Shown here: positions 1 to 38,468 of the stretch, piece by piece
How positions within the stretch are numbered: position 1 is the stretch's first letter
Layout: every line of letters begins with the position of its first letter
DNA from: Allocoleopsis franciscana PCC 7113
Lineage (GTDB): Bacteria > Cyanobacteriota > Cyanobacteriia > Cyanobacteriales > Coleofasciculaceae
NCBI RefSeq assembly: GCF_000317515.1
Contig: NC_019741.1
Span: forward strand, 1 to 38,468
DNA: 38,468 nucleotides
Direction: 5' to 3'
Notes under the pieces: generated by a model
What the model was told of the DNA's origin: nothing
Databases searched by the model: none
The model's input: only the letters and a program-made list of their open reading frames with translations
Made by a program: the position numbers and the translations under genes

Positions 1-199
1 CACAAGTACTTGACAAGCTAGTCTAACCAACGCATGAGAGTTATGTAAGGCTACATCAGCCTACATAAGCCTATGTTTCAGCGAATAGTCAAAAGCCTAG
101 TTGGGAAAGTGGATGTAGTCGGGAAGTACAAGCGAGGGCAGTGCCCGACCCAGTGCCAACAGGCAAAAACTCTACCCTCGCTATCACGGAGTAGTAACA

Positions 200-448
200 A
201 TGGTAAAGATTACATCCACGTTCAAGCTAGTGTTCGGGACAGTAGTGGGATTCACCCTTGTCTCAGGAATAACAGCGGTAGGTATTGCCTCACAACCCCA
301 GCTAACACCGCAACAAGAGCGGGTGTTTGAAACCTGCCAAACCACTTGGCAAACAGGTATTGGGGCGGTGGTCGGGCTGATGGGAGGGAAAGCCGCTGAC
401 CTGCTTCACAAAGACGAAGAGGATACAGAGGACAAGGACAAGCAATAA
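200..448 (+). CDS. Small membrane protein, unknown function
   Basis: This is an 82-residue protein of unknown function. A single hydrophobic segment at about residues 8-30 looks like a membrane anchor or uncleaved signal. A second weakly hydrophobic, glycine-rich stretch follows at about 52-68, and the tail is very acidic and charged. GGAGTAG lies just before the ATG and fits a ribosome binding site. The next gene is on the opposite strand and far away, so no operon partner is visible in the window. The start region contains the 10-mer GTAGTAACAA (191-200), which is also one arm of the 24-bp palindrome at 624-647. I do not recognise the family. The reading as a real gene rests on composition and the start site. 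Confidence 0.55.
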   Translation: MVKITSTFKLVFGTVVGFTLVSGITAVGIASQPQLTPQQERVFETCQTTWQTGIGAVVGLMGGKAADLLHKDEEDTEDKDKQ

Positions 449-493
449 CGATGCAAAACAAAGTTTAGCGCATCTGCAAAGCGCGATCGCTTT

Positions 494-527
494 CAAAACA
501 AAAAACCCTCGCCGTGAAGCAAAGGGC
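494..527 (-). terminator. Intrinsic terminator, minus strand
   Basis: Read on the minus strand, a CCCT...AGGG stem, partly extended by inner GC pairs, is followed by TTTTTTG and more T. It could end a short transcript starting near 570, or the long message of the helicase gene that ends at 776. Confidence 0.5.
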
Positions 528-572
528 AATTATCAGGGTGCATCTACCTCTCCACTATTCACCCCTGTTATA
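497..572 (-). ncRNA. Candidate small RNA A (between genes)
   Basis: The 315-base gap 461-775 has no convincing gene. On the minus strand it holds a -10-like TATAAC (about 570), then GGGGTGA, then a 16-base element (532-547), then the terminator at 494-527. This would give a transcript of roughly 70 bases. The same 16-base element, again shortly before a terminator, occurs on the plus strand at 26294-26309. No -35 box is clear. This is inference from arrangement only; the element could instead be part of the helicase 3' untranslated region. Confidence 0.25.
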
Positions 573-623
573 CAAGAGTCAGGAAGAATAAAAATTTATG
601 AGTTCAGATTCTCCCTGCTAAAA

Positions 624-647
624 TGTAGTAACAAATTTGTTACTACA
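624..647. repeat. Perfect 24-bp palindrome
   Basis: The sequence reads identically on both strands over 24 bases, centred on AAATTT with arms TGTAGTAACA. Ten bases of one arm (GTAGTAACAA) recur at 191-200 at the start of the small membrane protein gene. It may be an operator or a recombination site. No gene for a cognate protein is identified. Confidence 0.8.
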
Positions 648-775
648 CTCATGCATGTAGTTTGGCGCTTGCGAGAAGGAAAAGATGCGCTCCTCGCTCT
701 CTTTTAGCGCTTGCCCTATCCCCTGACGATTCCGCTCGACGAATTATTTCCCTTCTTCAGCTCCCGTCGCCGTCT

Positions 776-3091
776 TCAGGACTTCAAAACCGCATCAATC
801 GCCCGGTCAATTAAGTCCACCGCCTCAACTGTGTAGTGGTAAGTTTTAAATCGCATTCCTTCCATCACTTCCAGTTGTTTCGACGGGCGATGTCCAAACT
901 GATCCTCATAGAGCCGCAGCGCCAAGCTACCGATAGAAGTCATCTGCCCTTTCGTTGCATAGAGTTGTCGCTCGCGTAATCGGCTGGCAATGGTAACAAA
1001 AGACCCTTGTTTCCCTTGGTTCACCCCACTGCCTGCGCCCAGACTCCTCATTGCACCCGTCAAATCTTCTTCGGGTGCAAGCAGGAACTGGCTCAACTGC
1101 GTATAACGGCGAGCCGGTTTATCTGTTGCCACCGCCATAGAAAGAGCTTCGGGTTGTCCCACCGCAATAAACGTCCTAGATGCCCGTGTCATCGTGGTGT
1201 AAAGTAACTGACGAGTCAGCATCCTGCGGTTGGATAGCACTAAGGGCATAATCACATATTGAAATTCACTACCTTGGGACTTATGGCAAGTCAGACAGTA
1301 GGCGTGCATGATTTGCTCGAAGTTACCAGGAAAGTAGTCAACAATCGCACCCCCTTCAAATTCCACCATCACCCGTTTTGATGAAGCATCCACCAAGACG
1401 ACCCAACCACTCTCTCCATTCATCACAGCCGGTGTCGTATCATATCTATTCACGAGCTGAATCACGCGATCGCCAACTCGGTACACCACCTCTCCGGTTA
1501 CCACTTCTGGCTGTCCATCTTTTTTTGGATTAAAGATGGGCTGCAAGCGAGCATTAAGGGCTTTGACTCCAGCCGGCCCCTTTTTTTGCGGCGCTAAGAC
1601 CATGAGCTGTTGGTTCAAATCGACCGAATCCGCTTTCATCTGGAGCGCCAAATCAACAATGGCATCCGCGACAGATGAAGGATTAGAACGGCACAGCATG
1701 GCACAGTCGGCCACATCCATCCAAGCTTTATGCTCCTTAAACTGATGCAGCATTGGCACTTTCCCAGAAAGCACCTCTTCGGCGGCATAGACAATCGGGC
1801 TATCGTGCTGCTGCCGATAGATAGTCTGCAATTGAGTCGTGGGTATAAATTCCGATAGTATCAAGTCCCGCAGTACCATCCCGGCTCCCACACTGGGAAG
1901 CTGGTTAAAATCGCCGACGAGTAATAGTCTGGTGGTTGGTTTTAACGCTTTCAGCAGGGAGTGAAAGAGGAACAAGTCAACCATGCTAAATTCATCCACA
2001 ATCAACCAGTCAATCGGCAAAGGATTGTTCTGGTTGTAGAGGAAGGACTGACCGTGTCCCTGCCACTGCAACAGGCGATGAATCGTTTGCGCTTCGTATC
2101 CAGTAGCCTCTTTCATGCGGGCGGCGGCTTTACCCGTTGGCGCGGCGAGGGCTAAATTTACTCCGTTGTCACAAAGCCACTGCACCAAGTATTTAAGGAT
2201 ATGGGTTTTACCTCGTCCGGGGCCACCTGTGAGAATACTCAAGGGGTGCGCCCAAGCCCTATAAAGAGCCTCTCGCTGTTCTGTTGAAAGGCGATTGAAT
2301 TCCTGGTAAGCAACTTGATCCAACTTGTGCAACCAGTATTCGAGTTCAAAGGTAGACTGCTGTTGTTGAGCTTTGAACGCTTTAACGAATAAAGCGACGT
2401 TCAGTTCAGCGCGGTAGACTCTCTTGAGGTAGATGCTGCCATCCTCGTTCCCTTCAACCAGGGTTTGGTTCATCAGGCAGGATTGAATGACCGCTTGCAC
2501 CTCCTTAGGGTCGGGGGTATGGTTGCAACCAGAGAGCAGTGAGAGCGCTCGCATCAGTAATTGAGGAAAAGGGACAAAACAATGTCCTTCACTCAAAGCA
2601 TCTTTAAAAACTTGGAGAATCCCATGATTGTAGCGCTGTTCGCTATGAGGAGAAATGCCGATCGCTAGCGCTAAGGCATCGGCAGTTTTGAACCCAATTC
2701 CCTCAACTTCATCAATGATGCGATAAGGGTTGCTCTTAAGTATCGTTTCAGTTTGGTGTCCGTAGTGCTCGCAGAGTTTTAGGGTTAGCCCCAAGGGAGT
2801 AGAGAGTCCTAACAACCAAGCGATCGCACCTCGCACTGGGTTAGTTGAACTGTCCCTAATCGCCTCTGTGATGGCAGCGATACGGTACTTCTGGAGTCGA
2901 GGGACTTGAAACAGTTCTTCTGGGGAGTGTTCCAAGACGTTAAGAGTGTCTGCACCAAAGTGAGCAACCAGTAGCGCGGCAGTCTTTTTTCCAATCCCGC
3001 GAAACAGCCCACTAGCTAGGTATTGTTCGATTTCTGGGGCAGTGAGTGAAACAAGCGAGGTAGGGCGATTAACTTGGTTGAACTCCAGCAT
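776..3091 (-). CDS. recD2: RecD2-like superfamily 1B helicase
   Basis: This is an ATP-dependent 5'-3' DNA helicase of the RecD2/TraA-like group, 771 residues, close to the family's usual 720-850. The N-terminal third has helix-hairpin-helix motifs (FRGIGKKTAALLVAHFG near residue 35, and VEGIGFKTADALA near 130), as in RecD2 proteins that act without RecBC. Walker A is GGPGRGKTH near residue 290, an unusual version with Arg where Ala or Ser is common. Walker B is WLIVDEFSMVD, and LLLVGDFNQLPSVG is motif III. The C-terminal UvrD-like motif is CLTCHKSQGSEF, with TTMTRAS near motif VI. It is a single gene with no operon partner nearby. On a plasmid it may serve replication, repair or DNA transfer. 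Whether it travels with relaxase functions cannot be told because none is seen here. Confidence 0.88.
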   Translation of the reverse strand: MLEFNQVNRPTSLVSLTAPEIEQYLASGLFRGIGKKTAALLVAHFGADTLNVLEHSPEELFQVPRLQKYRIAAITEAIRDSSTNPVRGAIAWLLGLSTPLGLTLKLCEHYGHQTETILKSNPYRIIDEVEGIGFKTADALALAIGISPHSEQRYNHGILQVFKDALSEGHCFVPFPQLLMRALSLLSGCNHTPDPKEVQAVIQSCLMNQTLVEGNEDGSIYLKRVYRAELNVALFVKAFKAQQQQSTFELEYWLHKLDQVAYQEFNRLSTEQREALYRAWAHPLSILTGGPGRGKTHILKYLVQWLCDNGVNLALAAPTGKAAARMKEATGYEAQTIHRLLQWQGHGQSFLYNQNNPLPIDWLIVDEFSMVDLFLFHSLLKALKPTTRLLLVGDFNQLPSVGAGMVLRDLILSEFIPTTQLQTIYRQQHDSPIVYAAEEVLSGKVPMLHQFKEHKAWMDVADCAMLCRSNPSSVADAIVDLALQMKADSVDLNQQLMVLAPQKKGPAGVKALNARLQPIFNPKKDGQPEVVTGEVVYRVGDRVIQLVNRYDTTPAVMNGESGWVVLVDASSKRVMVEFEGGAIVDYFPGNFEQIMHAYCLTCHKSQGSEFQYVIMPLVLSNRRMLTRQLLYTTMTRASRTFIAVGQPEALSMAVATDKPARRYTQLSQFLLAPEEDLTGAMRSLGAGSGVNQGKQGSFVTIASRLRERQLYATKGQMTSIGSLALRLYEDQFGHRPSKQLEVMEGMRFKTYHYTVEAVDLIDRAIDAVLKS

Positions 3092-3167
3092 CTTTTAGGC
3101 TTGGTGGTGCTATCCCTGATAAATAAACAGCTTTCTTTCATCTTGACTTACACAACGCCTATTCACC

Positions 3168-3269
3168 ATGACAACATTTCTGAAGCGATACCAAAACAGG
3201 GAATACGAGCAGGTATGGGCTGAATTGTTAGCAATAGGCTCATCGATTAGGAACGAAGAGTGTTCCTAG
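3168..3269 (+). pseudogene. Truncated start of a cyanobacterial gene
   Basis: A 33-codon frame begins ATG and reads MTTFLKRYQNREYEQVWAEL, then a few more codons to a TAG at 3267-3269. From memory this resembles the N-terminus of a conserved cyanobacterial protein family in which the sequence continues for several hundred residues. Here it stops just where the convergent HEAT-repeat gene ends, with the stop codons almost overlapping. A TTGACT box lies about 25 bases upstream. It is best read as the remaining 5' end of a gene cut off by a rearrangement that brought in the convergent gene. The family match is from recall and was not searched. Confidence 0.45.
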
Positions 3270-4093
3270 ATTCTTGGCTCACGCAAGGGATACCGTACAC
3301 CAGCAAGCTGATAATATGTTTGTTTTCCTTGAGCAACTTGCATCAGACACTCAAGGCTCTCCTTGGTACGTTCATGCAGATTATTAAGGTTGTCTTCCCG
3401 TGGGTACCCGCGATAATAAAAATTACCAACATGCCAAATCACTCCGAACAGATCGCTCTGGCTTAATTGCTCAGCCCAGCGAGTATTCTCCTCAAAACCA
3501 GGAGTAGAATACGTGAACGGGCTTGCCGATATGTTCCTATCCAACTCATTCGGGAGGTCTGCCAGCCAGCCGTAATTCTCTAAAAAGGAAAGAGCTGCAA
3601 CCTGTTGTGCATTTAGGCGCTCTTGAGCATCCAAGCCAGGGCGACCGTAGGAACCTATGGCACACAGCATTGGCGGTATTTGTTCTGCTGTGATCGACAC
3701 AGCCCATCCGCTGTACTTACCTCTAGTTAAGTCCTTGCGGAAATTCTCGTCGAGAAGTTGGCTCAAGTGTTGAGTGAGGGTTTGATGTATCGCTTTACCT
3801 GGGGCATATTTGAGCAGCTTAATTCTTGCACTCTCAGAAGCTTTTTGATAAAGCTTGTCATAAGCAGCCCGTTGTACAGGACCCGTTTCAGTCTTCACAA
3901 TCTGCACAACAAGCTCTAAGCCTTCTCGACCGTAAGACAGTGCCTCTGTAATGGCAGCGATTCTTACCTCATCAGTGCTGCTGGCTAGACGTTGCTTAAC
4001 TCCAATAAGTCCTCCTAAGACCGCACTTGTTAAAGGCGGGGACTGACCCCCTTTGACTGCGTCGGATAGTCCAGGCTGTCGGAGTTCGGACAT
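3266..4093 (-). CDS. HEAT-repeat protein
   Basis: This is a 275-residue protein. Residues about 25-105 contain HEAT-like helical repeats of the type common in cyanobacterial proteins (VKQRLASSTDEVRIAAITEA, then GREGLELVVQIVKTE and VQRAAYDKLYQKAS). Such repeats usually make protein-protein contacts, and in cyanobacteria they are often attached to signalling or phycobilisome-related proteins. The C-terminal 150 residues (with FLENYGWLADLPNEL and WHVGNFYYRGYPRED) are not recognised. No catalytic motif is visible. It ends head-to-head with the truncated frame at 3168-3269. The start ATG at 4093 has AAGAGAGAAGAG upstream, an acceptable purine-rich ribosome site. Its molecular role is unknown. Confidence 0.65.
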   Translation of the reverse strand: MSELRQPGLSDAVKGGQSPPLTSAVLGGLIGVKQRLASSTDEVRIAAITEALSYGREGLELVVQIVKTETGPVQRAAYDKLYQKASESARIKLLKYAPGKAIHQTLTQHLSQLLDENFRKDLTRGKYSGWAVSITAEQIPPMLCAIGSYGRPGLDAQERLNAQQVAALSFLENYGWLADLPNELDRNISASPFTYSTPGFEENTRWAEQLSQSDLFGVIWHVGNFYYRGYPREDNLNNLHERTKESLECLMQVAQGKQTYYQLAGVRYPLREPRI

Positions 4094-4386
4094 TTACACT
4101 CTTCTCTCTTAAGTAGACACTTTCAGCAGGTACGGCAGTGGCAGATTGAGCGCCCATTTGCCCTAGAGCAAAAGCAGCGAATCACCAGCACGGATTTTCA
4201 GCCTTTTTGATTTTGGAATTATAGCAAGCGCTCCAGCCATTGTTCTGATTGCTCTTTGCATTCGCAACAAGTTGGGGTGATTCTCAATAATGGGAGAAAA
4301 AACGGCGATTTTCTGGATTTTCCACGCATTTGAGGGGCTTCTAGCTTTTACACTATGTAATAGTAGGTTGCTACTTTTAACTGGCG

Positions 4387-5211
4387 ATGCGAAGGTTTGT
4401 GGAGCAATGGTTAGCCAACTATCATGGGACAACGTACCAGAGTTATCACAACACGATTGAGAAGTTTTTGGCGGCTGTTCCTTTGTCGATTGAGCAGATT
4501 CAGACTTCTCATGTGAGGAACTGGTTGAATAGGTTGGATGTTGCTGATACCACAAGGGTCAAGCACCTCAATCACCTCAAAGCCTTTTTTAACTACATAG
4601 TGGAACTCGACAATCCGCCGATTAAGCGATCGCCGATTCCGAAACAATTCAAATTACCGATTCCACAACAAACCCTCGTGGAGCGAATTCTCTCGAAGGA
4701 TGAGGTAGCTGCACTGCTCGACAACGAACTGGACCAGCGCAACTTCCTGATTCTCACGACTCTCTACAAAACTGGAGTGAGAGTTTCTGAGTTGTGTAAT
4801 TTGAGATGGAAGCATTTTATACCAAGAACGGACTTGGGGACGTACCAATTGACGGTTTATGGTAAGGGCGGGAAAACTCGACAAATAACGCTGCCTCCGG
4901 TTTTGGCGCAGTTGCTTCAGGAATTTAGAGGGAAGGCTCCGGCTTCTGCTCCTGTCTTTGCCAGTGCCAGCGGTCGTGCGTTAGCCCCGGCGCACATTCA
5001 CCGCATCGTTAAGCGTGCTGCCATGCGTGCTGAGTTACCGCAGGCTGAGAAGGTTTCCCCTCATTGGTTGAGACACGCCCACGCTACTCATGCATTGGAA
5101 AACCATGCTCCGATCGCTCTGGTGCAAGCCACATTAGGTCACGTCAGCTTGGAGACAACTAGCAAATATCTGCATATTAGACCTAGCCAAAGCTCTGGAG
5201 ATTTTCTGTAA
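4387..5211 (+). CDS. Tyrosine recombinase, XerD-like
   Basis: This is a 274-residue site-specific recombinase of the phage-integrase/Xer family. The N-terminal core-binding (SAM-like) domain covers about residues 1-80 and the catalytic domain about 100-270. The full active-site set is visible: Arg132 in TGVRVSEL, Lys160 in YGKGGKTR, His226 and Arg229 in HWLRH, His252 in LGHVS, and Tyr261 in SKYLHI. It is slightly shorter than the 295-300 of XerC/D. On a plasmid it would resolve multimers, or integrate and excise a mobile unit. There is no clear Shine-Dalgarno before the ATG, so the start is chosen by domain length. Candidate target sites nearby include the inverted repeats at 5311-5400, but no link is shown. 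Confidence 0.88.
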   Translation: MRRFVEQWLANYHGTTYQSYHNTIEKFLAAVPLSIEQIQTSHVRNWLNRLDVADTTRVKHLNHLKAFFNYIVELDNPPIKRSPIPKQFKLPIPQQTLVERILSKDEVAALLDNELDQRNFLILTTLYKTGVRVSELCNLRWKHFIPRTDLGTYQLTVYGKGGKTRQITLPPVLAQLLQEFRGKAPASAPVFASASGRALAPAHIHRIVKRAAMRAELPQAEKVSPHWLRHAHATHALENHAPIALVQATLGHVSLETTSKYLHIRPSQSSGDFL

Positions 5212-5518
5212 TTGCGCCAGCCAACGGCTCTGGAGGAGTGATGACACACGGGGGGTAATACTTGCGATCGCTTACCCTGGTTGAACTCCCTGGAGCGCCG
5301 GGAATGTGGGTTACTCCGTTGGAGTAAAAACATAGGGTTGTCCAGCGTACTGCATAAGGTACTGGCATTGAGACATAGGTTGGGTTGAACACAGTACGCT
5401 CTACCTAGAAGCCGCCATGAAGATTTAGGCGAATTTTTATCAAAATCCAACAAGCTATAAAGAGTAAGCTCTCTTCAACTGGAATCACCTTCAAGAGTTA
5501 GGTTGCACCCGATCAAAT
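5212..5518. other. Gene-free stretch with short inverted repeats
   Basis: I see no convincing gene in these 307 bases. It holds a hairpin with arms TTACTCC and GGAGTAA and a 3-base loop (5311-5327), and a spaced inverted repeat AGCGTACTG (5345-5353) / CAGTACGCT (5392-5400). It follows a recombinase gene directly, so it could be a recombination site or the decayed end of a mobile element. Nothing in the sequence decides. Confidence 0.4.
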
Positions 5519-6292
5519 ATGCCTTTTACGTTCGCACATCCCATAGCAGCGGCTCCGATTTGGCTGTGCTCGAAAAGAAGACTAGATTTGCCAAGTCTCT
5601 TAGTCGGGTCGATAATTCCCGACATTGAATACTTCTTGACTTTGCAACCCACTAGAACAATTGGGCATACTCTTCTAGGAGTATTAATTCAAGGGCTTCC
5701 TTGTTCGATTGTGCTCTTGTTAATTACTCGTTATGTTTTGATGCGCCCATTCTTGGCTCTTCTTCCCCGGCAATTAGCCCAACGATTTCCAACCCTAAGG
5801 AGCTATTTCCCTTTACAAGTAAAGCATCTTTTTAATGTTGTAGTGTCAGTTGTGATGGGAGCGGCGAGCCATATTGTTTGGGATGCTTTTACTCATGAGG
5901 GGGGCTGGTTTGTCGCTCATTCAAAGCTGCTTCAAGCCCAGCTTGGTTCTGTGCCAATTTATAAACTACTTCAATATGGAAGTGGAGTTATTGGACTTGG
6001 CGCTCTATTTTTATGGCTATCAAGAAGGCTTAATCAAGAATTGCCTTGTAACCGTATTGAAACATTAACCCCTCGCTGGAGAGGTTTAACAATCATCTGC
6101 ATTGCCCTATGTGCTTTGGTCTTTACTTGGGTCGCTGTAGACATACATCATATTGCAGGTGAAACCTTCAAAGAGGCGTTTGTGAGAGCAGTAATTGGTT
6201 GTATTTCTGGATTATTTCTAGGATTATTGCTGTACTCAGCAGTATTTTGGATGCTAAAGAGTTTCAAACCCTTAAAGTTCTATATGTTCTAA
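5519..6292 (+). CDS. DUF4184 family membrane protein
   Basis: This is a 257-residue integral membrane protein of the DUF4184 type. The family hallmarks are visible: MPFTFAHPIAAAPIW at the N-terminus, GSIIPDIEYF at about 33-42, GHTLLGVLIQGLP at about 49-61 and SHIVWDAFTHEGG at about 118-130. Conserved His and Asp residues lie near the membrane face, reminiscent of the YdjM-type membrane metal-dependent hydrolases. About five to six hydrophobic segments follow one another (55-80, 100-125, 145-165, 195-215, 225-250). The enzymatic role of the family is not established. It stands alone, with over 200 bases before the next gene. No strong ribosome site precedes the ATG. Confidence 0.75.
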   Translation: MPFTFAHPIAAAPIWLCSKRRLDLPSLLVGSIIPDIEYFLTLQPTRTIGHTLLGVLIQGLPCSIVLLLITRYVLMRPFLALLPRQLAQRFPTLRSYFPLQVKHLFNVVVSVVMGAASHIVWDAFTHEGGWFVAHSKLLQAQLGSVPIYKLLQYGSGVIGLGALFLWLSRRLNQELPCNRIETLTPRWRGLTIICIALCALVFTWVAVDIHHIAGETFKEAFVRAVIGCISGLFLGLLLYSAVFWMLKSFKPLKFYMF

Positions 6293-6513
6293 TTGCTTGA
6301 AAAACTGGGTTGGGAAGAGCTAATCTGGATGCAATAGGACTGCTGCGCTGGATCGCCTGCTGACATACTGGATTGGTATATAACTGCATAAGTTCTCCAT
6401 CTTCCTAGATAGAAGAAGTTGCAAGCAGATGAGCAATGTTACCCGCTGCCGCTTCTCTTGGTCGCTTGGCAGCGCGTAGTAATTGTTCGATCTATCTCAC
6501 ACTACACAGCGTT

Positions 6514-8082
6514 ATGAATATTCTCATTGTCAACCCGCCACACACGGCAATAGGCAGCCGCATTCCGCGCGAGCAACTACCACCCCTGGGACTTCTGTGT
6601 GTAGGCGGGCCACTGTTGGATGCTGGACATGATGTTACACTGCTGGACGCCGAACTCGGTCCGCTTTCGCACACTGAGATCGTCCGGCGAGTCGTCATGC
6701 ACTGCCCACAGGTGCTTCTCATCGGTCACTCCGGCTCGACATCGGCGCACCCAACCGTTGTCGAACTGACTCGCCGCTTCCGTGCTGAGTTACCGAACCT
6801 CACGATCATCTATGGCGGCGTCTTCCCGACCTATCATTTCCGCGACATACTCGCCCATGAACCGCAGCTCGACGTGATCGTTCGCGGCGAAGGCGAGGCT
6901 ACCGTATCCAAACTCATAGCCGCCATTGAGTGCGGTGATGACCTTGCCAGTGTAGAGGGCATCGCTTTCCGCCGTGATGGTCAGATCGTGGAAACGCCGC
7001 CAGCTCGTATGATCGAAGACCTCAATGCCTACCGCGTTGGTTGGGAGCTGATTGATCCGAAACGGTATAGCTACTACGGCGGTAAGCGGGCTGTCGTTAT
7101 GCAGTTCTCACGCGGATGTCCGCACCTGTGCAACTACTGCGGACAGCGTGGTTTCTGGGCTCGTTGGCGGCATCGCGACCCACAGAAGTTTGCTAAGGAG
7201 ATTGCTTGGCTCCATCGCACACACGGCGTGGAATTAATCAACTTAGCTGACGAAAATCCGACAGTGAACAAGGCTATCTGGCGTGAACTGTGCGAGGCAA
7301 TCATTGCCGAAAATATCAACGTGACCATTATCGGCTCGACCCGCGCCGACGATATTGTCCGCGATGCAGATATCTTGCACCTGTACCGCAAGGCTGGCAT
7401 CGAGCGGTTTCTGCTGGGTATGGAGAACACCGACGAAGCCACACTTAAGAAAATCCGCAAGGGGAGTGCGACGACAACTGATCGCGAAGCCATCCGCCTG
7501 ATGCGACAGCATGGCATCCTGTCGCTAGCAACTTGGGTAACCGACTTCGAGGAGATTACAGATCGAGACTTTGTCCACTCTCTGCGGCAGCTACTCTGGT
7601 ATGACTCAGACCAAATTATGTCGTTGTATGTCACACCACACCGTTGGACCGGGTACTATCGCATTGCGGCATCGCGGCGCGTCATCCAGCTTGACCAGCG
7701 CAAATGGGACTACAAACACCAGGTGTTAGAAACGATGCACATGCCACCCTGGCGCATTTTCCTATGGGTGAAGTTCATCGAACTTGTGATGCAGGCTCGA
7801 CCCAAAGCGCTATGGAGATCGTTTCTCCAGCCAGATCGCGCTGCCCGACACGGTATGCGCTGGTTCACCCGTATGGGGCGGCGCGTCTTGTTCCACGAGT
7901 GGTGGAATTTCTTCTTTCGCGATCGTCGGGTGAGCGATGGCCCGACACTGGAGCAATTCTGGGGTGCGCCGCAGGATCATCAGGAGATTCCGCTAAACAT
8001 CTTCCGTCAGCGCAAACCGGCAAAGTCCGCCGAACAAATCGTTGCAGCGGACAGCCCGCCATTCGACTATAACCAGATTTGA
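6514..8082 (+). CDS. B12-binding radical SAM protein, BchE-like
   Basis: This is a 522-residue cobalamin-dependent radical SAM enzyme. The N-terminal B12-binding Rossmann domain begins MNILIVNPP and runs to about residue 140 (LLDAGHDVTLLDAE, IIYGGVFPTYHF, DVIVRGEGEATV). The radical SAM cluster motif CPHLCNYC gives Cys202, Cys206 and Cys209. LADENPTVN and the C-terminal YVTPHRW are as I recall them in BchE, the anaerobic Mg-protoporphyrin IX monomethyl ester cyclase of chlorophyll synthesis. An open frame extends upstream to an ATG at 6436, but the conserved domain starts at 6514. The gene is much richer in G+C (58% by hand count over 7081-7140) than most of the window and stands alone between unrelated genes, so lateral transfer is likely. 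Substrate is inferred from resemblance; other B12-radical SAM roles are possible. Confidence 0.72.
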   Translation: MNILIVNPPHTAIGSRIPREQLPPLGLLCVGGPLLDAGHDVTLLDAELGPLSHTEIVRRVVMHCPQVLLIGHSGSTSAHPTVVELTRRFRAELPNLTIIYGGVFPTYHFRDILAHEPQLDVIVRGEGEATVSKLIAAIECGDDLASVEGIAFRRDGQIVETPPARMIEDLNAYRVGWELIDPKRYSYYGGKRAVVMQFSRGCPHLCNYCGQRGFWARWRHRDPQKFAKEIAWLHRTHGVELINLADENPTVNKAIWRELCEAIIAENINVTIIGSTRADDIVRDADILHLYRKAGIERFLLGMENTDEATLKKIRKGSATTTDREAIRLMRQHGILSLATWVTDFEEITDRDFVHSLRQLLWYDSDQIMSLYVTPHRWTGYYRIAASRRVIQLDQRKWDYKHQVLETMHMPPWRIFLWVKFIELVMQARPKALWRSFLQPDRAARHGMRWFTRMGRRVLFHEWWNFFFRDRRVSDGPTLEQFWGAPQDHQEIPLNIFRQRKPAKSAEQIVAADSPPFDYNQI

Positions 8083-8155
8083 AGAGCGTTTGTGTATCTT
8101 GAGTACTTAAATTAATGGCAGGTGGGTTGTTAGCTATGGACAGGGCAAGCTAATT

Positions 8156-8701
8156 TCATTTCCTCTTCTCCTGTCGAAGGCGCAACACAGCGATTAGCTC
8201 TTCTGGATTTTCCTGTGCTTGCTCCAGAAGTCGGGTGATGGCTTCTTCTACAATTACCTCTTTATAAGGAGCGCTGCCCTTACCCAGTTCTAGCTGTAGC
8301 TGCAAATGAAACTTGTCTAACTGCTGCAAGACAGCAACACTTAGTTGGAAAGTAGCCTTACGGATGGCTGACTTGTTGACTTGTTGACTTGTTAGCTTGT
8401 CATCGGGTTGACTTGCTGACTTGTTGACTTGTTGACTTGTTAGCTTGTCATCGGGTTGACTTGCTGACTTGTTGACTTGTTGACTTGTTAGCTTGTCATC
8501 GGGTTGACTTGCTGACTTGTTGACTTGTTGACTTGTTAGCTTGTCATCGGGTTGGGTTGCTGTCTTGTTAACTTCCTGACTTGTTGACTTGTCATCAGGT
8601 TGACTGGCTGACTGGCTCAACTGCTCAAACCCTGCCAAGACTTTATCGGTGGAAGACAACGGGTCATTCTCCTCGTTTAACCGAGCGCGTCTTTTTGCCA
8701 C
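8156..8701 (-). CDS. parB: ParB-like partition partner with repeat region
   Basis: This is a 181-residue protein encoded just after parA and overlapping its end by 38 bases, the place of the centromere-binding partner in type I partition loci. The N-terminal 25 residues are basic and polar. Residues about 30-110 are a tandem repeat of a 16-residue unit (QPDDKLTSQQVNKSAS). The C-terminal domain (about 113-181, starting KATFQLSVAVLQQLDKFHLQ) looks like a small DNA-binding or dimerising helical domain and is not HTH-type ParB. The family assignment is by position and by the DNA repeats, since the fold is not certain. The repeat DNA (8367-8606) contains the same 9-mer as the inverted repeat before parA, suggesting that the protein binds both its own gene and the promoter. 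Confidence 0.7.
   Translation of the reverse strand: MAKRRARLNEENDPLSSTDKVLAGFEQLSQSASQPDDKSTSQEVNKTATQPDDKLTSQQVNKSASQPDDKLTSQQVNKSASQPDDKLTSQQVNKSASQPDDKLTSQQVNKSAIRKATFQLSVAVLQQLDKFHLQLQLELGKGSAPYKEVIVEEAITRLLEQAQENPEELIAVLRLRQEKRK
8367..8606. repeat. 48-bp tandem repeat inside parB-like gene
   Basis: Units at 8367-8414, 8415-8462 and 8463-8510 are identical. 8511-8558 differs at two bases and 8559-8606 is a decayed fifth copy. Each intact unit holds CTTGTTGAC twice with an 8-bp step, giving nine exact copies in all. This 9-mer also forms both arms of the inverted repeat at 9469-9496 before parA. It is a candidate centromere (parS-like) inside the coding region. Confidence 0.85.
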
Positions 8702-9452
8702 GTCGAAGTTCTCCTGTTATAAATGTAGCGATCGCTTTATAGGGGGCCACCAATTTTTTTTCCGACGCATAGTGGTGGATGGGTTCCCCTGCCAGATTCG
8801 ATTCAGCAAACTTGACTGACTTTGGCACGGGGTCAAAGACTGGGATATCCTGAAATCGTTTTTGCAACGAGGCTAAGACATCCTGAGTCATGATGGTGTT
8901 CATCTCTGCCATCGTCGGCAGAATTCCCAGAATCCTCAAACTAGGGTTGATCCGTCGCTGAATACTTTGGATGGTTTCCAGCAGGGAGGCTAGTCCTTTG
9001 AGGGCAAAAAACTGGCACTGGACTGGAATTAAAATGGCATCCGCCGCCGATAAAGCGTTGACCGTCAGCAGTCCTAAGCTGGGTGGGCAGTCAATCAGAA
9101 TGTGTTGGAACTGAGCTTTAGCTGGCTCTAGTCGTTCTTTGAGGATGAGAAAGTTACCAACTTTAGTTAGAAGCTCGGTTTCCCCTTTGGCTAAGGAAAT
9201 GTCAGAGGGTAGCAAGCTGAGTCCGGATTTGGTAGGGATAACTGCCTCCAGAACCTCCGCTTGCTCAGTAATCACGTCATAGGTTGTCAGTTGACCCGAC
9301 TGGACTTCCACACCGAGTCCAATGGTGAGATTCGCTTGGGGGTCTAAGTCAACGACTAGGCAGGAACTGCTCTCTAGCAATAACCCGCCCAGGCAGATGG
9401 TAGACGTGGTTTTTGCTACTCCCCCCTTTTGATTGGCGAGCGCTACAATCAT
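8664..9452 (-). CDS. parA: ParA-family partition ATPase
   Basis: This is a 262-residue ParA/Soj-type ATPase that drives segregation of a plasmid by cycling on nucleoid DNA. The deviant Walker A motif KGGVAKTT is at residues 9-16 with both signature lysines. CLVVDLDPQANLT is the A'-type motif, and HILIDCPPSLG the Walker B region. There is no N-terminal DNA-binding extension, so it is of the short type Ib/Soj class, in which the partner protein often acts as repressor. It is the first gene of a two-gene operon with the ParB-like protein. The promoter region at 9453-9530 carries an inverted repeat that matches the repeat in the partner's gene, consistent with autoregulation. Confidence 0.95.
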   Translation of the reverse strand: MIVALANQKGGVAKTTSTICLGGLLLESSSCLVVDLDPQANLTIGLGVEVQSGQLTTYDVITEQAEVLEAVIPTKSGLSLLPSDISLAKGETELLTKVGNFLILKERLEPAKAQFQHILIDCPPSLGLLTVNALSAADAILIPVQCQFFALKGLASLLETIQSIQRRINPSLRILGILPTMAEMNTIMTQDVLASLQKRFQDIPVFDPVPKSVKFAESNLAGEPIHHYASEKKLVAPYKAIATFITGELRRGKKTRSVKRGE

Positions 9453-9468
9453 AGGTTTTTGGCGTCAG

Positions 9469-9496
9469 CTTGTTGACTGGTTAACTTGTCAACAAG
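9469..9496. promoter_or_regulatory. Operator-like inverted repeat before parA
   Basis: CTTGTTGAC (9469-9477) and its perfect complement GTCAACAAG (9488-9496) are separated by 10 bases containing TTAAC. The site lies 17-44 bases upstream of the parA start. The same 9-mer occurs nine times in the parB-like gene, so one protein probably binds both places. Confidence 0.7.
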
Positions 9497-9671
9497 TCAT
9501 AAAGTCAGCAATATCATCTCAGTAGGGAACCGACAAAGCAAGGATGTGGAGTGATGCTCAGTAGGTTCTTTTTACCACCAATTTTTGTGACATTAGCTAC
9601 CCTAGAAGAGGGTGCTGGAAAAAGTCTCTAGAGGAAGAGGCTGCAACCCGAAGTATTTAGGAAAAAATTGA

Positions 9672-10598
9672 ATGTGGCTGAAGTTCGGCGTTAGTTCTGA
9701 TAACGCCTTGGTTTGTATTGAAGATATCCCCAGTGGCAAAACATCTCTTACCTGTCTGTATTGCGGCGGCGGCTTAACCGCCAAAAAGGGTCGGGTTAAG
9801 GAGCATCATTTTGCTCATACCGACACAACTTGTAAACCCGTTGCCAATCGTGTGGCTTATCGAGATTTTCCCGCTTTACCGCTCTACGATAACTTCAATA
9901 TTCAGTTGTCCGGGAAAGAGTTGGAAGAACTGAAGGTGTTTTGGCTCAACTATGGGGTGAGAAATGAAGGCATTTTTGTCAAGCCTTCTTTCAAATTAAT
10001 TCTCTCGAAGTTGTTAGCTTGGAATGAGGGTGGATTCTATGAATTTACTCCGTTAGGTAAAATTCCTGTAGGAGCGCTTCCCTTAAGGCTATTCAACGAA
10101 GTGCAAGAACCCTCGTTATTGGAAAAGTTAGCTAAATTAGAGCAAGCTGCACAACGCGCTCAACTGATAAATTCTCAATATTTGTCAGAAAAAGTTGCCG
10201 ATTTGAGAATTTACCGCGCTCTCTTGAAACGAATTCTCTTGAATAACCTCTACTTTCTGGAAATCAAAGTGGGTCGGAAACTCTTGCATAAAATCGGGGT
10301 GACGAAGCGACCGATTGAAGAACGAGTGATGGAAGTGCACAGAGATTTAGCCGCTCACTATAAGCGGGTGGACATTCAAGTTTTAGATGTTTGGAAGCAT
10401 CGAGGAAATGTAGAGCTGTACTTCAAGCATCGGTATAAAGACTTCAATTATCGAATTGGGAGTTTGACGGAATATTTCCGGTTTACTGATGTTGAGGCAG
10501 TATTGGATGATTTACGTCAAATGCAGCCGAAAGTTTTAGAACCAGTAGAGATGGATGTGCTGGAGGACAATTTTATCAGTTCCTTATGCCGCCATTGA
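9672..10598 (+). CDS. CoiA-like zinc finger/GIY-YIG type nuclease
   Basis: This is a 308-residue protein with two recognisable parts. Residues about 20-65 resemble the N-terminal zinc finger of CoiA-like competence proteins: CLYCGG, then KKGRVKEHHFAHT and a later Cys. Residues about 190-295 resemble the T5orf172/MUG113 branch of the GIY-YIG superfamily: LYFLEIKVGRKLLHKIGVTK, RPIEERVMEV, then VELYFKHRYKDFNYRIG and EYFRF. In these domains Tyr, Lys/Arg and Glu act in DNA strand cleavage. The first GIY motif here is altered (YFLEI), so activity is uncertain. The middle is helical. Its end overlaps the end of the convergent HetZ-like gene by 15 bases. It could process incoming or plasmid DNA; the job is inferred. 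Confidence 0.65.
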   Translation: MWLKFGVSSDNALVCIEDIPSGKTSLTCLYCGGGLTAKKGRVKEHHFAHTDTTCKPVANRVAYRDFPALPLYDNFNIQLSGKELEELKVFWLNYGVRNEGIFVKPSFKLILSKLLAWNEGGFYEFTPLGKIPVGALPLRLFNEVQEPSLLEKLAKLEQAAQRAQLINSQYLSEKVADLRIYRALLKRILLNNLYFLEIKVGRKLLHKIGVTKRPIEERVMEVHRDLAAHYKRVDIQVLDVWKHRGNVELYFKHRYKDFNYRIGSLTEYFRFTDVEAVLDDLRQMQPKVLEPVEMDVLEDNFISSLCRH

Positions 10599-11816
10599 GT
10601 GGTTAATGCTGTTATTGGAACTTTCTACTGCATTGTTGCGAACCAGACTTGCCATATCTAACAACTGAGTCCAGCGCTTTTGTATCTGTTTCGGTGTAAT
10701 TTTCAGAGCTTTGACAATCTCAAAATCACTTTTTTTCGCCCGTTTGAGTTCCAACAATTGCTGTTGGGTGGGGTCAAGTTGTCCGACAAAGGCGTCCCAC
10801 TGCTTGGATGAGAGTCCCAACTTCTGGTCAACGTCTGCACCTAACCATTGATGTACCAGTTGCCAGTGAGACGTGTGAGCGAATTTTTCCACATGGTACT
10901 TAAAGCGCTGTTGCAGATAGTCCCGTTGGCGGGGTGTTAAACCCATGATTTCGTCGATTTCGGGGGGGGCAAAGTCTTGCAGTTTTAAAATTAAGTAATC
11001 GGCGCAGTCTTTGTGACCCTGACCCTCCAGGTATTGTACTAGCTCACCCACAACGCGCTCGCGCAGAACGGCATCATGAGGGTCTTTGGTTTCAGCCACT
11101 AGACGCTCTCTCACCTGCTGCATCATGGGTGAGCGACTTTGTATCTGTGCTTCTTCGCCTTTGGCAAACTCGGTTACCTGTTCAATGTCCATGACGGTAT
11201 CGGTGGGTTGGCGTTTGGCAAAGCTTTTGGCTCTGAGTACGAGTAATTGCATGGCACCATAGCCGGTCATCACCCGTCGTTTGGCGTATTGTTCAGTAAA
11301 AGCCATGTATTCGGCGAGTTCGATTCGGGTACGAGGGGTGTAGTTGTCAGCGACCTGATTTTCCCGTCTAAAGGCTCTGAGGGAATCGGCGTAAAAGTCT
11401 TGCAGGAAGTCTTCGATTAAATTGCGTCTGGCGGCAAAGCTTAACTGGGCTTGAGCGGGTGCTATTTGGCGATATATCATCACGCTCAGGTTACTGTGGA
11501 GTTCCACACGACCTTGCTTGGAACCGAGATTATAGTACTCAACACACTTAGAGAGGCGATGACGTGCCAAGCTTAACTGTGAGGAACGGACTTCACCACT
11601 CTGTAGAATCCGGTCACTCTTGGTACAAATCCGTGCGACTTCTGCCACGATGCGGTTGATGACGGTTAGAGCATTGCTGGGTAAGGAACCAAGTTGAAGT
11701 GTCAGTTCTTCTTGGAGTAGCTCAGTTAAGGCGGTTGTGTCGATTAGGGTGATATTGTCCTGAGTGGTGTGGGTGGAGGAAGAAGATTGATGATATGAGT
11801 TGGTGGTGGTGTTCAT
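10584..11816 (-). CDS. HetZ-related sigma-factor-like regulator
   Basis: This is a 410-residue protein resembling, from memory, the cyanobacterial HetZ-related family. Landmarks are LARHRLSKCVEYYNLGSKQG, RVELHSNLSVMIYRQI, LIEDFLQDFYADSLRAFRRE, RTRIELAEYMAFTEQYAKRR and MQLLVLRAKSFAKRQP. The C-terminal half is sigma-factor-like: EIDEIMGLTPRQRDYLQQRF, and a final helix-turn-helix in SDFEIVKALKITPKQIQKRW. HetZ controls early heterocyst differentiation in filamentous species, but relatives occur in species that do not differentiate, so no developmental role should be assumed. The N-terminal 30 residues are Ser/Thr-rich and disordered. It is a single gene, convergent with the GIY-YIG gene. The family name is from recall and needs a search. 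Confidence 0.6.
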   Translation of the reverse strand: MNTTTNSYHQSSSSTHTTQDNITLIDTTALTELLQEELTLQLGSLPSNALTVINRIVAEVARICTKSDRILQSGEVRSSQLSLARHRLSKCVEYYNLGSKQGRVELHSNLSVMIYRQIAPAQAQLSFAARRNLIEDFLQDFYADSLRAFRRENQVADNYTPRTRIELAEYMAFTEQYAKRRVMTGYGAMQLLVLRAKSFAKRQPTDTVMDIEQVTEFAKGEEAQIQSRSPMMQQVRERLVAETKDPHDAVLRERVVGELVQYLEGQGHKDCADYLILKLQDFAPPEIDEIMGLTPRQRDYLQQRFKYHVEKFAHTSHWQLVHQWLGADVDQKLGLSSKQWDAFVGQLDPTQQQLLELKRAKKSDFEIVKALKITPKQIQKRWTQLLDMASLVRNNAVESSNNSINHSMAA

Positions 11817-12216
11817 GGTAAAGGCCCCGTTCGACTCTAGTTATGACTGTGACGAAGCTCAGAGTGGTGTTGGGTTCGCCCCTGTGCTCTTTCGTCTACA
11901 ATTCGACTCTAAAGCGCTTCTAAAAGGCTTTGTGCTCTGCATGTGCAGGCTCTCCAATATGGTTGGTGTCAGGCTATCGTCTGATGGGGTTGGTGCGGTC
12001 GTGTCGGATGCTATCAACCGCCTACTGTGCCTGGATTTGAACGATTTTTATGGGGAGAGTAGAAGGAAGTCGGCTTCCCAACAAACGAGTGGACAATTTT
12101 CAAACTGGGACGGATGAATCAGTTTATGGTTCGTCGTAGAAAAGTTCTCGTTTCCAGAAAAAATTCAGGTTTTCGTTCTTAAACCGGAATGTTTTAGCAC
12201 TTGGGGTGAAGGTTAG
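11817..12216. other. Divergent intergenic region, no gene
   Basis: This holds the upstream region of the HetZ-like gene (minus strand) and leads to the promoter of the next plus-strand gene. An open frame of about 105 codons (11800-12117) exists but starts inside the HetZ-like gene's complement and has no ribosome site or recognisable protein, so I do not call it. Confidence 0.4.
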
Positions 12217-12256
12217 TATAATGCTGATATCAACCTTGATAGGCTATCGATATCAG
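12217..12256 (+). promoter_or_regulatory. Promoter with GATATC operator pair
   Basis: TATAAT at 12217-12222 is a good -10 box, with only a weak -35. Just downstream lie CTGATATC (12224-12231) and its perfect complement GATATCAG (12249-12256), 25 bp apart centre to centre. They straddle the expected transcription start of the following gene, whose coding region carries six more GATATC. This fits autorepression. Confidence 0.6.
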
Positions 12257-12789
12257 CTACCATGCCTGACGAACCTCCGAGCCAGATGATTCGCGTACCC
12301 ACGCCTTTGGTTGAATCCGTAAGGGAACTATCCCGGCTCCATAGGGCTGGACGTACCAAGGCAGTTTTGGAGGGGATAGAGCGCCTTGTAGCTGCTATTG
12401 ACAGCGAAACTGAAATCGACATCGATAGCGTTACAAATCTGATATCAACACTCACCTTCCGCCTGGAGCGACTGGAATCAGAGAGAGAGAGCGAGGAGGC
12501 GGCCATTGATATCGCATCCCTCATGCTATCAATATCAGACCTGACTGAACGACTAGTGCATGTCGAATCAGATATTGAGGCAATCGCGCTCACCCTCCAA
12601 GACCTGAATGTGAGAATGTCAGATTTGGAAGGAATGGGAGATATCGGCTACACCACCAGTCGCTTATCCGAACTAGAAGCCCTTGATGATATCGGATTTG
12701 ATATCGATTTGACAGCAGCCCCCCCCGCGACCGCTGACATCGCTACTGATAGTAGTGCGATAGCAGAATCTCAAGACCGCAGTGATATC
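12226..12789. repeat. GATATC iteron cluster in promoter and gene
   Basis: Exact GATATC occurs at 12226, 12249, 12441, 12508, 12640, 12688, 12700 and 12784, eight times in 564 bases; a random sequence would have about 0.14. Near-matches (AATATC, GATATT, GACATC) add more. Five of the six coding copies are in frame as Asp-Ile, but 12441 is in another frame (Leu-Ile-Ser) and two are outside the gene, so the peptide alone does not explain them. Confidence 0.8.
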
Positions 12790-13071
12790 AGCACTGAGAA
12801 CGGAACGACAGCAGAAGTAGGGAACCAATTCAATATCGCTACTGATAGCAATACGATAGCAGAATCCCCGCCACAGCCTATAGCTCCACTCACCCAATCG
12901 GCGTTGGCAAAAAGATTGGGTATCTCAGACAAGGCAATCCAGAAGCATCGGCTTCATGGAGAGGAAAGCTTTGCTCAGTGGAGTCGCGATCGCGACCCGG
13001 ATGGCATCGCCTGGACTTGGGAGGGCAGGGGGGGCAGGGGTCAGCCCCTGCGGTTTGTGCCGCTGCTCTAG
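12262..13071 (+). CDS. Plasmid DNA-binding protein with GATATC-rich gene
   Basis: This is a 269-residue protein. The N-terminus (residues about 10-45, IRVPTPLVESVRELSRLHRA, then GRTKAVLEGIERLV) looks like a small ribbon-helix-helix or helical DNA-binding segment seen in plasmid proteins of cyanobacteria. Residues about 55-130 form a heptad-like Leu/Ile pattern consistent with a coiled coil, followed by an acidic Thr/Ser/Ala-rich linker (about 135-210). The C-terminal 55 residues carry a helix-turn-helix (LTQSALAKRLGISDKAIQKH) and a Trp-rich end. Its gene and promoter contain eight GATATC sites. The stop overlaps the stop of the next gene on the other strand. It may be a partition or replication-control protein; the function is inferred. 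Confidence 0.6.
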   Translation: MPDEPPSQMIRVPTPLVESVRELSRLHRAGRTKAVLEGIERLVAAIDSETEIDIDSVTNLISTLTFRLERLESERESEEAAIDIASLMLSISDLTERLVHVESDIEAIALTLQDLNVRMSDLEGMGDIGYTTSRLSELEALDDIGFDIDLTAAPPATADIATDSSAIAESQDRSDISTENGTTAEVGNQFNIATDSNTIAESPPQPIAPLTQSALAKRLGISDKAIQKHRLHGEESFAQWSRDRDPDGIAWTWEGRGGRGQPLRFVPLL

Positions 13072-13433
13072 CCGTCCTCCAAGCGAATCAGTTCTCGGCC
13101 AATGCGCTCCACCAGTTCAGATCGGCTAAGTCCCCGGCGAAGCGCCAATTGCTCCAAGCCTGCGTAAGCTTCATTGGTCAGGGTGAAAGTTCGGTTCTCT
13201 TTTTTTTCCTCGTAAGCAGCATTGCCCTTCTTTCCCTTCCCTTGTGGGCGATACGAACGGCGTATCGGTAATGGCTCAGGCACAAAAGTTTTGCAACAGA
13301 ATTTGCAAAGGTATCTCTGCGTTTTTTGTTTGTCCTGTTTTGTTTTCCGGTAAGAGCCGTTCCTAACAACATAGTCGGGCTTACCATAGCTGTCGCAAGT
13401 TTCATTTGGACAGGGGGGAGGGGAAGGGGGCAT
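13068..13433 (-). CDS. Zinc-ribbon and RHH DNA-binding protein
   Basis: This is a 121-residue protein. Residues about 8-52 form a zinc ribbon with paired cysteines (CPNETC, then QRYLCKFCCKTF) like the N-terminal element of IS1 InsA and related transposase-linked domains. The middle is very basic (RRSYRPQGKGKKG). The C-terminus (about 80-121, NRTFTLTNEAYAGLEQLALR and GLSRSELVERIGREL) looks like a ribbon-helix-helix DNA-binding unit. It may be a small plasmid regulator rather than a transposase, as there is no catalytic domain and no terminal repeat. It converges with the GATATC-rich gene, sharing a CTAG stop. An AAAGAAAG purine run precedes the ATG. Confidence 0.6.
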   Translation of the reverse strand: MPPSPPPCPNETCDSYGKPDYVVRNGSYRKTKQDKQKTQRYLCKFCCKTFVPEPLPIRRSYRPQGKGKKGNAAYEEKKENRTFTLTNEAYAGLEQLALRRGLSRSELVERIGRELIRLEDG

Positions 13434-13722
13434 AGGTGCTTTCTTTTGAATCTTTTATCATGAAAGCACCAACAAAGCACGAACGTACCCGCCAAAAACA
13501 GTGAAAACGGGTCGGCGCTTATAAGTGTTGATATAAACCCTTAAGCCTTTTCAGGGTAAACACTTAGCTAACCATCACTTATAAAAATAAAATTTGGGCA
13601 AGTTTTTTACTTATAAAAAAAAGGACAAAAATAAAGGCTGAAACCTAGTTACGGTAACTATTATAACCGTAATTTATTAAGATGCATTTTTGCAGTAGGT
13701 ACACCGAACTCAACTCCACTCC
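13434..13722. other. A+T-rich structured region, possible origin or control site
   Basis: This is a divergent intergenic stretch of 289 bases, rich in A+T. It holds a nested inverted repeat: outer arms AAGTGTT/AACACTT (13523-13529 and 13559-13565) and inner arms ACCCT/AGGGT (13537-13541 and 13553-13557). CTTATAA occurs three times (about 13518, 13578 and 13610). A further inverted repeat TTACGGT/ACCGTAA (13649-13655 and 13666-13672) lies before the next gene. This is the sort of sequence seen at replication origins or divergent operators. No initiator box is identified. Confidence 0.4.
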
Positions 13723-14025
13723 ATGTCCAGCTCTGACCTTATCGAATTCCATGCCAACGCCCTCGCCCTGGCGGTGCTCATCCAGGCCCAGGCTAAGAGC
13801 AAGGACGAGGGCGAGACTGAGAGAGTCAGCTATCCCCGGACGCACAAGGAGTACTTGGCTCAGCCCATCGCGAACATGACGAGGCTGGACATATGGAATA
13901 TGGTCAATGAGCGGCTGGAGGGAGAGCATCTCTATCGCATCGATCGCCTGGAGAAGACGGTGGAATCTTACGGTGTCAGAATCGCTCAGCTAGAAGCCAA
14001 TCAAAAACCACCACAGTTGAGCTGA
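13723..14025 (+). CDS. Small coiled-coil protein, unknown
   Basis: This is a 100-residue protein. The N-terminal half has an Ala/Leu-rich helix (HANALALAVLIQAQAKS). The C-terminal 45 residues carry a coiled-coil pattern (IWNMVNERLEGEHLYRIDRL, then EKTVESYGVRIAQLE). I do not recognise a family. It lies between the structured region and the end of the primase-polymerase gene on the opposite strand, so it may take part in replication control. No good Shine-Dalgarno precedes the ATG at 13723. Shortly after its stop another frame stays open to 14179 without a usual start codon, which could mean a frameshifted C-terminal extension. Confidence 0.5.
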   Translation: MSSSDLIEFHANALALAVLIQAQAKSKDEGETERVSYPRTHKEYLAQPIANMTRLDIWNMVNERLEGEHLYRIDRLEKTVESYGVRIAQLEANQKPPQLS

Positions 14026-14181
14026 CGCACTCAAGTGCGCCGTGGCACCGCCAGCTCAAACCAGATTTTCGCGATCGCAAAGACCTCCTCTTCTCCCACC
14101 AGTTCCCCGCACTCTGTATCGAGCCTGCTCGATACAGTACCCCAGAAGCCAAAGTGCTAGCAGAGGAATGGAGCCGGAGTT
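14026..14181 (+). other. Open frame without start; contains a 10-bp hairpin
   Basis: In the frame running through 14025-14027, about 50 codons stay open to a TAG at 14177-14179 (including KPDFRDRKDLLFSHQFPALC). No ATG, GTG or TTG start is seen in that frame. It may be a frameshifted extension of the preceding 100-residue gene or chance. Within it, CTGTATCGAG (14114-14123) and CTCGATACAG (14128-14137) form a perfect 10-bp hairpin with a 4-base loop and no T-run, so it is not a standard terminator. Confidence 0.3.
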
Positions 14182-17100
14182 TCAAGTGGAGGAATTAGCG
14201 CTCCTCCTCAAAGTATGAGGAGCAAAAGTGTCGTGAATCCCATTTGGTAACCGACATTCCGCTACAAGAGCATTAATATGGACAACTTCCAACTCAATTC
14301 CTTCAAGGTGTTTTAGGGACGGCAGGCCACCAGGATTAGTGAACTGTACCCGATCGCCACTCCGGAACTGCGGAAGATTTTCCGATTCCTCAATACTCGG
14401 CTCTTGCGCCCGCCGATTAGGTTCGGGGGTAGCAAGAGTTACTTCCGGGCTTGATTGCGCTTCAAGGTAAGAAAGGAAGTCTTGCAGCTCGGCATCGCTC
14501 ATGTACTTGCGCGATTTCTTTTTATAGTTCGCGACCAAATAATCACGAATTTGAGCGACCGACCACCCCAGTCTGTGCAACTCCTTGTCTGTGCGCTCGC
14601 TCAACTGATTCCGCTCTTGCTGCTGATGTGTGCCAGTCTGAACGGAACTGTCACACACTTCGGGAACTTCGGGATGGTTAGGGATGGGCATCCCTAAGTT
14701 GTTCCCTAACTTTGTATCGCCTACTGGTTCTACATCACAGCTTTCTTGAGGAGAAATTAGGGATGGTTCGGGAATATACCCCCCCTCTAAAGAAGGTTCT
14801 GACCCTTCTTCACCAGTATTTAAACTAGAAGCTTCTTTCCCAGATAAGTTAGGGATACCCATCCCTAACATCCCTAAGTTGTCCTCAATCCCTTTATTAT
14901 CAATGGTTTCAACTTCGGGATGTATCATCCCTAAGTCATCCCTAACCATCCCTAACATCCCTAAGTTGTCCGGTGGTGGTGGTGGATCATTGCCGAAAGT
15001 GTTATCACTATGCCAATGAAACTCCAAGCGATTTCCAGTCCCACGAGTACGCCCGTGCCCTTGTATCACAGCTTCCTTCATCCAATCTCGTGCCTGTTGT
15101 GCTGATGGTCGTTTTTTGGGTTGGAACTGTTCGCGATACTGCTGTGCTTTAATCCAGCCGTCTTTCCCGTTCGCTTCAAGTCGCTTTGATAATTCGATGA
15201 GCTTGGTGATGTGGCGGGGTAGACTTTCGTCGTCAGAGTCGGCGTGAATCAATTTGACTTGACCGATGTAGAACTTGGCTAAGGCGATCGCCATTTCCAT
15301 GATGTAAAGCGGTATCTCTTCTGATGGGCAAGCTTTACCCGCGTCCAGTTCCCACAGAACATGGAGATTGAGCGCTAGCCGCCCGATGATTCCTTTCATC
15401 TTCGAGTACACCGCCCTCATGCCTGGTTTGGGGTGAGTCACCCGCAGGCGTTCCAGATGGTCGTGCATCGGCTCATAACGCTTAAATGCCGCCCGTGACA
15501 ATCGGTACTCCATTTCTGGAATGCGTTCGACCAGGCGGTAAAAATCGGCAATGCGTGAGCGGATAGACACGGCTTGACCGTCATCATCCCCCAGCGGCGC
15601 AAAAGACAAAGGCTGGTTGACAAATAGGAACCTTGCCCACTGTCCATCTGGGTCTGAGCAGTCGCTCATGTGACCTTTGAGAACATCTGGTTGGATGGTA
15701 CCGAAGATGGAGAGGTAGATTCGCTCAACATCTACCTTTACGCCCGATGCCCGTAAGACCGTTTGACCAGTACCGTCAAAGTAACTGAGTAAATCCTGTT
15801 TATCGCTACCCCTGCCGCCACGATGGGCATTTTCACTTTTGAAGAGTCCTGCCAGTTCATCAATCAATGCCAGTAACGCCTTATCAGGCACCTTACTCGC
15901 TTGAACTGGGATGGCTTCACCCGTGGCATTGGTAAAGAAATAGAGCGTTGGGTCGGCAGGCTTTTTGGGTTTCTTCCCCTTCTCCTCTGATTGCTCCCAT
16001 GCCTGCATAGCTGCCTCATAATCTTCCATCGCAGCTTGATAGACTTCCACTTTCTCACGCCGCAGTTGGTTCAGGGGCTGGCGAATGATATTGGAAAACA
16101 CGGGGGACTTCAGTTGTCCAGATTCGGCCACGAGTGCGGCATACAATATTGGGGGCACCTCAAAATTTTTATTCCGGTGAATGACTAACTCTGTCCCAAC
16201 CTTGTGAAGACTGGACATTCCTGCTAAGAGCGTAGTTAGCGCGACGGCTGGACGGATAGAGAGCCAGTTACACCAGTCAGTTAGGGGGTTAGCCAAAGCT
16301 TCTGGAAGATAATCGGCTAAATTTAACGTTTGGTCGGTTATCTTCAGCAGATTATCAACTTCCGAGCAGTTTGTGTCGCGCTCGCTCTCCAACTCAACTT
16401 CACCCAACCGCTCGTAGTAAAGTTTCCTGAGTTCGCCGACGAAGAACTGGCTGGCTGCGGCAAGAGCGTTAAGCTGCCCCGTTAAATAAGAGCCGGTTGC
16501 ACCAAGGGTTATCAGTTCGTCAATTTTTTCTGTGACCTGCTCAAGAGTCAATGCCTCAAGACTGGGGAGACGTACAACTTTGCCAGTAGGCTCGCCCCCA
16601 TCACCGTCACCACCATCACTGCCGCTGCCACCAGCAACACCATTACCCCGGCGATTTCCACCGCCACTGCCAATGCCACCGCTGAAGCTTTTGCCCGTGG
16701 GCTTATCAAAAGGCGTTCGCCATCCGTCTTGCTTTGCCATGTGTGCCAGCGTTCCAATTGCTACCCCAGACCGTTTGAATGTTTTCCATTTTTTCTGGCA
16801 CTGACCAACCTTGTACTTGGGTGATAATTTGCTCCAGTCGTCCCATTCCAAGAGGAGCGAATCATCATTCAGGCTGTGTAATGCCATACCAACCACCAAC
16901 CAATTATCGTAATCGTCGGCGCGGCTGGGGGATAGGGCATTGAGGTAGGAGAGCGCCCACTGGATGTCAGTCCAGTGTTCCTGAGTATCGGGTTGGCGCT
17001 CGAGTGAGGGTGAAAAGGCTTCCTCGCTTTCTTTCAACATCTGCTCGATAACCCACTTTGGTGCTGGTGCGATCACAACTTCATCCGGAGATTTCCGCCA

Positions 17101-17673
17101 GCGATAGAAGCCAGTTTCTGGATGTACTGATGGGGGGAGTACGCTTTGGCATCCATCCCACCGCAGTTCCAATTTCTGCTCTTTCCCGTCGTCTCCTTTA
17201 ATCCCGGTGCTGATTTTCTTGGTAGCGATCGCGTCCCAATATTCAGTCGGAACATAGAAAAGATATTGGCAGCGACCGGGCTTGTTCGACGTGAAGGCGA
17301 CTGTTTCGGGCAGTGGCACCCCACCGGATAGGTCATTGATTTTGTCGTGAGCCGCAGGACCATCCGCATCGATGGCGATTATCCCGCCTGAGACTTTGCC
17401 TGTGCGTAGTCCGTAACCTTTGGCTTTTCCTGAGTTAATCTCCCTAGTAATCAGCTTGCGCTCAAGTGGTTTTTCGTTTTGCCAGTTCTTTCGGTAGGGC
17501 TGTTTGTTCCCATTCACTGGGGTAAGTGCCCAGTTTTCTGGGATTGATGATAATCCAAGGATTAGCTGATTACTGCGATCGCTCTCGATGACGGAGTTCT
17601 GTGGGCGAGATTCAGGGTGATCGCTTTTATTGGCTAAAGATTGAGCTGAAAATTCTGTGATTGCGGTAGACAT
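14182..17673 (-). CDS. Primase-polymerase/DUF3987 replication protein
   Basis: This is a 1163-residue plasmid replication protein with several parts. Residues about 45-215 are a bifunctional primase-polymerase domain (NWALTPVNGNKQPY, GYGLRTGKVSGGIIAIDADG with the metal-binding Asp pair, and SVLPPSVHPETG). Residues about 233-312 are PriCT-like (WTDIQWALSYLNAL, VGMALHSLNDD). A glycine-rich linker lies at about 320-360. Residues about 440-830 are DUF3987, with a weakened P-loop (ESGQLKSPVF). The C-terminus has NLGMLGM repeats (about 903-998) and an unassigned tail. The protein likely primes and perhaps unwinds at the plasmid origin. A GGAGGA ribosome site precedes the ATG at 17673. The gene itself carries the TCCCTAA repeats at 14678-14964. 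Confidence 0.85.
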   Translation of the reverse strand: MSTAITEFSAQSLANKSDHPESRPQNSVIESDRSNQLILGLSSIPENWALTPVNGNKQPYRKNWQNEKPLERKLITREINSGKAKGYGLRTGKVSGGIIAIDADGPAAHDKINDLSGGVPLPETVAFTSNKPGRCQYLFYVPTEYWDAIATKKISTGIKGDDGKEQKLELRWDGCQSVLPPSVHPETGFYRWRKSPDEVVIAPAPKWVIEQMLKESEEAFSPSLERQPDTQEHWTDIQWALSYLNALSPSRADDYDNWLVVGMALHSLNDDSLLLEWDDWSKLSPKYKVGQCQKKWKTFKRSGVAIGTLAHMAKQDGWRTPFDKPTGKSFSGGIGSGGGNRRGNGVAGGSGSDGGDGDGGEPTGKVVRLPSLEALTLEQVTEKIDELITLGATGSYLTGQLNALAAASQFFVGELRKLYYERLGEVELESERDTNCSEVDNLLKITDQTLNLADYLPEALANPLTDWCNWLSIRPAVALTTLLAGMSSLHKVGTELVIHRNKNFEVPPILYAALVAESGQLKSPVFSNIIRQPLNQLRREKVEVYQAAMEDYEAAMQAWEQSEEKGKKPKKPADPTLYFFTNATGEAIPVQASKVPDKALLALIDELAGLFKSENAHRGGRGSDKQDLLSYFDGTGQTVLRASGVKVDVERIYLSIFGTIQPDVLKGHMSDCSDPDGQWARFLFVNQPLSFAPLGDDDGQAVSIRSRIADFYRLVERIPEMEYRLSRAAFKRYEPMHDHLERLRVTHPKPGMRAVYSKMKGIIGRLALNLHVLWELDAGKACPSEEIPLYIMEMAIALAKFYIGQVKLIHADSDDESLPRHITKLIELSKRLEANGKDGWIKAQQYREQFQPKKRPSAQQARDWMKEAVIQGHGRTRGTGNRLEFHWHSDNTFGNDPPPPPDNLGMLGMVRDDLGMIHPEVETIDNKGIEDNLGMLGMGIPNLSGKEASSLNTGEEGSEPSLEGGYIPEPSLISPQESCDVEPVGDTKLGNNLGMPIPNHPEVPEVCDSSVQTGTHQQQERNQLSERTDKELHRLGWSVAQIRDYLVANYKKKSRKYMSDAELQDFLSYLEAQSSPEVTLATPEPNRRAQEPSIEESENLPQFRSGDRVQFTNPGGLPSLKHLEGIELEVVHINALVAECRLPNGIHDTFAPHTLRRSANSST
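14678..14964. repeat. TCCCTAA (TTAGGGA) iteron cluster in the rep gene
   Basis: Eight plus-strand TCCCTAA copies begin at 14691, 14703, 14862, 14871, 14928, 14939, 14949 and 14958, with three inverted copies at 14678, 14757 and 14849. The last four plus-strand copies are 9-11 bases apart, close to one helical turn. On the coding strand they often read Leu-Gly-Met, but the inverted copies do not. This looks like a set of initiator-binding iterons inside the replication gene. Confidence 0.8.
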
Positions 17674-17896
17674 GATTCCTCCAAATCTTTTACTGGAGGA
17701 GGCTGCAAGCGATGTGATGATAGTTTTCAGCTAAAAAAACGAATGTTATAATAGACGTAAATAAGCTAAAAACCAAATCCAGCAAGTATCTGGATTACAA
17801 TATTCTTGCGCCTCCTTTTGGCGTGGGTTGCCAGCGCATTTCATCCGCCAAGATATCGGTGCACTGGCTAATTTTCTTTCTATCGATTCTAAACGC
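17674..17896. other. Intergenic region, no gene
   Basis: This is the upstream region of the primase-polymerase gene. A TATAAT sequence lies at about 17746 on the plus strand. No supported gene; the short minus-strand frame here has no recognisable protein. Confidence 0.4.
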
Positions 17897-17929
17897 AAAA
17901 ACCTGATGGATGAGTCTATCGGGTTTTTT
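17897..17929. terminator. Intrinsic terminator, usable on both strands
   Basis: AAAAACC...GGGTTTTTT with an inner TGAT/ATC pairing and one mismatch forms a hairpin with T-runs on both sides. It most likely ends the RHH gene read on the minus strand. Confidence 0.6.
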
Positions 17930-17943
17930 GCTTTTATCACCTC

Positions 17944-18315
17944 CTAATTTGGTTGCTTCCCTTCTTTGAAAAGGCGATCGCGTAATTTAAACAGCGATTC
18001 TGGCTCAATGTTCAGTTCGTGCGCGGCGAGGATGATATTCGCATCTGTTGGCTTGGTATCACCTGCTAAGGCCGTGATGAATGCGATCGCTTCATCATAA
18101 TTTTTCTGATCTCCCTCTTCTTTTTCAATGGATTGAATGACAAAGGTTGCAGCCAAGTTACTGGCTGACCTGTTTTGCTTTTTTGCCATATTTTTGAGCC
18201 TTTCCAGGATTTCACCAGGGAGGTAGACCTGTATTTTGTTGTTGGAAGGCATATGGCCCAAAGTTTCTGATTGTTTTATATATCCATAGTCAACCATTGC
18301 CTTGCTTATAGTCAA
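17944..18315 (-). CDS. Ribbon-helix-helix repressor
   Basis: This is a protein of about 102-123 residues with a clear ribbon-helix-helix DNA-binding domain: NNKIQVYLPGEILERLKNMA, followed by SASNLAATFVIQSI. The C-terminal part (ALAGDTKPTDANIILAAHEL, then PESLFKLRDRLFKEG) is helical. The longest frame starts with TTG at 18315. ATG codons at 18297 and 18252 are alternatives, and the domain begins just after 18252. It is divergent from the ParM gene, and a perfect 13-bp inverted repeat between the two overlaps the -35 box of the ParM promoter. It probably represses both directions. Confidence 0.75.
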   Translation of the reverse strand: MTISKAMVDYGYIKQSETLGHMPSNNKIQVYLPGEILERLKNMAKKQNRSASNLAATFVIQSIEKEEGDQKNYDEAIAFITALAGDTKPTDANIILAAHELNIEPESLFKLRDRLFKEGKQPN

Positions 18316-18324
18316 AAAGTTTTT

Positions 18325-18369
18325 AGGAGATTTACCTTGACACTAGGTAAATCTCCTGCTTACTATAAC
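18325..18369 (+). promoter_or_regulatory. parM promoter with 13-bp inverted-repeat operator
   Basis: AGGAGATTTACCT (18325-18337) and its perfect complement (18345-18357) flank a 7-base spacer. TTGACA (18337-18342) lies in the spacer and pairs with TACTAT (18361-18366) at 18-bp spacing. A protein bound to the repeat would block RNA polymerase. The divergent RHH protein is the natural candidate. Confidence 0.75.
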
Positions 18370-18384
18370 AGACATAGGCAACAG

Positions 18385-18410
18385 AACGCCACGAGACGCA
18401 GGACAACGCA
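18385..18410 (+). repeat. Possible short 10-bp iterons in parM leader
   Basis: The core ACGC recurs with exactly 10-bp spacing at 18386, 18396 and 18406, in the contexts AACGCC, GACGCA and AACGCA. ParR-type centromeres are often made of 10-11-bp direct repeats upstream of parM, so this is a weak candidate. The core is short and may be chance. Confidence 0.25.
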
Positions 18411-18449
18411 ACCCTGTGCAAGAGACTTTCGTACAAGGGAATAAAACAG

Positions 18450-19409
18450 ATGGAAACAGCAGTAATTGCCGTGGATACGGGCAACTATGACCTGAAATTT
18501 TGGAACGGGAGCGGCGACCCCAAAGCCATTCGAAGCGTGAAATTCAAACTCCCACGCGGCAGGCAAGCACTAAAAGCCAACAGCCTCAACCCAGTTGTGG
18601 AGTTAAACTCTGACCGTTACCACTTTGGGTTCCGGGCTTACGATTACCGCAAACAGGTTCACACGACAGAGACAGAGAAAGCCCACGAAATTTTGCTCAA
18701 CGTCCTGGCTTGCGTAAAACCTCTAGCACCAGAGTTCAAGCTTCACGTTCACACCAGTCACCCCCGTCCGGAACTGTTTGAGAAGGAAATTTTAAAGCAG
18801 TTATTGGGAACGCATCAGTATGGACACAACTCCCAGAATGCGACTTCTCACATTGAATCAGTCAGTGTAGAACCGGAAGGGTTAGCGGCTTGGCGATATG
18901 CCAAATCAATCAGGTTAATTCCAGAGCAGGGATTGACCGTCGTGATTGACATCGGTGGAGGCACCTGGCTCAGTCGGCTGATTGATGAGGAAGGCGAGAT
19001 TCTTGATAGTTCGGTATCCGAGCGAGGAGGTGCTTACTCGCTGGCGGCTGATATTAGCTTTGACTCTCGATTGGGAAATGCCATCAATGACCAACCCGAC
19101 CCAGGCGTGATTATGAATGGGTTCGCCAACGGTACTCACTACTACGGTGAAGACCCTAACGCCTCTTGGAAGGATTGGCTGGATGAATACTTAGACCCTT
19201 GGTTTAAAGGCATTTTCGGCAAGGTCAAAACCCAGTACAAGCCGTTCCTGCCTCGCGTTCGTCGGTTCCTGGTCACAGGCGGAAGTTCTCACCTAATCGC
19301 CCAAAAGATTCAGAATATTCCGCTTTTCGCAATGACCACTGAACCTCGGTTTGACAACGTTCGGGGGTTACTCCCCACAGGTAAACAAGCCCAGGTGGTG
19401 AAAGTATGA
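18450..19409 (+). CDS. parM: ParM/StbA-like actin-family partition ATPase
   Basis: This is a 319-residue actin-like ATPase. The phosphate-1 motif is IAVDTGNYDLKFWNG (residues about 6-20), the phosphate-2 motif VVIDIGGGTWLSRL (about 163-176), and the adenosine motif FLVTGGSSHL (about 274-283). Such proteins form filaments that push plasmid copies apart in type II partition. It is the first gene of a plus-strand operon. The next gene overlaps it in ATGA and encodes a ParR-like small DNA-binding partner. The promoter carries an operator for the divergent RHH protein. It is unusual to find this in addition to a complete parA locus 9 kb away. Confidence 0.88.
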   Translation: METAVIAVDTGNYDLKFWNGSGDPKAIRSVKFKLPRGRQALKANSLNPVVELNSDRYHFGFRAYDYRKQVHTTETEKAHEILLNVLACVKPLAPEFKLHVHTSHPRPELFEKEILKQLLGTHQYGHNSQNATSHIESVSVEPEGLAAWRYAKSIRLIPEQGLTVVIDIGGGTWLSRLIDEEGEILDSSVSERGGAYSLAADISFDSRLGNAINDQPDPGVIMNGFANGTHYYGEDPNASWKDWLDEYLDPWFKGIFGKVKTQYKPFLPRVRRFLVTGGSSHLIAQKIQNIPLFAMTTEPRFDNVRGLLPTGKQAQVVKV

Positions 19410-19735
19410 AGCGCTTCCAGGTAGACATTAAGCCCAATCATCAACCATTTGTTCGGCAGTTAATGAAGAAACTGGGGGATGTGAGCAGTGCTGATGCGAT
19501 TGGTTTCTTGATTGAAACTCAAATCTATGCCGCTCTAGCAAGATTAGAGCCTGTACTCAGAGCGCCACAGCTTGCACCAGAAAGCCCACAGCCTGTGGCA
19601 AATCCCAGCAAAGTGCAACAACATAAGTCACAAGAGGTGGCACGTAATCACCAGCCGCCACAACCATCAGCGGTTAGCCACGTCACGCCACACGATGACG
19701 CAACCAACGCATTAGACGCACTTTTGAGCGCATAA
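19406..19735 (+). CDS. parR: ParR-like partner of ParM
   Basis: This is a 109-residue protein whose start overlaps the end of parM by four bases (ATGA), implying translational coupling. The N-terminal half (MKRFQVDIKPNHQPFVRQLM, DVSSADAIGFLIETQIYAAL) fits a ribbon-helix-helix fold. The C-terminal half is Pro/Gln/Ser-rich and disordered, ending in DATNALDALLSA, which could be the ParM-contacting tail, as ParR proteins contact filaments through the C-terminus. It would bind a centromere near the operon start. The assignment is by position and pattern. Confidence 0.7.
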   Translation: MKRFQVDIKPNHQPFVRQLMKKLGDVSSADAIGFLIETQIYAALARLEPVLRAPQLAPESPQPVANPSKVQQHKSQEVARNHQPPQPSAVSHVTPHDDATNALDALLSA

Positions 19736-19737
19736 CC

Positions 19738-19974
19738 ATGACACCAGACATTAATTTTGTTCGCCACCGTCCACTAATCAGGCTGAATCTCAACCCAGCC
19801 AAACAAGTTAAGGAAGCCGTTAACCAAATTGGTGTGATTGTTTCTGGTGCCGCATTGGTCAGTGCGATCGCAGGTTACGGGGCATTGGTGCTCGGTCGAA
19901 GTGTTCCGGCAGCTCTAGCACTGGGGACGCTTGGCTCAATGGGTGCTGCTGTGAATGAGCGACTGAAAGATTAG
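19738..19974 (+). CDS. Small membrane protein
   Basis: This is a 78-residue protein starting two bases after the ParR-like gene. It has one or two hydrophobic segments (residues about 33-50 and 52-70; IGVIVSGAALVSAIAGYGAL and a Gly/Ala/Leu-rich second part) and a charged N-terminus. I do not recognise it. Its position in the ParM operon suggests that it works with plasmid maintenance or with the downstream membrane proteins. The TAG stop is followed in the same frame by an open stretch that leads into the next gene. Confidence 0.6.
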   Translation: MTPDINFVRHRPLIRLNLNPAKQVKEAVNQIGVIVSGAALVSAIAGYGALVLGRSVPAALALGTLGSMGAAVNERLKD

Positions 19975-20106
19975 GAGGCGCTCTGCGAACAAGCTTTACT
20001 CGCAACGCTCTCGCGCCCACTGAACCTCGAAAACTCCATAGCATTAGCCAATCTCCCAAACGGGATTAAGGCATTGCAAATATGCAAACGAAGGAGTATT
20101 ACAACC

Positions 20107-20412
20107 ATGACTAACGTTGACTTTGACATCATCGCCTTCAACGGTTTAACAGGCGAATGCTTGACCACAGACGATGTACTCCCAATCCAATACCTCCCCT
20201 GCTCAACGCCTGAATTCGAGCGAGGCATCTGGGAAGCGGTAACGGAAGCCCCTGGACGTAACTGGGACGAAACCGAAAAGGAGTACCTCCGACGCAACGA
20301 CGGTATTCGTGAAACGTTAGCCGATTGGGCAGAGTTTATGAAATTTAGCCACTGCTGGACTAACGCCAACGTTGAATTTATACGCCCTTACCTGAAGGAG
20401 TCTAATGTCTGA
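20107..20412 (+). CDS. Small acidic protein, unknown
   Basis: This is a 101-residue acidic protein. The start at 20107 is chosen because AAGGAG sits about 10 bases before it; the frame is open further upstream. It has a Trp- and Glu-rich middle (ERGIWEAVTEAPGRNWDETE, then DGIRETLADWAEFMKFSHCW). I do not recognise a family. It heads a run of six small genes with overlapping start and stop codons, each with its own ribosome site, which looks like a tightly coupled cassette. Acidic small proteins in such settings can be anti-defence or regulatory proteins, but nothing here proves it. Confidence 0.6.
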   Translation: MTNVDFDIIAFNGLTGECLTTDDVLPIQYLPCSTPEFERGIWEAVTEAPGRNWDETEKEYLRRNDGIRETLADWAEFMKFSHCWTNANVEFIRPYLKESNV

Positions 20413-20593
20413 TCGACGCTTATCTCTAACGAATTGGCGTACCGATGCCCAAAGTGATTCGCCCCCGTGCCCACGGCAACCCTGGTACTTCCCGTTCGCG
20501 TCCGAAGCCAATTGTCGAGAATGTGCCTCAACGGGCGATGTGGTGGCACTAAGACTCGTTAACGCCCATGACGCTGGACTTAAGGGGACGTGA
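20405..20593 (+). CDS. Small protein, unknown, overlapping neighbours
   Basis: This is a 62-residue protein whose ATG overlaps the end of the previous gene by eight bases. AAGGAG lies just upstream, a good ribosome site. It contains Trp, Pro and three Cys (PPCPRQPWYFPF, then NCRECAS), so a small metal site is conceivable. No family recognised. Its stop overlaps the start of the next gene in TGATG. Confidence 0.5.
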   Translation: MSDRRLSLTNWRTDAQSDSPPCPRQPWYFPFASEANCRECASTGDVVALRLVNAHDAGLKGT

Positions 20594-20862
20594 TGAGATT
20601 CAAGGCAGAGTCAATCGTAAATGGAAAAGTTGTGGAGTCCGAGACGGACTACCTCAACTTGGAGGAAGTAAAAGACGTGTCTCCGGAAACGCACCAAGCG
20701 ATTTTAAGTGACGCCTCGTGTGTAGGAGCTTTTCTCAAACACGAAGCAGGTAACGGAACACTTATTACCGATCGCGATCGCTTTCCTGAATCGAGATGCC
20801 AGCGCCAAAGTTTTGCAGGCCGCGACGCTGACACCAACCCAACGACCCGTAACAAATCGTAA
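20593..20862 (+). CDS. Small protein, unknown
   Basis: This is an 89-residue protein from the ATG at 20593, which overlaps the previous stop (TGATG); a GTG three bases upstream is the alternative. The N-terminal part (RFKAESIVNGKVVESETDYL, LEEVKDVSPETHQAIL) looks like a small alpha/beta domain, and the C-terminus is basic and loosely ordered. A doubled HIP1-like sequence (CGATCGCGATCG) lies in it near 20770. No family recognised. Confidence 0.5.
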   Translation: MRFKAESIVNGKVVESETDYLNLEEVKDVSPETHQAILSDASCVGAFLKHEAGNGTLITDRDRFPESRCQRQSFAGRDADTNPTTRNKS

Positions 20863-20875
20863 GGATTTTTACATC

Positions 20876-21217
20876 ATGCCTACTTTCACGACTAGTTGTA
20901 AACCGCTCCCGTTTTACGCTGACGAACCCCCCTTGGAAGAACTGGTGGACAAGTTTGGCTCCTTCTTTGAAGCTTTAACCCCTCACGATAAACTCATTCT
21001 CCTAGCGTCTATCGCGACGAACCTCGCGTTCCATGACACAGACGAAACGGGGGAGGAGTGGAGCCTCTTCGACACGTACCAAGAACTGCCCTGCAATCCC
21101 GTCAACGATGAATTGGTGGATACGCTAGAATCCCTCGACAACCTTCAACGCGATGGCCTCTTGGGGCTGTGCGAGGCGCTTGTGGCTCAGATTCGCTATA
21201 CCAAGGAGGTGGCGTAG
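20876..21217 (+). CDS. Small acidic protein, unknown
   Basis: This is a 113-residue very acidic protein (EPPLEELVDKFGSFFEAL, DTDETGEEWSLFDTYQEL, DELVDTLESLDNL). The start at 20876 follows AAGGA; the frame is open upstream to 20813, inside the previous gene. Predicted mostly helical. No family recognised. Its stop overlaps the GTG start of the next gene. Confidence 0.55.
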   Translation: MPTFTTSCKPLPFYADEPPLEELVDKFGSFFEALTPHDKLILLASIATNLAFHDTDETGEEWSLFDTYQELPCNPVNDELVDTLESLDNLQRDGLLGLCEALVAQIRYTKEVA

Positions 21218-21459
21218 TGAAAATGAACGTCCCCGCATCAACCCTTCACCGAGCGATCGCCGCCATAGCCGAGTACTTAGAGAATGAGTTTTCGACCGAA
21301 CTTTTTAGCTTTATGGATGGCGGGACTACGTTAGACATTTGCTCAATCGCATTAGCCCAGTGCCGCCAAGACCCTCACTGGCAAACCTTAGCGCGAGAGT
21401 ACGAATCTCTCGGAGGCTCTATCTCTTGCAATGATGACAACGAATGGGAGGTAGCGTGA
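21217..21459 (+). CDS. Small protein, unknown
   Basis: This is an 80-residue protein. The GTG at 21217 overlaps the previous stop (TAGTG) and sits eight bases after GGAGG, which decides the start over the ATG at 21223. The sequence (LHRAIAAIAEYLENEFST, then TLDICSIALAQCRQDPHW) is helical with an acidic end. No family recognised. Confidence 0.5.
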   Translation: MKMNVPASTLHRAIAAIAEYLENEFSTELFSFMDGGTTLDICSIALAQCRQDPHWQTLAREYESLGGSISCNDDNEWEVA

Positions 21460-21659
21460 GCGAATTTACGGAAGCGAACCTACCCAAACTGATCGAGCGA
21501 GGCGTACCTCCAAAATTGGCTGAGGAAGCTGTAAACATCCTTGACGCCCAAAACGAAGGAATTCTACCCGTACCACTTGAAGGCGAGGAACTCAACATAG
21601 TCCAAAGCGCGTGGCAGTGGATGACGGCTCAAGACCTTCGCTCCCAACCCAAAGATTAG
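21456..21659 (+). CDS. Small protein, unknown
   Basis: This is a 67-residue protein starting at a GTG that overlaps the previous stop in GTGA, with GGGAGG five bases upstream. It contains LPKLIERGVPPKLAEEAVNI and a Trp pair near the end (SAWQWMTAQDL). It is the last gene of the tightly overlapping cassette. No family recognised. Confidence 0.5.
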   Translation: MSEFTEANLPKLIERGVPPKLAEEAVNILDAQNEGILPVPLEGEELNIVQSAWQWMTAQDLRSQPKD

Positions 21660-21715
21660 CGCAAAACGACAACGCCCCTGGTGCATAACTGGGGGCACCT
21701 CACAGAGGTCAACCC

Positions 21716-22108
21716 ATGAAGATGTCTGGGCGCTATGCCCCTGGCCTTTACGCAGGCGTCACGGGAATTTTGGCACTGGTAGCCATCAACGCCTTTACGA
21801 TTCCTAGTTCCCTTACCGCAGCCGCCGAACGCGAGCGGCTTAACGCCGAAGCCCAACTCGAACAAGCTAAGGCTGAAGCCGCAAAGAAAGTGGCAGAGGC
21901 TTATTCCCAAAACGCGATCGCTTCTTTCGACCAGCTCATTATCGACGGTTACACCCTAAACAATAAGCCACCGTCACTTAACTGGAAGTTAATCGACCCG
22001 TTCAAAAAAACCTTCATTTTCGACCAATCCCGCCAATGTGTCGGTTACACATTACAGGGAAAATTCTACTTCACCAAATACTACCAAGGAGTTTGTAATA
22101 ATGAGTAA
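21716..22108 (+). CDS. Membrane-anchored coiled-coil protein
   Basis: This is a 130-residue protein with one N-terminal membrane segment (residues about 10-30, LYAGVTGILALVAINAFTI), an Ala/Glu-rich coiled coil (about 34-65, with AEAQLEQAKAEAAKKVAEAY), and a C-terminal beta-rich domain (IDPFKKTFIFDQSRQCVGYT, then GKFYFTKYYQGVC) with two Cys that could form a disulfide. It probably faces the periplasm or the thylakoid lumen. Its end overlaps the next gene, another membrane protein, by eight bases, so the two are probably made together. Family unknown. Confidence 0.6.
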   Translation: MKMSGRYAPGLYAGVTGILALVAINAFTIPSSLTAAAERERLNAEAQLEQAKAEAAKKVAEAYSQNAIASFDQLIIDGYTLNNKPPSLNWKLIDPFKKTFIFDQSRQCVGYTLQGKFYFTKYYQGVCNNE

Positions 22109-22835
22109 ATTTTCAGGTGATACTACAACTGCCGCCACTGGTAATGAAGCCTCAAACGAGAACAGTTCCAAGTCCAAAGAAAGCAACGATTTCTACGACA
22201 TTATCGGCAGAATCATTGCTATGGGCGTGAGGGTTATTGGTGTTATTCCTTATGCCATCGCCACTGTCTTTGATAACTTCATTGGTCAGGACAAACCCGG
22301 CATTAAAGTATTAGGCGGCATCCTGTTAATTGGTGGTGTAGTGCTGTCGGCTGATGCTTTTTTTCAGATGTTTGGTGGCAAGCCTTTGTTTCCCTTTTTT
22401 GAAGAGCCAGGGTCATGGATTGGTATTGGTTGGTTATGGGTCTGGACTAAGGTGAATTTTTGGGCGGCTGTCGTTGTCTCCATTGCCGTAATGTGGATTG
22501 AATCTTACGCCATCCGAGGCAAGAATTTGGGGCAAGCCAGACGTGATTACGAATCCATCAAGCATCATACTGTGCCAGAAAAAAACAAAGCTACGGTTGA
22601 CCTAGTAGAAGTTCGACGTAAGGAATACAAGCGTGCTGGCATGAATGAAAGGTCAGTTTTAGGATTGTTCATTTTGTTCGTTGTCATAATGGATATTTGT
22701 TCAGCTTTTGTTTCACGCAATCCATTAGGGCAGCCACCATTGATTTTATTGGGCATGGTTGTTTACAACGCCTGCACCATCTTGGCTGGTGAAGTTGGCT
22801 ACGCTTTATGGCGTCGGGCTAACGGCGAAAACTAA
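22101..22835 (+). CDS. Multi-spanning membrane protein
   Basis: This is a 244-residue protein from the ATG at 22101 (CAAGGAG upstream). The N-terminal 35 residues are polar and Ser/Asn-rich. About four hydrophobic segments follow (IGVIPYAIATVF, IKVLGGILLIGGVVLSAD, FWAAVVVSIAVMWI, SVLGLFILFVVIMD, LILLGMVVYNACTIL). It is encoded between a coiled-coil membrane protein and a membrane-anchored ATPase, which suggests a membrane complex. No family recognised; a role like a secretion or DNA-transfer channel component is inference only. Confidence 0.6.
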   Translation: MSKFSGDTTTAATGNEASNENSSKSKESNDFYDIIGRIIAMGVRVIGVIPYAIATVFDNFIGQDKPGIKVLGGILLIGGVVLSADAFFQMFGGKPLFPFFEEPGSWIGIGWLWVWTKVNFWAAVVVSIAVMWIESYAIRGKNLGQARRDYESIKHHTVPEKNKATVDLVEVRRKEYKRAGMNERSVLGLFILFVVIMDICSAFVSRNPLGQPPLILLGMVVYNACTILAGEVGYALWRRANGEN

Positions 22836-22853
22836 AGCCGATTTCTAGGGGTG

Positions 22854-22889
22854 CGCCTCTCCTGCTAGCTGCGGGTGAGGCGTTTTTTT
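22854..22889 (+). terminator. Terminator or attenuator before the ATPase gene
   Basis: CGCCTC (22854-22859) pairs with GAGGCG (22877-22882), with extra GG/CC pairs inside, followed by seven T. AAGGAG, the ribosome site of the ATPase gene, starts directly after (22890). The gene is therefore expressed only by readthrough or from another promoter, a typical attenuator layout. Confidence 0.75.
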
Positions 22890-22902
22890 AAGGAGATTAA
22901 CG

Positions 22903-24837
22903 ATGGATAATAGTATAGATTTTGCCCCCGATTACGACCCTAAAGAGTTTGCGCCCTTGTCACTACTTGAACGTGGTGATGTTGATGTCTGGGTCAGACG
23001 TAGAGGTGCATTTCTTTTAGATAAAAGTAAAGAAATAGCCAAGGACTGTGAGGCATCAAAACTGGCTTCAGCTATTACGATAGGAGCGTCGGTGGTGATG
23101 TCTTCCAACCCTTTAGCTTGGCTACCCTTAACGATAGGAGCCTTGGGGTACGCTTACACCGTGTTTCAGGAATTTCAGGATACGGGAAGCATCAGAATTA
23201 TCCCCATGTATCGGGGAAAGTTAGGGGACATTATAAGCATCATGGAAGGAGGGAGTGCCACCCCAAGGCACCCACTGGAAGACCAAATTGAGTACCTGAG
23301 TGAAGCTGAAAAGGATGAGGCATTACTTGTCAACTATCGTTTTGGTGAGATTGCATCTATCCTTAACTCTGCACCGCCTAAAGTTCGCTTTGATTTGTAC
23401 CGCCATCTGTGTGGGCAGTTCCATGCACGCAGAGACATCATCACTCTTGATGAGGTGAAGCATTACATTTCAAGTGCCGTGAGTGAAGCCCGACGTTCTT
23501 TCGTGATACCGAATACTCCTGCTGTCGAACTGGAGCAGACCCCGATAGCGGAATTACCAGTAACTTCCACCGTTAGCTTAAACGAGCAGGGGGGGACGGA
23601 GGCTCTGGCAACCCGAACGGCAGCGGTGCAAGTCTCAGCTCAAAACATCACTGTTAATTTTTTTGACTTTACGCGCCTACGTACTGAACCTGATAAGTTT
23701 GCCCACCTGCGTGTCATTGGGGGTACGGGTATTGGTAAGACCACGTTCGTGGATTGGTTACTTGATACTTTAGGCGGTGAACGCTTTGTTATTACCCCCA
23801 AGAAGAAGTCCTGGAACTGGGTCGGACTTAAAGTTTATGGGTTGTGGTTTGACTATGAGACGATTCGCGCCAAACTGCAATGGATTCACGCGGAGATGTA
23901 TCGCCGTTATCCCCTGATGGAGCAGGGAGAAACATTTGAAATTACCAATTTTGTAGTAGACGAATGGCGGCTCATTAACACCAATGTAAAGGCGATTAAG
24001 GAACGCGACCCAGAGACGAAACAAACTCTTGAAATCGCTCCCTCTGCCAAGGCCATGATGAAAGATATTATCACCGTTGCCAGGGAATCGATGTTACGAT
24101 TAATTGCTTTGGCTCAAGGTGAAAATGTAGCGTCTTGGGGGTTTGAAGGCGAGTCGGATTTAGAGGAATGTTTTACTGATATCCGGTTAGGAGAGTTTGC
24201 CATTGATTACGCTAAATCCTTGCGGAATCAGTGCCGCAAGGATAGTGACGATTACGAATATTGGACAGCCGTTTTAGGGGAACTAGATAGGCAAAGTCAA
24301 CAACGCACTTATGAAGATAAATCGATTCCTTGTTGCATGGTCGGGAAGCATCCAGCGCGGATACCTGACCTAACCGATTGGAAGCGAGATATAAGCGATA
24401 GTACTTCTGCGGAAACTCCTTCAACCCAGCTAACAAAAACTGACCCTTCCACCCCGGCTTCCGGGGAAGCCACCCTTCCAGGCTGGAATCTGACACATCC
24501 AAAAGCGGAAGACGCCCGGAAGCCAGACGATAATAGGCTGGAAGGCTTCTGCCGCCAAGTGACGGAAGCCAAAAATCTGGAAGCTTCCGATACGCTTCCG
24601 CCGCTCTTAGATGGCTTAGACCGCGACGGGAAGCTTCTGATGTTAAGGGCTTTGTTGAGCCAAAATTTAGGTAAAGAAAAAACAATTCTCTTGGCTTGGG
24701 GGCAGAAGTCAGGAGGACGTAACCACGAGAAGTATAAGTACGCGGCGGAGTTATTAGAAGCGATGACGAGAGAACTTAACGGATTAGGCTTTAACGATGA
24801 AAACAACTGGGGATTAGGAGACGTAAAGGCTAATTAA
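22903..24837 (+). CDS. Membrane-anchored P-loop ATPase
   Basis: This is a 644-residue protein. A hydrophobic hairpin lies at about residues 55-90 (ASAITIGASVVMSSNPLAWL, then PLTIGALGYAYTVF). The P-loop domain begins near 270: Walker A VIGGTGIGKTTFVDWL (about 275-285) and Walker B EITNFVVDEWRLI (about 348). The layout of an N-terminal membrane anchor and a single ATPase core resembles DNA-pumping ATPases of the HerA/FtsK/VirD4 class, but I cannot assign it. A Ser/Thr/Pro-rich linker (about 495-560) is followed by a small helical C-terminal domain. It is the last gene of the ParM-led operon. A role in plasmid DNA transfer or membrane tethering is inference. Confidence 0.6.
   Translation: MDNSIDFAPDYDPKEFAPLSLLERGDVDVWVRRRGAFLLDKSKEIAKDCEASKLASAITIGASVVMSSNPLAWLPLTIGALGYAYTVFQEFQDTGSIRIIPMYRGKLGDIISIMEGGSATPRHPLEDQIEYLSEAEKDEALLVNYRFGEIASILNSAPPKVRFDLYRHLCGQFHARRDIITLDEVKHYISSAVSEARRSFVIPNTPAVELEQTPIAELPVTSTVSLNEQGGTEALATRTAAVQVSAQNITVNFFDFTRLRTEPDKFAHLRVIGGTGIGKTTFVDWLLDTLGGERFVITPKKKSWNWVGLKVYGLWFDYETIRAKLQWIHAEMYRRYPLMEQGETFEITNFVVDEWRLINTNVKAIKERDPETKQTLEIAPSAKAMMKDIITVARESMLRLIALAQGENVASWGFEGESDLEECFTDIRLGEFAIDYAKSLRNQCRKDSDDYEYWTAVLGELDRQSQQRTYEDKSIPCCMVGKHPARIPDLTDWKRDISDSTSAETPSTQLTKTDPSTPASGEATLPGWNLTHPKAEDARKPDDNRLEGFCRQVTEAKNLEASDTLPPLLDGLDRDGKLLMLRALLSQNLGKEKTILLAWGQKSGGRNHEKYKYAAELLEAMTRELNGLGFNDENNWGLGDVKAN
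24344..24634. repeat. GGAAGC cluster inside the ATPase gene
   Basis: GGAAGC begins at 24344, 24380, 24465, 24518, 24564, 24579 and 24629, and the complement GCTTCC at 24457, 24583 and 24594. That is ten sites in 291 bases against about 0.14 expected by chance. The GGAAGC copies fall in two reading frames, so the protein does not explain them. Confidence 0.7.
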
Positions 24838-24976
24838 AAAAGCAGCCTATAACTTGAGGTAAAAAAATTTCACTTCCATCAATAACTATGATGTCTGTGG
24901 AAGTCCGTAAGGGGGGGACGCTAGGTTAGACCAATACCTTATCAACACTAGGGCATTGCCTAGAATCAGCTCTTCT

Positions 24977-25750
24977 TCATAGCCTGATTCTGGAACGCCG
25001 AAACAGTAAACCGGAGCCGATAAACATCATGACGAAAAACGCATTCAGACCCAATACACCCAACACACCCATGAATGCTTCTACTCCTCTCACCTGGGGC
25101 TTGTTGATCATCAGTGCGAGCACGGGAACCAATGCCTGAGCGAGTGCTGTTGCAAACAACGCACGGGCCATTCCCTGTGGCCGTAAACGGGCGATGGTGG
25201 CACCGAGGATGAAGATGGCGAGCACTCCGAAATACATCAGGTTAACGGGGTTGTCCTCAGACCCGATGATACCAACGGCAAGGTTCATCCAGACGAGGAG
25301 GAGCGCGGCCGCGAGTGCAATGCCGACAGCGACTCGGTATGCCATAGTGCCCCCCGTATTCGCTACCAGTTCATAGGCCAGACCCGTGCCGAAGATGAGG
25401 GCACCGGCGACAATGAAGTCGGTCAGGTCCCAGACTACTTGATCGGTAAACAGCATCGCCACCAAGGGCAGCAGCAATATGAATGCTGTTCCGAGCGCCA
25501 GGTAAATAATGTTTCTGTTTTGCCTTATGAGGTATGTTATGTTCTCCCTCATAATTCCTGCGGATGTTTCGACGAACATCCAAACAGCGAAACTAAATAA
25601 TCCTCGTCCTTCCTGTGCACGCTCTCGGAGAAGATCGGTGAAAGTTTGCTTCATTTCCTCGCCGAAGCGCTCATAGTAAGGCGAAGAGTAGAGACGAAGC
25701 AGTTTGGCATACCAGGAACGGTATCGTCGTATTAAGCGTTCAGATGTCAT
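24977..25750 (-). CDS. Membrane protein paired with PadR regulator
   Basis: This is a 257-residue membrane protein from the ATG at 25750 (the frame extends to 25789 but that overlaps more of the regulator gene). The N-terminus (LIRRYRSWYAKLLRLYSSPY, YERFGEEMKQTFTDLLRERA) looks like the cytoplasmic prefix domain found in proteins paired with PadR regulators. About six hydrophobic segments follow (IIYLALGTAFILLLPLVAML onward). It overlaps the PadR gene by about ten bases, so the two form an operon. Such proteins are often ABC-transporter-linked or stress-linked, but no transport domain is seen. The gene is relatively G+C-rich. Confidence 0.65.
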   Translation of the reverse strand: MTSERLIRRYRSWYAKLLRLYSSPYYERFGEEMKQTFTDLLRERAQEGRGLFSFAVWMFVETSAGIMRENITYLIRQNRNIIYLALGTAFILLLPLVAMLFTDQVVWDLTDFIVAGALIFGTGLAYELVANTGGTMAYRVAVGIALAAALLLVWMNLAVGIIGSEDNPVNLMYFGVLAIFILGATIARLRPQGMARALFATALAQALVPVLALMINKPQVRGVEAFMGVLGVLGLNAFFVMMFIGSGLLFRRSRIRL

Positions 25751-26105
25751 ACGTAAAAGTATTCGGAAAGATCCGTTTTTGTTGAGCAACCATCAAGACG
25801 GAGCGGTATCGCTCCAATTCCTCCGCGAGTGCTTTTTTACCAAGCCCGGTGATTTCGTAGTAAATCCGCCGCTCGTCATCCATTTTTGGGTCTATCTTTT
25901 TGTCACTCTCACGTATCAATCCCGCCTCGCTCATGCGACCAATCGAGCCGTAGAGCGTTCCAGGCCCCATCTTTACCTTTCCCTGTGAATCATTCTCGAC
26001 CTGCTTCATGATTTCATAGCCATGACGCTCCTGTGTGGAGAGTGCCAGAAGGATATGAAACACCGCTGGAGTAAGGGGTGTATTGGTTGTGTTCTTTTTA
26101 GCCAT
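25740..26105 (-). CDS. PadR-family transcriptional regulator
   Basis: This is a 121-residue winged-helix repressor of the PadR family: LTPAVFHILLALSTQERHGY, EIMKQVE, then VKMGPGTLYGSIGRMSEAGL, DERRIYYEITGLGKKALAEE. The short length without a large C-terminal domain puts it in the small PadR-s2 type. It probably represses its own operon; a palindrome TATATCCG/CGGATATA lies 30-48 bases upstream. A 20-bp tandem duplication across the start codon adds a second CAT, so an ATG 20 bases further upstream is also present but out of frame. Confidence 0.88.
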   Translation of the reverse strand: MAKKNTTNTPLTPAVFHILLALSTQERHGYEIMKQVENDSQGKVKMGPGTLYGSIGRMSEAGLIRESDKKIDPKMDDERRIYYEITGLGKKALAEELERYRSVLMVAQQKRIFPNTFTYDI

Positions 26106-26136
26106 GCCTCATACTATTTAGCCATGCCTCATATTA
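26097..26136. repeat. 20-bp tandem duplication at the padR start
   Basis: Units 26097-26116 and 26117-26136 differ at one base. The first contains the padR start codon, so the copy adds a second CAT on the plus strand and changes the spacing between promoter and start. Confidence 0.7.
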
Positions 26137-26153
26137 TATCCGTAACGGATATA
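26135..26153 (-). promoter_or_regulatory. PadR operator-like palindrome
   Basis: TATATCCG (26135-26142) and CGGATATA (26146-26153) are perfect complements with a 3-base spacer, upstream of the padR gene. PadR proteins usually repress their own promoters. Confidence 0.6.
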
Positions 26154-26253
26154 TGTCATCGGTATTAGAAAAGGTTTTCGGGGTCAAGATTGATAAAGAT
26201 TCCTAATATCTCAACTTAAAACCAGTCAGGCTTCATCAAGGATTCACAAATAG

Positions 26254-26350
26254 GGGGTGACACCCCTCACCCCGGAGCGTAATAATAAGGCTAGTAGATG
26301 CACCCTGATGATCGAGAGAGCCGCCAAACGTGACTCTCTTATTTTTTTTT
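26254..26350 (+). ncRNA. Candidate small RNA B with terminator
   Basis: The 339-base gap 26106-26444 has no gene. From 26254 it holds a hairpin GGGGTGA/TCACCCC with a 6-base loop (26254-26273), then the 16-base element 26294-26309 shared with the candidate at 532-547 (there on the other strand), then a terminator: AGAGAG (26315-26320), CTCTCT (26334-26339) and a T-run (26342-26350). The promoter is not clear. The shared element could also be a common regulatory site; transcription is inference. Confidence 0.3.
26315..26350 (+). terminator. Intrinsic terminator
   Basis: A 6-bp AGAGAG/CTCTCT stem with a 13-base loop is followed by TATTTTTTTTT. It would end transcription into the XRE gene from upstream. 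Confidence 0.6.
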
Positions 26351-26404
26351 GGGGACAAAGCTTCAAAGTTCAGTAAATATACCATGTTCCAGACTATGCC
26401 TTTA

Positions 26405-26471
26405 GGTTAACTTCGATCAGAAGAACCTATGAGGCATTTTCGCTATGCCCGTAACCGAATCGAAGTTAACC
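26405..26471. promoter_or_regulatory. 13-bp inverted repeat around the XRE start
   Basis: GGTTAACTTCGAT (26405-26417) and its perfect complement (26459-26471) lie 41 bases apart. The start codon of the XRE gene (26445) is between them, so the right arm is inside the gene. This fits binding of the regulator to its own gene, possibly by looping. Confidence 0.7.
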
Positions 26472-26687
26472 GCAGTACTCGTGAAGGAAACCCGGAAGCG
26501 TCTGGGGTTAACTCAATTGCAGTTTGCCCAATCGTTAGAAGTGTCGTTTCAAAGCGTGAACCGTTGGGAACGGAGCAAGACAAAGCCTTTACCGATAGTT
26601 CTCAAGCAGATTGAGGTGATGGTAAAGGAGATGGGCGAGCGCGGTTCGGATTTGGTAGCGAAGTATTTTTCAGTTAATGAGAATTAA
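26445..26687 (+). CDS. XRE-family helix-turn-helix regulator
   Basis: This is an 80-residue Cro/CI-type DNA-binding protein. The HTH is at about residues 18-45: VKETRKRLGLTQLQFAQSL, then EVSFQSVNRWERSKTKPLP. It is only a DNA-binding domain with no sensor part. It heads the defence-type region, 86 bases before the GTPase gene, so it probably controls that gene as well as itself. The 13-bp inverted repeat around the start codon is its likely operator. Confidence 0.85.
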   Translation: MPVTESKLTAVLVKETRKRLGLTQLQFAQSLEVSFQSVNRWERSKTKPLPIVLKQIEVMVKEMGERGSDLVAKYFSVNEN

Positions 26688-26773
26688 TGTCGAGGCGTGA
26701 GTAGCAGCCCGCGTTACACAAATGTAGGCTGATGGCTGATTCCTGTGATGTTGGAAATTTAGTAGGAGATTTC

Positions 26774-27925
26774 ATGGCTCAGACAGCAGCAGATAATTGG
26801 AATGAGAGCAGTTTCTTCGAGAGTGTTGAGGCTAAATTTGAGGAAAAAGTACCAGATTTCTCAAAAACTCTAAACATTGCCATTATTGGAAGAGTCAGTG
26901 CTGGAAAAAGTTCATTAATCAATGCTTTACTAAAGCGGAGTCGCAAAAAAGCATTGGCAGAAGTTGGTGCTGAATCGGGTGTAACCACGAATTTAAAAGT
27001 ATTACGGCTAGATGAACGGGTCAGGTTGATAGATTCACCCGGTCTTGATGATGTCCGTTCTGAGAATAGTGATGTAACACGAGAATTCCTAAAACGTATT
27101 GACGTAGGAATTCTTGTAGTTTCTGGTTCTTCAGATGCTTCTCAGAAAAAGTATCTTGTAGACCTGCAAGAACACTGCGATTCTGTATTTATCGTACTCA
27201 ACAAAATTGATGATTATGATAGGTTTGCTCGTCCTAATGGAGATAATCCAGCTTTGGAGAAGGTCGTAGATCAGTGGAAGCAAGACCTTCAAATACAAAA
27301 AATCTATCCAGTATGTGCATTTGGTTATGATCAAGACCTCCCTCCTGACATCCCACTAGATATTCGTGGTGTATATGGACTTCGGGAGGATATTGAAAAT
27401 TTTTTAGCTTCAAAGGGAAAGGATTTACTCCTCGCCCGTCACATGGGTGACAAGGAATCATATGCAAAAAGCATTATTGCCGCTGCGCTCGTTGCAGTCA
27501 CAGGTGAGGCATTTTTACCTGGAAGTGCAGCTTTTATCACGGCTACACAAGTTGCTGCGATCGCCTCTCTTTACTATCTGTACACAGGAGAAATTCTTTC
27601 TCCAAAAGCAGCTATAGCAATACTGCCTACCTTTATAGCTGAGTCGGCGAGAGGTAATCTATTCCTTTGGGTTCAATCGTTCCTCCCCCCGAATGGAATC
27701 ACTAATCTTGCTGCCGCTGGCATTGCCATGAGTATTACTCTGGCAATGCTTACTACCGTCAAGTTTGTACTAGCAAGCGGGGCAAAACTTCAAGAAGAAG
27801 AACTTCTTAAGTCAAAATTCCAGTATTTTCGCAAGAAAGCTGAAAATTCCGTGAAAAATCTGGCTTTGTCAGAATGGAATGATCGAGAGGCTTGGAAGGG
27901 GATGATCGACGCAATAAATCAGTAG
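26774..27925 (+). CDS. Dynamin-like membrane GTPase
   Basis: This is a 383-residue GTPase from the ATG at 26774, chosen because TAGGAG lies just before it; an ATG at 26732 gives 397 residues. G1 is GRVSAGKSSL (residues 40-49), G2 contains Thr71/Thr72, G3 is DSPG (87-90) and G4 is NKID (143-146). The C-terminal half has hydrophobic segments (about 225-260 and 285-330) that should insert in or lie on a membrane. The Era/TrmE-type GTPase plus membrane region is typical of bacterial dynamin-like and DUF697-type proteins. It sits between an XRE regulator and a restriction system, so a defence role is plausible but unproven. Confidence 0.75.
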   Translation: MAQTAADNWNESSFFESVEAKFEEKVPDFSKTLNIAIIGRVSAGKSSLINALLKRSRKKALAEVGAESGVTTNLKVLRLDERVRLIDSPGLDDVRSENSDVTREFLKRIDVGILVVSGSSDASQKKYLVDLQEHCDSVFIVLNKIDDYDRFARPNGDNPALEKVVDQWKQDLQIQKIYPVCAFGYDQDLPPDIPLDIRGVYGLREDIENFLASKGKDLLLARHMGDKESYAKSIIAAALVAVTGEAFLPGSAAFITATQVAAIASLYYLYTGEILSPKAAIAILPTFIAESARGNLFLWVQSFLPPNGITNLAAAGIAMSITLAMLTTVKFVLASGAKLQEEELLKSKFQYFRKKAENSVKNLALSEWNDREAWKGMIDAINQ

Positions 27926-28060
27926 AAAGTATTCTGCCAACGAGAGTGATGGGCGATCGCCCCAGAGGGACACCAGTCGAAAGGGCTGTTCGCCTAATTT
28001 AGAATAGTTCAGCTAGCCACGAGGCGGCGAAACCTTGGGAAACGATAGAGTAACGTAACG

Positions 28061-29656
28061 ATGCCAGCCAATTACACCGAGATTGAAAAGCGCCTTTGGG
28101 AAGCAGCGGATGAACTCAGGGCGAACTCGAAGCTCAAACCCTCTGAATACTCGGTGCCAGTGCTGGGGCTGATTTTCCTTCTCTACGCTGACTATAAGTT
28201 TGCTCTAGTTGAGCAGGAAATAGCGGCAGGTAGGATGAGCCGTCGGCGCACGGTGGGGAAGACAGATTACCAGGCAAAGGGGGCGTTGTTTCTGCCGGAG
28301 ACTGCCCGTTTTGATTATTTGCTCAATCTGCCGGAAGCGGAGGATATTGGTGGGGCGATAAATGCGGCGATGAAGGCTATTGCAGATGAGAACGAAGAAC
28401 TGGGCGGTGCTTTGCCTAGAAACTATAACAGCTTGGAAAAGCCGATTCTGCGGGAGTTGCTGAAAATCGTCAACCGGATTTCCAGAGAAGGGATTACTGA
28501 GGATGCGTTTGGGGAGATTTATCAGTATTTCCTGGGTAATTTTGCTCAGAAGGAAGGGCAAAAGGGGGGTGAGTTTTTTACTCCGACTTCCTTGGTAAAG
28601 CTGATTGTCGAGGTGATTGAGCCGGATTATGGCATGATTTTAGACCCAGCCTGTGGTGCTGGGGGGATGTTCGTGCAGAGTGCGGTGCGGATTCGCAATA
28701 AATTAAACCAAGACCCGAATAAGGTGATTAGTGTCTACGGGCAGGAGAAGGTAGACGGAACGGTGAAACTCTGTCAGATGAACCTGGCAGTACACGGGGT
28801 TTCGGGTTTACGCAATATCCGGCAGGGCAACACCTATTACGAAGATATTCACAACAGCGCCACTTATGACAAAGATGCTCAAGACAGCATCGGGGCGTTT
28901 GACTTTGTGATGGCGAATCCGCCATTTAATGTGAATGGGGTGGATCGGGAGAAGATAAAAGGCGACCCTCACTATCCCTTTGGCGTTCCTTCAACAGACA
29001 ATGCGAATTATCTCTGGATTCAGTTATTCTACAGTGCTTTAAATCAGAACGGACGGGCGGGGTTTGTCATGGCAAACTCGGCATCGGATGCGCGGGGTTC
29101 TGAGTTGGAGATTCGCCGCCAGTTGATTGAAAAGGGGGCGGTGGATGTGATGATTGCGATCGGGTCTAATTTCTTCTACACGGTGACGCTGCCCTGTACG
29201 CTGTGGTTTTTGGACAGGGGGAAGGTGAAGACACCTCGCAAGGAGAAGGTGTTATTTATTGATGCGCGGCATATTTATCGTCAGGTTGACCGCGCCCATC
29301 GGGATTTTAGCGAACAACAGGTTGAGTTTATTGCCAATATTGTGCGGCTGTACCGAGGGGAAGCGGTAGAGGTGACGGGTGCTGAGTCCAAAATGTTGGC
29401 TGAGACGTTCCCAGAGGGGGCTTATCGGGATGTCGCAGGGTTGTGCAAAGTGGCGACGTTGGCTGAGATTGAGGCACAGGGATGGAGTCTCAATCCTGGG
29501 CGTTATGTGGGGGTAGCCCAACGCAAGGAAGCGGAGGATTTTGATTTTGCCGAACGGTTGGAAGAGTTGAATGAGGAGTTGGAAATCCTTAATGTTGAGG
29601 CAAGGGAATTGGAGGAGAGGATTGCTGAGAATGTGGCGCAGTTATTGAACTTGTAG
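28061..29656 (+). CDS. hsdM: Type I restriction-modification methyltransferase subunit
   Basis: This is a 531-residue N6-adenine DNA methyltransferase subunit of a type I system. The N-terminal HsdM domain starts [20 protein letters not shown]. The SAM-binding motif is [15 protein letters not shown] (about 190-204), and the catalytic motif IV is MANPPFN (about 285-291). [20 protein letters not shown] lies between them, as is normal. The C-terminus is a coiled coil ([20 protein letters not shown]). Motif IV is intact. It is the first gene of the operon; the ParD-like gene begins nine bases later. Works with HsdS to methylate and with HsdR to cut. Confidence 0.95.
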
Positions 29657-29664
29657 GAGTGACC

Positions 29665-29931
29665 ATGAATATTAGTTTAAAACCAGAACACGAACAATTC
29701 ATTCAGTCTCAAGTGGCGAGTGGGAGATTTGCTAATCAGGAGGAAGTGATTGATATCGCTTTTCGCTTGTTAGAAAAGCTTTATGGTGAGTATGAACAAT
29801 GGATAGAAGAAACGCGGAACAAGATTGATATAGGGATTGCAGAACTTGACCGAGGGGAAGGATTAGATGGGGAAACTGTCGTCGCGGGGATTTTAGAGAG
29901 ATTTAAAAAAGCACGTCAAGAGCAAGAATGA
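29665..29931 (+). CDS. parD: ParD-family antitoxin
   Basis: This is an 88-residue antitoxin from the ATG at 29665 (TAGGAG upstream; a GTG at 29659 is the alternative). The ribbon-helix-helix part is MNISLKPEHEQFIQSQVASG, then RFANQEEVIDIAFRLLEKL. The C-terminus (about 45-88, acidic and Lys/Glu-rich) would wrap the toxin. It overlaps the ParE-like toxin gene by four bases (ATGA), the standard order of antitoxin first. It sits inside the restriction operon between hsdM and hsdS, where it would make loss of the operon costly. Confidence 0.85.
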   Translation: MNISLKPEHEQFIQSQVASGRFANQEEVIDIAFRLLEKLYGEYEQWIEETRNKIDIGIAELDRGEGLDGETVVAGILERFKKARQEQE

Positions 29932-30233
29932 GTCGTTATCTGATTTCACCTTCTGCGAGTCGGGATTTGAATGCTATTGCTGACTATTTCTTGACTAGGA
30001 ATGTAGACGCTGGAGAGAGGTTATTTCATGAGTTCACTAAAAAGTGCCAGTACATAGCACAATTTCCCAACTTAGGTAAAAGTTACAGTTATCTTCGACC
30101 TTCCTTACGGGGGTTGCCTTTAGATGGATACATTATTTTCTATCGAGTTGTTGAAGATGGGGTTGAAATTGTGCGGGTGGTGAGTGGTCGTCAAGATTTA
30201 GAATCCTTGTTTTCTGAGTCGGATGATGGATGA
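29928..30233 (+). CDS. parE: ParE/RelE-superfamily toxin
   Basis: This is a 101-residue toxin of the ParE branch: YLISPSASRDLNAIADYFLT, GERLFHEFTKKCQYIAQFPN, LGKSYSYLRPSLRGLPLDGY, IIFYRVVEDGVEIVRVVSGR, QDLESLF. ParE proteins poison DNA gyrase, and RelE relatives cut mRNA; the sequence favours ParE (YRPSLRG/GYIIFYR pattern). It overlaps the antitoxin gene. It is complete in length (about 100 residues), so it is likely active. Confidence 0.85.
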   Translation: MSRYLISPSASRDLNAIADYFLTRNVDAGERLFHEFTKKCQYIAQFPNLGKSYSYLRPSLRGLPLDGYIIFYRVVEDGVEIVRVVSGRQDLESLFSESDDG

Positions 30234-30242
30234 GGCAAAGGA

Positions 30243-30560
30243 ATGAGTGAAACTAAACAATTACCAGTCGCAATTCCCAAGGAAGAAATAGAGCAATTTT
30301 GTCAGCGTCACCATATCCGCAAACTGTCTTTATTTGGTTCGGTGTTAAGGGATGATTTTACACCGGAGAGCGATATTGATTTTTTAGTAGAGTTTGAGCC
30401 GAGAAAAACTCCGGGTTTCTTTAAGATTGTCAGTATGGAAATGGAACTTTCTGAACTGTTAGAGGGGAGAAAGATAGATTTAAGAACTCCTAATGAGTTG
30501 AGTATTTATTTTCGAGACAGAGTGATGGATGAGGCTGTGGTGCAGTATGACAGCAATTGA
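30243..30560 (+). CDS. mntA: MNT-type nucleotidyltransferase (antitoxin-like)
   Basis: This is a 105-residue minimal nucleotidyltransferase. The catalytic signature GSVLRDDFTPESDIDFLVEF (residues about 32-51) has the GS and D-x-D pair, and KIDLRTP carries the third carboxylate region. Such proteins usually pair with a HEPN-domain RNase toxin (HepT) and silence it by AMP transfer. No HEPN gene is adjacent: the next gene is hsdS, which overlaps its end. It is therefore a solitary MNT inside a restriction operon; it may act on another protein there. Confidence 0.8.
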   Translation: MSETKQLPVAIPKEEIEQFCQRHHIRKLSLFGSVLRDDFTPESDIDFLVEFEPRKTPGFFKIVSMEMELSELLEGRKIDLRTPNELSIYFRDRVMDEAVVQYDSN

Positions 30561-31878
30561 TGATTTAACTCGCTTGATGCAAAAACATAAAAAAGACGGT
30601 TGGCGCAAAGTCAAACTAAAAGAAGTCTGCCGTGAAATTACAGTTGGTCATGTAGGATCGATGGCAAAAGAATATGTTGATGAAGGTATTCCTTTCTTAC
30701 GTTCTCAGAATATCTTGCCATTTAGCCTTGAATTATCCTCGGTTAAGTACGTTACACCTGAGTTTCACGGCAAGCTGAGGAAGTCAGCCTTGTCACCAGG
30801 AGACGTTGCAGTTGTAAGAACAGGCTATCCTGGCACCGCTTGTGTTATTCCCTCTAAGCTTTCTATATCTAACTGTGCAGACTTAGTTATTATTCGCCCA
30901 TCAGAAGAAGTTAATGCGAAATATCTTACTTGCGTTTTTAATTCAACTTGGGGACAAGGGACAATAGCAGGAACCTTAGTCGGAGTAGCGCAGCAGCATT
31001 TCAATGTTAGTGCTGCAAAGGAGATGGAAGTCAATCTTCCACCTCGCCAAACTCAAGACAAAATTGCAGCGATTATTTACAACTATAACGACCTAATCGA
31101 GAACAACACGAGGCGGATAGAGATACTGGAAGAGATGGCGCGATCGCTCTACCGCCAGTGGTTCGTCAACTTCCGCTTTCCTGGACATGAACAGGTGAAG
31201 ATGGTTGATTCAGAATTTGGGCTGATTCCTGAAGGTTGGGAGGTAACATCTATAGGAAATCATATTAATACTCAAAAGGGTTATGCCTTTAAAAGTATTT
31301 GGTATCAAGAAGAAGGGATAAAGATTGTTAAAGTTTCAGATTTTACTAATGATTCTATAGATATTAGTAAATTAGTCAGTATTTCTGAAGAAATAGCAGG
31401 GCAATATAAAAAGCATGAACTTGAGGCTAATGACATTATTATTCAAACTGTGGGTTCCTGGGCTTCAAATCCTCAATCTGTAGTTGGCAAAGTAATTAGA
31501 GCTCCTAAAATTGCGGCGAAAGCATTGCTTAATCAAAACGCTGTAAAGGTAATTCCAAAAGAATCAATTAATCAAGTTTTCCTTTTTTATAGCCTTAAAA
31601 ATGAACGGTTCAAAAGTTATATAATTGGCTGCGCTCAAGGTGCTGCTAGCCAAGCCAGTATTACTCTTGATGCCATTAGAGAATTTGAGGTTTTACTACC
31701 GCCCATTAGTTTGCTCAATTCTTTTGATAGTTTTGTTCAACCCGTGTGGGCTTTAATAAATAATTTAGAGGAGAAAAAAAATAATCTTCGTTACACTCGT
31801 GACTATCTACTACCCAAAATCATCTCAGGTGAGATTGACCTAGAAAAATTTGAAAAAAATTTGGAAGGAGTAGCATAA
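30547..31878 (+). CDS. hsdS: Type I restriction-modification specificity subunit
   Basis: This is a 443-residue HsdS from the ATG at 30547, which overlaps the MNT gene end. It has the usual two target-recognition domains: TRD1 from GWRKVKLKEVCREI to about residue 165, the central conserved helix (RIEILEEMARSLYRQWFVNF), then TRD2 from PEGWEVTSIGNHINTQKGYA to about 420, and the end helix (NLRYTRDYLLPKIISGEIDL). TRD1 and TRD2 set the two halves of the target. TRD2 is much richer in A+T than TRD1 and the rest of the operon, suggesting a swapped domain. Confidence 0.92.
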   Translation: MTAIDDLTRLMQKHKKDGWRKVKLKEVCREITVGHVGSMAKEYVDEGIPFLRSQNILPFSLELSSVKYVTPEFHGKLRKSALSPGDVAVVRTGYPGTACVIPSKLSISNCADLVIIRPSEEVNAKYLTCVFNSTWGQGTIAGTLVGVAQQHFNVSAAKEMEVNLPPRQTQDKIAAIIYNYNDLIENNTRRIEILEEMARSLYRQWFVNFRFPGHEQVKMVDSEFGLIPEGWEVTSIGNHINTQKGYAFKSIWYQEEGIKIVKVSDFTNDSIDISKLVSISEEIAGQYKKHELEANDIIIQTVGSWASNPQSVVGKVIRAPKIAAKALLNQNAVKVIPKESINQVFLFYSLKNERFKSYIIGCAQGAASQASITLDAIREFEVLLPPISLLNSFDSFVQPVWALINNLEEKKNNLRYTRDYLLPKIISGEIDLEKFEKNLEGVA

Positions 31879-32765
31879 TGCAGATATCAGGAATAACAAT
31901 TTCCCAGTTAGCACTAATTATAACTGGGGATAGCAATATTTCACCTTACAGAAGTCGTTACCAACTTATAGACTTTTTTCAGGAAATTGATTCAGATAAT
32001 GCTGATAGAGAACATTTATCTAGACGTGAATATACCGAGTGCAAAATAAAAGAAGCCAATGGAACTTCTAATTTACCTATAGTTTTTCGTAATGCTTTAG
32101 ACCCCAGAAACTTTTTAGAAACAACGTTTGAACTTGAAGAAGTTGTAAAAAAGCTAAATGTTTTTTTAGAATATGACAAATATAAAATTGTAAAAATAGG
32201 CGAATTCTACGAAGTCAAGGATAACCGAGGTATGGCTGTTGAGCTTGAATTACCATTTGAAGGCTCAACAGAAATAAGCCACGTTTTCATTGAAGAGCAA
32301 ATCCAGAAATGTGAGCGAAAAATTAGAGAAGGTGATTTTGACGGTGCTATTACAAATGCTCGTTCATTGTTAGAAGCAGTCTTGCTATATGTAGAAAAGA
32401 AATTAAGTCAATCTCCTCCTGAGTATGATGGCAAATTACCTAAGCTATATACTCGTGTACAAGAATTACTCAACCTTGAACCATCAAGAAAAGACATTTC
32501 TCAAGCTTTAATTCAGATGCTTCAAGGTTTAACTAGCGTTGTTTCAGGTTTAGCTGGAGTAAGTAATATGATGGCTGATAGACACGCTAGAAAATATAAG
32601 CCAGCAAAACATCACGCTGTTGTATCTGTGAATGCTTCAAAAACAGTAGCAGATTTTATTTTTGAAACTTTCTCCTATCAATTGAGTAAGGGAAGTATTG
32701 GTCTTCAGACTAGTCAGACAATATCAGCAGATGAGGCAGCAGATCCAGGAATATCTAAATCATGA
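31878..32765 (+). CDS. Abi_C domain protein in the restriction operon
   Basis: This is a 295-residue protein that resembles the abortive infection C-terminal (Abi_C) family in its C-terminal half (about 160-275): DGAITNARSLLEAVLLYVEK, KLPKLYTRVQELLNLEP, LQGLTSVVSGLAGVSNMMAD, RHARKYKPAKHHAVVSVNAS, KTVADFIFETFSYQ. The N-terminal half is unassigned. Its ATG overlaps the hsdS stop by one base and its end overlaps hsdR by four, so it is made as part of the restriction operon. It is very A+T-rich compared with hsdR. It may act if restriction fails, or may modulate HsdR; this is inference. Confidence 0.7.
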   Translation: MQISGITISQLALIITGDSNISPYRSRYQLIDFFQEIDSDNADREHLSRREYTECKIKEANGTSNLPIVFRNALDPRNFLETTFELEEVVKKLNVFLEYDKYKIVKIGEFYEVKDNRGMAVELELPFEGSTEISHVFIEEQIQKCERKIREGDFDGAITNARSLLEAVLLYVEKKLSQSPPEYDGKLPKLYTRVQELLNLEPSRKDISQALIQMLQGLTSVVSGLAGVSNMMADRHARKYKPAKHHAVVSVNASKTVADFIFETFSYQLSKGSIGLQTSQTISADEAADPGISKS

Positions 32766-35700
32766 CCCCACCTCACCCCGACTCAGAAGAAGCCCTAGAA
32801 CTCGAAACCATCGCCCTATTTGAACAACTCGGCTACACCACCGCCAACTGCTACAACGAATGGAATAGCGGCACCAGCACATTAGGGCGAGAAACCAGAA
32901 GCGACGTAGTGCTAATCTCCAAACTGCGCCCAGCCCTCGAAAAACTCAACCCCCACCTCCCCAACCAAGCCATCACCCTCGCCATTGAAGAACTCACCCG
33001 CGACAGAAGCGCCCTCACCCTCGCCAGCGCCAACCGGGAAATTTACGATCGCCTCAAAGATAGAGTAAAAGTTACCTACCGCAACGACGAGGGCGAAGAC
33101 GTAACTGAAAACGTCACCGTCATCGACTGGCAAACCCCCACCAACAACGAGTTCTTCCTCGCCTCCCAATTCTGGATAGCCGGGGAAATGTACACCCGCC
33201 GCACCGATTTAATCGGCTTTATTAACGGTATTCCCCTCATCTTTATCGAACTCAAAGCCTCTAGAGAACGAGTCGAATTCGCCTACCAAAACAACTTCTG
33301 CGACTACCGAAAAGAAATCCCCCAACTGTTCTGGTATAACGGCATTGTCATCCTCTCCAACGGCAGCATTAGCAAAATCGGTAGCCTCACCGCCACCTGG
33401 GAGTACTTCTCAGACTGGAAGAAAATCAACAGTGAAGGTGAAGCAGGAATCATCTCCCTCGATACGATGATTCGCGGCACCTGCGACAAAACCAAACTCT
33501 TAGATATCGTCGAAAACTTCACCTTATTTAGCGAAGAACAAGGCGGCTTAATCAAACTCGTAGCCAAAAATCACCAGTATCTCGGTGTTAATAATTGCCT
33601 AGAAGCCGTGCAAAACATCCGAGAAAACCAAGGCAAACTCGGAGTATTCTGGCACACCCAAGGCAGCGGCAAAAGCTTCTCCATGCAGTTTTTTTCCCAG
33701 AAAGTTCACCGCACAGTTGAGGGAAACTGGACGTTTGTAATTATCACCGACAGAGACGATTTAGACGACCAAATCTACAAAAACTTTGCCAAAACAGGTG
33801 CCGTCACCGAACCCGAAAAAGAAGTCAGGGCAAAGAGTGGCGAACACCTCAAACAACTCTTGACAGAAGACCATCGTTATGTGTTTACCTTAATACAAAA
33901 ATTCCGCACTAAAAAAGGCGAGAAATACCCCAAACTCTCCGATAGAGATGATGTAATTGTGATTGCCGACGAAGCGCACCGTTCCCAATACGATAGCTTC
34001 GCCAGAAATATGCGAACCGCATTACCCCAAGCAGGATTTATCGGCTTCACTGGCACACCCCTACTCGTGGGAGAAGAAGCCACGCGGCGCGAATTTGGCG
34101 ACTACATTAGCATCTACAACTTCCGCCAATCCATCGAAGACGGCGCAACGGTTCCCCTGTTTTATGAAAACCGCATCCCCCAACTGGAACTGACTAATTC
34201 TGAACTCAACGAAGAGATTACCGATGCCATCGAATCAGCCGATTTAGATGAGGCACAAGAGAATAAACTGGAACGGGAATTTTCGCGGGAATATCACCTG
34301 ATAACGCGAGAGGAACGCTTAGACGAAATCGCCCAAGATATTGTCACTCACTTTTTAGGACGGGGATACCAGGGCAAAGCAATGGTAGTCTCCATCGATC
34401 GCTTCACGGCTGTCAAAATGTACAATAAAGTCCAGTACTATTGGCAGCAGCAGTTAACCGAGTTACAGAACCAACTCACCACCGCCAGAGAGAGTGAACG
34501 CGAACAGCTAACCGCGAAGATTCAGTACCTAGAAGAAACCGACATGGCGGTAGTCATTTCCTCCTCCCAGAATGAGGAAGAAGCGTTTAACAAAAAAGGC
34601 TTAACAATTAAACCCCACCGCCAGCGTCTCGCCAAAGAGAAACCGGGACTGGACGTAAAATTCAAAGATGCCAGTAACCCGCTGCGAATCGTCTTTGTCT
34701 GCGCCATGTGGATGACAGGCTTTGACGCCCCCAGTTGTTCCACCATTTACCTGGACAAACCAATGCGGAACCACACCCTGATGCAAACCATCGCCAGGGC
34801 AAATCGGGTATTTGGGGAAAAGGTAAACGGGCTGATCGTAGACTATATCGGCGTGTTCCGCGACTTGCAAAGGGCGTTAGCGATTTACGGTTCCGCATCC
34901 GGTGGCGGTGTAGAAGCAGGCGATACCCCGGTACAATCCAAGGAAGCCCTGGTGGAGAAATTGAGAAAGGCGATCGCAGATACTCTACAATTCTGTAGCG
35001 ATCGCGGCATCAACTTTGACCAAATCCAAACCACTACCCAAGCCTTTGCCCGTACCAAGCTATGGAATGATGCCGTCGAAGCCATCCTCGTGAACGACGA
35101 TTCCAAGCAGCGGTATCTGGCACTCACTCAGAACGTCACCAAACTCTACAAAGCCATTCTCCCAGACCCATCAGCGGGTGAGTTCAATCCCACCTTATAT
35201 GCCTTTGGTGAAATCACCAAGCGCATCAGAAACCTGGCTTCCCCGGTGGACATTTCCGAAGTCAAAGCCGCCGTTGAGGAAATTCTGGACGAGTCCATCG
35301 GTACGTTAAAGTATGTCATCCCCGAATCCAACCAACTCATCGACCTCAGCCAAATTGACTTTGACGCCCTCAAGGCCCAGTTTGACAAGGGGTACAAGCA
35401 CACGGAAGCCGAGAAGCTAAAAGGGGCAATTAGCATCCAGCTAACCCAGATGGTACGCCTCAACAAAAGCCGGATGAATTATCTGGACAAGTTCCAGCAG
35501 ATGATTGATGAATACAATGCTGGTTCTCGTAACGTGGAAACCTTCTTTACCGAGTTGGTGGAGTTTGCCCAGGAACTGAAGGTTGAGGATAAACGTGCGA
35601 TCGCAGAGAATCTGGAAGAAGAAGAACTGGCAATTGTTGACCTGCTGACGAAGCCAGATATTACCTTAACTGAGAAGGAGAAGCTGGACGTTAAGAAGGT

Positions 35701-35926
35701 GGCAAAGGAACTTTTGTCAACCCTGAAGCAAGAAAAATTAGTACTGGACTGGCGCAGACGGCAGAAGACGAAAGCAGAAGTTAAAGTTGCGATCGCAGAC
35801 ATTTTAGACCAACTGCCGGAAAGCTATTCAACTGACGTGTATGAGCGCAAGTGCGAAGAGGTGTATCATCACGTCTATGAGTCGTACTCTGGGGCAGGAC
35901 GCAGTATTTACAATACAGCGGCTTGA
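32762..35926 (+). CDS. hsdR: Type I restriction endonuclease subunit
   Basis: This is a 1054-residue motor and nuclease subunit. The N-terminal PD-(D/E)xK nuclease has the signature LIFIELKASRERVEFAYQN (about 158-176). The SF2 helicase motor has Walker A HTQGSGKSFSMQ (about 297-308), DEAH box IADEAHRS (about 402), motif III GFTGTPL (about 426) and motif VI QTIARANRVF (about 680). Length and order match the family. The gene overlaps the Abi_C gene by four bases. The first third is rich in C and the codon use differs visibly from the Abi_C gene before it. It translocates DNA and cuts unmethylated targets with HsdM and HsdS. Confidence 0.95.
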   Translation: MTPPHPDSEEALELETIALFEQLGYTTANCYNEWNSGTSTLGRETRSDVVLISKLRPALEKLNPHLPNQAITLAIEELTRDRSALTLASANREIYDRLKDRVKVTYRNDEGEDVTENVTVIDWQTPTNNEFFLASQFWIAGEMYTRRTDLIGFINGIPLIFIELKASRERVEFAYQNNFCDYRKEIPQLFWYNGIVILSNGSISKIGSLTATWEYFSDWKKINSEGEAGIISLDTMIRGTCDKTKLLDIVENFTLFSEEQGGLIKLVAKNHQYLGVNNCLEAVQNIRENQGKLGVFWHTQGSGKSFSMQFFSQKVHRTVEGNWTFVIITDRDDLDDQIYKNFAKTGAVTEPEKEVRAKSGEHLKQLLTEDHRYVFTLIQKFRTKKGEKYPKLSDRDDVIVIADEAHRSQYDSFARNMRTALPQAGFIGFTGTPLLVGEEATRREFGDYISIYNFRQSIEDGATVPLFYENRIPQLELTNSELNEEITDAIESADLDEAQENKLEREFSREYHLITREERLDEIAQDIVTHFLGRGYQGKAMVVSIDRFTAVKMYNKVQYYWQQQLTELQNQLTTARESEREQLTAKIQYLEETDMAVVISSSQNEEEAFNKKGLTIKPHRQRLAKEKPGLDVKFKDASNPLRIVFVCAMWMTGFDAPSCSTIYLDKPMRNHTLMQTIARANRVFGEKVNGLIVDYIGVFRDLQRALAIYGSASGGGVEAGDTPVQSKEALVEKLRKAIADTLQFCSDRGINFDQIQTTTQAFARTKLWNDAVEAILVNDDSKQRYLALTQNVTKLYKAILPDPSAGEFNPTLYAFGEITKRIRNLASPVDISEVKAAVEEILDESIGTLKYVIPESNQLIDLSQIDFDALKAQFDKGYKHTEAEKLKGAISIQLTQMVRLNKSRMNYLDKFQQMIDEYNAGSRNVETFFTELVEFAQELKVEDKRAIAENLEEEELAIVDLLTKPDITLTEKEKLDVKKVAKELLSTLKQEKLVLDWRRRQKTKAEVKVAIADILDQLPESYSTDVYERKCEEVYHHVYESYSGAGRSIYNTAA

Positions 35927-35941
35927 GGGGGATGAGTCATT

Positions 35942-38458
35942 TTATTTTCTAACAATATCGATTGGTAATAACAAGGTATCTTCTATTTTCTGCCGTACCT
36001 CACGACTCACATAACAATCGCTATTTAGGCAATCAACAAGTAGCTGATTGGCAGAGTAATACTGAGACAACAGTTCCAACTGTGGTTGAGTGAACTGCCA
36101 ATCATGCCCAATATTTCGCTGTTCAATCATCACATCATTTAGCTGCTTAATCCAATTTTGACCATTAACTTGCCACCATTGCAGGTATATCTCATTACTC
36201 TCTTCACTGTTGTTTAAATTAGGCAGTTGAGCTTTTAGTTCTTGCAGAGGGTGCTGTAGTTCAGCTTCGAGGGCGCTGTCGAGGGCGCTGGTGAGGGCGC
36301 TGTCGAGGGCGCTGGTGAGGGCGCTGGTGAGGGCGCTGGTGAGGGCGCTGTCGAGGGCGCTGTCGAGGGCGCTGGTGAAGGCGCTGGCGAGGGCGCTGGC
36401 GCTGTCGAGGGCGCTGTCGAGATCGAGGGCGCTGTCGAGATCGAGGTCGAGGTCGAGGTCGTCGCGGGTGAGGGCGCTGGCGTTGGTGAGGGCGCTGTCG
36501 ATGACGCGGGTGAGGTCGCTGTCGAGGTCGAGGTCGTCGCGGGTGAGGACGTGGGTGAGCATGTGGGCGATGTTCCTGGTGATGGCGAGGGCGCGAGTGC
36601 TGGCGAGGTCGCTGTCGAGGGCGAGGGTGAGGTCGCTGTTGAGGGCGAAGCTGCTGGCGAGGGTGCTTTCAAGGTAAAAAGCCCGCACAGAGGCTGGTTT
36701 ATAAGCCACTTTCATAGATAGGGATTTTTGTTTTAACCAGGAGAGAAACTCTTGTATTTTTTTGTCTGAAGCTACGAGTTCATCCGTCTTATCTTTCATC
36801 GATAGCAATAAATCACCCGCATCAGATAACATACCAACGGCTAACAGAAAGACTTCCCGCCAACGCTTTTCAGTGATGTGATTCGCTAGGATTTTCAGTT
36901 GCTCTAAAGCTTGTAACGCTGGGGTATCAACGATTTTCTTAGCCGTAAAATATTCCTGGAACGTTAAGTGAGAGAAGGAATAAATACCTCGTGCGCGTTC
37001 TACCAGTAATCCATGTTGAGCTTCGATGGACTTCAGTACTGCTTCACTGTCTAACCGTAATGCCTCTGGGTCAGTTTTGGCTTCAGGCAAATTCCGAATG
37101 TAATCGCTAATATAGCGTTCGATATCTCTTTGCTTGAAGAAGTAATCCTTGCGTTTGAATGTAGTCCAGGCAACATCACTCAGTAAATCTTCTTTATGCC
37201 GAACTGATAGTTTTTTGTAGATTTCATCTCGTTTAATTCCACGCTTGCTGTCCCATTTTCTCAACAGGGTGTGAATTGCCCTGTTATATAACTCGGCGCG
37301 GTCGGATGGGAAATCGCCAGAATCCTCAAACTCTAAGCACAGCAAGGTCAGCAGCAAAGGATTGGTAGCTAATTCCTTAATGGGCTGGTTTGACTCCAAC
37401 TCTTGTACAAATTGTTCAGCTACCTCTAATTCTTCCTTACCAAACCATTTATTAACAAATGTTTTAATTTGCTCATCATTAAAATCAGCGACTTCTACTT
37501 CAACAAATTGTTCAAGGGTATATTCCCTTGCTGCAATTCGACAGGTGATGAGAAACTGATTCGTGTGATACTGAGTAGAAAATTCTTTAATCTCTTGTAG
37601 AACTCGGTCGCTATCCTCTTCTCTAACTTCATCTAGACCATCGAGTAAAATCAAGGCTCTGCCTTGATTGATGAATTCCGATATTGGAGTATTCGTTATG
37701 GACTCTTTAGTAAACTCGTGATTTATGAATTCTAATAAGCTTAGTTTTTCACTGTTTTCAGCAAACTGCTTAAGGGTAATAAACAATGGAACTCGGTCGG
37801 ATTGAAATTCAGCACAGATACATTGAATCGCCAGGTATTTCAGGAATGTTGTTTTCCCAGCTCCTGGTTTTCCCAAAACCATTAACTTAGGGTAACGATT
37901 TACGGCATCTAGTCCTGGTACTCTCTGTTGAGTTTGACCTAACCCACAACGATTGAAGTCTTCTTTCTCTGGGTCAAAAGCTTGCAAGAGGTCAGAAAGA
38001 TTCAACCGTGTGCGCCCAGTAATTTTCTCCAGAATGTTGACATCAGTGTAAATATCATTTAACCCAATGGGCTGTTCCATATCCAGCACGCGCATTTTGC
38101 CGCAGCGTTCTTGAATAAGAGGCTTGACTTTTTCGCGTATCTCCTGCACTAAGGCATCTATATCTTTATCGCTATTTAAAGTCTCATTAATTGCAGAAGG
38201 ATGAGTTTTTTGATATTCCCCAATCAGAAAATCACGTAATCTGTGAAATTTACCTGGACCCTTACCACCTATGCTGAACTTGTTGTAGACCCCAGTCATG
38301 CGAGTGCGGAAAGCTGCTGGAGAAATGTGGAGAGACTTAGCGGCATCCGATTCATCCCCCTTGATACTAAATCGCTGAACAAACGCCTGCTTTTGCTCCG
38401 GGGAAAGCTCGTATTTCTTAGCCAACTGATTGAGAAAATCCTCTGGTAGCAGGTGCAT
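35942..38458 (-). CDS. NACHT ATPase, likely antiphage sensor
   Basis: This is an 838-residue protein. The N-terminal 90 residues are a sigma-like or HTH region (FRTRMTGVYNKFSIGGKGPG). The NACHT ATPase follows: Walker A VLGKPGAGKTTFLKYL (about 192-207), Walker B ALILLDGLDEVREED (about 260-275), and the QFLITCRI sensor region. Helical winged parts run to about residue 580. Residues about 600-735 are a run of Ser-Ala-Leu-Asp/Thr repeats, followed by a unique C-terminal domain of about 100 residues (QWWQVNGQNWIKQLNDVMIE). NACHT proteins of bacteria (bNACHT) are known antiphage systems. It converges on hsdR with 15 bases between. The window ends ten bases beyond its start, so the promoter is missing. 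Confidence 0.85.
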   Translation of the reverse strand: MHLLPEDFLNQLAKKYELSPEQKQAFVQRFSIKGDESDAAKSLHISPAAFRTRMTGVYNKFSIGGKGPGKFHRLRDFLIGEYQKTHPSAINETLNSDKDIDALVQEIREKVKPLIQERCGKMRVLDMEQPIGLNDIYTDVNILEKITGRTRLNLSDLLQAFDPEKEDFNRCGLGQTQQRVPGLDAVNRYPKLMVLGKPGAGKTTFLKYLAIQCICAEFQSDRVPLFITLKQFAENSEKLSLLEFINHEFTKESITNTPISEFINQGRALILLDGLDEVREEDSDRVLQEIKEFSTQYHTNQFLITCRIAAREYTLEQFVEVEVADFNDEQIKTFVNKWFGKEELEVAEQFVQELESNQPIKELATNPLLLTLLCLEFEDSGDFPSDRAELYNRAIHTLLRKWDSKRGIKRDEIYKKLSVRHKEDLLSDVAWTTFKRKDYFFKQRDIERYISDYIRNLPEAKTDPEALRLDSEAVLKSIEAQHGLLVERARGIYSFSHLTFQEYFTAKKIVDTPALQALEQLKILANHITEKRWREVFLLAVGMLSDAGDLLLSMKDKTDELVASDKKIQEFLSWLKQKSLSMKVAYKPASVRAFYLESTLASSFALNSDLTLALDSDLASTRALAITRNIAHMLTHVLTRDDLDLDSDLTRVIDSALTNASALTRDDLDLDLDLDSALDLDSALDSASALASAFTSALDSALDSALTSALTSALTSALDSALTSALDSALEAELQHPLQELKAQLPNLNNSEESNEIYLQWWQVNGQNWIKQLNDVMIEQRNIGHDWQFTQPQLELLSQYYSANQLLVDCLNSDCYVSREVRQKIEDTLLLPIDIVRK
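36269..36660. repeat. 12-bp tandem repeats in the NACHT gene
   Basis: GAGGGCGCTG occurs about 14 times between 36269 and 36497, mostly with a 12-bp period and alternating with GAGATC or GAGGTC units further on. Less regular units continue to about 36660. On the coding strand it gives Ser-Ala-Leu-Asp and Ser-Ala-Leu-Thr units. Such a repeat is prone to copy-number change, in units of four residues without frame loss. Confidence 0.85.
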
Positions 38459-38468
38459 TCGCTAATCT

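Follow-up and report, generated by a model that had tools for sequence, protein, structure and literature searches.

A predicted ribbon-helix-helix partition protein of cyanobacterial plasmids may carry its main DNA-binding array within its own gene

What is the role of a long tandem repeat placed inside the coding sequence of a gene that stands directly behind parA? The question is raised by a locus on a 38,468-bp contig (C4) of a 7.97-Mb genome in 9 contigs, and this whole contig is the window analysed here. Its gene content (parA, a replication-type Prim-Pol/DUF3987 gene, an integrase and an actin-like protein) suits a plasmid, and the contig ends have no terminal overlap that proves circularity. 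The actin-like protein (18450-19409; weak Pfam ALP_N match, 0.00012) is a second candidate segregation gene on the contig. The same plasmid-like contig encodes a HetZ-related protein (10584-11816; NCBIfam HetZ_related 2.5e-180, slightly below the cut-off), and a NACHT-domain gene (35942-38458) contains, at 36267-36663, 12/18/24-bp repeats encoding a SALDSALTSALTSALDS-type repeat. Scanning for promoters and terminators was uninformative: promoter-like sites numbered 3, where shuffled sequence gave 1.3. The original prediction located a parB-like gene carrying its own putative centromere at 8367-9496; the array does lie inside that span, but the span also takes in parA and the operator, because the parB-like gene itself occupies 8156-8701 on the minus strand. 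The features are:

8156-8701, minus strand: parB-like gene, 181 aa, GTG start; basic conserved N-terminus, repeat linker and C-terminal predicted ribbon-helix-helix (RHH) domain
8159-8365, minus strand: C-terminal predicted RHH domain, 69 aa (AlphaFold2 pLDDT 89.7; structural alignments to CopG/NikR)
8367-8613, minus strand: 8-bp lattice array in the parB-like linker, CAAGTYAR on the coding strand, proposed centromere
8612-8701, minus strand: conserved N-terminal segment MAKRRARLNEENDPLSSTDKVLAGFEQLSQ of the parB-like protein (homologue alignments; predicted helix 16-30)
8664-9452, minus strand: parA, encoding a 262-aa Walker-type ATPase that has no DNA-binding domain at its N-terminus
9460-9507, no strand assigned: operator-like 8-bp lattice just before parA, units in both orientations, including the inverted repeat 9469-9477 / 9488-9496
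14182-17673: Prim-Pol/DUF3987 replication-type gene

The parA product, whose ATG is at 9452, matches Pfam AAA_31 (1.5e-52) and the PHROG ParA-like partition protein (9.6e-47) and has the Walker motif NQKGGVAKTT at residues 7-16. The parB-like gene follows directly and overlaps the 3' end of parA by 38 bp. A ParA-family Walker ATPase gene with an adjoining or overlapping partner gene, the arrangement of type I (ParABS) systems, was found here and in the homologues that could be checked. The name ParB-like, under which the partner was first described, should be used with a proviso: the prediction is of an RHH protein, and no ParB domain can be recognised in it. The ParB/RepB/Spo0J HTH domain was absent in Pfam and NCBIfam scans, which places the protein outside the HTH-ParB family; moreover, Pfam, NCBIfam and PHROGs gave no family for it, Pfam gave no RHH match, and its profile found no match among PDB sequences.

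Structure models were made from sequences of the window and genome loci only. The C-terminal 72 residues (AlphaFold2 pLDDT 89.7) are modelled as an extended start, helices at 13-30 and 38-55, and a third helix. Foldseek gave no significant match with this C-terminal model, and in a second-look alignment the closest solved structures were StnY, NikR and CopG (1.4-1.6 A over 42-45 residues). Two of these, CopG and NikR, are RHH proteins; both rank within the top five, superposing at 1.5-1.6 A on 42-45 residues with Z of only 4.1-4.8. Given these modest second-look scores and the lack of significance in Foldseek by itself, an RHH (strand-helix-helix) domain is likely but not proven. Modelled at full length, the protein is helical at residues 16-30, and residues 34-114 have a pLDDT of ~40 and no secondary structure; the linker is predicted to be disordered, and the N-terminal segment is likely to be the part that contacts ParA.

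The repeats had been noticed as a 48-bp tandem unit containing nine copies of a 9-mer that recurs as an inverted pair before parA, and these numbers all check out. The tandem repeat covers 8367-8613 (5.1 copies, 93% matches), exact CTTGTTGAC occurs at 8372, 8380, 8420, 8428, 8468, 8476, 8516, 8524 and 8580, and two further copies, at 9469-9477 (+) and 9488-9496 (-), form an inverted repeat 17-44 bases 5' of the parA ATG. Within one mismatch the window has 26 copies of CTTGTTGAC, against 9.65 ± 2.76 in dinucleotide shuffles (0/100 shuffles reach 26), and the pair CTTGTTGACTTGTTGAC is found nowhere else in the 7.97-Mb genome. What did not hold is the 9-mer as the repeat unit: the unit is 8 bp, 48 bp being six 8-mers, and the 9-mer was rejected in favour of an 8-bp lattice (GTNNACNN) with the consensus CAAGTYAR. 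In 8-base blocks the coding strand of the array begins AACAAGTC AACAAGTC AACAAGTC AGCAAGTC AACCCGAT GACAAGCT and continues unbroken for ~250 bp. The region before parA reads in one register as TGACTTTA TGACTTGT TGACAAGT TAACCAGT CAACAAGC TGACGCCA, the inverted repeat being part of a ~48-bp lattice (9460-9507) in which the unit stands in either orientation. The fixed letters GT..AC..GT..AC are present on both strands, hence forward and reverse units share one lattice.

To place the locus among its relatives, 46 distinct related loci, 38 of them with usable linkers, were compared; they came from tblastn against plasmids, which located the C-terminal domain on 10 cyanobacterial plasmids, from 26 loci of a GTDB scan, and from whole-genome searches, which added more. 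The titled records are nearly all cyanobacterial; L043, from a metagenome-assembled genome (MAG) labelled Gracilibacteria, is close to L042, from a cyanobacterial MAG. No relatives were found among viral contigs. Wherever the contig allows the check, parA stands directly before the parB-like gene, the exceptions being three short-linker loci (L039, L056, L057) and a truncated match (L059). Before parA, in 26 homologous non-coding upstream regions, 149 units were counted versus 61 in shuffles, and neighbouring units are most commonly spaced by 8 on the same strand and by 12 on opposite strands (26 loci), which again implies one shared lattice. The locus thus has, ahead of its par operon, the iterated direct and inverted repeats of RHH-type (type Ib-like) systems. 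In the 38 linkers CAAGTYAR was observed 236 times versus 21.7 ± 4.4 expected when identical peptides were recoded at the codon frequencies of the adjacent parA genes, and the excess is significant locus by locus in 18 of the 19 listed loci (p < 0.02). The exception, L066, is a divergent homologue with a cognate parA and a short linker without the motif. Across the cyanobacterial homologues one degenerate 8-mer, with a similar position-specific tolerance, is common to the array in the gene and to the non-coding DNA 5' of parA. The original proposal of one protein for both regions is in this way strongly but indirectly supported; binding, repression and centromere activity are inferred.

Several relatives present variations in the layout. 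In Synechococcus PCC 7502 (L013:1800-2040 and 2780-2910) the 5' end of parA is duplicated before the intact gene, and lattice-like repeats in the parA-parB gap are a possible non-coding part of the array. At L062, 137-82 bases before parA, a tandem of four TTGACGTG followed by TTGACTTG is a non-coding version of the array in a one-base variant. The Tolypothrix PCC 7910 homologue (L012:2347-3585) has 412 aa and a linker in which an in-frame macro-repeat of 135 bp recurs about five times, and the parA of Nostoc sp. MS1 (L007:2210-2980) is apparently frameshifted, with two open pieces and no gene annotation.

The reading favoured here, with a probability of about 0.75, is that of a partition locus, composed of parA and an RHH centromere-binding protein, in which the main protein-binding array lies inside the coding sequence of the binder. 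By analogy with RHH repressors and with RHH ParBs on tandem iterons, dimers of the predicted RHH protein would bind side by side on the continuous 8-bp lattice; on the short lattice before parA they would repress the parAB operon, and on the long intragenic lattice, which encodes the disordered linker, they would assemble the partition complex. The N-terminus, basic and conserved, would then engage ParA-ATP on the nucleoid, and the plasmid would be moved. The partition systems taken as analogues for this mechanism are the RHH-type ones of TP228 and pSM19035. Support for the intragenic array as the main centromere comes from the four replicons scanned whole, since it is the densest cluster of the motif in each: motif density peaks at the parB-like gene in all of them.

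The protein might instead bind both arrays with the intragenic one acting in regulation, as a silencer or as a titration sink for autorepression, and with the true centromere elsewhere or in the upstream lattice. This is rather unlikely, even if it agrees with the described type Ib systems, whose centromeres lie upstream of the operon (PMC5016525), and with the upstream lattices present here. In pSM19035 at least four contiguous heptads are needed for full ParA activation and four are enough (PMC9499535); consequently the upstream lattice could be sufficient. The intragenic array of the present locus has far more units than four. Yet in 4/4 whole replicons the intragenic array is larger and denser than the upstream lattice, and it is kept in every locus tested singly save L066. 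If it is the centromere, the whole centromere would not lie upstream of the operon, as it does in type Ib systems.

A competing explanation is a microsatellite born by slippage that encodes a disordered spacer, where only the peptide, or nothing, is selected and the DNA pattern is a by-product. It would account for a linker predicted to be disordered and widely variable in length, and for the recent in-frame duplications of 48 bp or longer in some arrays, as here and in Tolypothrix PCC 7910. However, slippage by 8 bp would break the frame, and the degenerate motif is also present in the non-coding DNA before parA, in both orientations and in one register. The 8-bp period of the 38 linkers (identity 0.474 at lag 8, 0.445 at lag 16 and 0.481 at lag 24) is weakened by synonymous shuffling, which drops the lag-8 identity from 0.474 to 0.373 ± 0.003. 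Units are found in all three codon phases, and 66-76% of the variance in conservation in these linkers is explained by 8-mer position versus 2-4% by codon position; third codon positions are conserved as much as first and second ones, and synonymous and amino-acid-changing sites are equally conserved by 8-mer position.

The four-fold degenerate sites speak against the microsatellite in the same sense, since they agree across lineages whose parA four-fold sites are nearly saturated (identity 0.316 versus 0.252 by chance). At 8-mer position 7 such sites have A in 113/117 cases and at position 6 Y in 77/81, and the picture is the same when units are picked by the other seven positions. The per-locus majority base is common to the lineages in 16-19 of 19 at most 8-mer positions, and parA control units do not show this. 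Position 6 responds clearly to the reading frame: T drops to 2/124 solely in the phase in which it would give TAA/TAG, versus 63/94 where it is synonymous. Comparison of synonymous sites in relatives, which had been proposed with the original prediction, thus found the repeat motif kept at the DNA level. The outcome named there as contrary, a peptide kept while the motif is lost by synonymous change, is the minority for the most telling peptides: motif codons are kept in 25/28 cases of NKS and in 14/14 of DKS, where parA codon usage would predict ~2%. In longer peptides these codons are less completely retained, yet far more often than expected (KSTSQ, 9/33 versus 0.1%). Tandem duplication also shapes the array and its units, sharing ancestry, are thus not independent, a kinship to which the between-lineage tests answer in part. 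The conservation by 8-mer position, the motif excess (236 versus ~22) and the four-fold bias set against saturated parA show that selection acts on the linker DNA, as expected of a binding array, and they leave the microsatellite improbable.

A stronger version of the favoured reading, a translated centromere, is put forward tentatively and may well prove too strong: the linker would need only disorder, and its amino acids would be dictated by the protein-bound DNA lattice. If so, the length of the centromere would evolve by in-frame expansion in multiples of 24 bp, with the protein following.

Short tandem repeats on plasmids are often replication iterons. That the array is of this type, or that it determines incompatibility through a replication initiator, is very improbable and was rejected because the parB-like gene has no Rep domain and its array-bearing copies follow a cognate parA where the contig allows the check; in addition, the Prim-Pol/DUF3987 gene lies elsewhere on the plasmid.

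The association with ParA is restricted to one lineage. When plasmids are ranked by ParA similarity, the top ten (67-75% identity) coincide with the ten that carry the predicted RHH protein, whereas the next ParA lineages (50-59% identity) are paired with ParB-type proteins and their loci have scattered motif matches only. As the RHH protein tracks one ParA lineage and the next ones have ParB-type partners, an exchange is suggested whereby an HTH ParB would have given way to an RHH protein equipped with iterons of its own. The array is absent from six short-linker relatives (L036, L039, L053, L054, L056, L057). Their ParA is divergent or there is none, and at least L057 is on a chromosome-sized contig; L036 still has a ACTTGTTGAC-like sequence before its divergent ParA. 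The tblastn matches on Pseudomonas syringae plasmids were rejected as homologues because they match a non-coding 8-bp CTCACAAC array before another small-protein and ParA-like operon. This array, of ~34 units (L015:2970-3245, L016:2935-3260), stands directly before that operon and may represent a parallel arrangement whose iterons lie outside the gene.

If the favoured reading is true, the locus would be a clear example from nature of one stretch of DNA that serves as a centromere of many sites and also encodes its own binder, with the DNA role shaping the protein, and synonymous recoding alone could tell the two roles, of DNA and of peptide, apart. The reading would name a partition module of cyanobacterial plasmids, whose protein family is annotated only as hypothetical, and provide a motif to search with and, for cyanobacterial vectors, a candidate stability cassette.

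The met boxes of MetJ are 8-bp tandem RHH sites, as proposed for the present array, and the origin of phage lambda has its binding iterons inside the binder's own gene, O; the functions differ, MetJ being a metabolic repressor and O a replication initiator. The closest partition systems are TP228 parFG-parH and pSM19035 delta-omega-parS, which, like the present locus, combine a small ParA with an RHH centromere-binding protein (predicted here) that has a flexible N-terminus, and in which iterated short direct and inverted repeats serve as operator and centromere (PMC5389482, PMC9499535, PMC5016525). Their repeats are upstream or in promoters, whereas the largest array here is inside the RHH gene and encodes the linker; the pSM19035 unit is the 7-bp WATCACW, the present one 8 bp. 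Centromeres inside the gene of their own binder have been described in Bacillus subtilis (parS-359 in parB; PMC4442127), SCP1 (parS1 in parB1; PMC13245405) and SCP2 (parS in parT, ParT being without a CTPase domain; PMC12260392). These are single sites in HTH-ParB or ParT genes, in contrast with the long tandem array and the non-HTH protein of this locus. The par locus of Myxococcus pMF1 likewise has 8-bp iterons (AGATGTCT-like), some of the bound ones inside ORFs, and an autorepressing DNA-binding ParB, for which no recognisable relatives were found at the time (PMC3235114); the pMF1 iterons have a different motif and are located around the par genes and within ORFs other than parB. The literature search returned no report of a tandem array forming the linker of an RHH centromere-binding protein, and no description of the cyanobacterial parB-like family. 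Hence, the intragenic centromere is a known principle, and strong comparative evidence from sequences points to the iterated array used as an RHH linker as a new form of it.

Follow-up and report, generated by a model that had tools for sequence, protein, structure and literature searches.

Putative origin iterons within the linker code of a DUF3987 replication gene on a cyanobacterial plasmid

Why should a replication gene carry, inside its own reading frame, a dense array of one short DNA word in both orientations? In the window, that is, the whole stretch of 38,468 nucleotides analysed here from Allocoleopsis franciscana PCC 7113, the heptamer TTAGGGA (TCCCTAA on the opposite strand) occurs in 11 exact copies between positions 14678 and 14964, three on one strand and eight on the other, which agrees with the eleven copies in both orientations within 287 bases that the first-pass annotation had counted. 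That annotation took them for initiator iterons and remarked that iterons usually lie outside rep genes, a fair generalization to which the embedded origins of lambda O and pSK41 are exceptions. Very probably, as sequence comparisons suggest, the plasmid's own Rep binds these repeats as its iterons, and they form the plasmid origin, embedded in the code for the linker between the winged helix and the C-terminal module.

Domain order of the Rep protein

The Rep protein combines a Prim-Pol domain, PriCT_2, DUF3987, a winged helix, the iteron linker and a C-terminal module, in this order, and the corresponding features are as follows.

14182..17673, minus strand: rep gene, open reading frame of 1163 aa (Pfam PF09250, PF08707, PF13148)
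17053..17538, minus strand: Prim-Pol domain, aa 46-207 (PF09250, E 2e-29)
16735..16950, minus strand: PriCT_2 domain, aa 242-313 (PF08707, E 3.7e-23)
15247..16251, minus strand: DUF3987 domain, aa 475-809 (PF13148, E 1.9e-40), predicted AAA+ MCM-like fold
15013..15222, minus strand: winged helix, aa ~818-887 (AF2 secondary structure, pLDDT 90-96; structure matches; iteron covariation)
14455..14649, minus strand: C-terminal module, aa 1009-1073 (NCBIfam NF058667, E 5e-14; chromosomal relative L189)

The Prim-Pol, PriCT_2 and DUF3987 matches all exceed the Pfam cut-offs, and Pfam found in this Rep neither a RepA_N domain nor the DUF3854 and DEXDc domains that define CyRepA. DUF3987 fused to primases has been described as a predicted helicase (PMC5862659). 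The region from DUF3987 to the winged helix was modelled by AlphaFold with a pLDDT of 93.8 and a pTM of 0.89; the ATPase model matched AAA+ chains of MCM proteins at Z scores of up to 18.6, with an rmsd of 3.4 across 266 residues, and the SCCmec Cch structure (5dgk) was among the Foldseek matches of the DUF3987 model. Residues 818-887, directly ahead of the array, are modelled as a winged helix, and this region modelled alone also matches winged-helix proteins. The C-terminal module, which aligns with positions 171-238 of the 239 of NF058667 (slr1353 family) and stays under the family cut-off for the whole protein, was present in only two other family members, indicating that Rep tails are variable. 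Chromosomal cyanobacterial proteins, of the slr1353 family and a DuOB-domain protein, have a similar C-terminus (L189:907-1716, L190:853-1650).

The heptamer array in the window and in its nearest relative

The array begins at about residue 904 and the winged helix ends at about residue 887, placing the sites inside the open reading frame, in the linker that follows the DNA-binding domain. It is composed of two half-arrays, of which half A has the canonical arrangement, half B being irregular in orientation.

14862..14964, minus strand: half-array A, TTAGGGA sites spaced 9, 10, 11, 57 and 9 bp, heptamers and spacing kept in the relative L159
14958-14964, 14949-14955, 14939-14945 and 14928-14934, minus strand: TTAGGGA cluster of half A
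14871-14877 and 14862-14868, minus strand: second TTAGGGA cluster of half A
14914-14920: TTCGGGA variant within half A, in the orientation opposite to the half A sites
14849..14855, plus strand: inverted TTAGGGA adjoining half A
14764..14848, no strand: central spacer separating the two halves, AT content 56% (gene, 49%)
14659..14763, mixed orientation: half-array B, TTAGGGA and TTCGGGA sites
14757-14763 (plus), 14703-14709 (minus), 14691-14697 (minus) and 14678-14684 (plus): TTAGGGA sites of half B
14668-14674 and 14659-14665, plus strand: TTCGGGA variants of half B

At least three TTCGGGA variants, those listed above, are part of the TTAGGGA array. In coding order the exact copies are spaced by 9, 10, 11, 57, 9, 13, 92, 54, 12 and 13 bp; helical phasing, as claimed in the first-pass annotation, therefore fits the sub-clusters only and does not extend over the whole array, where spacings reach 92 bp. 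Clustered copies of a short repeat near rep, one of the features of iteron origins, are present here (11 heptamers in 287 bp) beyond what the code would yield: in 20,000 resamples of synonymous codons for the same peptide, copies averaged 0.53 and did not exceed 5, against the 11 observed. Heptamer matches across the window numbered 13 against 4.6 expected, a count reached in no shuffle, and no other both-orientation heptamer array with at least 6 copies occurs in the 38-kb window. A dispersed genomic repeat was considered and excluded, since TTAGGGATG (the heptamer plus ATG) occurs genome-wide at near-background frequency (56+56, against 45+47 for the reversed control). Elsewhere in the window, five 48-bp tandem repeats of single orientation (8367-8613), coding TSQQVNKSASQPDDKL units, sit in a small gene (8156-8701) overlapping the end of parA.

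The nearest relative, L159, is an IMG/VR contig with 67-68% identity in the helicase and winged-helix region, and it carries the heptamer 13 times at the corresponding position. Its half A sites, at 0, 9, 19, 30, 87 and 96 bp, coincide in position with those of the window, with no difference in any of the 42 site bases. Agreement drops to 3 of 11 for the bases between neighbouring in-cluster sites, and non-site bases as a whole (44 of 67 identical) diverge as much as the helicase code (67%). Since the site bases are kept while the between-site bases and the linker peptide change, from NLGMLGMVRDDLGM in the window to NLGNLGKLREDLGN in L159, the constraint acts on DNA. The assignment of initiator iterons to the rep linker is thereby supported, and the pattern for which the first-pass annotation proposed to look among relatives, conserved spacing with changed codons, is found in L159; the case that it named as refuting, a heptamer lost while a homologue keeps the peptide, is not what the homologues show.

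These data bear directly on the suggestion that the repeats reflect protein sequence or slippage in a repetitive disordered linker (NLGMLGM) and have no function as DNA. Low-complexity repeats are frequent in linkers, and seven of the 11 copies share one frame. Nevertheless, the copies are read in four contexts on both strands (TTA-GGG-A, coding LG, seven times; frame +1, VRD, once; inverted IPN twice; inverted SLI once), their number exceeds the synonymous-codon null, L159 retains the heptamer despite an altered peptide, and arrays of the same type are non-coding in relatives with a short Rep. The purely protein-level account, which the first-pass annotation already considered less likely, is contradicted by these observations and can hardly be maintained.

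It has also to be weighed whether the functional element is a large stem-loop, either a DNA cruciform or an RNA, with the heptamers merely forming its arms, as in pRN1, where the stem-loop sits downstream of the rep gene (PMC4234260). The array region does fold far better as RNA than its shuffles (z -5.5); however, this fold was not counted as evidence because inverted half-arrays fold in this way by construction. Moreover, each half is built of direct repeats at 8-12 bp, the halves are unequal in number and spacing, the between-site bases are not conserved and the array region has no Rfam match, all of which make a stem-loop element highly improbable.

Gene neighbourhoods were compared as well. 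L159 has only a tyrosine recombinase in common with the window, indicating that the array travels with rep and not with a partition module. Type I restriction-modification genes, with M, S and R subunits by sequence, occupy 28061-35926 of the window; the stretch that separates M from S holds a nucleotidyltransferase-like gene and a pair of toxin-antitoxin-like genes.

Arrays across the Rep family and the winged helix

Rep loci were collected by similarity to the window Rep from related genomes, many of them drafts, PLSDB plasmids, GTDB contigs and IMG/VR. Single-protein pattern scans of genome and viral contigs for close homologues yielded none, a search with a 10-row alignment as query yielded further loci, and phage records contained partial relatives of Rep only. 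For each locus, the gene and 1.5 kb on each side were scanned for the best both-orientation heptamer array with at least 6 exact copies, and an array was assigned to the winged-helix end when it started between -80 and +560 bp from that end. By this measure, 58 of 110 testable loci have an array at the winged-helix end, 9 have one elsewhere, including two (L116, L120) where it begins only slightly earlier, and 43 have none. Synonymous-shuffled genes yielded any such array in 1 of 555 cases. The loci without an array under this strict exact-heptamer criterion include the close relatives L038 and L040. In two Reps with about 50% identity (L035, L036), repeats of a single orientation precede the gene instead, and L107 likewise has upstream repeats. 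The array set excludes, as being of another kind, a few weak arrays and the tandem repeat of L105, whose 33-bp units all share one frame.

The heptamer varies by plasmid: TTAGGGA in the window and L159, TTAGACR in L042, L043 and L126, TCAGGAC in L044, CAGTAGT in L097, TGTCAGC in L096, TGTAGAC in L091, AGTGGAC in L090 and TGTTGGC in L164. A family-wide search with the window's own double heptamer gave scattered near-matches only, because the relatives use other heptamers. In contrast to the words, the layout recurs. A typical half-array consists of 4-5 sites at 8-12 bp, about one helical turn, a gap of ~42-67 bp and 2-3 sites at 8-9 bp, and after the central spacer this pattern recurs reversed (L097, L096, L069 and the non-coding L164). 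The majority orientation of the two halves is opposite in 56 arrays and the same in 4, whereas permutations gave a mean of 27 and a maximum of 38. This layout is common to dozens of cyanobacterial plasmids, each of which has its own repeat word. Two distant DUF3987 Reps from IMG/VR, L176 and L180, carry two-half arrays of 12 and 11 copies, the former spanning the stop codon, and the two-half layout may accordingly be older than this cyanobacterial group. Second arrays of a different heptamer, TGTAGAC, were also seen in L142 (+1104 to +1391 from the core end) and L136, downstream of Reps with an internal array.

In 46 loci the array lies inside the gene, and the frame continues for 67-543 aa beyond the winged helix. 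In 18 loci, mostly picocyanobacterial, only 2-13 aa separate the winged helix from the end of Rep, and the array starts just after the stop codon. Among the short spacings, those divisible by three make up 64% within genes (peaks at 9 and 12) versus 23% outside (peaks at 8 and 11). The existence of both versions, together with this shift in spacing, indicates that the reading frame has been fitted around an origin-like element and not the reverse; the linker peptide is probably a passive by-product.

Which part of Rep would read the heptamers? With the contribution of the helicase partialled out, iteron difference follows winged-helix difference (partial r 0.17; 0 of 300 permutations), whereas the converse test gives -0.01; the signal is modest, and distance tests leave part of shared ancestry in. 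Together with the models, this covariation points to the winged helix as the likely reader. A more local case is offered by L146 (Synechococcus Baikal-G1) and L150 (Cyanobium Cruz-8D1), whose helicases are 97% identical. Their DNA is 89% identical until ~190 bp before the stop codon, has no detectable similarity over the following ~480-520 bp, which comprise the winged-helix code and the array, and is 84% identical afterwards. This correlation is what the exchange of a specificity cassette would leave.

The same pair bears on the proposal that the array is a centromere-like partition site, or an operator, bound not by Rep but by a nearby ribbon-helix-helix (RHH) or ParB-like protein. Two RHH-type genes flank the window rep (13068-13433 and 17944-18315), and ParG, HTH or ParM genes occur near several homologous rep genes. 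Nevertheless, L159 shares the heptamer without a homologue of the RHH-type genes, the position of the array is tied to the winged-helix end across plasmids with different partition genes, and in L146/L150 the array differs jointly with the winged-helix code. A partition site or operator is therefore considered very unlikely.

Several observations count against an origin reading: the 43 of 110 loci without an array, the upstream repeats of L035 and L036, the irregular half B and the GC skew of the window, which the first-pass annotation had named as a check and which gave no clear origin signal. Another comes from two co-resident plasmids of Nostoc CENA543, pCENA543c (L092) and pCENA543a (L093), whose helicases are 99% identical and which share the iteron TGTCGGC, a coexistence that is unexpected under an incompatibility view and indicates that iterons alone do not set compatibility. 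The A. franciscana genome itself encodes three DUF3987 Reps, on contigs C2 (L050), C4 (the window) and C7 (L035), each of which has its own repeats (AATTGAC on C2, TTAGGGA on C4 and, upstream of the gene and in a single orientation, AACGTGT on C7), as expected of compatible replicons.

Candidate replication mechanism, known systems and implications

If the heptamers are iterons of the origin, Rep would bind them through its winged helix, and Rep multimers would assemble on each half-array. The AAA+ domain, with its MCM-like fold, would then form ring helicases, plausibly one per half-array; two rings are suggested by the two-half layout and the modelled fold, by analogy with SaPI Rep/Cch2. These rings would open the DNA between the half-arrays, the fused primase-polymerase would prime, and host polymerases would extend. 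The central spacer is a weak candidate for the melting region: across the family, central spacers exceed the gene mean by 9 points of AT (56 of 66 positive), but the most AT-rich 40-bp stretch shows no preference for them (16 of 66). An array within the gene also means that rep transcription crosses it, as in lambda.

SaPI Rep and Cch2 are initiator helicases with an iteron origin directly downstream of the gene, for which two hexamers have been proposed (PMC7581432). SaPI Rep and SCCmec Cch resemble the present Rep in layout only, namely in the C-terminal placement of the DNA-binding domain on an initiator helicase and in the sets of short repeats just 3' of its code, and their likeness in the ATPase is at fold level only (MCM and Cch, 5dgk). 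Unlike them, the window Rep has a fused primase-polymerase, a DUF3987 helicase and cyanobacterial hosts, and in most members of its family the array lies in the reading frame. In the RepA_N protein of pSK41, Rep boxes central in rep encode a dispensable linker after the winged helix (PMC5703833), a placement shared by the putative origin sites of the window, in linker code behind a winged helix. However, RepA_N proteins have no primase or helicase domain and their winged helix is N-terminal, whereas in the window the winged helix ahead of the array is C-terminal and the two halves of the array are opposite in orientation. The gene for lambda O likewise carries its iterons in its central part (PMC3985674), but these are four 19-bp iterons and the host helicase is recruited via P, whereas the window Rep has its own predicted helicase and primase. 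The putative origin would work in the manner of SaPI-type origins and be positioned as in lambda O and pSK41. P4 alpha and pRN1 ORF904 combine primase, helicase and winged-helix origin recognition in one polypeptide (PMC4234260), the same three functions as here; P4 alpha differs in its bacterial-type (Toprim) primase and pRN1 in its stem-loop origin, and for neither is an origin inside the gene described in that paper. CyRepA1 and CyRepA2, also replication proteins of cyanobacterial plasmids, are DUF3854 plus DEXDc proteins (PMC10079941), and the likeness of the window Rep to records annotated CyRepA1 is confined to its primase part. In the literature searched, in which subscription journals are thinly covered, no described origin of a DUF3987 Rep was found; CyRepA-type and other cyanobacterial Reps have been reported.

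More tentatively, the family may represent widespread one-protein replicons, in which a Prim-Pol joined to an MCM-like helicase would act as two head-to-head rings on a two-half, in-frame origin. The winged helix and array would form an exchangeable specificity cassette, and three-base spacing would satisfy the coding and origin constraints together. This wider picture, which we hold to be possible rather than probable, would apply to cyanobacterial plasmids and possibly beyond.

Under the origin reading, some plasmids use the same type of DNA to encode protein while others keep it as a non-coding origin, and because both versions exist, the cost of dual coding is directly visible, for example in 9/12-bp versus 8/11-bp spacing. 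If the reading is right, it would supply predicted origins for dozens of cyanobacterial plasmids and a simple rule by which a plasmid's iteron can be read from its rep gene, as well as a predictor of competing plasmids and parts for compatible vectors.
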